This document shows, piece by piece, positions 1-38,277 of a DNA stretch of 38,277 bases; position 1 is the stretch's first letter; every line of letters starts with the position of its first letter. Location: the NCBI GenBank assembly GCA_017633495.1, contig JAGBPE010000235.1, positions 1 to 38,277 on the forward strand, given 5' to 3'. The DNA is from Bacteroidales bacterium. Lineage in GTDB: Bacteria > Bacteroidota > Bacteroidia > Bacteroidales > WCHB1-69. A model generated the notes under the pieces. It had not been told where the DNA came from. It ran no database searches and saw nothing but the letters and a program-made list of their open reading frames with translations. A program made the translations under genes and the position numbers.

Positions 1-241
1 AGCCGACATCACCATCAACAAGAATATGGTGCCGTTCGACACTCGTTCCGCATTCCAGACCTCTGGTATCCGCGTGGGTACTCCCGCCATCACCACCCGC
101 GGTCTGAAAGAGAACGACATGCCCGTCATCGTGGAGATGATCGACAAGGTGCTCTGCGACGTCGAGAACGAGGAACTCATCGCCAAGACCCGTAAGACGG
201 TCAACGACATGATGCACGATCGTCCGCTCTTCGCTTGGTAG
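1..241 (+). CDS. glyA: Serine hydroxymethyltransferase, C-terminal fragment
   Basis: Only the last 79 residues are present; the reading frame is open to the left edge, so the start lies outside the window. The segment reads as the GlyA C-terminal domain: [17 protein letters not shown], then [13 protein letters not shown], then the closing helices ending in HDRPLFAW. The family uses pyridoxal phosphate to interconvert serine and glycine while charging tetrahydrofolate with a one-carbon unit, in the cytoplasm. The catalytic lysine and most PLP contacts lie upstream and cannot be checked. The gene ends just before a strong bidirectional hairpin, so it is the last gene of its transcript. The identification rests on recognisable family motifs. 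Confidence 0.95.
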
Positions 242-250
242 TCAATCAAT

Positions 251-294
251 AACTAAAAAAAATGCCCCGTCGTCACGGGGCATTTTTTTTAGTT
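251..294. terminator. Bidirectional intrinsic terminator, glyA / DUF5723
   Basis: A perfect 20-bp inverted repeat (251-270 and 275-294) encloses a 4-nt loop. The GC core ATGCCCCGT is flanked by an A-run on the left and a T-run on the right, so either transcript gets a stem followed by U-run. It lies between two convergent genes. Its right arm overlaps the first two bases of the minus-strand stop codon (293-295), so that gene ends inside the hairpin. Confidence 0.93.
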
Positions 295-1711
295 ATTGTT
301 TCGGATTCTTCTTCCGCCAATTGTCGTAATGTCCCCAGTTGAAGACAATTCCCGCAGTGGCGGTCAACTGTGAAACGTTCTTCACCGAAAGCGCGGCGAT
401 GATGTTCTGCGTGCCGGCATAGATGTTCAAGTAACCGAGGTTAAAGCCCACCCCTATTCCGAGATTGTCGTAAGAATGGCGCTGCATGGTGTAGGCCACG
501 CAAACGTCAATCGAATTGAAGAACAATCCGTCGTAAGCCAACGTGAGTGAGGGCTGGAAGTAGTTCTTGGCAAAGCGGAACTGCGTGGCGGCACTCACGC
601 GGTGATGCTTGGCAAACTCATAATCAGCCTGCAATACCAATCTCGGAGTGAGTCCCGTCGTATAGCTCCCTGTAGGCGCAATGCCCATGGGAAAATACTG
701 CGCCAAGGTGTCCAATAGTTCTTCGTAACCCTCCCCGTTCATCAGGGCTTCAATCTGCGACTGAGACAGTCCACTGAAAGTGAAAGAGCCGTCTTGGTAC
801 ACACTGCCATCATCGTCCAAACTGCTGGTCATCCGCGTCGTGGAGGTGTTCCAGTTGATGAACCCAAAATCCAAAAGTCCAGCCGACAAGTTGAGCGACT
901 CCATCAATTTATAGGAAAAGCCCATATCCAAACCGAATCCGACATTCTTGAAGACATTCCCCGCAATCTTTTTGGCATCATTGTCTATTTCGAAATTGAA
1001 ACCATCCTGCTGGTTGAAAGTCATGGTGAAAGGTACAACGGCAGCAGCACGCATGAGCGCGGCGTATGTCATGGTGATGGTGTAATCCGTCGGGTCGGTG
1101 TACACCTGCGCGTTAAGGTACTGCGTATTGATGTTGGCCACTCCGAAGAGCAATTTCGGACGCACACCCCAGGAAATTTTGTCGTTGACTTGATGGCGGA
1201 AACTGACCCCCAACTCCTGATAAGCATTAAGGTTGATGCCCAATTTCAAATCGGCTGGCTCATCCACGTATGCCATATTGCCGTAAATGGGCAAACCAAG
1301 CACATCGCGAGAGTAGGTAAAGTCGAGATTGGTGCGCAACCTATGGTCAACCGTCAAGAAAAATTTGTCCTTAATACGAAAACCTATGCCAAAAATTTCC
1401 AAATCAGCATTAACCCCTAAATAGTTTTTGTCGGAAAGGCTGTTCACGAATGTCGTGGCGGTCAGCACCGTCGGGTAGCCCTCTTCATTGGTCGCAAAGA
1501 GGTTTTTGTATCGTATGGAACCCAAATTCACACCGACTTGGATATTGCCGGTGGGCAGGCTGACATAACCGTTATAAATGGTGGAACTAGACGGCAGATC
1601 GTTGTGCTGAAACGGTGAAATCCGCATGAAATGGGTCACATCCAACGCTTGTCCGCTCACTGAAAAACAAAAGCAGCCCCACATGAACAATGTGAAGATA
1701 ATCTTCCTCAT
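293..1711 (-). CDS. DUF5723-type outer-membrane beta-barrel protein
   Basis: A 472-residue protein with an N-terminal signal peptide (hydrophobic residues about 3-18, likely cleavage after SVSG). It then reads HFMRISPFQHNDLPSS and NIQVGVNLGS, typical of the DUF5723 family of Bacteroidota. The body alternates short amphipathic strands with tight turns and ends in strand-like segments (LGYLNIYAG, GIVFNWG), as expected for an outer-membrane barrel. No enzymatic motif is visible and the function is unknown. It starts 11 nt after the upstream lipoprotein gene, so the two are almost certainly co-transcribed, and a lipoprotein-barrel partnership at the outer membrane is plausible. The fold and location are inferred from composition and family resemblance. 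Confidence 0.75.
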   Translation of the reverse strand: MRKIIFTLFMWGCFCFSVSGQALDVTHFMRISPFQHNDLPSSSTIYNGYVSLPTGNIQVGVNLGSIRYKNLFATNEEGYPTVLTATTFVNSLSDKNYLGVNADLEIFGIGFRIKDKFFLTVDHRLRTNLDFTYSRDVLGLPIYGNMAYVDEPADLKLGINLNAYQELGVSFRHQVNDKISWGVRPKLLFGVANINTQYLNAQVYTDPTDYTITMTYAALMRAAAVVPFTMTFNQQDGFNFEIDNDAKKIAGNVFKNVGFGLDMGFSYKLMESLNLSAGLLDFGFINWNTSTTRMTSSLDDDGSVYQDGSFTFSGLSQSQIEALMNGEGYEELLDTLAQYFPMGIAPTGSYTTGLTPRLVLQADYEFAKHHRVSAATQFRFAKNYFQPSLTLAYDGLFFNSIDVCVAYTMQRHSYDNLGIGVGFNLGYLNIYAGTQNIIAALSVKNVSQLTATAGIVFNWGHYDNWRKKNPKQ

Positions 1712-1722
1712 AACGATCTCTG

Positions 1723-3291
1723 TTAGTTATTCACCAAGCTATTCAAGTCCACGTTCATCCGCGCACCCAACTGAATACGAATCGCTTGCGCCACATTGAT
1801 GGAGATTGACGTTCCGTCAGTATAGAGTCGAGCCTCCAAGATGATATTGTCGCAAGAAAGCATCCTCTGCACCTCCTGATAGCTCTCTTTAGTGGCGTAA
1901 ACCTCGCTGAAACGGGGCGTTCCATTCAACGCACTCAACACCGTTTGCGGTTCCGTAAAGAGACTGTCTTTCACCGTACCCGTCTGTGAATCATAGAAAT
2001 AAGCCTGCAATTGGAAGTTCAGCGGTAGCCCGTTGGTAAGTCCCATACGCAGCAGCATATTGGAGAATGCTGATTCGTTCGGGAGTGAGAGACCGCCGAA
2101 AGGTATCGTATCGCGGAACGAGATATCGTCCATGTTCATCTCTAGCGGAAGCACCACGCAAAAACGCATACTGATCACCTGATCATCGCGCAACACCAAC
2201 GTCGGGGTGCTGAAACCGTCGGGATTGATGGTGGCATTTCCTTTCAGCTTGAAGTGGTCGAAATTGGGAGAAAGCATCAAAGAACTGGTTATCGGCAAGT
2301 TGACAGGGATAAACTGTTGCGTGCTACCAGGAATCTCCACCGTAGCGGGAGAATAGGCGAGCAGTGAGGAAGATGTGCCACCTCCTGAAAGCTGGGCCTG
2401 GTTCAGCACAACGTTCCCCCGTACAGGAAACGTGTTCAATATCTCGCAAGTTACCTGCGGATTCAGCAACGTCATGCTCCCGGAAATATGATCGCGCAAG
2501 AATTCGCTGTCGAAATCCCACTCTTTATCCACCGGAAGGTTCACAGCGACAAATTTGCCGCGGATTTCAGAGAATGAAACCTGGCTGAATGCAGCACGAT
2601 AGTTGAATGTCAGCTGGTTTGGCAAAGATCCTATGTTCGCATCACAAGAAACTTCCATGAAAAAGTCTATCTTATTGTCAGACAGAACGGTAAGGGAATA
2701 ACCACTGAGATCCAACGTCGTGGTGTAGGATCCACCGCTGGACTGCGCCTGCACATGGAATGGCTGGCCGGAAGCACTGGTCAATTGCGGACATGTGACA
2801 TCGATCATTGTCGGCTGCGTCAGGTTATAAGTGACCTGCAGCTGAATCTGACCCGACTTCAGCGAAGCACTCTCCAGCAACACCATGTCGGTGGGGAACT
2901 GCGTGGTCAAAGTGTCTTTATACAACACCTGAACATTCCCTTGAACAGGAGGCAAATCGCCTAAGGAGAGGGTTTTGGTTCCCTCCACAGATATATCGTT
3001 GTCTATATACGAATCCAAATACTCTGACGCGGAAATCACCGAATCGAAGGTATACTCGTAACGGATTTCAAGCGTTCCATCGCTTCCTTGCTGAAGATAG
3101 CCGACATTGTCGCTCATCTCCAATATGTCACCAATGGTGTATTCGGCGTTGAGCAACGGAAAACCCCAATCGCCGTTCGCGTCAATCTCATCAAGTTGAG
3201 AAAAATTGAAAGCATTGTGGTTACAACCGATGAAAGAAAACGACATCAGCAGGAGTGCAACCCCAAGAAAAGTGTGTAATATTTGTCGCAT
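1723..3291 (-). CDS. Large surface or periplasmic lipoprotein of unknown function
   Basis: The ATG at 3291 gives 522 residues. A longer frame from a TTG at 3318 is unlikely, because the -7 box at 3323-3316 would put transcription start about 18 nt before 3291. The N-terminus has a hydrophobic core and a near-canonical lipobox ending F-I-G-C (Cys23), so the mature protein is probably lipid-anchored. The mature N-terminus (FSQLDEIDANGDWGFPLLNAEYTIGDIL, in part) resembles Bacteroidota lipoproteins built of repeated beta-sandwich segments. No catalytic motif is seen. It is followed after 11 nt by the DUF5723 barrel gene and preceded by the anti-sigma gene. It could be a regulon member of that sigma factor, but it also has its own promoter-like site. 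Confidence 0.7.
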   Translation of the reverse strand: MRQILHTFLGVALLLMSFSFIGCNHNAFNFSQLDEIDANGDWGFPLLNAEYTIGDILEMSDNVGYLQQGSDGTLEIRYEYTFDSVISASEYLDSYIDNDISVEGTKTLSLGDLPPVQGNVQVLYKDTLTTQFPTDMVLLESASLKSGQIQLQVTYNLTQPTMIDVTCPQLTSASGQPFHVQAQSSGGSYTTTLDLSGYSLTVLSDNKIDFFMEVSCDANIGSLPNQLTFNYRAAFSQVSFSEIRGKFVAVNLPVDKEWDFDSEFLRDHISGSMTLLNPQVTCEILNTFPVRGNVVLNQAQLSGGGTSSSLLAYSPATVEIPGSTQQFIPVNLPITSSLMLSPNFDHFKLKGNATINPDGFSTPTLVLRDDQVISMRFCVVLPLEMNMDDISFRDTIPFGGLSLPNESAFSNMLLRMGLTNGLPLNFQLQAYFYDSQTGTVKDSLFTEPQTVLSALNGTPRFSEVYATKESYQEVQRMLSCDNIILEARLYTDGTSISINVAQAIRIQLGARMNVDLNSLVNN

Positions 3292-3315
3292 AAGCCATAG
3301 AATTTTTAACTGCGA

Positions 3316-3323
3316 CAAAAATA
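3316..3323 (-). promoter_or_regulatory. -7 promoter element of the lipoprotein/DUF5723 operon
   Basis: Read on the minus strand this is TATTTTTG, an exact match to the Bacteroidota -7 consensus TAnnTTTG. It lies in the 76-nt gap after the anti-sigma gene and 24 nt before the chosen ATG at 3291. No clear -33 TTTG is seen at the usual spacing. Confidence 0.65.
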
Positions 3324-3367
3324 CAAAAAATAAATTACATCATCAACAACTAAAACAGTGCAAAAAA

Positions 3368-4177
3368 TTATGTCCTGATAATCCTCACCCTTCCAGTTGC
3401 CTGGTTCTCTATTCCATTGTAGAAGAATGTGAACTCATAATAATAGATGCCTTCGGGACAGTCGCGGCCACCCCAAGTGTTCTGATAATTATTACTTTGA
3501 TAGACCACTCGACCATTCTTGTCGCGAACAATCAGCTTCGGAGACGTATACTGATCCAACCCTTCAATTACGAACAAATCGTTGACACCATCGCCATTTG
3601 GAGTAAACAGATTGGGGATTCTCAACTGCGTCGGCTTCGACCAGTCCACACTACCGTCGGAAAGATTCTTCAAGACAGGATCTTCAGCCAGCTGTTTAGC
3701 CAACGTGGAGTTGGCGGGTAGCACCTCCTGTTTGACATTCTGTTTCACAGGGGCCTTCTCGGTTTTATTTGAGACCTCCTGAGCGGGAACTTCCTCAGGT
3801 GCAGGGTTCTCCACAACAGGCTTCACCTCTTTCACCACAGGCAATTCCTCGGCAGGCGCCTCTTCAACAACTACCTTAGGTTCAACCACTTCCGATTCAA
3901 TCACCTCCTCTATCTTATCCATAGACTCCAACACGGCCAAGTCGTTGGGTTTGGAACTGCGATCAGGATGATACGCAAGCGTTCCAAGGGTTACACCTCC
4001 CAACACCAACAAACCTGAAACAACACCGATCACGGTTTTCTTCGCCACCGAAAGATTCGACCAAGACGAGGATTTACCCGTCGGCATCTCCACGTCCAAA
4101 CGCCCGCTCAACCTCTCCCATACATCCTCAGAGGGGCTCTTACTGTGTTCCTTCAACAAATCTTTAATTGTATTCAT
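3368..4177 (-). CDS. Putative membrane anti-sigma factor with C-terminal T9SS type-B (CHU_C) domain
   Basis: A 269-residue protein in three parts. Residues 1-46 are cytoplasmic and short, with the motif SPSEDVWERLSGRLD seen in short Bacteroidota anti-sigma/partner proteins. Residues 48-69 form one clear transmembrane helix (VIGVVSGLLVLGGVTLGTL), with no signal peptide. Residues 70-180 are a Pro/Glu/Val-rich spacer. Residues 186-269 are a gliding-motility-associated C-terminal domain: IPNLFTPNGDGVND, then W235-GG, then PEGIYYYEF, ending GRVRIIRT. Such domains normally direct cargo to the type IX secretion system. Here the topology would hold it in the periplasm, tethered to the inner membrane. 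It starts 30 nt after an ECF sigma gene, the usual sigma/anti-sigma order. The anti-sigma role is inferred from topology and context. Alternatively it is a membrane-anchored structural protein. Confidence 0.75.
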   Translation of the reverse strand: MNTIKDLLKEHSKSPSEDVWERLSGRLDVEMPTGKSSSWSNLSVAKKTVIGVVSGLLVLGGVTLGTLAYHPDRSSKPNDLAVLESMDKIEEVIESEVVEPKVVVEEAPAEELPVVKEVKPVVENPAPEEVPAQEVSNKTEKAPVKQNVKQEVLPANSTLAKQLAEDPVLKNLSDGSVDWSKPTQLRIPNLFTPNGDGVNDLFVIEGLDQYTSPKLIVRDKNGRVVYQSNNYQNTWGGRDCPEGIYYYEFTFFYNGIENQATGRVRIIRT

Positions 4178-4207
4178 TTGACTTTTACAATTGCAAAATA
4201 TAAAAAA

Positions 4208-4759
4208 CTAGTCTTTTTCCAATTTTAATCTTTCCATCAACCACTTCCTTCCCCGCATATACGAATTGCGGACAGCATTCTCCTTTTTGTCCAGCATTTG
4301 CGCAATTTCGGTGAAAGAGTATTCATCTACAGCCTTGAGGTTGAAAACCACCCGCATCGCTTCAGGCATTTGTTGGATCAGCTGCAACAGCTGATCCGCC
4401 ACAAGATTCGTTCTGATCTGTTCTTCCTCGTCAACATTCTCCAACAATTCCATATTCTCAGTGAGAATCTCCATGCGAAAACGACTGGAGTTGCGAAAAT
4501 GACTGATGGCAAAATTGAGCATCACTGATGTCACCCAAGTGCCAAAAGCACTTTTGTGTTGATAGGAGCCCAAATTTTTAAAGATCTGCATAAACCCCTC
4601 CATCAGCAAATCCTCCGCCTCTTCATCCGAACTGCTATAACGCCTACAAAGCCCGAACAGCTCCGACGAATACCTGTCATACAGCTGCCGTTGGCTCAAC
4701 CGGTCGTTTTTCAAACATCCAGCGATAATCTTTTCGATGTCAGAATCTATCTCCTTCAC
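4208..4759 (-). CDS. ECF-type RNA polymerase sigma factor (sigma-70 family)
   Basis: A 183-residue protein with region 2 at about residues 20-92 (DEEAEDLLMEGFMQIFKNLG for 2.2 and AFGTWVTSVMLNFAISHFR for 2.3-2.4). Region 4 is at about 122-178, with helix-turn-helix SFTEIAQMLDKKENAVRNSYMRGRKWL in part. There is no region 3, as in ECF sigmas. The start is a GTG at 4759; an in-frame stop lies just upstream, so no longer version exists. It precedes the putative anti-sigma gene by 30 nt. In the 50-nt gap before it I see no TAnnTTTG box, so it may be read from the DUF4837 gene or from a promoter of another class, perhaps its own. Its targets cannot be read from the window. Confidence 0.9.
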   Translation of the reverse strand: MKEIDSDIEKIIAGCLKNDRLSQRQLYDRYSSELFGLCRRYSSSDEEAEDLLMEGFMQIFKNLGSYQHKSAFGTWVTSVMLNFAISHFRNSSRFRMEILTENMELLENVDEEEQIRTNLVADQLLQLIQQMPEAMRVVFNLKAVDEYSFTEIAQMLDKKENAVRNSYMRGRKWLMERLKLEKD

Positions 4760-4809
4760 ATTATATTAGACGCGTGAAGTGTCGATTTTATCACATTTAA
4801 AATGAAAAA

Positions 4810-5790
4810 TTATTGTATCGACTTCACAACTGCCTCAACCTCACGCAGATAGTCTCTCTTTTTTTCTTGCGGAGCATACACAAATCCGTCCACAGTAATA
4901 CAGGAAAGGCTGTCGGGGGAGATTTGGGTGAAACTGTAGAAAGGTCCCCCCATCTTGTCGCGCACAGATGCCCACAATCCCCTCAATTCCAGACCTTCAT
5001 GGTAACGAATCTGCAGTTTTTCCGCCAACGGATAACCCTCCAAATCGGCCACAATGGGGTAAGCACCGGCAACAGCCCCTTGGATGTAGGCTTTGGTGAT
5101 GCGGTCGCGCTCGGCCACCACATTCTCTTTTGTAAGTTCATAACGAGGTGATTTGTAAATCATTACAAATCTGTCATTCTTTGGAGTACGGAAACAAAGC
5201 CACAGGAAATCTTCCTCTTCACGACCGACAAAATAGCCGTCCGGCACTGTCATCTTAATGCCGAATTTTTCATAAATTTTCTTCTCCAACACCGCGTTGT
5301 TCAACTTCCGATGGGCATTTTGCAAACGGGCAATGTCGTTTTCGTACATGGCTTTCACAATCTCGTCTTGATGGGCGAGAAAGAGTGCCAGACAGGAATC
5401 CTGATGATTGCCCTTGATGACAATCAATACCTGAGGATTGGCAATCGGATTTTTGACAATCTCGAATGTATTCGCCGAATAATCAGGACTATAGTCAAAT
5501 TGAACGATGTTGCGATGCCGCATGAACGAAGCCTTGTAATCGGCATTGGAACATTGGATGATGTCGAACATCGGCTCGATTTGGTTGATGGCAGGTTGAG
5601 GCTGTTGCAGCACAGCATAAATCGCCTTCTTTGCCGAAGTGCTCCAGTAGCTCGTATCGATAGCCAGGATCATCTCACCTGCCTTGCCTGTCGAAAAATT
5701 GTCCACCTTGATGGATGGGGTTGAATTATGATGGCAGGAGACCATCGTCACAAGCAGCAATACCGCTGCGAGGTAGCTGATTTTTTTCAT
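4810..5790 (-). CDS. DUF4837 family lipoprotein
   Basis: From the ATG at 5790 the protein has 326 residues; an in-frame ATG at 5814 would add eight residues. I prefer 5790 because it gives a standard lipoprotein signal MKKISYLAAVLLLVTMVSC, with the lipidated cysteine at 19. The mature part opens with a short linker and then GKAGEMILAIDTSYWSTSAKKAI, the characteristic opening of the DUF4837 family, which is restricted to Bacteroidota and has no assigned function. It probably sits in the outer membrane facing the periplasm. It is divergent from dprA across a short region holding a promoter for each gene. The sigma factor gene follows 50 nt downstream on the same strand. Confidence 0.8.
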   Translation of the reverse strand: MKKISYLAAVLLLVTMVSCHHNSTPSIKVDNFSTGKAGEMILAIDTSYWSTSAKKAIYAVLQQPQPAINQIEPMFDIIQCSNADYKASFMRHRNIVQFDYSPDYSANTFEIVKNPIANPQVLIVIKGNHQDSCLALFLAHQDEIVKAMYENDIARLQNAHRKLNNAVLEKKIYEKFGIKMTVPDGYFVGREEEDFLWLCFRTPKNDRFVMIYKSPRYELTKENVVAERDRITKAYIQGAVAGAYPIVADLEGYPLAEKLQIRYHEGLELRGLWASVRDKMGGPFYSFTQISPDSLSCITVDGFVYAPQEKKRDYLREVEAVVKSIQ

Positions 5791-5836
5791 ATTTTTAAAA
5801 TTTATTTTTTCCATTGTTTTATATTCAATTATTTTT

Positions 5837-5844
5837 TATTTTTG
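5837..5844 (+). promoter_or_regulatory. -7 promoter element for dprA
   Basis: TATTTTTG matches TAnnTTTG exactly and lies 56 nt before the dprA ATG. An imperfect -33 candidate (TTG) is near 5814-5816. The box sits to the left of the oppositely oriented box at 5864-5871, so the two promoters overlap. Confidence 0.6.
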
Positions 5845-5863
5845 CAGTGTGAAAATAAAACCG

Positions 5864-5871
5864 CAAAAATA
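5864..5871 (-). promoter_or_regulatory. -7 promoter element for the DUF4837 gene
   Basis: Read on the minus strand this is TATTTTTG. A TTTG on the minus strand at 5897-5894 is at roughly -33 spacing. The predicted start point falls within a few bases of that of the opposing dprA promoter. Confidence 0.6.
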
Positions 5872-5900
5872 AAACAATTATTATAAACTGAAAGCAAAAA

Positions 5901-6998
5901 ATGTACACAGAACTTTTTTATCGCATTGCACTTAGCAAAACAGCTGGGCTCGGAAAGTCAGCCCACAAGCAGATTTTGGCCGCCGCCGGCTCTGCACAAA
6001 ACGTATTCGAATTCCCGGAATCTTGGCAACGGAAGCTACAAAACCGCAAACGCTGTGCCGTGGACATCCGACTGACAGACAATATCAAATCACTGGTTGA
6101 ACGGGAGTTATGGCTCATGGAGAAGTACAACGTCCAACAATGCCACTACTTGGACACCTCCTACCCACAACGGCTGAAACGGTGCCCCGACGCGCCGGTA
6201 TCATTTTACTACAAAGGTTCCGGCGATTTCAACCGGCCGCGGATGTTGGCGGTGGTGGGTACGCGCAACGCCACCTCTTACGGAGCCAAGAGTCTGGGCA
6301 AAATCCTGGACGAACTGAAAGAGAGCGGCATCGCGACCATCAGCGGATTGGCATACGGCATCGACACCGTCGCCCACGAAGAGTCACTAAAGCTCGGAAT
6401 CCCCACGATTGCTGTGCTGGGCAACGGTCTGCACACCGTCTATCCATATAGCAACAAGGACCTGTCGGAGAGGATTTTGGCAACCGGAGGCACGCTCATC
6501 AGCGAGTTCGACTTCGACACAGGTCCCGACCGGATGAACTTCCCTGCACGCAACCGCATCATCGCGGGCATGTCTGACGCGGTGCTGGTGGCCGAAAGCG
6601 GCAGCAAGGGCGGCAGCATCATCACGGCAAACATCGCGAGTTCCTACAACAGGGACATTTTCGCCATTCCTGGCAGCATTTTCGACGAAATGCACGACGG
6701 CTGCCACGAGCTGATACGCAAAAACATCGCCGCGATGGTCACCTCCGGAAGCGACCTCTTGGAGATGATGAACTGGGACGCTGCTCCAAAATCTGTTCAA
6801 ACGCAACTGTTTCCAGAACTATCTGAAGAAGAAGATCTTATATACAGATTTTTGCTACAAGGGAAGAAAAACATCGATGAGATTTCAGAACATTGCAACC
6901 AGTTTTCCCCATCCAAATTGGCAGGATTATTGCTGACCATGGAGCTCAAAGGCGTGATTTTCGCGTTACCGGGAAAAAGTTACAGTACTGAATTGTAG
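5901..6998 (+). CDS. dprA: DNA processing protein DprA
   Basis: A 365-residue protein of normal family length. The N-terminal part (about 1-75) is the helical SAM/HhH-like region. The Rossmann-like DprA core spans about 85-290, with VVGTRNATSYG (118-128), SGLAYGIDTVAHE (148-160), AVLGNGLHTVYP, EFDFDTGPDRMNFPARNRIIAGMS in part, and GSKGGSIITA. A winged-helix tail follows (about 305-360). DprA loads RecA on incoming single-stranded DNA during natural transformation, and is kept in many bacteria not known to be competent. The stop codon TAG (6996-6998) is part of a 30-bp palindromic repeat. The gene has its own -7 box at 5837-5844. Confidence 0.95.
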   Translation: MYTELFYRIALSKTAGLGKSAHKQILAAAGSAQNVFEFPESWQRKLQNRKRCAVDIRLTDNIKSLVERELWLMEKYNVQQCHYLDTSYPQRLKRCPDAPVSFYYKGSGDFNRPRMLAVVGTRNATSYGAKSLGKILDELKESGIATISGLAYGIDTVAHEESLKLGIPTIAVLGNGLHTVYPYSNKDLSERILATGGTLISEFDFDTGPDRMNFPARNRIIAGMSDAVLVAESGSKGGSIITANIASSYNRDIFAIPGSIFDEMHDGCHELIRKNIAAMVTSGSDLLEMMNWDAAPKSVQTQLFPELSEEEDLIYRFLLQGKKNIDEISEHCNQFSPSKLAGLLLTMELKGVIFALPGKSYSTEL

Positions 6999-7023
6999 AG
7001 ACGCGATTAATCGCGTCTCTACA
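6994..7023. repeat. 30-bp perfect palindrome, copy 1, supplying the dprA stop codon
   Basis: Half-site TGTAGAGACGCGATT followed by its exact reverse complement. Bases 3-5 of the repeat are the TAG stop codon of dprA. A second copy with a single mismatch is at 32351-32380, also on a stop codon in the same register. As RNA it would form a stem without a following U-run, so it may protect or end the 3' end of the transcript. No gene reads into it from the right on the minus strand. Confidence 0.9.
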
Positions 7024-7065
7024 TAATGCACACGCGATCCACACACGAAAACACAAAAAATTACG

Positions 7066-7098
7066 TTTGCATGGGTATTTATATTTTGTGTACCTTTG
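7066..7098 (+). promoter_or_regulatory. Bacteroidota-type promoter of the class A PBP gene
   Basis: TTTG at 7066-7069 and TACCTTTG at 7091-7098 are separated by 21 bp, matching the Bacteroidota -33/-7 consensus at normal spacing. The next ATG is at 7119. This is the most complete promoter in the window, and it rules out translation from the earlier in-frame ATG at 7026. Confidence 0.75.
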
Positions 7099-7118
7099 CG
7101 CCCTCAAATATATTGAAT

Positions 7119-9428
7119 ATGTATAGTGCGAAATCCGGCTCATTGCCGAACAAAGATAAACAAAAACAACCGCAGACCGCTTGGCCGAAATGGGCGAAGA
7201 CTTTCTGGAAAGTCTATTTCATCCTGTTCGGCATCGTATGCCTCATGTTCTTTTTCATCTCCCTGGGATGGATGGGTTACATGCCCTCGTTTGCGGAATT
7301 GGAAAACCCCGACTCAAATCTGGCCACGGAGGTCATCTCCTCCGACGGCGTACTGTTGGGCACATATTACCGCGAAAACCGCTCCAACTGTAAATACGCC
7401 GACCTTTCCCAAGAGCTGAAAGACGCCCTCATCGCGACGGAAGATTCCCGCTTTTACAACCACTCCGGTGTGGACGTGAAGGCGCTGTTCCGCGTGGCTG
7501 TGGGCGTGGCGACCTTCCACCGCAAGGGCGGCGGTAGTACCATCACCCAACAGCTGGCCAAGAACCTCTTCCCCCGCGACCCGAAAGCCGGCAAAATCAA
7601 GATTGTCTTCACGAAATTCAAAGAGTGGGTCGTGGCCACCAAGCTGGAACGTGCCTACTCAAAAGACGAAATCTTAGCCATGTACTTCAACACAGTCGAT
7701 TTCGGCAACAACGCCGTGGGTATCAAGAGCGCCGCGCGCACCTACTTCGACAAGGATCCCGCTGATATCAACACCGAAGAGGCCGCTCTGCTGGTGGGTA
7801 TGTTGAAAGCTCCTTCCAAATACAGCCCGCGACGCCATCCGCAAGCCTCCCTCGATCGACGTAACACTGTGCTCAGTCAGATGAAAAAATACGATTATCT
7901 CACTGAAAGCCAGTACGATTCCATCAAGCAGATTCCGATTGACATGAGCAACTTCAAGTCGCAAGCCCACACCGCCGGCATCGCCACCTATTTCCGCGAA
8001 TATTTGCGTCTGGTGCTGAAGGACTGGTGCGACAACAACCCCAAGAACGACGGTTCCCGCTACGACCTCTACTGCGATGGTCTCAAAGTCTACACCACAA
8101 TCGACTCGCGTATGCAACAACATGCCGAAGCCGCTGTGAAAGAGCACGTTTGCGACTATCTGCAGCCGTTGTTCTTCAACCACATCAAGGGGGCGAAGAA
8201 CGCTCCTTTCGTCAACCTCAGCGACGAACAGACCCACAATATCCTGTGGCGCGCCGTGAAACAGAGCGACCGCTACGCGCTGATGAAAGACGCTGGCAAG
8301 TCTGATGCTGAAATTGAAGCCGCTTTCAACAAGAAGGTGAATATGACGGTTTACAGCTACAAAGGCATGATTGACACGGTGATGACCCCGATGGATTCCA
8401 TCCGTTACTACAAATCTTTCCTACAGTGCGGTTTGATGTGCATGGAAGCCGCCACCGGTCACGTCAAGGCTTACGTGGGCGGCACCAACTACGAATATTT
8501 CCAATTCGACCACGTGAAGCTTTCCAAGCGTCAGGTCGGATCCACCTTCAAACCATACGTCTACACCGTAGCCATGCAGAGCGGTGACTTCGATCCTTGC
8601 ACGATGGTGCCGAACGTTCCCGTGACCATCGAAACTCCCGGCGGTTCCTGGACGCCCCGCAACTCCGGTGCCCATAAAGAGGGACAAATGTTGCCGTTGA
8701 GCGAAGCGTTGGCATACTCCCTCAACCAAGTATCCGCCTATCTGATGAAACGCTACGGTCCCAACGCCGTGATCGACCTTGTGCGCAATATGGGCATGAC
8801 CTCCGACATTCCCGCCGTCCCCTCCATCTGTCTGGGTGCGTGCGAGTTGACCTTATACGAACAGGTAGGTGCCATCAACTGCTTCCCCAACCAAGGCGTC
8901 TATGTGGAGCCCATCTTCATCACGCATATCTGCGACAAGGAGGGGAATGTGATCTACACCAAAGTGCCCAAGACCAACGAAGCCATGGACCAGATCACCG
9001 CCTTCAAAACGGTGCGACTGATGCAGGGCGTGGTGGACTTCGGTACCGGCGGACGACTGCGCAGCCAATATGGCATCAACTTCCCGTGTGCAGGCAAAAC
9101 CGGCACCACCGACAATCAATCCGACGGTTGGTTTGTGGGCTACACCCCGCTGCTGACCTGCGGCGTATGGGTAGGTTGCGAAGACCGTGCCGCCCACTTC
9201 CGCAGCACAGCATTGGGACAGGGCGCTCGCACCGCCATGCCCGTGTTCGGATTGTTCATGAGCAAAGTCTATGCTGATCCGAAACTGCCCTATCTGGGAA
9301 TCGTCACCGGCGAGAACAAGAGCCAGGAATCGGGCTACAGTTTCAGGATTCCGGCGGCCTATATCGGCGATCCTTCCGGCTGTAATGAGACCAAACGGGA
9401 TTCCATCATGAAATTGGATTTCGACTAG
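7119..9428 (+). CDS. mrcA: Class A penicillin-binding protein (PBP1A-type)
   Basis: 769 residues from the ATG at 7119, chosen because the promoter at 7066-7098 lies downstream of the only earlier ATG. There is a short basic cytoplasmic tail, then one membrane helix at about residues 28-51. The glycosyltransferase domain (family GT51) has ATEDSRFYNHSGVD with catalytic Glu108 and the GGGSTITQQLAKNLF motif. The transpeptidase domain has the active-site S475-T-F-K, S534-L-N and K660-T-G boxes, all intact. It polymerises lipid II into glycan chains and cross-links the peptides in the periplasm. Two in-frame insertions between the domains (about 355-440) are typical of Bacteroidota members. It is a single gene between dprA and bamD. 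Confidence 0.95.
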   Translation: MYSAKSGSLPNKDKQKQPQTAWPKWAKTFWKVYFILFGIVCLMFFFISLGWMGYMPSFAELENPDSNLATEVISSDGVLLGTYYRENRSNCKYADLSQELKDALIATEDSRFYNHSGVDVKALFRVAVGVATFHRKGGGSTITQQLAKNLFPRDPKAGKIKIVFTKFKEWVVATKLERAYSKDEILAMYFNTVDFGNNAVGIKSAARTYFDKDPADINTEEAALLVGMLKAPSKYSPRRHPQASLDRRNTVLSQMKKYDYLTESQYDSIKQIPIDMSNFKSQAHTAGIATYFREYLRLVLKDWCDNNPKNDGSRYDLYCDGLKVYTTIDSRMQQHAEAAVKEHVCDYLQPLFFNHIKGAKNAPFVNLSDEQTHNILWRAVKQSDRYALMKDAGKSDAEIEAAFNKKVNMTVYSYKGMIDTVMTPMDSIRYYKSFLQCGLMCMEAATGHVKAYVGGTNYEYFQFDHVKLSKRQVGSTFKPYVYTVAMQSGDFDPCTMVPNVPVTIETPGGSWTPRNSGAHKEGQMLPLSEALAYSLNQVSAYLMKRYGPNAVIDLVRNMGMTSDIPAVPSICLGACELTLYEQVGAINCFPNQGVYVEPIFITHICDKEGNVIYTKVPKTNEAMDQITAFKTVRLMQGVVDFGTGGRLRSQYGINFPCAGKTGTTDNQSDGWFVGYTPLLTCGVWVGCEDRAAHFRSTALGQGARTAMPVFGLFMSKVYADPKLPYLGIVTGENKSQESGYSFRIPAAYIGDPSGCNETKRDSIMKLDFD

Positions 9429-9450
9429 TACCTATATACTAAAAAAATAC

Positions 9451-9458
9451 TATATTTG
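9451..9458 (+). promoter_or_regulatory. -7 promoter element for the bamD operon
   Basis: TATATTTG fits TAnnTTTG. It lies 15 nt before the bamD ATG at 9474, implying a very short leader. No -33 TTTG is evident, since the region overlaps the end of the PBP gene. Confidence 0.5.
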
Positions 9459-9473
9459 CACGCTTTTTTTAAT

Positions 9474-10418
9474 ATGGCAAAAAAGACTTGTAATATATTA
9501 ATAATCATACTGTTAGCCTTCGTGACGAATGCGTATGCAACGGATTCTCGCGGAGTGCTTTCATACGATTTGCAAAAAGTGTGCTTGTCGATGGACACTT
9601 CAAAGCCTGTGACCAAAAAAGACTCCACAAAACCCGCCAAGAAGAAAACCATCACCCGTGTGCGCGACAAACGTGTCACGTTCGAGACTTTCGACCAGAA
9701 CTACGAACGCGCTCTGAAATATTACAACAACAAGCAATGGCTCTCCGCCGCCGGTCTCTTCGAAGAACTTTACCCGCTTTCTCTCGGTACGCCCCGTGCC
9801 GACACGATCCTCTACCTTTTTGCCGACTCCTACTACCAGAACGGCGACTACAACATGGCCGCTTTCCACTTCCGCGACTACGTGCGCCGTTACCCCAACG
9901 CAGACCGCACGGAAGACGCCTTCTTCCGTTGCATTCAGGCTGTCTACAAAACAAGTCCCGAATACTACCTTGACCAATCGAACACCGAATATGCCATCGA
10001 GCAGATCAAAGCATTCCTGCAGGCTTATCCCGACAACAAACATGTGGAGGAATGCAATGTGATGCTGGATGACTTGCGGCTGAAATTAGCCCGCAAAGAA
10101 CTGGAAATCATGAAATTATACTACAACACAGACCATTACGAAGCGTGTCAGATTGCTGCCAAGAACTTCTTCAACAAATACGCCTATTCCCCGCTCATGC
10201 CTGAAGCAGGCTACTATCTGGTACTGAACAACTACGAATACGCCAAGCGCAGTACCGAACGTAAAAAACCTGAACGTCTCAAGACCTGTCTCGAATCCTG
10301 CCAAAGAATGCTGCTCCATCATCCTGACTGCAGCTACATCAAGGAGGTCGAGAAAATCATGCTGGACGTCACCAATCAACTGAAAAAATACAATCAAAAA
10401 TCAAACAATAAATCTTAG
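9474..10418 (+). CDS. bamD: Outer-membrane assembly factor BamD-like TPR protein
   Basis: 314 residues from the ATG at 9474; an upstream ATG at 9456 overlaps the promoter box. A hydrophobic signal sequence ends at about A-Y-A. A basic linker (KKDSTKPAKKKTITRVRDKR) follows, then TPR-like repeats: RALKYYNNKQWLSAAGLFEE, then YQNGDYNMAAFHFRDYVRRYP, then YAIEQIKAFLQAYPDNKHVEEC in part. These are the BamD/YfiO pattern. BamD is part of the complex that inserts beta-barrels into the outer membrane. Unusually, I see no lipobox cysteine after the hydrophobic core, whereas BamD is normally a lipoprotein. It heads the conserved block bamD-rpoZ-coaBC-porD-recN, which supports the identity. Confidence 0.85.
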   Translation: MAKKTCNILIIILLAFVTNAYATDSRGVLSYDLQKVCLSMDTSKPVTKKDSTKPAKKKTITRVRDKRVTFETFDQNYERALKYYNNKQWLSAAGLFEELYPLSLGTPRADTILYLFADSYYQNGDYNMAAFHFRDYVRRYPNADRTEDAFFRCIQAVYKTSPEYYLDQSNTEYAIEQIKAFLQAYPDNKHVEECNVMLDDLRLKLARKELEIMKLYYNTDHYEACQIAAKNFFNKYAYSPLMPEAGYYLVLNNYEYAKRSTERKKPERLKTCLESCQRMLLHHPDCSYIKEVEKIMLDVTNQLKKYNQKSNNKS

Positions 10419-10420
10419 TA

Positions 10421-10750
10421 ATGAAAGCTTTAGAATACAAAAAGTTGAAAATCGACCTGTTTGCCAAGACCAAAGACATCCGCAAATACGACAAAGATAC
10501 GGGCAACTTCTACAAGAGCATCGTCATCATGTCGAAACGCGCCGACCAAATCGCAGCGGAACTGAAGCAAGAGTTTCAGGAGAATTCCCACCTCTCCGCT
10601 CCGCAAGAGCGTTCTGGCGAGGAGATTTACGAAAACCGCGAACAGATCGAACTTTCAAAGATGTACGAGCAGCTGCCCAAGCCGACCCAGCTCGCACTCT
10701 ACGAGTTTGAAAACGACCAGATCTATTTCAACGACGTCGACGAAAAATAA
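10421..10750 (+). CDS. rpoZ: RNA polymerase omega subunit (Bacteroidota type)
   Basis: A 109-residue protein with the Rpb6/omega signature: TGNFYKSIVIMSKRADQIAAEL, then ENREQIELSKMYEQLPKPTQLALYEF in part. This is the longer Bacteroidota omega, which aids assembly and stability of RNA polymerase. It starts 2 nt after the bamD stop and ends 9 nt before coaBC, so it is an internal cistron of a tight operon. The spacing and gene order are as usual for the phylum, which makes the call secure despite low similarity to the proteobacterial protein. Confidence 0.88.
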   Translation: MKALEYKKLKIDLFAKTKDIRKYDKDTGNFYKSIVIMSKRADQIAAELKQEFQENSHLSAPQERSGEEIYENREQIELSKMYEQLPKPTQLALYEFENDQIYFNDVDEK

Positions 10751-10759
10751 TTCACTGGA

Positions 10760-11956
10760 ATGGGCAAACACATTGTCATAGGCATCACCGGAGGCATCGC
10801 GGCTTACAAGACCATGTACCTCATCCGGCTGTTCAAGAAGAACGGCTACGAGGTGCGCGTGACCGCCACGGCGAACGCCTTGCAGTTTGTGACCCCGCTC
10901 ACCATCGAGACGCTGTCTCAGAACAAGTTATACACTGACATGTTCGACTGCCACCGCACGCTGGAGGTCGAACATATCAGTATGGCGGAATGGGCCGACG
11001 CGCTGGTCGTAGCCCCGGCAACCGCCAACTCCATCGCGAAATTCGCGCACGGCATTGCCGACGACGCACTCTCCACCCTCTTCCTTGCGGTGAAAAAGCC
11101 GGTGTTTATCGCACCTGCAATGAACAGCAACATGTTTGAGAGTGCTGTCGTTCAAGAGAACATCGCCATCCTCAAAGAAAGAGGCTGCCAGATACTGCTT
11201 CCCAACGAGGGCTTCTTGGCTTGCGGCACCACCGGCAACGGCCGTATGGAGGAGCCGGAGGAGATTTTCGACGCGGTGGACGAATTCCTGACGGCAGACC
11301 ACACCCTTGAAGGAAAAAGAGTGATGATCACCGCAGGTCCCACCTACGAACCCATCGATCCCGTGCGGTTCATCGGCAACCACTCTTCCGGACTCATGGG
11401 CTTCTGCCTCGCAGAAGCGGCTGCACGCAAAGGCGCTGTCGTGTCGTTGGTCACCGGCCCTTCCAACTGCACTGCCCGCCACCGCAACATCCAACGCTAC
11501 GATGTAAAAACCGCCGAGGAGATGTACCAGCAATGCATGCAACTGGTGGACGATCAAGACATCATCATTATGTCGGCAGCGGTGGCCGATTTCACACCCG
11601 CAACCGTCGCGCCCGAAAAGATCAAGAAAGAGATGTCCCAACTCTCCATTGACTTGGTGAAGACGAAAGACATTCTTGCCTCCGTCGGGAAAATCAAACG
11701 CGACAACCAACTGCTCATCGGCTTTGCTTTGGAGACGGAAAACGAGGTCGAAAATGCCAAGAAAAAACTGCATAATAAAAACGCCGACCTCATCGTTCTT
11801 AACTCTTTGCGAACCGCTGGCGCAGGCTTCCGCACCGCCACCAACCAGGTGACGATTTTCGGTAAAGACGGCCGCGAGTTCGCCAGTGAATTGAAAAGTA
11901 AACAAGAAATCGCCCAGGAAATATTACAAACGGCGCTGAAATATATTCAACAATAA
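10760..11956 (+). CDS. coaBC: Bifunctional phosphopantothenoylcysteine decarboxylase / phosphopantothenate-cysteine ligase
   Basis: A 398-residue protein with both halves complete. The N-terminal CoaC flavoprotein (about 1-180) has the GITGGIAAYK opening, the catalytic His72 in EHISMAEWAD, the PAMNSNMF motif and the ACGTTGNGRM segment with Cys155. The C-terminal CoaB synthetase (about 183-398) has TAGPTYEPIDPVRFI, GNHSSGLMG, the SAAVADF motif and the EKIKKEM lysines. Together they attach cysteine to phosphopantothenate and decarboxylate it, giving phosphopantetheine for coenzyme A. It sits between rpoZ and porD in the conserved operon. Confidence 0.97.
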   Translation: MGKHIVIGITGGIAAYKTMYLIRLFKKNGYEVRVTATANALQFVTPLTIETLSQNKLYTDMFDCHRTLEVEHISMAEWADALVVAPATANSIAKFAHGIADDALSTLFLAVKKPVFIAPAMNSNMFESAVVQENIAILKERGCQILLPNEGFLACGTTGNGRMEEPEEIFDAVDEFLTADHTLEGKRVMITAGPTYEPIDPVRFIGNHSSGLMGFCLAEAAARKGAVVSLVTGPSNCTARHRNIQRYDVKTAEEMYQQCMQLVDDQDIIIMSAAVADFTPATVAPEKIKKEMSQLSIDLVKTKDILASVGKIKRDNQLLIGFALETENEVENAKKKLHNKNADLIVLNSLRTAGAGFRTATNQVTIFGKDGREFASELKSKQEIAQEILQTALKYIQQ

Positions 11957-11969
11957 GAAAAAAACAACT

Positions 11970-12872
11970 ATGAAACGCATTTTCGGACTTATCATCGTCA
12001 TGCTGATCTCCTTTGGCTCACTGAAGGCTCAAGACTTCCAATGCGCCATCTCCATTAACGCCACCCAAATCTCAAACACGGGCAATCAGCAGCGATACAA
12101 CGAGTTAAGACAGAAACTGTACTCCTTTATCCACGAACGGAAATGGTGTCAGTATAACCTGAAACAGAATGAACGCATCGAATGTTCCATCACCATCAAC
12201 TTGACCAAAGCCTCTGGTGACGAATATGAAGGTACCGCCACCATAGTTTTGCAACGCCCTGTCTACAAGGCCAGTTACAAGACTACGTTGATGAGTTTTC
12301 AGGACAAGAAGGTGAAATTCAAATATGCAGACGGCGACCCGCTGGAGTATGACGAAAACTCCAATCTTTCGGAAATCACCTCTCTGATTGCCTATTACCT
12401 GAATCTTTTCATTGCCGTTGAGCTGGACTCCTTCTCCCCAAACGGCGGTTCTCCCTATTTCAGCAAGTGCCAAAACATTGTAAACCAAAACCTTAGAGAT
12501 GTCGGTTGGAGTGTGGCGGAAAGCGGACAAAACAACCGTTATTGGATTACGGAGAATTTCACCAACGGCACCTACAGCAAGATTCACGATTTCTACTATC
12601 AATACCACCGTCTGGGTCTGGATGTGATGTACGAGACCCCGGATGCCGGCCGCGCTGTCATTCTGGAAAGTCTCAAACTGCTGCAGCAAGTCAACGCCCA
12701 AAAATCCAATCTGGCCGTTGTCCGCATCATTTTGAATACAAAAAAGGACGAAATCATCAATATCTTCAAGGAAGGAATGCCGTCTGAGAAGACGCAGGTA
12801 ATCAACATCATGAAGCAAATCGACCCGACCAACGCTTCTGCGTATGATGCCATCAACACCGCATCTAAATAA
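11970..12872 (+). CDS. porD: DUF4835 family protein, T9SS-associated PorD
   Basis: A 300-residue protein with a signal peptide (residues 1-20, cleavage after SLKA). It then reads QDFQCAISINATQI and SFIHERKWCQYNLKQNERIECS in part, the conserved opening of DUF4835, known in genome annotation as type IX secretion protein PorD. A helical C-terminal half includes LNTKKDEIINIF and PSEKTQVINIMKQIDPTNASAYD. It is probably periplasmic; its biochemical role is not established. The position between coaBC and recN is the usual one in Bacteroidota and supports the call. Its presence agrees with the T9SS sorting domains elsewhere in the window. Confidence 0.85.
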   Translation: MKRIFGLIIVMLISFGSLKAQDFQCAISINATQISNTGNQQRYNELRQKLYSFIHERKWCQYNLKQNERIECSITINLTKASGDEYEGTATIVLQRPVYKASYKTTLMSFQDKKVKFKYADGDPLEYDENSNLSEITSLIAYYLNLFIAVELDSFSPNGGSPYFSKCQNIVNQNLRDVGWSVAESGQNNRYWITENFTNGTYSKIHDFYYQYHRLGLDVMYETPDAGRAVILESLKLLQQVNAQKSNLAVVRIILNTKKDEIINIFKEGMPSEKTQVINIMKQIDPTNASAYDAINTASK

Positions 12873-12877
12873 CAGCA

Positions 12878-14551
12878 ATGCTAACTTCCCTGCAAATAGA
12901 GAACTATGCGATTATCCGGTCTTTAGAAATCCCATTTCAGCAAGGCTTGATCGTGATTACCGGCGAAACGGGTGCCGGCAAATCTATCCTTATGGGTGCT
13001 CTTTCCCTTATTCTCGGGAATCGCGCCGACACGGACGTTCTCTTCGACAAATCCAGAAAATGCATTGTGGAGGCCACCTTCAATGTTTCCGACCTTGACC
13101 TCCGTCCACTTTTCCAGCAATACGATCTTGATTACCAAGACGACACTATCATCCGTCGGGAGATCAACGAACATGGGAAGTCGAGAGCCTTCATCAACGA
13201 CACGCCTGTGACGCTCGCCGTGTTGAAAGCCGTCTCTTCCCTGCTTGTGGACATCCACTCCCAGCACCAGACCCTGATGCTGCAAAATGTCGGTTTCCGG
13301 ATTAAGCTGATCGACCAGTTCGCGCAAAACCAGCAACTTTACACCCAATACCAACAGGCACTGGAGACATGGCGGAAACAGAAGAAAGCGCTGGAACAGC
13401 TGCGCGAGAAATGCGCTGAGGCCGACCGCCGCTACGACTTCAATCGCTACACGGTGGATGAGTTGGAAGCTGCTGCGCTAGACCCTGATGAGCAGGCACG
13501 AATCGAGCAGCAAATCAACGAGTTGACACATGCAGAGTCGATAAAGTCGCACCTATACAATGCCACGGCGCTACTTTCGGAACAGGAGGGTGACAATATA
13601 TTATATATGTTGAAAACTGTCCGCGAAGAGTGTCGTTCCCTCTCCAGCATGGGTGGAGAATACGACCATTATCTACAACGGCTGGACAATCTGCTGGCAG
13701 AAGCGCAGGATTTGTCATACGAGATGTCAAAGAAAAACGACAACATCGAGATCAATCCTGAGCTGCTGAACCAACTTAACGAACGACTCGATCTGCTCTT
13801 CTCCCTGCAGAACAAATACCACGTGAACGACAACGCCGGACTGATTGAGCTACTGAACCAGCTACATCAGGAACTGGAAGAGTATACTGACAATAAAGAA
13901 GGGCTGAAAGAGCTGGAGAGAGCTGTAAGTGATTGCGAAAAAGAGACCAGGGAGTTGGCCAAAAAACTGACGGAAACGCGCCGGAACGCGATTCCGCAGT
14001 TGACTCGTGCCATGGAAGAGCGACTCTCCATGCTCGGCATGAAAGGCAGTCGCTTCGAAGTGCAACTGGACACCACGGACGAGTTGCGCGACAACGGAGC
14101 CGACACAGCCACGTTCCTCTTCTCCGCCAACGCCGGCATCGCGCCCGCTGACATCGCTAAAATCGCATCCGGCGGTGAAATGTCGCGTATCATGCTCTGT
14201 CTCAAGTCCATCATCACCGACACCATGTACCTGCCCACCATCATCTTCGATGAGATTGACACGGGCATCTCTGGGGAGACCGCTTCGAAAGTGGGGCAGA
14301 TGATGCAGCTGCTGGCCACCAACCATCAGGTGATTGCCATCACGCATCTGCCGCAAATCGCGGCCTGCGGAAACCAACATCTTCTCGTCCACAAACAGTC
14401 CACCGACACGCAAACATTCACCAATATCAAGATCTTAAGCACGCAAGAACGCGAACATGTCATCGCCACAATGATGAGCGGCGAAAGTTGCTCTGAATCT
14501 GCCATGAATACCGCTCGCGAAATGCTACAATCCACACAAAAGAAAAAATAA
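12878..14551 (+). CDS. recN: DNA repair protein RecN
   Basis: A 557-residue SMC-like ATPase. Walker A is GETGAGKS (29-36). The central part (about 150-370) is coiled coil, rich in Leu, Glu and Lys. The signature motif is SGGEMSRIML (431-440) and Walker B is TIIFDEIDTGISG (454-466), followed by AITHLPQIAA. RecN acts in recombinational repair of double-strand breaks. It starts 5 nt after porD and closes the conserved block. All ATPase motifs are intact and the length is normal. Confidence 0.96.
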   Translation: MLTSLQIENYAIIRSLEIPFQQGLIVITGETGAGKSILMGALSLILGNRADTDVLFDKSRKCIVEATFNVSDLDLRPLFQQYDLDYQDDTIIRREINEHGKSRAFINDTPVTLAVLKAVSSLLVDIHSQHQTLMLQNVGFRIKLIDQFAQNQQLYTQYQQALETWRKQKKALEQLREKCAEADRRYDFNRYTVDELEAAALDPDEQARIEQQINELTHAESIKSHLYNATALLSEQEGDNILYMLKTVREECRSLSSMGGEYDHYLQRLDNLLAEAQDLSYEMSKKNDNIEINPELLNQLNERLDLLFSLQNKYHVNDNAGLIELLNQLHQELEEYTDNKEGLKELERAVSDCEKETRELAKKLTETRRNAIPQLTRAMEERLSMLGMKGSRFEVQLDTTDELRDNGADTATFLFSANAGIAPADIAKIASGGEMSRIMLCLKSIITDTMYLPTIIFDEIDTGISGETASKVGQMMQLLATNHQVIAITHLPQIAACGNQHLLVHKQSTDTQTFTNIKILSTQEREHVIATMMSGESCSESAMNTAREMLQSTQKKK

Positions 14552-14566
14552 CCAATCATATACCGT

Positions 14567-15187
14567 ATGAAAAAGACAATTCTTGTCCTCGCAGCCGTTA
14601 TCATTTGCTTCTCAGGGTACACGCAAAACCGCCGCCCTACCCCAGAAAGGAAATTCATCTATATGACTTCCTTCGGGTATGCAACTGGCATGGGACAAAT
14701 TGAACTGGAAAACAAGACCGTTCAGAACAGGAATTTCAATGTTTCAGTAAACCAATTGCTTGGTTATCAGTTCAATCCCTATTTCCAAATGGGATTAGGA
14801 GCAGGCTTCGACATCTGGAAGCACACCGCCTTCATTCCTGTATATCTGAATCTGACGGTGAATTTCACCGACACTAAGATCGAACCGCTGTTCTACCTCA
14901 ACTTGGGTTACAGCTTCAAATGGTATGTCTCTTCCGTGCCGGAGCCGATGGACAGAGTAGTGCACGGCACTAAGAGCGGTCCCACCGGCGAATCAGGCAT
15001 TGGTATGCGCATCAACCTTAACGAGAAGCTCTCCATCGTGCTGGCAGCCTGCTACAAAGCCCAATACACTGACATCCGCTACACCATCCTCAAGCCCGAC
15101 GAACAGGACCATTCCGCCTTCTCCACCAACTCCCGCAAAGACGTGCTGTATCATTTCGCAGGCGTCCGCCTCGGATTCCAGTTTTAA
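14567..15187 (+). CDS. Small outer-membrane beta-barrel protein, unknown function
   Basis: A 206-residue protein with a signal peptide (MKKTILVLAAVIICFSGYTQ). The mature part is a run of alternating amphipathic strands such as FNVSVNQLLGYQFNP, FQMGLGAGFDIW, FIPVYLNLTVNFT and FYLNLGYSFKWYV. It ends with the aromatic-terminated strand FAGVRLGFQF, a typical barrel C-terminus recognised by BAM. No specific family is recognised. It follows recN by 15 nt and may share its transcript. Its stop codon lies in the first unit of a heptamer-periodic array that runs to the xseB start. Confidence 0.65.
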   Translation: MKKTILVLAAVIICFSGYTQNRRPTPERKFIYMTSFGYATGMGQIELENKTVQNRNFNVSVNQLLGYQFNPYFQMGLGAGFDIWKHTAFIPVYLNLTVNFTDTKIEPLFYLNLGYSFKWYVSSVPEPMDRVVHGTKSGPTGESGIGMRINLNEKLSIVLAACYKAQYTDIRYTILKPDEQDHSAFSTNSRKDVLYHFAGVRLGFQF

Positions 15188-15218
15188 TTAGTAATGAGAA
15201 ATTTGTAATTAGTAATGG
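15184..15218 (+). repeat. Heptamer-periodic array between a barrel gene and xseB
   Basis: Five 7-nt units in tandem from 15184: TTAATTA, GTAATGA, GAAATTT, GTAATTA, GTAATGG. The first unit contains the TAA stop (15185-15187) of the upstream gene. The last unit contains an ATG (15215) that could be mistaken for the xseB start. The unit type is shared with arrays at 19035, 34241 and 36200. Confidence 0.75.
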
Positions 15219-15223
15219 GTGTT

Positions 15224-15424
15224 ATGAGTAAACAAGAAGAAATTACATATACAGCAGCCTTTGAAGAACTCAAAGAGATCGTGGATCAGCTGGAGAACGA
15301 CAACATCAGCGTGGATGAGCTGACCGAGAAGATGAAGCGCGCTACGGTGCTGATGAAAATTTGCCGTGACAAACTGACCAAAACCGAAGAAGAAGTCAAC
15401 AAAACCATCGCCGAACTGTCGTAA
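15224..15424 (+). CDS. xseB: Exodeoxyribonuclease VII small subunit
   Basis: 66 residues from the ATG at 15224 (MSKQEEITYTAAFEELKEIVDQLEN in part). An ATG nine bases earlier lies inside the heptamer array and is less likely. The XseB helical-hairpin pattern is clear: FEELKEIVDQLEN, then SVDELTEKMKRATVLMKICRDKL, then TEEEVNKTIAEL. XseB binds the large subunit XseA to form exonuclease VII, which degrades single-stranded DNA to oligonucleotides. XseA is not next to it, though the two are often adjacent. The O-methyltransferase gene begins at the very next base after its stop. Confidence 0.88.
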   Translation: MSKQEEITYTAAFEELKEIVDQLENDNISVDELTEKMKRATVLMKICRDKLTKTEEEVNKTIAELS

Positions 15425-16078
15425 ATGTCCACTTTTGAGCTGATAGACCCCGTAATCGAAGCCTACTGCGAATCGCACACTACTGCCGAATCGGAGTTGC
15501 TTCACCGTCTATACCGCCAAACACACCTGCAGACCATCAATCCACGGATGGCGTCAGGTCAACTGCAAGGACAATTCCTTTCACTGATTTCCAAAATGTT
15601 ACGTCCACGCAAGGTGCTCGAAATCGGCACATTCACGGGCTATTCCGCTATTTGTCTGGCCGAAGGACTTGCCGACAACGGCGAACTGCACACCATCGAA
15701 ATCAACGAGGAATACGAAGACCGCATTCGCGAGTATTTCGCGCAAAGTCCCGACCGCGACAAAATCAAACTGCACATCGGCGATGCGAAAGCCATCGTGC
15801 CCTCGCTCCAAGCACCATGGGATTTGGTCTTCATCGATGCGGAGAAAACCGACTACCAAGAGTATTACGACATCGTCTTACCATTGGTGCGTAAAGGCGG
15901 TTTTGTTCTGATTGACAACACTTTATGGAATAGCAAAGTAATCCATGAGGTGCAGCACAACGACAAAGACACGCAAGCGATATTGGCATTCAACGACATG
16001 GTACAGCAGGACAATCGTGTACGCAATCTGCTGTTGCCCTTCCGCGACGGCATCATGATCATAGAGAAATTACAATGA
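15425..16078 (+). CDS. O-methyltransferase, class I SAM-dependent (caffeoyl-CoA OMT-like)
   Basis: A 217-residue protein. The SAM site is [19 protein letters not shown] (motif I), followed by [16 protein letters not shown] (motif II) and [17 protein letters not shown], which includes the metal-binding Asp. [13 protein letters not shown] and a C-terminal IMIIEKL strand complete the fold. This is the compact methyltransferase family named after caffeoyl-CoA and catechol enzymes. The bacterial substrate is unknown and may be a small phenolic or a tRNA base, as in the related TrmR. It abuts xseB with no gap and overlaps trmD by 4 nt (ATGA), indicating translational coupling. The link to trmD makes an RNA substrate worth considering, but this is inference. 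Confidence 0.9.
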
Positions 16079-16758
16079 TGAGAATAGACATATTGACCCT
16101 TTTTCCGGAGATGTTTCCCGGTGTTTTCGGCAGTTCGATTTTGAAACGCGCCGTGGAAAAGCAGTATTTGGAGCTTCATGTGCATGACATCCGTGCGTAC
16201 ACCTACGACAAGCACCACCGCGCCGACGACTACCCGTTCGGGGGCGGTGCTGGCATGGTGATGATGGTTGAGCCGATTGCCCGCTGTATCGAACAGCTGC
16301 AAAGCGAACGAGAATACGACGGCATCTTCCTGATGGCGCCCGACGGTGGCACCTTCAACCAGCAGAAAGCCAACGAGCTGTCACTGCGTAAAAACATCAT
16401 CCTGCTGTGCGGACATTACAAGGGTGTGGACGAACGCGTACGCGAACTCTACATCACCGAGGACATCAGCATTGGTGATTACGTGCTGTCAGGCGGCGAA
16501 CTGGCGGCCATGGTCATCACCGACGCCATTGCCCGCGTGATTCCCGGAGTCATCAGCGACGGTGCCTCCGCCCTCTCCGACTCTTTCCAAGACAACCTGC
16601 TCTCTGCTCCGGTCTATACTCGTCCCGCCGACTTCCGAGGCCACCGCGTTCCCGACGTTCTGCTCTCCGGAAACCAAAAATTGATTGATGAATGGCGTTA
16701 CAATCAACAACTTACACGAACCCAAGAACGCCGTCCCGACCTTCTGAGCCATGAATAA
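16075..16758 (+). CDS. trmD: tRNA (guanine-37-N1)-methyltransferase
   Basis: A 227-residue SPOUT enzyme. Motifs in order are [14 protein letters not shown], then [15 protein letters not shown], then [13 protein letters not shown], then [16 protein letters not shown] in the trefoil-knot SAM site, then [16 protein letters not shown] and [17 protein letters not shown]. It methylates G37 next to the anticodon and prevents +1 frameshifting. It stands apart from the rpsP-rimM-trmD-rplS order seen in many bacteria. It overlaps the O-methyltransferase by 4 nt and the ligase gene by 8 nt. A usually conserved His in the LLSGNH motif is Gln here. Confidence 0.96.
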
Positions 16759-18019
16759 TTTCCGTGACTATTGCCAATCGCTGCGCACTCCCGATGCGTT
16801 TTTCAACATCAGCTATGTCATTATGATGTTCATGATGGCGACGCTCCCTATCACCATCTTTTTCATGTGGCCCGTCGCCATCATACTGATGCTGCTGTGG
16901 ATATGCCAATGGAACTGGCGCGAGAAGTGGGAGAACTTCAAAGCCAACGATGGCATCCCTTACGGACTATTTCTACTCAGCGTTTTCTTGATACCCGTTT
17001 TTGGATTTATTAACTCTACAAACATGCCCATTGCATGGCGCGCCTTCGAATGTCACCTGTGGTTTCTTTTTGCCCCGCTGATCTTCCTTACCACCTCTCC
17101 GAAACTCTGGTCTAAACGACATATTAACACCTTGCTGATACTCTTTTCCATCAGCGAAATAGCCTTCCTGACCTTCCTTTTCATTCATGGCATCTACAAA
17201 ACATGGCAGACTGGCGACTACATCCACATGTACAACGACCTTTTCTGCTACAACCGTCATCACGCCTATGTCGCCCTCTACGCCAACTTCGTCTATCTGC
17301 TCATCTTCCACTATCTCATCGAAAACAGCGAACGAATCTCCAGGAACCGGAAAATTCTCCTTTATGCATTAGAAGTCTTCCTCGCAGTCGGCGTCTTTTG
17401 CGCATACTCGCGGGCCGGCATCCTCACCTTCTTGTTCATGCACATCGTATGGAGTATTTACGCCATTTACCGCAAACCTGCCCGCTGGAAATTCATCATA
17501 GCACTGATTTTCATTTTGTTCACACTATTTGCAGGGCTCATTGTGACCTCGCCCAGCAACCGTTTCACCGAATTCAGCTGGACATTCCATCGTCACGAGG
17601 ACAACAAGGCCCCTGACGCCCGCCTCATCATCTGGCAGGCGGCATGGGACGGTGCTGTTGAAAACCTCCCGTGGGGCGTGGGCACCGGCGACGGCAACGA
17701 CGTAGTTGTGGAAAAATACCACGAAAACGGACATTGGAAGAGCAGAAATCACTCCTATAACGCTCACAACCAGTTCCTTTTCGCACTGCTCACCAACGGC
17801 ATCCCCGGACTCATCATCATTCTGCTCTACTTCTACGCACCGTTAGGACTGGCTATCAAGTACCGCGACATGTTGTTGCTTTCCCTATTCCTACTCATGA
17901 CTTGCAACTGTCTGGTGGAATGCATGTTCGACCGCCGCGCCGGAGTGGATTTCTTCGCCATCATGATCCCGCTGATGCTCTTAAGATGCAAAACCCGTTC
18001 AATGTATAATGTACAATGA
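16751..18019 (+). CDS. O-antigen ligase / polymerase-like membrane protein
   Basis: A 422-residue protein with about ten hydrophobic segments, starting at residues 18-50 ([19 protein letters not shown] in part). There is a long periplasmic loop between about 275 and 335. That loop carries [24 protein letters not shown] (in part) and [24 protein letters not shown] in part, the Wzy_C/WaaL pattern with conserved Arg and His. The family joins or polymerises undecaprenyl-linked glycans, for example onto lipid A. The start overlaps trmD by 8 nt. The last residues (SMYNVQ) and the TGA stop are encoded by a heptamer array that continues into the intergenic region. Whether it is a ligase or a polymerase cannot be decided. 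Confidence 0.82.
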
Positions 18020-18058
18020 ACAATGTACATACCGTAAATTGTAAACCGTAAATCAACA
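17997..18058 (+). repeat. Two successive heptamer-periodic arrays at the end of the ligase gene
   Basis: First series, phased at 18001: AATGTAT, AATGTAC, AATGAAC, AATGTAC. Second series, phased at 18031: ACCGTAA, ATTGTAA, ACCGTAA, ATCAACA. The ligase TGA stop (18017-18019) lies in the third unit of the first series. The next gene starts at 18063, directly after the array, so the whole gap is repeat. Confidence 0.75.
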
Positions 18059-18062
18059 TCCT

Positions 18063-18998
18063 ATGATACAAAAAACACTAACCTCTCTACTTCTGCTTTT
18101 CACTTTTTTTAACCTCTTTGCGCAGGAGAAAGAGACCTACTTGTACGCAACAAAAGACACATCCAAGCTCTATATGGACGTCTATATCCCCCAAGTGCAG
18201 AACGACCAACAGGCGTGCATCATGTTCGTCTTTGGCGGCGGATTCATCAGTGGCAAACGGGATGACAATCAGGTGCAAAAGTTGAAAAAATACTACACCG
18301 ACAAAGGGTATGTCGTTATCGCCATCGACTATCGGTTGGGGATGCGCGGGAAGACGAAAGGTTCGGCCATTGCAAGCGTGAAACAGTTCCAAACGGCAAT
18401 CGATATGGCAGCGGAGGATGTGATTTCGGCGCTGAATTACACCATCCGTAATCTTCGAGACACCAAAAAATATACAATAGATTGCGCAAACATCATTGTG
18501 ATGGGAAGTAGTGCGGGAGCCATTGCTGTTCTACAAGCCGATTATGCGATGTGCAACGGCTACCTCAACAGCGACATACTGCCTTACAGTTTCCGCTTGG
18601 CAGGAGTGATCTCCTATTCGGGCGCCATCTTTTCCACCCATGGCAGACCGAAATACAAGTTGCACGAGCCCGCGCCTACGCTTTTCTGTCACGGCGACAA
18701 AGACAAACTGGTGATTTACAACAACACCCAGTTCTTCAACATTGGTCTCTTCGGTTCCAGCGCCATCGCCAAACAGTTCAAGAAAAAGGGTTACGGCTAT
18801 CATATCCGCCGCTATACCGGTCTCGGACACCAGGTGGCTACGATTTACAATGACGAATTTCCCGTCATCGACCACTTCCTCAACACTGTTGTCTTCGGCT
18901 GTCCGAAAACCCAAATCGATGAAACCTACTACAACCCGAGCATCGAACCCAAATGGATGAATTTGCGCGTTCGCGACTTAAAGAAATATGACAAATAA
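18063..18998 (+). CDS. Secreted alpha/beta hydrolase (esterase-like)
   Basis: A 311-residue protein with a signal peptide (residues 1-20, ending NLFA-QEKE). The alpha/beta hydrolase core has the oxyanion loop FGGGFISG (57-64), the nucleophile elbow GSSAG with Ser150, an acid in HGDKDKLV (Asp214), and the base His256 in GLGHQVA. The triad is complete. The FGGGF variant of HGGG and the size resemble bacterial carboxylesterases and carbohydrate esterases of the BD-FAE type. The substrate is unknown and it may act in the periplasm or outside the cell. It follows the ligase gene after a repeat-filled gap of 43 nt, and no promoter motif is seen there. Confidence 0.8.
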   Translation: MIQKTLTSLLLLFTFFNLFAQEKETYLYATKDTSKLYMDVYIPQVQNDQQACIMFVFGGGFISGKRDDNQVQKLKKYYTDKGYVVIAIDYRLGMRGKTKGSAIASVKQFQTAIDMAAEDVISALNYTIRNLRDTKKYTIDCANIIVMGSSAGAIAVLQADYAMCNGYLNSDILPYSFRLAGVISYSGAIFSTHGRPKYKLHEPAPTLFCHGDKDKLVIYNNTQFFNIGLFGSSAIAKQFKKKGYGYHIRRYTGLGHQVATIYNDEFPVIDHFLNTVVFGCPKTQIDETYYNPSIEPKWMNLRVRDLKKYDK

Positions 18999-19001
18999 AA
19001 C

Positions 19002-19030
19002 GTAGGGCTGCCACAATGTGACAGCCCTAC
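19002..19030. terminator. Inverted repeat between convergent genes, possible bidirectional terminator
   Basis: GTAGGGCTG at the left is matched by CAGCCCTAC at the right, and the inverted repeat extends to 14 nt per arm with one mismatch. It begins 3 nt after the esterase stop and lies 24 nt before the stop of the convergent gene. There is no T-run on either side, so it may be a dispersed palindromic repeat that stabilises transcript ends. Confidence 0.55.
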
Positions 19031-19034
19031 ATCA

Positions 19035-19062
19035 TTCCATTACTAATTTCTAATTATCTAAC
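19035..19062 (-). repeat. Heptamer-periodic array on the stop codon of the CUB/T9SS gene
   Basis: Plus-strand units CATTACT, AATTTCT, AATTATC, TAACC... repeat every 7 nt. On the minus strand the unit is close to AGAAATT/AGTAATG. The TAA stop of the minus-strand gene (19056-19054) lies inside. The array is a degenerate relative of the one at 15184-15218, with which it shares AATTAGTAATG. Confidence 0.6.
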
Positions 19063-21978
19063 CAAAGTCACCGTACCCGTGTACTCCTTGTCTTCCGCAT
19101 TCAGGTTTACAAGACGGATCAGGTAGATGTACACACCTTCGGGACACATTTGTCCGTATTTGTTGCGGCCGTCCCAATAATCGTAAGGATTCAGGGTGGA
19201 GAAAATCAACATGCCGGAGCGGTCGAAAATCTGCATCTGGTAATTGTCGGGATCCACGCCCTGACCTTTCGGAGCAAAAGTCTCGTTAACACCATCGCCA
19301 TCAGGCGTGAATGCATTGGGGATGTAAAAGAAGTAGGGCACTTCTACCGAAACGCGAGCCTTTATGGAATCCACACAACCGAACGTATCCGTAGCTGTCA
19401 GTGAGATAGTGTAATATCCAGAATGGGTATAATCATGTGTCACTTCCTCCACATTTTCCAAAATATTGACATTGGAGAAAATATCCCCGAAGTTCCAAAC
19501 CAAGTGATAATCACCGGAAGAGAGGCTCGTACAGGTCACTGTACCGACACCGTTTTCCACGTATATTTCAGTAGGTGAAGCCACGAAGGAGGGCACCGGC
19601 AGCGGCAATACTGTCACTGTGATATCATCCGTAACTTGACAGTTACCGATCATGGTGGCGGTCACCGTATAGGTGGTGGTCACCTGCGGGGAAACCGTGA
19701 TGGAGGAGGTATTTTGGCCACTGCTCCAATGGAACTCGTTGGATGAAGAGTGGGAAGCCGTCAGTGTGGTGGACTTGCCCAAACAGATGGTGTCGACACC
19801 CGAAATGACAGGCAGTTCCAGTTCCGTAACCAGCACTGTCACAGAGTCGCACTTGGTACAACCGTTGTCAAAGGTAACCGTCACTAAATAGGTGGTCGTC
19901 TCAGACGGGGAAACGACAGGAGTGGCAACCGTGTCACCGGAGCTCCAAGAGTAGCGCTCGGGGTGAATTTGCGGGTAATTCTGGAAATTCACACCCAAAG
20001 AAGCATTGTCATTCGGACAGATATAGTTGGTTCCTGTGCTGGTAGTGGCATCCACATCGGGAATCTCCACCTTGATGGTAACGGTGTCACGAAGAGTGAA
20101 CGGATCGCCAATGGAATTCGTGTACTTATATTCGGCGATATATTTGGTCGTTTCCGAAGGGCTCACCATAATTCTTGTATTCTTCGCGTGTGCATCATAA
20201 CTGATGATGTTTGCAGGAGAGACAGAATTGGCATACCACGTCAGCTCTGCATTTTCATCCAACGGAGTAATCGGGGTGAAACGCCAAGCCTCCTCGTCAG
20301 CCGTCCAACCAGTCATACCTCTGCCATTGGGAATCAAAATTTGGGAAGAGGTGTTGTTTTGCAAACCAATAATACCCTCATGGCGACTACTATTTGTGGA
20401 GGCACAACATGCTCTATGCTTCACATACACATCGATGATGTTCGTGCCTTCATAAATCACCATTTGGTAGGTATTGTAGTTGCTGGAACTGCTATGGTTG
20501 CCAAACAGACCGACATTCAAGTAGTTGAACACAAATGCGCGACACGGAGAGCTTCCAAGCACACCCACTCTGACCGCACCAGGAGTGTTGTAGCAATAAG
20601 AATTGTAATAATTACAGTCAATATCCTCATACACACCATAAATGCAATTTTTATAGTTGTACGGCACTGTCATACTTCCGCCGCCCATGGTCTGATTACC
20701 AGAAATACTCGTGGTATAGGGAGGTGAGGCGGGAGGATCACCGTATGCGTATGCACAAGAACCTGAGTGGTTATCCATGGCAATCAGGCCGTTAGTACCT
20801 GGCCACACGGTCGTGTACTGTTTTCCGAAGAAGATGAATGTAAACGGTAATTGGACCGCACTGAGCCAGTTATCATCGGAACTTGCATTAATACTGTTAC
20901 CCTGATTGAATTCGAAAATATGGGATTCAAACGGAATGGATTTCACCGTATAGTCGTTGGTGTATTGTCCCGTGGCGATAATTTCCGCCGAAAGCAGCAC
21001 AACCGGATTATTGCAATCAAAGTCAATTACATGCGGGTTTGGCACATCTGCGTAAGAACCACTTGGGACAATGGTGATACTCGGGCAGGCGCTACCGTCA
21101 GGACTATCGAAAAGTTCTGTAACACAAGAGATTTCGGCACGCCAACCTGCCTTGCTCACATCACCGGCAGCACCTACATAGACAAATGAGAGGGCATTGG
21201 TGCTGGAAAACAGCACCGGAGGCTTGTTACCCGTGGACGCGTCCAATGTGGAGGTACAGAACTGACCAATCAGACGCTTGTTGTTGTCGTAATAGAGACC
21301 GTCATACACCTTCAGCACACCATTGACAGCGAACTGGGTGAAGACACATTTGATATGCGATCCCGTAGGAGATGTAAACTGTGCAAATTGCGTTTCACCT
21401 TGGTTCTCGTTGTTGGAAGCGATATTGCCGTTCGGGCCGCCTGAATCATAGAAATAGGCGTTACAGGTGATATTGAAGACATCCTGTCCGAAAAGTCGGT
21501 TGCCTGGCAATGTGTCGAAGGCATAGACTTGCGCTACCCAACCACTCATTAAGCCCGGAATGTCCACATTATCAGAATGGAAGACAAAGGTCATGTTCTT
21601 TCCGGAAGCATAAAGTTCTCCGGGAGAGTTCACCAAATTGAATGCCCCAATCAGCGGTGCCGTGCAGGAGGGACCATCGTAAATCCACAATGTGTCGCCC
21701 TCTGACATCTCGAATTCTTCGAAATTGATATAGAGCACAGAATTGGTCATACTGATACGCAATGTCATCGTGTCACGCAAATTCTGAGCAAAATTGCCAT
21801 CCGGATCCTGATTTTCTCCCATTTCCGTCGGTGTGCCACCTGGGTCATAGAAAAAACGGGGCGAATCGTCAATATCACTCACCAAGGGTGCAGACCCCAT
21901 TATAATCGACTGGCTAATAGCAACTTGTGTAATCAACAACAATGATAACAACAAGGGTAAACGCAAAATTTTCTTCAT
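19054..21978 (-). CDS. Secreted CUB/PKD multidomain protein with T9SS type-B C-terminal domain
   Basis: A 974-residue protein with a signal peptide (1-22). Two CUB-like domains follow. The first is at about 40-155 (RFFYDPGG, DTLWIYDG); the second is at about 170-290 (YFYDSGG, VLKVYDG). At about 345-575 comes a segment resembling nidogen-type domains (LPFTFIFFGKQYTTVWPGTNGLIAM in part, WRFTP). Ig/PKD-like modules follow, with repeated WSSGDT/WSSGQNTSSI and TTTYTVTAT motifs and a PKD domain (VWNFGD, HDYTHSGYYTISLTATD). The end is a gliding-motility C-terminal domain: IPNAFTPDGDGVNETF, YDYWDGRN, PEGVYIYLIRL. It is likely exported by T9SS to the surface or released, acting as an adhesin or matrix protein. 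It is a single gene with its own promoter. Confidence 0.85.
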   Translation of the reverse strand: MKKILRLPLLLSLLLITQVAISQSIIMGSAPLVSDIDDSPRFFYDPGGTPTEMGENQDPDGNFAQNLRDTMTLRISMTNSVLYINFEEFEMSEGDTLWIYDGPSCTAPLIGAFNLVNSPGELYASGKNMTFVFHSDNVDIPGLMSGWVAQVYAFDTLPGNRLFGQDVFNITCNAYFYDSGGPNGNIASNNENQGETQFAQFTSPTGSHIKCVFTQFAVNGVLKVYDGLYYDNNKRLIGQFCTSTLDASTGNKPPVLFSSTNALSFVYVGAAGDVSKAGWRAEISCVTELFDSPDGSACPSITIVPSGSYADVPNPHVIDFDCNNPVVLLSAEIIATGQYTNDYTVKSIPFESHIFEFNQGNSINASSDDNWLSAVQLPFTFIFFGKQYTTVWPGTNGLIAMDNHSGSCAYAYGDPPASPPYTTSISGNQTMGGGSMTVPYNYKNCIYGVYEDIDCNYYNSYCYNTPGAVRVGVLGSSPCRAFVFNYLNVGLFGNHSSSSNYNTYQMVIYEGTNIIDVYVKHRACCASTNSSRHEGIIGLQNNTSSQILIPNGRGMTGWTADEEAWRFTPITPLDENAELTWYANSVSPANIISYDAHAKNTRIMVSPSETTKYIAEYKYTNSIGDPFTLRDTVTIKVEIPDVDATTSTGTNYICPNDNASLGVNFQNYPQIHPERYSWSSGDTVATPVVSPSETTTYLVTVTFDNGCTKCDSVTVLVTELELPVISGVDTICLGKSTTLTASHSSSNEFHWSSGQNTSSITVSPQVTTTYTVTATMIGNCQVTDDITVTVLPLPVPSFVASPTEIYVENGVGTVTCTSLSSGDYHLVWNFGDIFSNVNILENVEEVTHDYTHSGYYTISLTATDTFGCVDSIKARVSVEVPYFFYIPNAFTPDGDGVNETFAPKGQGVDPDNYQMQIFDRSGMLIFSTLNPYDYWDGRNKYGQMCPEGVYIYLIRLVNLNAEDKEYTGTVTLVR

Positions 21979-22067
21979 CTTATTCGTATAATTATATTCC
22001 CTTAACGAAATTCATCTCCGATTGTTACAAACTTTTTTCAACCTTGTATACAATATTATATAAAGCG

Positions 22068-22075
22068 CAAAAATA
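22068..22075 (-). promoter_or_regulatory. -7 promoter element of the CUB/T9SS gene
   Basis: TATTTTTG read on the minus strand, 89 nt before the ATG at 21978, implying a leader of about 80 nt. It is back-to-back with the tRNA-Pro promoter box at 22115-22122. Confidence 0.55.
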
Positions 22076-22114
22076 CAAAAATTTTAAGAACGTGATTTTA
22101 TTTCAAAAAAAGTG

Positions 22115-22122
22115 TATTTTTG
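22115..22122 (+). promoter_or_regulatory. -7 promoter element of tRNA-Pro
   Basis: TATTTTTG matches TAnnTTTG and ends 15 nt before the first base of the mature tRNA, the expected distance for a short 5' leader. Confidence 0.6.
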
Positions 22123-22137
22123 CAGCCGCAAAACGGA

Positions 22138-22210
22138 CGGGGTGTGGCGCAGTTGGTAGCGCGCTACGTTCGGGACGTAGAGGCCGGAAGTTCGAGTCTT
22201 CTCACCCCGA
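22138..22210 (+). tRNA. tRNA-Pro, anticodon CGG
   Basis: The full cloverleaf can be folded by eye. The acceptor stem is CGGGGTG (22138-22144) with CACCCCG (22203-22209) and discriminator A at 22210. The D arm is GCGC-AGTTGGTA-GCGC. The anticodon stem CTACG/CGTAG encloses loop TTCGGGA, with anticodon CGG at 22171-22173. The variable region is 5 nt. The T arm is GGAAG-TTCGAGT-CTTCT. It is 73 nt long and the 3' CCA is not encoded. It decodes CCG codons and is a single-gene transcript with a promoter box and a terminator. Confidence 0.97.
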
Positions 22211-22221
22211 CTAAAACATTG

Positions 22222-22249
22222 AAAAACACGGTATTCGCCGTGTTTTTTT
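22222..22249 (+). terminator. Intrinsic terminator of tRNA-Pro
   Basis: Stem AAAAACACGG / CCGTGTTTTT with loop TATTCG, followed by more Ts. It starts 11 nt after the tRNA. Confidence 0.93.
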
Positions 22250-22265
22250 CTTTTAAACCAAACTG

Positions 22266-22293
22266 TTGCCTATTGCCTTTTGCCTATTGCCTA
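22266..22293 (+). repeat. Heptamer array TTGCCTW, four units
   Basis: Four perfect-phase 7-nt units: TTGCCTA, TTGCCTT, TTGCCTA, TTGCCTA. It lies between the tRNA terminator and the -7 box of the next gene, so it occupies the -33 region of that promoter. Confidence 0.85.
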
Positions 22294-22300
22294 AAAAATG

Positions 22301-22308
22301 TATCTTTG
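22301..22308 (+). promoter_or_regulatory. -7 promoter element for the YwqK-like lipoprotein operon
   Basis: TATCTTTG fits TAnnTTTG and lies 19 nt before the ATG at 22328. The only TTTG upstream (22279-22282) is inside the heptamer array, with an 18-bp spacer, slightly shorter than usual. The box argues against translation from the earlier ATG at 22298. Confidence 0.6.
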
Positions 22309-22327
22309 CCGCCTAATTCAAAAAATT

Positions 22328-22999
22328 ATGACAAAACCCATTTTCTATATCGTCACCCTGACCGTCGCTTTTCTCGTGAGCGCCTGCACCCACACGGAGA
22401 CCACCTACTATCCGGATGGAAAAACCCAGTCTGTCATACAATATAAAGGGAAAAAGGAGCATGGCAAGACTGTCTATTTTTTCCGAAACCCCAGCAACAG
22501 CGTAGAGATTGAGGTGGAGATGAAAAACGGAAAACGCAACGGCGAATTCCGCCGGTACTTCGAAAACGGACTGCTGGACACCTACTGCGTTTACGAAAAC
22601 GACTCCATCGAAGGGCTGGAAATCATGTACATGGCCAATGGCTGCAAAAGTCAAGATTACACCTACGTGCACGGCAAAAAGTGCGGACCGCACCACGCTT
22701 ACCACATAGATGGAAGCATCAAAATCGAGGGCGGATTCAACAACGACCTCTTCGACGGACCTTGGACCTACTACGACGAGCGCGGAGTGGTGGTGGGCGA
22801 AGGCACTTTCCATAATGGAGATGGAGAGGTTACATTCTACGACAAAAACGGGCAAAAAGCACGCACCACCCATTACAAACACAACCAAAAGGAGGGTGCA
22901 GAAACCTATTTCACCCCCTCTGGCGAAGTCTACCGCGAAATCATCTTCAAGGCTGACCGCATCCTCAGCGACAAAACCGACTCCACCCTGCTGAAATAA
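22328..22999 (+). CDS. YwqK/MORN-like repeat lipoprotein
   Basis: 223 residues from the ATG at 22328. The lipoprotein signal is MTKPIFYIVTLTVAFLVSAC, with the lipid cysteine at 20. The rest is a series of MORN-like beta-hairpin repeats of about 20-24 residues: MKNGKRNGEFRRYFENGLL, YVHGKKCGPHHAYHIDGSI, FNNDLFDGPWTYYDERGVV in order. Databases often call this family a toxin-antitoxin system YwqK antitoxin. That label has little support, and here there is no toxin gene beside it. It is probably a periplasmic-facing outer-membrane lipoprotein of unknown role. The OstA-like gene follows after 3 nt, so an envelope function is likely. Confidence 0.8.
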   Translation: MTKPIFYIVTLTVAFLVSACTHTETTYYPDGKTQSVIQYKGKKEHGKTVYFFRNPSNSVEIEVEMKNGKRNGEFRRYFENGLLDTYCVYENDSIEGLEIMYMANGCKSQDYTYVHGKKCGPHHAYHIDGSIKIEGGFNNDLFDGPWTYYDERGVVVGEGTFHNGDGEVTFYDKNGQKARTTHYKHNQKEGAETYFTPSGEVYREIIFKADRILSDKTDSTLLK

Positions 23000-23002
23000 T
23001 TC

Positions 23003-24529
23003 ATGAGACATCTTCTCCCGATATTAGCCATCATCGTTCTGTGTATCAGCAGCATACACGGACAAGGGGGCCGCAAGATCCTCTATCGCGCGGACATGGG
23101 CTATTATGACGAGGAAGCTTACCCTGGTGCGCAACGCCTTATCGGAAATGTTAAGTTCAAGCAAGACAATGTGATAGGCTATTGCGACAGCGCATATCTC
23201 TATGAGGCAGACAATTACATTATCGCTTTCGGCAATCCCGTGCGGTTTGTCATCAGCGACTCCATCCGACTGTTCGGACAGCGTGCCACCTACGACGGTA
23301 ACATCCGACAAGCCTCCATCTCCGGCCTTGTTAGGCTCGAAAACGGCAAGTCCTACCTCCTGTCCGACAGCCTCTTTTACGACCTCAACATCGACTGCGG
23401 TTTTTATGTCACTGGCGGTCAAATCTTTAACGAAGCCGATACGCTCACCAGCCAAATCGGCAAATACTACACGAACACCGACGATGCCTACCTCCACCAA
23501 AATGTGCTACTCCGCAGTAGCAGCTACCAAATGGACTGTGACTCACTGCGTTACAACGCCGCATCCAAAATTGCCTATTTCATCTCGCCCACACACCTCG
23601 TCAACGAAGAGAACACCATCTTCACCGACCGCGGCCTCTACAACACCGAAGCCGACGTCTCCATCCTCTACGGCAATGTGCAGCTTTTGGGCGAAAAACA
23701 GCAGCTTTTCGCCGACAGCATCTATTATGACCAGACGCTGAAATACGGAAAAGCTTGGAACAATGCCCGTTTCGTGGACACCGTCAACCACTTCATCGTG
23801 ATGGGGAACTACCTTGAGCATCATGAAAAAGGCGGCACCTCCATCGCCACCGACAGCAACCTGCTTATCTACATCGACGAGAATCACGACTCCTTGTACC
23901 TCCATTGCGACACGTTGAAAGTGGATTTCGACACGGCCTCAAACCCCACGTTGTTCCGCGCCTATTTCCACACCAAATTCAAGCACAAAGACCTGCAGGG
24001 TGCTTGTGACTCAATAGTTTACAATGTGGAAGACTCCTTATTGGTGATGTATTACAACCCCGTGTGCTGGACCGACAACTACCAACTCTCTGGCGATACG
24101 GTGCGGTTCACCATCCTCGACTCCATCCATTCCACCATCGAATTGTGCAAGTCGGGATTTATTGTCGGCAGTCTATTCGAAGATACGGAATTCAACCAAA
24201 TCAAAGGGCTGAATATCAAAGGGTTCCTGGAAGACAAAAACCTGCAACGGGTAGACATCGTAGGCAACGCCGAGTGCGTCTACTACATCCAAGAGGAGGA
24301 CAGCACATTGATTGGCATCAACACCTCCATCACCAGCGAAATGCGTATCTACCTCGACAGCAACCACATACAACAAATCCGCTACTTCGACGCCCCCAAC
24401 GGACAAGTCTACCCAGATGAAAAGATGGAAGACAAAAACCGTAAACTCCTCGGCTTCCGCTGGCTCGACCTCTACCGTCCCCGCAAGCCGGAAGATCTTT
24501 ACGTAAACCCCATCCCGCGAGAAGATTGA
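23003..24529 (+). CDS. OstA-like (LptA/LptD N-domain type) periplasmic protein
   Basis: A 508-residue protein with a signal peptide ending IHG-QGG. The body is a long series of beta-jellyroll-like repeats: RLIGNVKFKQDNVIGYCDSAYLY in part, RLFGQRATYDGNIRQASISG, LYGNVQLLGEKQQLFADSIYYD in part, SLYLHCDTLKVDFDT. This is the OstA pattern in which nascent LPS rides a beta-taco groove. It has no C-terminal barrel, so it is not LptD itself. The role is probably a periplasmic bridge in LPS transport, or a Bacteroidota-specific relative. It is co-transcribed with the upstream lipoprotein, and its stop overlaps the uvrC start by 3 nt. Confidence 0.85.
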   Translation: MRHLLPILAIIVLCISSIHGQGGRKILYRADMGYYDEEAYPGAQRLIGNVKFKQDNVIGYCDSAYLYEADNYIIAFGNPVRFVISDSIRLFGQRATYDGNIRQASISGLVRLENGKSYLLSDSLFYDLNIDCGFYVTGGQIFNEADTLTSQIGKYYTNTDDAYLHQNVLLRSSSYQMDCDSLRYNAASKIAYFISPTHLVNEENTIFTDRGLYNTEADVSILYGNVQLLGEKQQLFADSIYYDQTLKYGKAWNNARFVDTVNHFIVMGNYLEHHEKGGTSIATDSNLLIYIDENHDSLYLHCDTLKVDFDTASNPTLFRAYFHTKFKHKDLQGACDSIVYNVEDSLLVMYYNPVCWTDNYQLSGDTVRFTILDSIHSTIELCKSGFIVGSLFEDTEFNQIKGLNIKGFLEDKNLQRVDIVGNAECVYYIQEEDSTLIGINTSITSEMRIYLDSNHIQQIRYFDAPNGQVYPDEKMEDKNRKLLGFRWLDLYRPRKPEDLYVNPIPRED

Positions 24530-26325
24530 AAGAAACTCCCGAACATATTAAACTGATTCTCAAAACCTTGCCCGAGAAGCCCGGCGTATACCGCTTCTAC
24601 GACGACAAGGGCGTGGTCATCTATGTCGGGAAGGCAAAACGGCTGAAACGTCGCGTCTCCTCCTACTTCAACAAGGATCACGACTCCGCGAAAGTGCGGA
24701 TGCTGGTAACGAAAATCCGTGACATCCAGACCGTTGTGGTGGATTCCGAGTGGGACGCTTTGTTGCTGGAAAACAGCATGATCAAGCAGTTTAAGCCGAA
24801 GTACAACATCATGTTGAAAGACGACAAGACCTACCCGTGGATCGCAGTGACTAAGGAGACTTTTCCGCGGATATTCTCCACACGCCGTCCGGAACCTGCC
24901 AAGATGCAACTCTTCGGACCCTACTCCTCTGTGCGGCAGATGAACGTGCTGCTTGACCTCCTCAACGAGATGTTTCCGTTGCGTAACTGCAAGATACTGA
25001 GGAACAACGATCGTCCCTGCATGCAGTACCAGATCAAGAAGTGCGCCGCACCCTGCTGTGGACTCATCTCGGCGGAGAAATACCAGTCGAACATCGACAA
25101 GGCCGTCCAAATCATCAAGGGCAACCGTAAGGAGGTGATTCGGCAGCTGCGCGAGGAGATGATGCAATACGCCGACGAGCTGAAATTCGAACAGGCCGGC
25201 GAGGTGAAGCGCAAAATCGAGGCATTGGAAAACTTCATCGGCAAGTCTGTGGTGGTGAACCCGTCGCTGACCAACATGGACGTTTTCGGGATGGAAGAAG
25301 AGGACAACTGCGCCTATATCAGCTTCTTGCGCGTGGTGGACGGTGCAGTGGTGCAGGCGCACACCTTAGAAATCGACAACCGTTTGGAAATGTCGCGCGA
25401 AGACACACTCTGGGCCGGCATCCTCGAAATCCAGGAGCGGCTGGGCAGCCTCTCCCCCACTCTGTTGGTACCCTTCGCACCCGCACTCGCGCCCGAAGGC
25501 TGGGATCTGCAAGTGCCTCAGCGCGGCGACAAGCGCAAGCTGCTCGAACTGGCCACCCATAACGCCCACTTTTATATGTTGGAGAAGAAAAAGCGGCAGG
25601 ATCTGGTGGATCCCGACCGCCGCAACCAGCGGGTGCTTCTCGCATTGCAAGAAGCCCTCGGCATGAAGACGCTGCCGCGCCGCATCGAGTGTTTCGACAA
25701 CTCCAACACGCAGGGCGAGGAACCTGTGGCCGCCATGAGCTGCTTCATCGACGGCAAACCCGCCAAGAGCGAATACCGCCACTTCAATATTAAAACTGTG
25801 GTCGGCGCTGACGACTTCGCTTCCATGGAGGAGGTCATCTACCGTCGCTACCACCGACTGTTGGAAGAGAACAAACCGCTGCCCGACCTCGTGGTTATCG
25901 ACGGCGGCAAAGGACAGTTGCACGCCGCCTGGAACGCCATCATCGCCCTCCACATCGAGGACCGACTGATGATGGTGGGCATCGCCAAGCGACTGGAGGA
26001 CATCTACAAGGTAGGCGACGACCTGCCCGTCTACATTGACAAACGCTCCGAAGCGCAAAAACTGCTGCAACACGTGCGCGACGAGGTACACCGTTTCGGT
26101 ATCACGCACCACCGCAAACGCCGCAGCAAAACGAGTATCGCCTCTATTTTAGACGATGCCCCAGGTATCGGCAAAGTATTGAAGACCAAACTGTTGAAAG
26201 AATTCAAAAGCGTGGCGAAAATCACCTCAGCTTCTGAAGCGGAACTTGCAGAAGTCATCGGTCCGAAGAAGGCCGCGGACTTGAAAGCATACTTGAATAA
26301 TTCCCAAAAACCGTCTCTTAGCTGA
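24526..26325 (+). CDS. uvrC: Excinuclease ABC subunit C
   Basis: A 599-residue protein starting with TTG, which overlaps the stop of the previous gene. No better start exists, because the family N-terminus begins at once. The GIY-YIG nuclease (about 17-95) has G20-V-Y and I-Y-V-G-K. A cysteine set C155, C165, C173, C177 fits the recently described iron-sulphur site of UvrC. The UVR motif is at about 200-236. The RNase H-like 5' nuclease has IECFDNSNTQGEEPVAAM, VVGADDFASM and VVIDGGKGQL, with acids D391 and D459. A helix-hairpin-helix pair ends the protein (IASILDDAPGIGKVLKTKLL in part). UvrC makes the two incisions in nucleotide excision repair. Confidence 0.97.
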   Translation: MKETPEHIKLILKTLPEKPGVYRFYDDKGVVIYVGKAKRLKRRVSSYFNKDHDSAKVRMLVTKIRDIQTVVVDSEWDALLLENSMIKQFKPKYNIMLKDDKTYPWIAVTKETFPRIFSTRRPEPAKMQLFGPYSSVRQMNVLLDLLNEMFPLRNCKILRNNDRPCMQYQIKKCAAPCCGLISAEKYQSNIDKAVQIIKGNRKEVIRQLREEMMQYADELKFEQAGEVKRKIEALENFIGKSVVVNPSLTNMDVFGMEEEDNCAYISFLRVVDGAVVQAHTLEIDNRLEMSREDTLWAGILEIQERLGSLSPTLLVPFAPALAPEGWDLQVPQRGDKRKLLELATHNAHFYMLEKKKRQDLVDPDRRNQRVLLALQEALGMKTLPRRIECFDNSNTQGEEPVAAMSCFIDGKPAKSEYRHFNIKTVVGADDFASMEEVIYRRYHRLLEENKPLPDLVVIDGGKGQLHAAWNAIIALHIEDRLMMVGIAKRLEDIYKVGDDLPVYIDKRSEAQKLLQHVRDEVHRFGITHHRKRRSKTSIASILDDAPGIGKVLKTKLLKEFKSVAKITSASEAELAEVIGPKKAADLKAYLNNSQKPSLS

Positions 26326-26332
26326 CGTCACC

Positions 26333-27439
26333 TCACGACAGCTTCACGATTTCATCGTAAATCAGGTCAATCGCATTAGGCAGAGCGAACTGCTTGATGT
26401 TGTTGGCTAATGTCTCCATACGATGTGGATCATTCACTAATTGCAACAGCGTGGGTATCAGCTTCTCCTTCGCCTCTTTATCCGAAATGAGCAGCGCGGC
26501 ATCCTTCGTGGAAAGGGCTTTGGCATTGAAGGTCTGATGGTCCTCGGCGGCGTATGGGAACGGTACGAGAATAGTGGGCACTCCCACGATGGCCAGCTCT
26601 GCCAACGCAAGTGCACCCGCACGTGAAATGATGACATCGGCCATGCTGTAAGCGTCGTTCATGTTCTTGATAAACGGCACGATATGGATGTATTCGTCTT
26701 GCTGTTTCAGCAGTTCGGGGTCAATGTTTTTGTAGAACTGCTCGCCAGTTTGCCACAGCAGCTGCAAATCTGCCTTTCGGAACTCATCGAGATGAGCAGC
26801 CATGGTTTGGTTGAGGGTGCGCGCACCGAGGCTACCACCGACCACCAACACGGTCTTTTTCTCTGGATTAAGGTTGAAATATTCGTAGGCGCTGGCCTTC
26901 TTGCGCTCCAGCTGCAGAATCTCTTTGCGAATAGGGTTACCCGTTTTGATGATCTTCTCCGGCGGGAAAAACTTTTCGAGTCCGTCGTATGCCACGCAGA
27001 TGGCTTTGGCGTTCTTGGCTAACATCTTGTTAGTGACGCCAGGATAGGAATTCTGCTCCTGCAAAAGGGTAGGAATACCGAGCTGGGAGGCGGCCTTCAA
27101 AGCGGGACCGCTGGCGAAACCGCCGACCCCGATGGCCAAATCGGGCTTGAACTCGCGCATGATCTTCTTGGCCTTGGCCATGGCCTTCAGCATCACCATC
27201 GGCAGACGCAGATTGCACATCATCCCGTTGAGCGACTTCTCGCGACTGATGCCGTAAATCTCCAGTCCCTCAATGGGATAGCCAGCCTCGGGCACGCGCC
27301 GCATCTCCATTTTGTCGCTCGCTCCGATAAAGAGGATTTTCGCCTCGGGATTCTCACTTTTGATTTTGTTGGCAATGGCCAATGCGGGGAAAATGTGTCC
27401 GCCGGTGCCGCCGCCGCTGATGATGTATCGCTTTTCCAT
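26333..27439 (-). CDS. murG: UDP-N-acetylglucosamine--N-acetylmuramyl-(pentapeptide) pyrophosphoryl-undecaprenol GlcNAc transferase
   Basis: A 368-residue GT28 enzyme. The N-terminal G-loop is SGGGTGGHIFPALAIA (8-23), and a second glycine-rich segment is VGGFASGPALKAA. LLQEQNSYPGVTNKMLA follows, then the C-domain with VVGGSLGARTLNQ, ISRAGALALAELAIVGVPTILVPFP in part and DHQTFNA. It adds GlcNAc to lipid I to make lipid II on the inner face of the membrane. It has its own promoter box and no other cell-division or mur gene beside it, although murG usually lies in the dcw cluster. It is convergent with uvrC, with 7 nt between stops. Confidence 0.97.
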   Translation of the reverse strand: MEKRYIISGGGTGGHIFPALAIANKIKSENPEAKILFIGASDKMEMRRVPEAGYPIEGLEIYGISREKSLNGMMCNLRLPMVMLKAMAKAKKIMREFKPDLAIGVGGFASGPALKAASQLGIPTLLQEQNSYPGVTNKMLAKNAKAICVAYDGLEKFFPPEKIIKTGNPIRKEILQLERKKASAYEYFNLNPEKKTVLVVGGSLGARTLNQTMAAHLDEFRKADLQLLWQTGEQFYKNIDPELLKQQDEYIHIVPFIKNMNDAYSMADVIISRAGALALAELAIVGVPTILVPFPYAAEDHQTFNAKALSTKDAALLISDKEAKEKLIPTLLQLVNDPHRMETLANNIKQFALPNAIDLIYDEIVKLS

Positions 27440-27459
27440 AATGGTTAGGTTTTGTCCCG

Positions 27460-27467
27460 CAAAAATA
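27460..27467 (-). promoter_or_regulatory. -7 promoter element for murG
   Basis: TATTTTTG read on the minus strand, 20 nt before the murG ATG at 27439. It lies in the 45-nt gap after the GNAT-like gene, so murG need not depend on read-through from it. Confidence 0.6.
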
Positions 27468-27484
27468 CAATTTTTTACTTTCGC

Positions 27485-28603
27485 CTACTCTATCGCCTTT
27501 TTGTAACAACGACGTCGGGAAATCACCTCAGCATCATACTTTTGCCAGATGCGGGCGGCAATGTTGTTTTCCAATTGCTGTGAGGTGTAGGCGTATTCGA
27601 AGCCGTGGCGCAGGAATGCTTCGTGCAGCTGCTTGTGGTAGATGGCGTGAATGCCCGTGTGTACGTATTGCGGCAGCACGCCCGTAAGCAGCATATCGAC
27701 ATTTTTGTTGTGGTTCAAGGCATGCAACAGATGAAACACACCAAAAGGCCACAACTTGCCGTTCGCCTTTCTAAATGCCTGATTCAATGACGGCAAACTC
27801 ATGGCTATGCCAACCAATTGTCCGTTTTCATCCTCCAAAAACGACATCAGATCAAGCACCCCCATGGCCAGATACTCGTCAATGACCCATGTCATCTCCT
27901 CATGCGTGAGCGGGATGAAGTTGAAGATATCGTGATAGCTTTCGTTGAGCACTTCAAGGAAGCCGTAGCCATCGCGACGCAGCTGTTCTTTGTCTTTGAT
28001 TTCGCGCAGTCGCACGTGATGCTTTTTCGCCAAGAGGTCGGCCATACGCGAAATGCGTTCCGAAACGGGCGTCACCTTCACGCGATACTGAAGGTAGTCC
28101 ACCTCCTTCTCGAATCCCATAAGATCCATGTATACAGGATAATACGGATAGTTATAATCCGCTCCCATAGAGGTGATGTGGTCGAAGCCCTCCACCTGCA
28201 TGGCCTGTTTCTCCATGTTGGAGAAGCGCGAAGGACCGCAAATTTCCGTCATGCCCTGCGATCTGCCCCACTCTTCGACGGTCTGCATGAGCATTTTCGC
28301 CACTTCAGGATCTTCCACCATGTCGAACCAAGCGAAGCGGACGCGTTTTTTCTCCTTCAACTCGTTGTAGCGCCGATTGATAAGACCGCCGATGCGTCCG
28401 ACAACTTCACCGTTGCGGAGGGCGAGCCACAACCGCAGCTCGCAAAACGCCAGCGCGGGATGACAAGTCAGCTGCTTCTCCTCGCCGCTGTCCAATGCAG
28501 GCACAAAAAAAGGGCAGTTTCGATACAACTTCCTTGGGAACTGGATAAACTGCCGCAGCTCCTTTTTGCTTTTAACTTCCTTAATTTCTATTCCCGGCAC
28601 CAT
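27485..28603 (-). CDS. GNAT-like acetyltransferase-fold protein of unknown substrate
   Basis: 372 residues from the ATG at 28603. A TTG at 28618 would start upstream but lies at the predicted transcription start, so it is unlikely. The order is IEIKEVKSKKELRQFIQFPRKLY in part, then FFVPALDSGEEKQL, then LWLALRNGEVVGRIGGLINRRYNE in part, then FAWFDMVEDPEVAKMLM, then GPSRFSNMEKQAMQVEGFD. A second half reads LLTGVLPQYVHTGIHAIYHKQL. This resembles the YghO-like GNAT family found in Bacteroidota and some proteobacteria. The acetyl-CoA loop is not a textbook match and no substrate is known. It is transcribed toward murG. Confidence 0.7.
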   Translation of the reverse strand: MVPGIEIKEVKSKKELRQFIQFPRKLYRNCPFFVPALDSGEEKQLTCHPALAFCELRLWLALRNGEVVGRIGGLINRRYNELKEKKRVRFAWFDMVEDPEVAKMLMQTVEEWGRSQGMTEICGPSRFSNMEKQAMQVEGFDHITSMGADYNYPYYPVYMDLMGFEKEVDYLQYRVKVTPVSERISRMADLLAKKHHVRLREIKDKEQLRRDGYGFLEVLNESYHDIFNFIPLTHEEMTWVIDEYLAMGVLDLMSFLEDENGQLVGIAMSLPSLNQAFRKANGKLWPFGVFHLLHALNHNKNVDMLLTGVLPQYVHTGIHAIYHKQLHEAFLRHGFEYAYTSQQLENNIAARIWQKYDAEVISRRRCYKKAIE

Positions 28604-28626
28604 CAATGGAAATTTCAATCAACATG

Positions 28627-28634
28627 CAAAAATA
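28627..28634 (-). promoter_or_regulatory. -7 promoter element for the GNAT-like gene
   Basis: TATTTTTG read on the minus strand, 24 nt before the ATG at 28603. Only 14 bp separate it from the opposing box at 28649-28656, so each promoter's -33 zone overlaps the other's -7 box. Confidence 0.6.
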
Positions 28635-28648
28635 GTAATTTTATTTTG

Positions 28649-28656
28649 TATTTTTG
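28649..28656 (+). promoter_or_regulatory. -7 promoter element for the DUF975/GT2/GT-C operon
   Basis: TATTTTTG, 34 nt before the ATG at 28691. No -33 TTTG is seen at the usual distance. Confidence 0.6.
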
Positions 28657-28690
28657 CCCCATAATTATTCACCAACAAAAATTTAACATA

Positions 28691-29482
28691 ATGGGATACA
28701 TTAAAGATTTAAAAGACCAAGCGTTAGCAACGCTGAAAGGCAAATGGGGCTCTTTTGTAGGAATTACTTTCATTTACATGCTGCTGTATGGTATTGCATG
28801 TTGTCTGATGCTATATGGCACTGTTTTCGGAGGCAGTTCATTCAAAACTCTGGCAATTGTCTTCACCATTATCGGGGCAATCGTCTCTGTTTTGTTCATT
28901 CCGATCCAGTACGGCTACTATATTGCGCATCTGAATTCTTCGCGTCAGGATTTGCCTGCCGACATCGGTGATCTGTTCATCGGCTACAAACGTTTTTGGC
29001 ATGTCATTGGCACATACCTGCTGATGATGGTCGTTTTCATGGTGGCGGCCATCCCGCTCATCATTATGGGTGTTCTTTCTGCTGTTTATGCAAATACCAC
29101 AGCAGGCTTGATTATTCAGGGTGTGTTGTTCTTCTTTGAGATTCCAGTCATCATTCTTGCGCTGGCATATAGCATGGTGACCTTCATCCTCTATGACGAT
29201 GAAGAATTGAGCGCGAAAGAGATTCTCACCAAGAGCCGCATGATGATGAGAGATCACAAAGGGGAACTCTTCTTGCTCATGCTTAGTTTCATCGGTTGGA
29301 TGTTTCTTTGTGTCTTCACGTTCGGCATTGGTATGTTTTGGCTGATGCCTTACATGCAGATGACCATTACCAAATTCTACGAACAGATTCGCGCTGAACA
29401 CGAAAGTGTTGGCGAAGAAAACGAGCCTGTCGTGATGAACGAACCTGTTGAAGAAGTAGCTCCCGTCGAGGATGCGGAATAA
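28691..29482 (+). CDS. DUF975 family integral membrane protein
   Basis: 263 residues from the ATG at 28691; the frame stays open far upstream, but that part runs antisense to the GNAT-like gene. The N-terminus MGYIKDLKDQALATLKGKWG is the characteristic DUF975 opening. About six hydrophobic helices follow, with the conserved DLFIGYKRFWHVIGTYLLM segment (in part) and an acidic cytoplasmic tail (EENEPVVMNEPVEEV). The function of the family is unknown. It is the first gene of a three-gene operon with a glycosyltransferase and a GT-C-like protein, so a role in membrane glycolipid handling is possible but unproven. Confidence 0.82.
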   Translation: MGYIKDLKDQALATLKGKWGSFVGITFIYMLLYGIACCLMLYGTVFGGSSFKTLAIVFTIIGAIVSVLFIPIQYGYYIAHLNSSRQDLPADIGDLFIGYKRFWHVIGTYLLMMVVFMVAAIPLIIMGVLSAVYANTTAGLIIQGVLFFFEIPVIILALAYSMVTFILYDDEELSAKEILTKSRMMMRDHKGELFLLMLSFIGWMFLCVFTFGIGMFWLMPYMQMTITKFYEQIRAEHESVGEENEPVVMNEPVEEVAPVEDAE

Positions 29483-29495
29483 ATAAGGATTAGGT

Positions 29496-30425
29496 ATGGA
29501 ATTGAGTGTTGTATGTCCGGTGTTCAATGAAGAGGCGGCGATAGATGCCTTTTATCAATCGTTGAGCCGGACGTTGGAGCAGCTGGGAATCTCTTACGAG
29601 ATAGTCTTTGTGAATGACGGCAGTACGGACAATTCTCTGAACATTCTGCGCGAAAAGGCGGCTGCCGATGCGCATGTCAGGGTTTTGAACTTCGCTCGCA
29701 ACTTCGGACACGAGGCGGCCATGATCGCCGGCATCGACTACAGTCGCGGCGATGCCATCATCTGCATGGACAGCGACTTGCAGCATCCCACGGAGATGAT
29801 TCCGCAGATGGTGCAACGTTGGAAAGAGGGGTTCGACATCATCAATATGGTGCGCACCCGCCGCGAGGACGACAAACCGCTGCATCGTTTCAATTCCGCT
29901 CTTTTCTACAAATTCGTAAACCTTGTCTCAGAAGTGAAAATTGCCGAAAACGCTTCTGATTTCTTCCTGATATCCAAACCGGTAGCTCAAGTGCTGAGGA
30001 CAGACTACCGTGAGCGTACTCGCTTCCTCAGAGGGCTGATCCAGCTCGTGGGTTTCCGACGCACGACGTTAGAATATGTGGCAGCGCCGCGTGTGGCAGG
30101 CGAAAGCAAGTATTCGTTCTGGAAGTTGCTCAAACTCTCCTTCTCCGCCATCTCTTCAGCCTCCAAAATGCCGCTTCAAATCGGTATTTACGCCGGGCTG
30201 TTCTTTGTGCTGCTGAGTATCATTCTGATTATCTATTCGTTAGTGATGTGGATCCTAGACACACCCGTCTCGGGATACACTACCCTAATCGTCTTCATGA
30301 GCGCGTTTGCGGGCATCCAGCTGTTTGTCACCGGACTCATCGGATTGTATATCGGCTACATTTTCGATGAGGTGAAAGCCCGTCCTATCTATCTTGTCAA
30401 AGATGTGATCGACCATGAAGAATAG
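29496..30425 (+). CDS. Glycosyltransferase family 2, polyprenyl-phosphate sugar transferase type
   Basis: A 309-residue protein. The GT-A fold has VVCPVFNEE, FVNDGSTDNS (Asp41), then the metal-binding D92-S-D94 in CMDSDLQHP, and the acceptor-side segment RTRFLRGLIQLVGFRR. Two C-terminal transmembrane helices (about 230-255 and 265-290) complete the architecture of GtrB/DPM1-like enzymes. These make undecaprenyl-phosphate-linked sugars on the cytoplasmic face. It starts 13 nt after the DUF975 gene and overlaps the next gene by 11 nt. The downstream membrane protein would be the natural user of the lipid-linked sugar. Confidence 0.9.
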   Translation: MELSVVCPVFNEEAAIDAFYQSLSRTLEQLGISYEIVFVNDGSTDNSLNILREKAAADAHVRVLNFARNFGHEAAMIAGIDYSRGDAIICMDSDLQHPTEMIPQMVQRWKEGFDIINMVRTRREDDKPLHRFNSALFYKFVNLVSEVKIAENASDFFLISKPVAQVLRTDYRERTRFLRGLIQLVGFRRTTLEYVAAPRVAGESKYSFWKLLKLSFSAISSASKMPLQIGIYAGLFFVLLSIILIIYSLVMWILDTPVSGYTTLIVFMSAFAGIQLFVTGLIGLYIGYIFDEVKARPIYLVKDVIDHEE

Positions 30426-32355
30426 ATTCCCCAAGCTGACTTTTGAGCAGGTAGTCCTCCTATTTCTGGTTCTACTCGTTACCGTCATCTCCCTGACTCC
30501 CTTTTTCAAAATCGGTTTCACCATTTCGGATGACCTCGAAAATTACATGACCTTTTTGAAAGGTGATTATTATCAGGATGCTTGGATTTATGCCAACTAC
30601 TCCGGCCGTTTCTATTTCCTGATCACCAAACCACTCTACTCGTTAGTCTATGCCATCGGCAATCCCATTTGGCTCAAAATGTTGCAATATGGATGTCTTC
30701 TGTTCGCCTACTTCTCGTTTACCTATCTGATACAGAAGCTTTTCCATTCAAAAATACTGAGCATCGCGCTGTTCGTGTTGCTGGTATGCTGCACTCCCGC
30801 AACGCCCTGTCTTCACATCCCGTTCATTGCCTACCCCTGTTTCTTTACGGTTAGTTTCGCCATCTTTTGCTGGGCGCTCATCCTGTTCGTGAAATATACG
30901 GAAACAAACCGCTATGCGCTGGTCATCTATTCAGCCATGCTCTGTTTTGTTTCCATGTTGTTTTATGAAAACTATTTGATCTTCGTTCTCCTTTTCGGAA
31001 TGGCCATCCTGATACGGAATCTGTACAAATCCGGTATTCGTAAGACACTCAAAACCAAATCGTTATATAGCGAATTACTGCCAATTGCCATCGCGGCGAT
31101 ACTATATGTGACGCTCTATTTCCTATTCCGGCAATTTGTGGACAACCAATACGACGGAAGCAGTTTTGCCCACCCATTGAATTGGAAGAATTTCTTTGGG
31201 ATTCTTAAACGCTGTACCCTCGCGGTAGCCCCATTGCACCAGTTTAAGTTCGGTTTTGAGGTGATGAGCGTCAACTCCCTATCCGTAGTGGGCCATTTCC
31301 ACAACTATCGTTTCATGCTCACGCATGCTTCGTTGGCCGCTTATATCAATGCTTTGGTAGTGAGCTTTTTATACGCCTATTTTCTGAAGAATTTCAACAA
31401 CAAACTCTCTTGGAAAACGTTGGTTGTGGCGACTATCTCCGCCTTGATATTCACATTTTCCGCCCATCTGCTGATTGCAGTCTCCTGCAAGTACAATCTT
31501 GAGTGGGGTTGGTGGCTTGACGGATATGTCACCAGTTTCTACTCTTACTTCGGGCTGATTCTGGCCATGCTTCTGATTGGTTACGCCCTCTACAAATTGG
31601 TGTTCCGCATCAACTACGTGCGGATGGCAATGGGCACCGTGCTGGTCCTGTCGCTCTTTGGCATCGTGGTGATCAACTACGCTACCAACGAGCACATCTC
31701 CCACGAATGGGCCCGCAGCCAGCAACGTTTCACCATTTTGGACGAGATGATTGCAGACAATGCGTTTTCACAGATGAGTGAATCCGACATCCTCTATTGC
31801 CCCTCCATGTACCAGTCTGGACTTTGGGGAAACAGTCTGTTTGGCATTGATATCAACCGATTCAATGAATATATCTTTCTGAAATCCGGAAAGCAGCTTT
31901 CAGAGTGTTACGACATGCAGCAATTAAAGGATCTGTTGGCTCATGACAGCACTCGGCGTGTGGTGCTTTTGGACATGAAAGAGGGGCTGACACACAACGA
32001 CATGCTCTTGACAATGGCCTCCGTCAAGCCGTCCAGCTGGGATTTCACATCGGAGAATCCTTTGTCCGAAGCTTTGTGTGACAGTGCGACATTATACTTC
32101 CTTTCCGCAAGCAAACGCTATCTGCTGATGCTGAACAGGTTGGATATGGATACCGTACCGGCATTGTTGGGCGGACAAGACACGGTTTGGCTGACCGGAC
32201 AGTGGAATCGCATTCCGATTGCGTGCGCCTATTGGCAGCACAAACGCCCCGTTTCCGTGGTGCGCATCCAAAGTCCGGACATGAAAGCCTCAGATTTCTA
32301 CATTTCGGATTTGTCGGAACGTTTTCCGGAAAGACACGAATTGGTCCAACCGTAA
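30415..32355 (+). CDS. Multi-pass membrane protein, GT-C glycosyltransferase-like
   Basis: A 646-residue protein with about eleven hydrophobic helices in residues 12-425 and a soluble C-terminal domain of about 220 residues. After the first helix the periplasmic loop carries F-T-I-S-D-D-L-E-N-Y. Acid residues at this place are the GT-C signature for metal or donor-phosphate binding. No exact family is recognised; Gtr-type O-antigen glucosyltransferases have a similar layout. With the GT2 partner it could transfer a sugar from undecaprenyl phosphate to a surface glycan outside the membrane. It overlaps the GT2 gene by 11 nt. Its TAA stop is the third to fifth base of the palindromic repeat at 32351. 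Confidence 0.75.
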   Translation: MKNRFPKLTFEQVVLLFLVLLVTVISLTPFFKIGFTISDDLENYMTFLKGDYYQDAWIYANYSGRFYFLITKPLYSLVYAIGNPIWLKMLQYGCLLFAYFSFTYLIQKLFHSKILSIALFVLLVCCTPATPCLHIPFIAYPCFFTVSFAIFCWALILFVKYTETNRYALVIYSAMLCFVSMLFYENYLIFVLLFGMAILIRNLYKSGIRKTLKTKSLYSELLPIAIAAILYVTLYFLFRQFVDNQYDGSSFAHPLNWKNFFGILKRCTLAVAPLHQFKFGFEVMSVNSLSVVGHFHNYRFMLTHASLAAYINALVVSFLYAYFLKNFNNKLSWKTLVVATISALIFTFSAHLLIAVSCKYNLEWGWWLDGYVTSFYSYFGLILAMLLIGYALYKLVFRINYVRMAMGTVLVLSLFGIVVINYATNEHISHEWARSQQRFTILDEMIADNAFSQMSESDILYCPSMYQSGLWGNSLFGIDINRFNEYIFLKSGKQLSECYDMQQLKDLLAHDSTRRVVLLDMKEGLTHNDMLLTMASVKPSSWDFTSENPLSEALCDSATLYFLSASKRYLLMLNRLDMDTVPALLGGQDTVWLTGQWNRIPIACAYWQHKRPVSVVRIQSPDMKASDFYISDLSERFPERHELVQP

Positions 32356-32380
32356 AGACGCGATTAATCGCGTCTCTACA
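32351..32380. repeat. 30-bp palindrome, copy 2, supplying stop codons to two convergent genes
   Basis: The same element as at 6994-7023, with one mismatch between arms. The plus-strand TAA stop (32353-32355) and the minus-strand TAG stop (32378-32376) occupy symmetric positions 3-5 and 26-28. The arm mismatch is exactly the TAG/TAA difference of the plus-strand stop. The spacing between the two genes' coding sequences is only 20 nt. Confidence 0.9.
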
Positions 32381-34052
32381 GGGAGAACACCACCTTCACC
32401 GGCACTTCCCACTCTCCCATCATCACCTTGAACTTCTTGACGTTCTTGGCGGAAATACCTTCTTGAGGCAGACTTAACTTCCGTTTTATAGTCACCGTCT
32501 GACCGTCAACCTGAACATCTATCAGCATCTTGGCGTTTTCGACGGTGATTTCTTTATGCACAGGTTTCGTGAGGCAACGGGTGTTGGCAGGCAGTGTGAC
32601 GGTGTACGTGTAGGTTTCGTCCGACTTTTTAGTGTCGATGTTGTATTTCAAATCAGAGGGAATGTCCACTGAGTGAATCGTTGTGCCGTAGTTGCCGTCG
32701 TCAATGGTCATTTCGTAGTATTTACCACTGAGTTGGGAGACAGTCACTTTTGAAACATTGACGTCCTGCAGTTGTAACGTGTGCATAAGCGGTGAAAGGA
32801 CTTCTTTTTTCGTAACATCCACTTTAGGATCGTCCAATTTCCCGTTTTCAAAAGTAATGTTAGATGCCACATTGATGTTTATCGGTTGCGCATCTACCTT
32901 TTCCATCTTACCACTTTGCAGGGTAAGTGTGGCAGGTGCAAAATAGGCATCCAAACTCAAATCCTCAGCTTCGTTTGCAGAAATGTATTTCGTAAATATC
33001 CAAGTGCCGGCTTCGTATTGTAAACGCACTATGGTCTCTAAATCAGTAGCTAACGAGTTGTTCTTGAATGCAAGTTCCGCATCATAACCTAAACTTTTCA
33101 GCACGCCAGCCAAAAGAATGTTTTTCTCAATCGGGGTGGCACAGTTGGTCTCCCACACCTGCTGCGGTGAAGCGAACATATAGTTCAACGTCTTGGCTTC
33201 CACATCGTTGGTGCGAATATAATCGTGGATGTAATCCCGAACCAACAGCATTCTATTCTTGTCGCTCTCTTCGGTAAAACGGCTGCGGAAGAAATCCGTA
33301 ATCTTTTGATTGTCAAATTTCTGCATGGAGTTCTGGTTGGTGATTCGGCTGATAAGGGCCTCAGGATTATCCAGCGTGTAGAAAGTAAGGGAAGACCATG
33401 CCGATGGGAAGACCAAGTCGCATGTGGGTGCTTCCGGAAGGTTGGTAAATGTATAGACAGTGGTGGCAAGATTCTTTTCCTTGCTCTCGGTTGTAGTGTA
33501 GGAGAGATTCTCGCCGTTGAGCTTGAACTTTGCAGGTTTGTAGTCTGGCGTGGTGACGCTGACCACGTACTTTTCGATGGGCACATTATCGTATAACTCA
33601 ACCTTTTCCATCAACTCCTGGAAAAAGAAGTTCTTGGAGCGGATGGTGTAGTCGAGGACGATGATGGCGTCGTACTCTAACGCCGTGTGCGTCACCACCA
33701 TCGTGCGAATGCCGTTGAGTCGCTCGCACTTCGTGCAACTCTCCGGCAGCATCGGGTTGAAGGCGTTGGCGGGCGTCTCCACCTTGCTGCCATCCTTGCG
33801 GATGGTGTATGCCTCATTAATGATTAACTCCTGGAAATCAGGATTGTATGTAATGAACGTCTCCCCGAATTCATCGAAAGTCATTCGGGTGAAGATCTGC
33901 AATTCCACGCGCTTGCGAAATTCCGTGGAACCATCGCTGTTCAATGTGTAGCTCTTGGAGACGAGCTTGTACACGGCGTCCTTTTCGGGGGCTTTGGCGA
34001 AAATGGTTGTTATGGCGCATATTGCCATGATCACGAATATGTATCTTTTCAT
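32376..34052 (-). CDS. DUF3857 protein with degenerate transglutaminase-like region
   Basis: 558 residues from the ATG at 34052; the frame runs further upstream but only into hairpin repeats. The signal peptide ends IFA-KAPEKD. The DUF3857 domain spans about 20-190 (SYTLNSDGSTEFRKRVELQIF in part, EAYTIRKDGSKVETP, VVTHTALEYDAIIVLDYTIRS in part). A helical and beta region follows, resembling a transglutaminase core: CATPIEKNILLAGVLKSLGYDAEL in part, with the cysteine kept. The expected His and Asp positions read VRLQYEAG and KYISANE, so the triad looks broken. It probably binds in the periplasm without catalysis. It is downstream of a related protein with an intact triad, in the same operon. 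Confidence 0.78.
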   Translation of the reverse strand: MKRYIFVIMAICAITTIFAKAPEKDAVYKLVSKSYTLNSDGSTEFRKRVELQIFTRMTFDEFGETFITYNPDFQELIINEAYTIRKDGSKVETPANAFNPMLPESCTKCERLNGIRTMVVTHTALEYDAIIVLDYTIRSKNFFFQELMEKVELYDNVPIEKYVVSVTTPDYKPAKFKLNGENLSYTTTESKEKNLATTVYTFTNLPEAPTCDLVFPSAWSSLTFYTLDNPEALISRITNQNSMQKFDNQKITDFFRSRFTEESDKNRMLLVRDYIHDYIRTNDVEAKTLNYMFASPQQVWETNCATPIEKNILLAGVLKSLGYDAELAFKNNSLATDLETIVRLQYEAGTWIFTKYISANEAEDLSLDAYFAPATLTLQSGKMEKVDAQPININVASNITFENGKLDDPKVDVTKKEVLSPLMHTLQLQDVNVSKVTVSQLSGKYYEMTIDDGNYGTTIHSVDIPSDLKYNIDTKKSDETYTYTVTLPANTRCLTKPVHKEITVENAKMLIDVQVDGQTVTIKRKLSLPQEGISAKNVKKFKVMMGEWEVPVKVVFSL

Positions 34053-34092
34053 ATTTTTCTGTTTTTCTTTTTTTATCATCGGTTTACCCTTC

Positions 34093-34224
34093 CCCCACAC
34101 TGCGCTCCTTCGTCGCTTATGTGGGGTTATTAGCACTTCGTGCGTCTTGCCTCTTCGAGGCTGCTTAAGGAAGCTGTTTTATATTACTACCCCGCCCTTC
34201 GGGCACCCCTTCTAAAAGAAGGGG
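34093..34224 (-). repeat. Train of six short hairpins between two DUF3857 genes
   Basis: Within this 211-nt gap the following pair up: CCCCACA..TGTGGGG (34093-34126, with an inner GCG/CGC), GCAC-TTC-GTGC (34133-34143), GCCTC-TTC-GAGGC (34149-34161), GCTT-AAGG-AAGC (34163-34174), GCCC-TTC-GGGC (34194-34204) and CCCCTTCT-AAA-AGAAGGGG (34206-34224). Three have the same TTC loop. It would be an intercistronic structured RNA or a composite of dispersed repeats. I see no ORF with coding character in it. The gap also contains the heptamer array at 34241. Confidence 0.75.
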
Positions 34225-34240
34225 AATTGGGGTCGCCTGC

Positions 34241-34268
34241 AACTGCTAATTACTAATTGCTAACTATT
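34241..34268 (-). repeat. Heptamer array on the stop codon of the transglutaminase-like gene
   Basis: Plus-strand units AACTGCT, AATTACT, AATTGCT, AACTATT. The minus-strand TAG stop (34266-34264) is inside the last unit, at the same place in the unit as the stop at 36226-36224 in its array. Confidence 0.8.
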
Positions 34269-36186
34269 TCACGTAGACCACGGGATTATCGATGTAATAC
34301 CGTTGCGATTGGACGGCGTTGCGGTAGGCCGGCCATTCGGAGGCTTCGTAGACGCGCTTGCCGAGGGAGATGTTCTCGGTGAAGGTCACCATGTTGTAAC
34401 CAATGGTGTAACCGCCCTTGAACGAGATACTTGGCGTTACAAATTGCCGCGAATCGGGCGTACTCACGCGTGTGTAACCCGACGGCACCTTCATCGTTTC
34501 CGAAATGGCCACGTAACGTGAACATCCGTCCGTGAAAGGATAATCACGCTTTTCGAGACTCACATCGTAGTAGAGGTGGCGCATAACGAAGGTGTAGAAA
34601 CCGTTGGCCAAGAACGGCGTAGCAATCACCTCTTTGTCCGTGACTACCGCATAATCAGGTATTTCAAACTGATAAGTAATCTTAACAGGCTGCTTGAGAT
34701 AGTCGTCCTCGCTGGTGTATTTCACCGATTTGATTTTCGCGTTGGGATACTCCCAATAGAGCATATTCTCTACGTTCCGCTGCCACTCCGTGCGAAAACC
34801 GTCGAAGACATAGCGCACGGTCCGGTCGGATTGGCGGTCGGCGGTGATGGTGACGGTGGCTTTCAACGTGCCGTTCTTCGTGACCTCGCTCTGCGCGGTC
34901 ATGCGCACGTAATGGTTCTTCGGGTCGGAGACGGGCGTTAGACCCAACTTCGCACCGTTGGGAAGTCCCATAAGGTAGTTCTGCTGCTGCTCCGCACTGG
35001 ACCACAACTCGCCTCTGACGCCCGGAACCCACGTAGGATCAAGCAGTTGATAGTTACCATTGCGACGTTGCACCACTGTAACACAGTGGTTGAATTGGTC
35101 AGCGGGGATGTCCTCGATACGCTCGCCAGCCATCGTCATGGCAGCGTATGCCTTGAAACCAGCTGCCCGCAACATGCCGATCAGCATGCCCGCTTTGTCT
35201 TTGCAGACGCCGCAGCGGTCGCGGAAGGTCATCTCGCACTTATGCAGCGTGTAACCTTCGCCCTCGCCCATCGAGATGCCGGAGTAGCGGATGTTGTCGG
35301 CAACCCAGTGCGTCAGGATGTCCAAACTGTCGTTCTCAGTCTTGGCAGGTTTCAGCAGCTCATTGACCTTTTGCTGGATTTCCGGAGTGGCCTCGAAGCT
35401 ACCGAAGTCCTCGTTCACACCATAAAACCACATCGACTTGGACTCCCAATTCTGCGCAGTCGTGACAATCAGTTTCGCCTGAATGTCGTTATTCGCCACG
35501 GTGTAACGCGGGGTTTTCAGCGGCATGATGTCCTTCATAGCGAAAGTGAAGATAGTGCGGTCACCGTCCGTTTGGGTTCTCACGACAAGATGACCGTTGT
35601 AAACATGGTACTGCAAGTTCTTGTTTGTCAGCACACTGACCTGATACACCTTCTCTTTCACAGGCTGACTACTCCAGAACGGCACGATGTCGTAGAAGTG
35701 ACCGCGCATAGGCGGAATGTACTTCGCATCGGGATCCTCGCCCTGCAGCAGCGCGTAGGAGTAGCCCTTCTTGTAAGTCAGAAATTCCACTTCATCGCCG
35801 ATTTCGAGGCGACCAAGGGCGACCATTTTCTGCCGCGCACCCCAGTAGATCATGTGGGCAGGTGCTGGATAGTCGCACACCATGAAGTCAGGGTGCTCCT
35901 CTGTGCCGTCGTGACGGTAGATCACCACATCGCGGATTTCGCAGTAAGCCGACAGCGGATCGTAATCGACGATGACAGCGTTGTTGTCGCGGCATCCTGC
36001 GTCATTCAACACTCTGTATCGCTGATGGTTAACATAATGGCTAAGACCGTTCTCCTCCATGCGCACCGTCATGCTGTCATAGAGGGTCACCCGGTCGTAA
36101 CCGGCGTAGGAGTCGCTCTCCTGCGCGTATGCCGCCATGCAAAGGCAAAGCAGCGGGATGGTGAATAGTAGGGTTCTTATGTTCAT
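34264..36186 (-). CDS. Secreted transglutaminase-like protein with DUF3857 domain
   Basis: A 640-residue protein with a signal peptide ending AAYA-QES. The DUF3857 beta-domain spans about 25-215 (GLSHYVNHQRYRVLND, EIRDVVIYRHDGTEE, GDEVEFLTYKKGY). The transglutaminase core spans about 285-390: DRCGVCKDKAGMLIGMLRAAGF in part, with catalytic Cys328, His367 in FNHCVTVV and Asp383 in LLDPTW. The triad is complete. A C-terminal beta-domain follows (about 420-640). Such proteins are common in Bacteroidota. They may act as periplasmic or surface proteases or cross-linkers, but no substrate is known. It lies downstream of the LuxR-type regulator gene with no promoter motif between, so it is likely part of that operon. 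Confidence 0.85.
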   Translation of the reverse strand: MNIRTLLFTIPLLCLCMAAYAQESDSYAGYDRVTLYDSMTVRMEENGLSHYVNHQRYRVLNDAGCRDNNAVIVDYDPLSAYCEIRDVVIYRHDGTEEHPDFMVCDYPAPAHMIYWGARQKMVALGRLEIGDEVEFLTYKKGYSYALLQGEDPDAKYIPPMRGHFYDIVPFWSSQPVKEKVYQVSVLTNKNLQYHVYNGHLVVRTQTDGDRTIFTFAMKDIMPLKTPRYTVANNDIQAKLIVTTAQNWESKSMWFYGVNEDFGSFEATPEIQQKVNELLKPAKTENDSLDILTHWVADNIRYSGISMGEGEGYTLHKCEMTFRDRCGVCKDKAGMLIGMLRAAGFKAYAAMTMAGERIEDIPADQFNHCVTVVQRRNGNYQLLDPTWVPGVRGELWSSAEQQQNYLMGLPNGAKLGLTPVSDPKNHYVRMTAQSEVTKNGTLKATVTITADRQSDRTVRYVFDGFRTEWQRNVENMLYWEYPNAKIKSVKYTSEDDYLKQPVKITYQFEIPDYAVVTDKEVIATPFLANGFYTFVMRHLYYDVSLEKRDYPFTDGCSRYVAISETMKVPSGYTRVSTPDSRQFVTPSISFKGGYTIGYNMVTFTENISLGKRVYEASEWPAYRNAVQSQRYYIDNPVVYVK

Positions 36187-36199
36187 AATGGGTCGTTTG

Positions 36200-36227
36200 T
36201 AACTGCTAACTACTAACTGCTAACTAA
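36200..36227 (-). repeat. Heptamer array on the stop codon of the LuxR-type regulator
   Basis: Plus-strand units TAACTGC, TAACTAC, TAACTGC, TAACTAA in perfect 7-nt phase. The minus-strand TAG stop (36226-36224) of the regulator is in the last unit. The array fills almost the whole gap to the next gene's ATG at 36186. Confidence 0.85.
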
Positions 36228-36814
36228 ATAATGTCTTTTTCCTCAATCAAGTTGTTCAATATCGCATACACCGTCAGCGCCGCCACAGATTTGATTCCCG
36301 TCTTGCGAACGATGTTCTTGCGGTGGGTGATGACGGTGTGGACGGAGATGTTGAGAGTGTCGGCAATCTCGTTGTTTTTCAAACCTTTGGAAAGGCAGAT
36401 GAGGACCTCTTTCTCTCGATCGGAGAGCGGGTCGGTGTCGGGTTCGTCGCTGTCCGATTGGAGGGTGTTGACCACCTGGTTGATGGTCGACTTCACCCGC
36501 TGCAGGTCGTCGTTGAGTTCGATGATGCCGGAGAACTGATGGAGCTGCTGGGATTCGAGGTAGGCGGTGACGAGGCCGATGAGGCGCAGCTCGGGGTAGT
36601 TGTCGAATTCGGCACGAAGGGTTGCGCGATGGGAATAATCGAACAGCAACGGATTGAGAATCAGGATGTCCGCATGCAACGCCGGAAGCCGGGAGAAGAG
36701 GGCGTTCAGGTTGTCCGTGGAGAAGACCACCTCCGAATCGGGCACATCGCGCAGGAGGCTGACAAGGCCGCTGCGCAACATCTGTGAGGGTTCTGCTATG
36801 GCGATCTTAATCAT
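36224..36814 (-). CDS. LuxR-family transcription regulator with degenerate receiver domain
   Basis: A 196-residue protein laid out like a NarL/FixJ response regulator. The N-terminal receiver-like domain (1-115) has IAEPSQMLRSGLVSLL instead of the usual pair of acids (A-E-P). The phosphorylation site reads ILILN54P, Asn in place of Asp, and the KxxP-type lysine is replaced in GIIELNDD. The C-terminal HTH (about 128-190) is canonical: LSDREKEVLICLSKG, NNEIADTLNISVHTVITHRKNI in part. So it should bind DNA but not be switched by Asp phosphorylation. Its start overlaps the hemerythrin gene by 8 nt, so the two are translationally coupled. That partner may provide the sensory input. Confidence 0.88.
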   Translation of the reverse strand: MIKIAIAEPSQMLRSGLVSLLRDVPDSEVVFSTDNLNALFSRLPALHADILILNPLLFDYSHRATLRAEFDNYPELRLIGLVTAYLESQQLHQFSGIIELNDDLQRVKSTINQVVNTLQSDSDEPDTDPLSDREKEVLICLSKGLKNNEIADTLNISVHTVITHRKNIVRKTGIKSVAALTVYAILNNLIEEKDII

Positions 36815-37526
36815 GGCTCTGCGATTCTAAGTACTGGATATATGGCAGCAAAATGCGGTCCTCCATCATGGCATGCTTCCCGATGTCGTTGGAAAGCGCA
36901 TACATATCTAACAACATATCAACACGTTCCGAAGAAGAGACCTCCGCCGGAATGTACTTCAGCAACAAATTGGTGAGGTCGTTGAGCGTATCCTCGATGT
37001 CGTCGTGCTGCTGCTGAAAAGCGGATTTGTGATGATGCTCGCCATTATCTGTCTCATTTTCTGACAACATCTGCCGCATATAAGGGAACACCACCTCCTC
37101 CTCATACTGAAAATGCTTCACCATCTCCTTCTTGAACTCCTTGTAGAAATTGACGATGAGCGTGCTGTACTTCTTGTCCATCGGATCCAGTAACGTATTG
37201 AAATGCTGCTCGATATGCGGCAATTTATACTCCAAATAATCCTTGTGGGAGGAGACGAGATAGTGCAAAATGTCGGTCATCGGACACTGCCGCAGCTCCT
37301 CAATGGAGGGATAGTAGTCCTGCTCGATATAGACGCGGCTGATGAGGGTGAAAAGCGTTAGCGAGACGTGATGCTCTGCACACAGCTGCTCCACGCTCTT
37401 CTCACCGAAACCAAGGGGAATACCCAAACGCGGCAGTACCGTTAACAAACTGTGGTACTGATTGATAGCATCAGCCATCTTCATTTTGGGAGATAATCGC
37501 GAAGGTAGATCGGAACGATTGTTCAT
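36807..37526 (-). CDS. Hemerythrin-domain protein with DUF542-like N-terminus
   Basis: A 239-residue protein. Residues about 15-80 resemble the DUF542/ScdA N-domain (MADAINQYHSLLTVLPRLGIPLGFG in part). The usual double-cysteine motif after G-I is missing; one Cys49 remains in EQLCAEHHV. The hemerythrin four-helix bundle spans about 90-235, with candidate di-iron ligands H94, H138 and E142 (KHFQYEEEVVFP), H174 (QQHDDIED) and H218 and E222 (KHAMMEDRILLP). It is likely cytoplasmic, since no signal peptide is seen. Relatives (RIC/ScdA/YtfE) act in nitrosative and oxidative stress and iron-cluster repair. The 8-nt overlap with the LuxR-type gene suggests a joint sensor role for O2, NO or redox; this is inference. 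Confidence 0.88.
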   Translation of the reverse strand: MNNRSDLPSRLSPKMKMADAINQYHSLLTVLPRLGIPLGFGEKSVEQLCAEHHVSLTLFTLISRVYIEQDYYPSIEELRQCPMTDILHYLVSSHKDYLEYKLPHIEQHFNTLLDPMDKKYSTLIVNFYKEFKKEMVKHFQYEEEVVFPYMRQMLSENETDNGEHHHKSAFQQQHDDIEDTLNDLTNLLLKYIPAEVSSSERVDMLLDMYALSNDIGKHAMMEDRILLPYIQYLESQSHD

Positions 37527-37541
37527 ATTTCAAAATTTTGG

Positions 37542-37549
37542 CAAAGATA
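37542..37549 (-). promoter_or_regulatory. -7 promoter element for the hemerythrin/LuxR/DUF3857 operon
   Basis: TATCTTTG read on the minus strand, 15 nt before the ATG at 37526. It is the only TAnnTTTG-type box seen upstream of any of the four minus-strand genes down to 32376. The -33 zone overlaps a heptamer array. Confidence 0.65.
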
Positions 37550-37556
37550 CAATTTT

Positions 37557-37577
37557 TGGTTTAAGGTTTATGGTTTA
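37557..37577 (-). repeat. Heptamer array WGGTTTA, three units
   Basis: TGGTTTA, AGGTTTA, TGGTTTA in perfect phase. It lies between the terminator of the T9SS type-A gene and the -7 box of the hemerythrin operon. Minus-strand unit TAAACCA. Confidence 0.8.
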
Positions 37578-37587
37578 TAGTATGGAT

Positions 37588-37625
37588 AAAAAAAAGAGGT
37601 GCGGTTTCCCGTACCTCTTTTTTTT
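37588..37625. terminator. Intrinsic terminator of the T9SS type-A gene
   Basis: A 17-bp stem: eight As paired with eight Ts, then GAGGT/ACCTC, one G-T wobble and CGG/CCG, with loop TTTC. It is symmetrical, so it works in both directions. It lies 18 nt after the stop of the minus-strand gene (37644). Confidence 0.93.
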
Positions 37626-37643
37626 CCATTATATTTGTTCAAT

Positions 37644-38277
37644 TTATTTGCGGATCACCGGCCTCGTGCCGACGATGCCCTGTTCGGTGAAAATCTTAGC
37701 GAAATAGGTGCCCGTGGCGAGTGTGCTGACAGGAATCTCCATTACAGCGCTGTTCACGTCTACAACTTTCACCAACTGACCGTAAGCATTGTACAATTCA
37801 ACCTTCTCAAAGTTAATGCTCTTGCTTTCGAAATGAATAAAGACTCGGTCGGAAGCCGGATTCGGATAGACCATAAGAGGATCGTCCATATCAATAGTGG
37901 GCAAACCAGTGGGATCATAGTCATAAACCGCAATCTCACTGTTGACCATACCCTCCTTCATGGCGATGGCCTTGATAATGTAGTGGACATTCAAATAGAA
38001 TGGAACTGCGTCGGTGTACGCATAGCTGTTCTCATCGGGATCAGAACCATCAATGGTGTAATACATGGAAGCACCTTCCGTGGCGCAAGTGAGCGTCATA
38101 CGGTAAAACTCGCCGTCGCGTTGGAAGAAGAACTCCGGTGTGGCAACTGTTTCTAACGTAGAGATAATAATGTCGTTGTTGTCACGAGGATAAACCTGAT
38201 AGCCATACTGGGTGGAATAGCTGACAAAACCGATGACATCGGCGTGATCACCAGCGGAAATCTCCACATCAACCGTA
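37644..38277 (-). CDS. T9SS type-A cargo protein, C-terminal fragment
   Basis: Only the last 210 or so residues are present; the frame is open to the right edge, so the start lies outside. A chitobiase-C/FN3-like module spans about the middle (FYRMTLTCATEGASMYYTIDGSDP in part, with HYIIKAIAMKEGMVNSE). The sorting domain follows: DDPLMVYPNPASDRVFIHF, then KVELYNAYGQLVKVVDV, then STLATGTYFAKIF, ending TRPVIRK. This is the T9SS type-A signal, whose domain is cleaved after transport across the outer membrane. The activity of the cargo cannot be seen. A hydrolase or adhesin is typical for this domain pair. Confidence 0.88.
   Translation of the reverse strand, partial: TVDVEISAGDHADVIGFVSYSTQYGYQVYPRDNNDIIISTLETVATPEFFFQRDGEFYRMTLTCATEGASMYYTIDGSDPDENSYAYTDAVPFYLNVHYIIKAIAMKEGMVNSEIAVYDYDPTGLPTIDMDDPLMVYPNPASDRVFIHFESKSINFEKVELYNAYGQLVKVVDVNSAVMEIPVSTLATGTYFAKIFTEQGIVGTRPVIRK

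Follow-up and report, generated by a model that had tools for sequence, protein, structure and literature searches.

How Bacteroidota match cargo synthesis to the capacity of the type IX secretion system (T9SS) is, to our knowledge, an open question, and the locus described here raises it in a particular form: why does a membrane protein encoded next to an ECF sigma factor end in a T9SS export signal? The locus lies in a stretch of 38,277 nucleotides from a Bacteroidales bacterium, here termed the window, whose genome encodes a T9SS as indicated by an SprA homologue (2353 bits). Its parts are as follows.

4810..5814, minus strand: gene for a DUF4837 lipoprotein, preceding the pair (PF16125, E 4.7e-71)
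4769..4795, minus strand: predicted autoregulated ECF promoter, TGTGAT-N17-CGTC (upstream-region alignment, pattern match)
4208..4759, minus strand: ECF sigma factor gene, 183 aa, GTG start (Sigma70_r2, Sigma70_r4_2, TIGR02937)
3368..4177, minus strand: anti-sigma candidate, 269 aa, with N-terminal module, transmembrane (TM) helix, linker and CHU_C domain (open reading frame and domain searches)
4040..4177, minus strand: residues 1–46, cytoplasmic module and predicted sigma-binding part, with invariant P15, W20 and D28 (alignment, HMM)
3971..4036, minus strand: residues 48–69, single TM helix (hydropathy; model helix 44–68)
3716..3970, minus strand: residues 70–154, Pro/Glu/Val-rich disordered linker (pLDDT <50 at 72–149; 18% mean identity)
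3626..3715, minus strand: residues 155–184, conserved element preceding CHU_C, D166 and P167 invariant (ortholog alignment)
3371..3625, minus strand: residues 185–269, complete T9SS sorting domain of type B, forming the very C-terminus (PF13585, TIGR04131)

The two genes of the pair are separated by 30 nt. The sigma protein matched Sigma70_r2 (E 8.1e-14) and Sigma70_r4_2 (E 1.2e-13) in Pfam as well as TIGR02937 (E 6.8e-27), and the presence of regions 2 and 4 together with the absence of a region 3 domain identifies it as an ECF factor; its best solved relative is SigW (5wuq, E 1.2e-14). For the 269-residue protein, hydropathy placed the strongest 19-residue hydrophobic window at residues 49–67 and gave no N-terminal Sec signal peptide, the hydrophobic segment beginning only at about residue 48. 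Its carboxy-terminus matched CHU_C (PF13585, residues 186–261, E 7.9e-19) at 68 bits (cut-off 27) and TIGR04131 at 41.5 bits (cut-off 35), so that both curated thresholds for the C-terminal domain defining T9SS type-B cargo are exceeded. Overall confidence of the AlphaFold model is low (pLDDT 59.7, pTM 0.32), which limited its interpretation to the CHU_C domain, where strands fall between residues 211 and 266; helices were modelled at 4–11, 17–30 and 44–68 among others. By sequence, the sole convincing solved relative was 9flp, through its CHU_C region (E 1.4e-10); the linker and the N-terminal module had none. The initial annotation, made from the DNA letters, had described this gene order with its 30-nt gap, a single TM helix at 48–69, a Pro/Glu/Val-rich spacer, a complete CHU_C domain at 186–269 and the lack of a signal peptide; order and coordinates are correct on the minus strand, the low-pLDDT segment agrees with the spacer, and the missing signal peptide is consistent with both hydropathy and the conserved module ahead of the TM helix. 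Elsewhere in the window, a 974-aa CHU_C protein (19054–21978, minus strand) is probably ordinary T9SS cargo.

The pair proved to be conserved. Among 30 fetched loci of the genus, the window's own included, the sigma gene is encoded at 29, the one locus without it (L039) being cut by a contig end, and 28 passed a strict adjacency script; locus L046 failed the script (its open frame starts far upstream), yet its measured gap is 2 nt. These numbers argue against a chance arrangement. Of 80 named loci, 15 have an ECF sigma gene immediately followed by the gene for a TM plus CHU_C protein, and 65 did not pass. The 15 comprise ten Bacteroidales records, mostly ruminant-derived as labelled, one Bacteroidetes MAG (Lake Pavin as labelled), two MAGs labelled 'uncultured bacterium' and two from Flavobacteriales. 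A full-length family search matched 104 of 104 genomes and was rejected as evidence for the pair, as many of its matches were to the CHU_C domain of long cargo alone. Across 28 orthologs, mean identity to the window protein was 51% for residues 1–33, 25% for the TM helix, 18% for the linker, 55% for residues 155–184 and 65% for CHU_C, a profile showing constraint on both ends of the protein and, for the tether, on its kind only. The spacing between TM helix and CHU_C ranged from 110 to 156 residues across 29 proteins (119 in the window protein), and the PNxF motif lay 81–83 residues from the C-terminus in every ortholog examined, CHU_C being exactly C-terminal. The DUF4837 gene was recognised by eye at many orthologous loci (L080 and L081 included); as judged from gene order it is a frequent upstream neighbour and a candidate circuit member only.

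The same genome contains a second ECF/TM-CHU_C pair (L004:297-1761, on contig G000:C241; frames of 185 and 310 aa), the protein of which has a match in 33 of 40 genus genomes, with an adjacent sigma gene at 25 of 30 fetched loci. This recurrence bears on the simplest alternative, that the membrane protein is ordinary T9SS cargo standing behind a sigma gene by chance. Its complete CHU_C domain would fit such cargo, but together with the second pair, the conserved gene order and the roughly 47 residues that precede the TM helix and carry an ECF-partner module make this very improbable. Another CHU_C gene lies about 3.4 kb beyond the second pair, and a third ECF partner of this genome (L056:1432-2505, on contig G000:C137; 173 aa) has the N-terminal module, a TM helix and a Pro/Glu linker and no C-terminal domain.

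To place the N-terminal module, we aligned 16 sigma factors and searched 80 genomes of the phylum, 57 of which matched at E 1e-28. The gene after the sigma factor was read at 60 of the 63 best non-own sites; leaving out one site lacking a partner ORF (L215) and two with spurious ORFs (L216, L224), 57 partners were usable. In 45 of them the strongest hydrophobic window starts at residue 39–62, and the regular expression P..W..I..L fits 41. Outer-membrane barrels were the commonest Pfam domains (OMP_b-brl_2 in 11 and OMP_b-brl in 9, possibly overlapping), with CHU_C found in only 2 of the 57. An HMM was built from 51 partner N-termini, excluding the CHU_C-like members L192, L212 and L183, the last of these also for its late start, as well as L228 for a late start and two overlong partners. 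Run against 1008 ORFs, it recovered the window protein at E 9.4e-8; the top 17 hits were all ECF-partner proteins of the same layout, the best ORF outside this layout reached E 0.0063, and the partner of the second pair was missed (E 0.17). FecR, RsgI and zinc-type anti-sigma Pfam domains were absent from the 269-aa protein at E values up to 1. By sequence comparison, the window N-terminus is thus homologous to those of ECF partners across the phylum, some of them barrel-ended, which supports the earlier view of a sigma/anti-sigma type of pair. Two Flavobacteriales partners (L122:2448-3470, L138:2561-3616) carry the N-terminal module twice, in tandem, ahead of the TM helix. Single partners matched von Willebrand A, TonB-plug, carboxypeptidase-regulatory or PKD domains (among L182–L241), by which the sensor end of ECF partners looks modular.

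This layout resembles that of Dma1/Das1, Dma2/Das2 and Dma3 of Bacteroides thetaiotaomicron, for which the portions of the report drawn on here describe an N-terminal anti-sigma domain, a TM helix, a disordered tether and a C-terminal barrel (PMC13088901). Shared with these proteins, as far as those portions describe them, are the anti-sigma-type N-terminus, the single TM helix, the long disordered tether, a C-terminal domain reaching, or potentially reaching, the outer membrane, and an adjacent ECF sigma factor, which for the Dma family is of group ECF21. The likeness of the N-terminal module is homology to Dma-like ECF partners (the HMM match at E 9.4e-8), not to the B. thetaiotaomicron Dma sequences themselves. 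Since the outer-membrane β-barrel is absent and the T9SS export signal stands in its place, we call the window protein Dma-like and not a member of the Dma family.

Upstream of the sigma gene, inspection by eye of about 60 nt before its start revealed no TAnnTTTG box. Instead, the element TGTRAY-N17-CGWC, with small deviations, precedes the sigma gene in the genus orthologs and persists even in those with a different upstream region; its form in the window is TGTGAT-N17-CGTC (4795–4769, minus strand), an ECF-type element, in line with the proposal that another promoter class controls this gene. Within 4757–4795 (minus strand), only 9 nt separate the end of the predicted −10 box from the GTG start codon, with orthologs similarly close by eye, so that the sigma mRNA would be nearly leaderless. 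The upstream element of the second pair is similar, with a spacing between the boxes of mostly 16 instead of 17 nt (by eye, several loci), a difference that may help to keep two regulons apart.

For a genome-wide search, the loose pattern TGTRAY-N17-CGWCW is not evidence on its own, as its matches were fewer than those of the reversed control (10 against 25 in genome G000, 20 against 26 in G029 and 20 against 23 in G031). The strict pattern TGTAACRAAAY-N12-CGACW, the form found in one lineage, gave 65 matches in 14 of 40 genus genomes compared with a single match for its reverse and a base-composition expectation of about 0.014 per 3 Mb; it is missing from the other 26 genomes. Nine of the 65 are the sigma factor's own promoter. 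All 56 remaining sites were fetched, and 54 had a readable first ORF (L297 and L301 were dropped at contig ends), which starts within 150 nt of the motif at 51 sites (median 56). As controls we used 45 ORFs, the longest ORF farther along each of the same stretches.

The predicted targets are predominantly exported proteins. A signal-like, strongly hydrophobic N-terminus was present in 50 of 54 targets versus 16 of 45 controls, PF18962 matched 16 targets and PF13585 14 (controls 5 and 3), and TIGR04183 and TIGR04131 were found in 15 and 12 targets, respectively. With three internal PF18962 matches set aside (L321, L336, L340), a C-terminal T9SS sorting domain is carried by 27/54 targets versus 8/45 controls (Fisher p 7e-4, or 1e-4 if all 30 sorting-domain targets are counted, internal matches included; orthologs make the rows non-independent in both cases). 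Ten targets were checked individually, none having both sorting domains, and the rest are given by counts; some type-A matches fall under the Pfam cut-off (L318, L347). As background, the 3.0 Mb of G029 contain 21 matches to CHU_C and 71 to type-A domains, and the frequency of sorting domains in the controls, seemingly above that of the genome at large, suggests that cargo genes cluster. The half without a C-terminal sorting domain comprises small secreted proteins, lipoproteins and FISUMP proteins; DUF6624 proteins, IgGFc-binding and FN3 surface-type proteins also occur among the targets. T9SS machinery was not among the Pfam and NCBIfam families listed for them. The most widespread predicted target is a secreted-type protein of about 150 aa (L366:385-834, L314, L372 and others; 16 genomes), the own-genome copy of which has no Pfam match.

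Other lineages carry other forms of the motif. A variant pattern gave 45 matches against 12 for the reversed control, so that some are chance matches and single ones are not safe; 17 of them are promoters of sigma genes, 5 duplicated strict-set sites, and the remaining 23 were read, of which L375, L383, L384, L385, L389 and L393 resembled chance or coding matches or were unclear, as did L371 from the own-genome search. The window's genome has TGTGATAAAAT...ACGCGTCTA as its sigma promoter. Searched at a two-mismatch setting, this genome yielded only three strong non-self sites of that variant, with one mismatch, and two matches for the reversed control. The three sites precede a DUF6624 protein, the 150-aa protein and an FN3 protein longer than 1702 aa, truncated by the contig end, which PF18962 matched partially and under the cut-off (E 0.0021). 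A loose-pattern site of this genome (C60:1064), considered as the promoter of a CHU_C gene, was rejected, the first gene encoding a 758-aa protein with a PKD-like domain only and no sorting domain. Ahead of the 150-aa family lies one of three elements, exactly or nearly: TGTAACRAAAY (10 genomes), GTGATAAAAT (G000 and G005) or TGTAACAT (four genomes: G004, G016, G027, G037). The element each time resembles the sigma promoter of the genome concerned; CHU_C cargo also lies downstream of a TGTAATAAAA...CGTCTT variant (L377). As read from these sites, the motif changes with the lineage and its variants precede the same gene families, own genome included. The motif could be readable by other ECF factors too.

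With a predicted regulon of exported proteins, of which half carry a T9SS sorting domain at the C-terminus, the link to secretion made by the initial annotation becomes much more than a guess, and motif and targets are the part that is new beyond it. We consider it highly probable that the locus encodes a sigma/anti-sigma pair with an exported, T9SS-cargo regulon. The regulon also weighs on the reading of CHU_C as a mere periplasmic Ig-like domain that senses envelope stress or misfolding and has nothing to do with T9SS binding. This reading is improbable, given that the domain passes T9SS-specific curated cut-offs, is placed exactly C-terminally at a near-constant distance from the PNxF motif, and accompanies a predicted regulon rich in T9SS cargo. 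The earlier claim that CHU_C is displayed in the periplasm stands in so far as the domain is complete and its tether places it beyond the inner membrane. For its location, the periplasm is one option, and a state spanning both membranes, known from the Dma family, is another.

The explanation that we favour on balance, with modest confidence, is that of a Dma-like anti-sigma factor with a T9SS export signal as its outer sensor, the sigma factor driving exported cargo. In this arrangement, residues 1–46 would hold the sigma factor in the cytoplasm, the TM helix would serve as the anchor, and the linker of about 120 residues would carry the export signal toward the outer membrane; once free, the sigma factor would transcribe its own operon and exported proteins, many of them T9SS cargo. 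How the signal is read is proposed more tentatively. The anti-sigma factor would itself be a T9SS client, a free translocon capturing its CHU_C domain, and the ensuing pull or removal would inactivate it, for example by regulated proteolysis, thereby freeing the sigma factor to make more cargo; with the translocon occupied by cargo or blocked, CHU_C would stay uncaptured and the cargo genes off. We favour capture by an idle translocon as the activating state because the predicted targets are cargo and exported proteins rather than machinery, and raising cargo is sensible with a free translocon and not with a blocked one. Against the explanation stand the half of the targets that lack a C-terminal sorting domain, the small number of strong sites in the own genome, the 26 genus genomes without the strict pattern, the failure of the HMM to recover the second pair's protein and the rarity of CHU_C among the ECF partners surveyed in the phylum; a tethered client could also jam SprA.

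The main rival, by analogy to Dma, is a surface sensor spanning two membranes, for which the T9SS would be the route and not the signal. Here the T9SS would insert or export the CHU_C end, the protein would bridge the inner membrane and the cell surface and read contact, a ligand or the state of the envelope, and the sigma factor would make adhesins and enzymes. The layout of module, TM helix and tether, which matches that of barrel-ended ECF partners and Dma, would suit such a sensor, as would the IgGFc-binding and FN3 surface-type targets and the length of the tether, since 110–156 residues, if extended, suffice to cross the periplasm. However, a chain remaining in SprA would occupy it, and Pfam found no ligand domain in the protein besides CHU_C; we regard this rival as rather unlikely.

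In its proposed logic, release of a sigma factor by secretion, the favoured explanation recalls the FlgM/sigma28 flagellar checkpoint, in which secretion of the anti-sigma factor licenses late genes; there, the anti-sigma factor is soluble and the secretion system is of type III. Closer to the T9SS, PorA, PorXY and SigP of Porphyromonas gingivalis form a circuit in which an ECF sigma factor controlling T9SS genes receives input from a protein that bears a T9SS-type C-terminal domain (PMC7712824, in the portions drawn on here). The likeness to the window is the joining of such a protein and an ECF factor in one circuit; PorA, however, is described there as surface-located and acting through a two-component system, with SigP controlling genes of T9SS components, whereas in the window the T9SS domain sits on the apparent anti-sigma factor itself and the predicted targets are cargo genes. 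The SM6 sigma-ECF promoters of Flavobacterium psychrophilum share the CGT −10 box and, among their targets, a sigma/anti-sigma operon; they are T9SS-linked and, unlike the window's predicted regulon, include T9SS components, according to the sections consulted (PMC9723704). The regulon described for Dma, within the same limits as above, consists of vesiculation and PUL genes (PMC13088901) and likewise differs from the exported and T9SS cargo predicted here.

As far as these reports describe it, SigP and SM6 regulation concerns mainly the T9SS machinery (PMC7712824, PMC9723704), and in the open-access literature we found, among the matches listed, no report of an anti-sigma factor with a CHU_C or other T9SS signal nor of an ECF regulon of T9SS cargo. 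The pair might represent the first case of a sigma/anti-sigma checkpoint linked to type IX secretion, its anti-sigma factor a T9SS client whose capture switches on a cargo regulon, a possibility that we put forward with reserve. FlgM-like logic would then perhaps have evolved for the T9SS, in several forms within the Bacteroidota. A T9SS export signal on an apparent anti-sigma factor, together with a cargo-rich predicted regulon, makes secretion-coupled transcription directly testable, and it suggests that Dma-type anti-sigma factors may be a modular class with a swappable outer sensor, an export signal being one such sensor.
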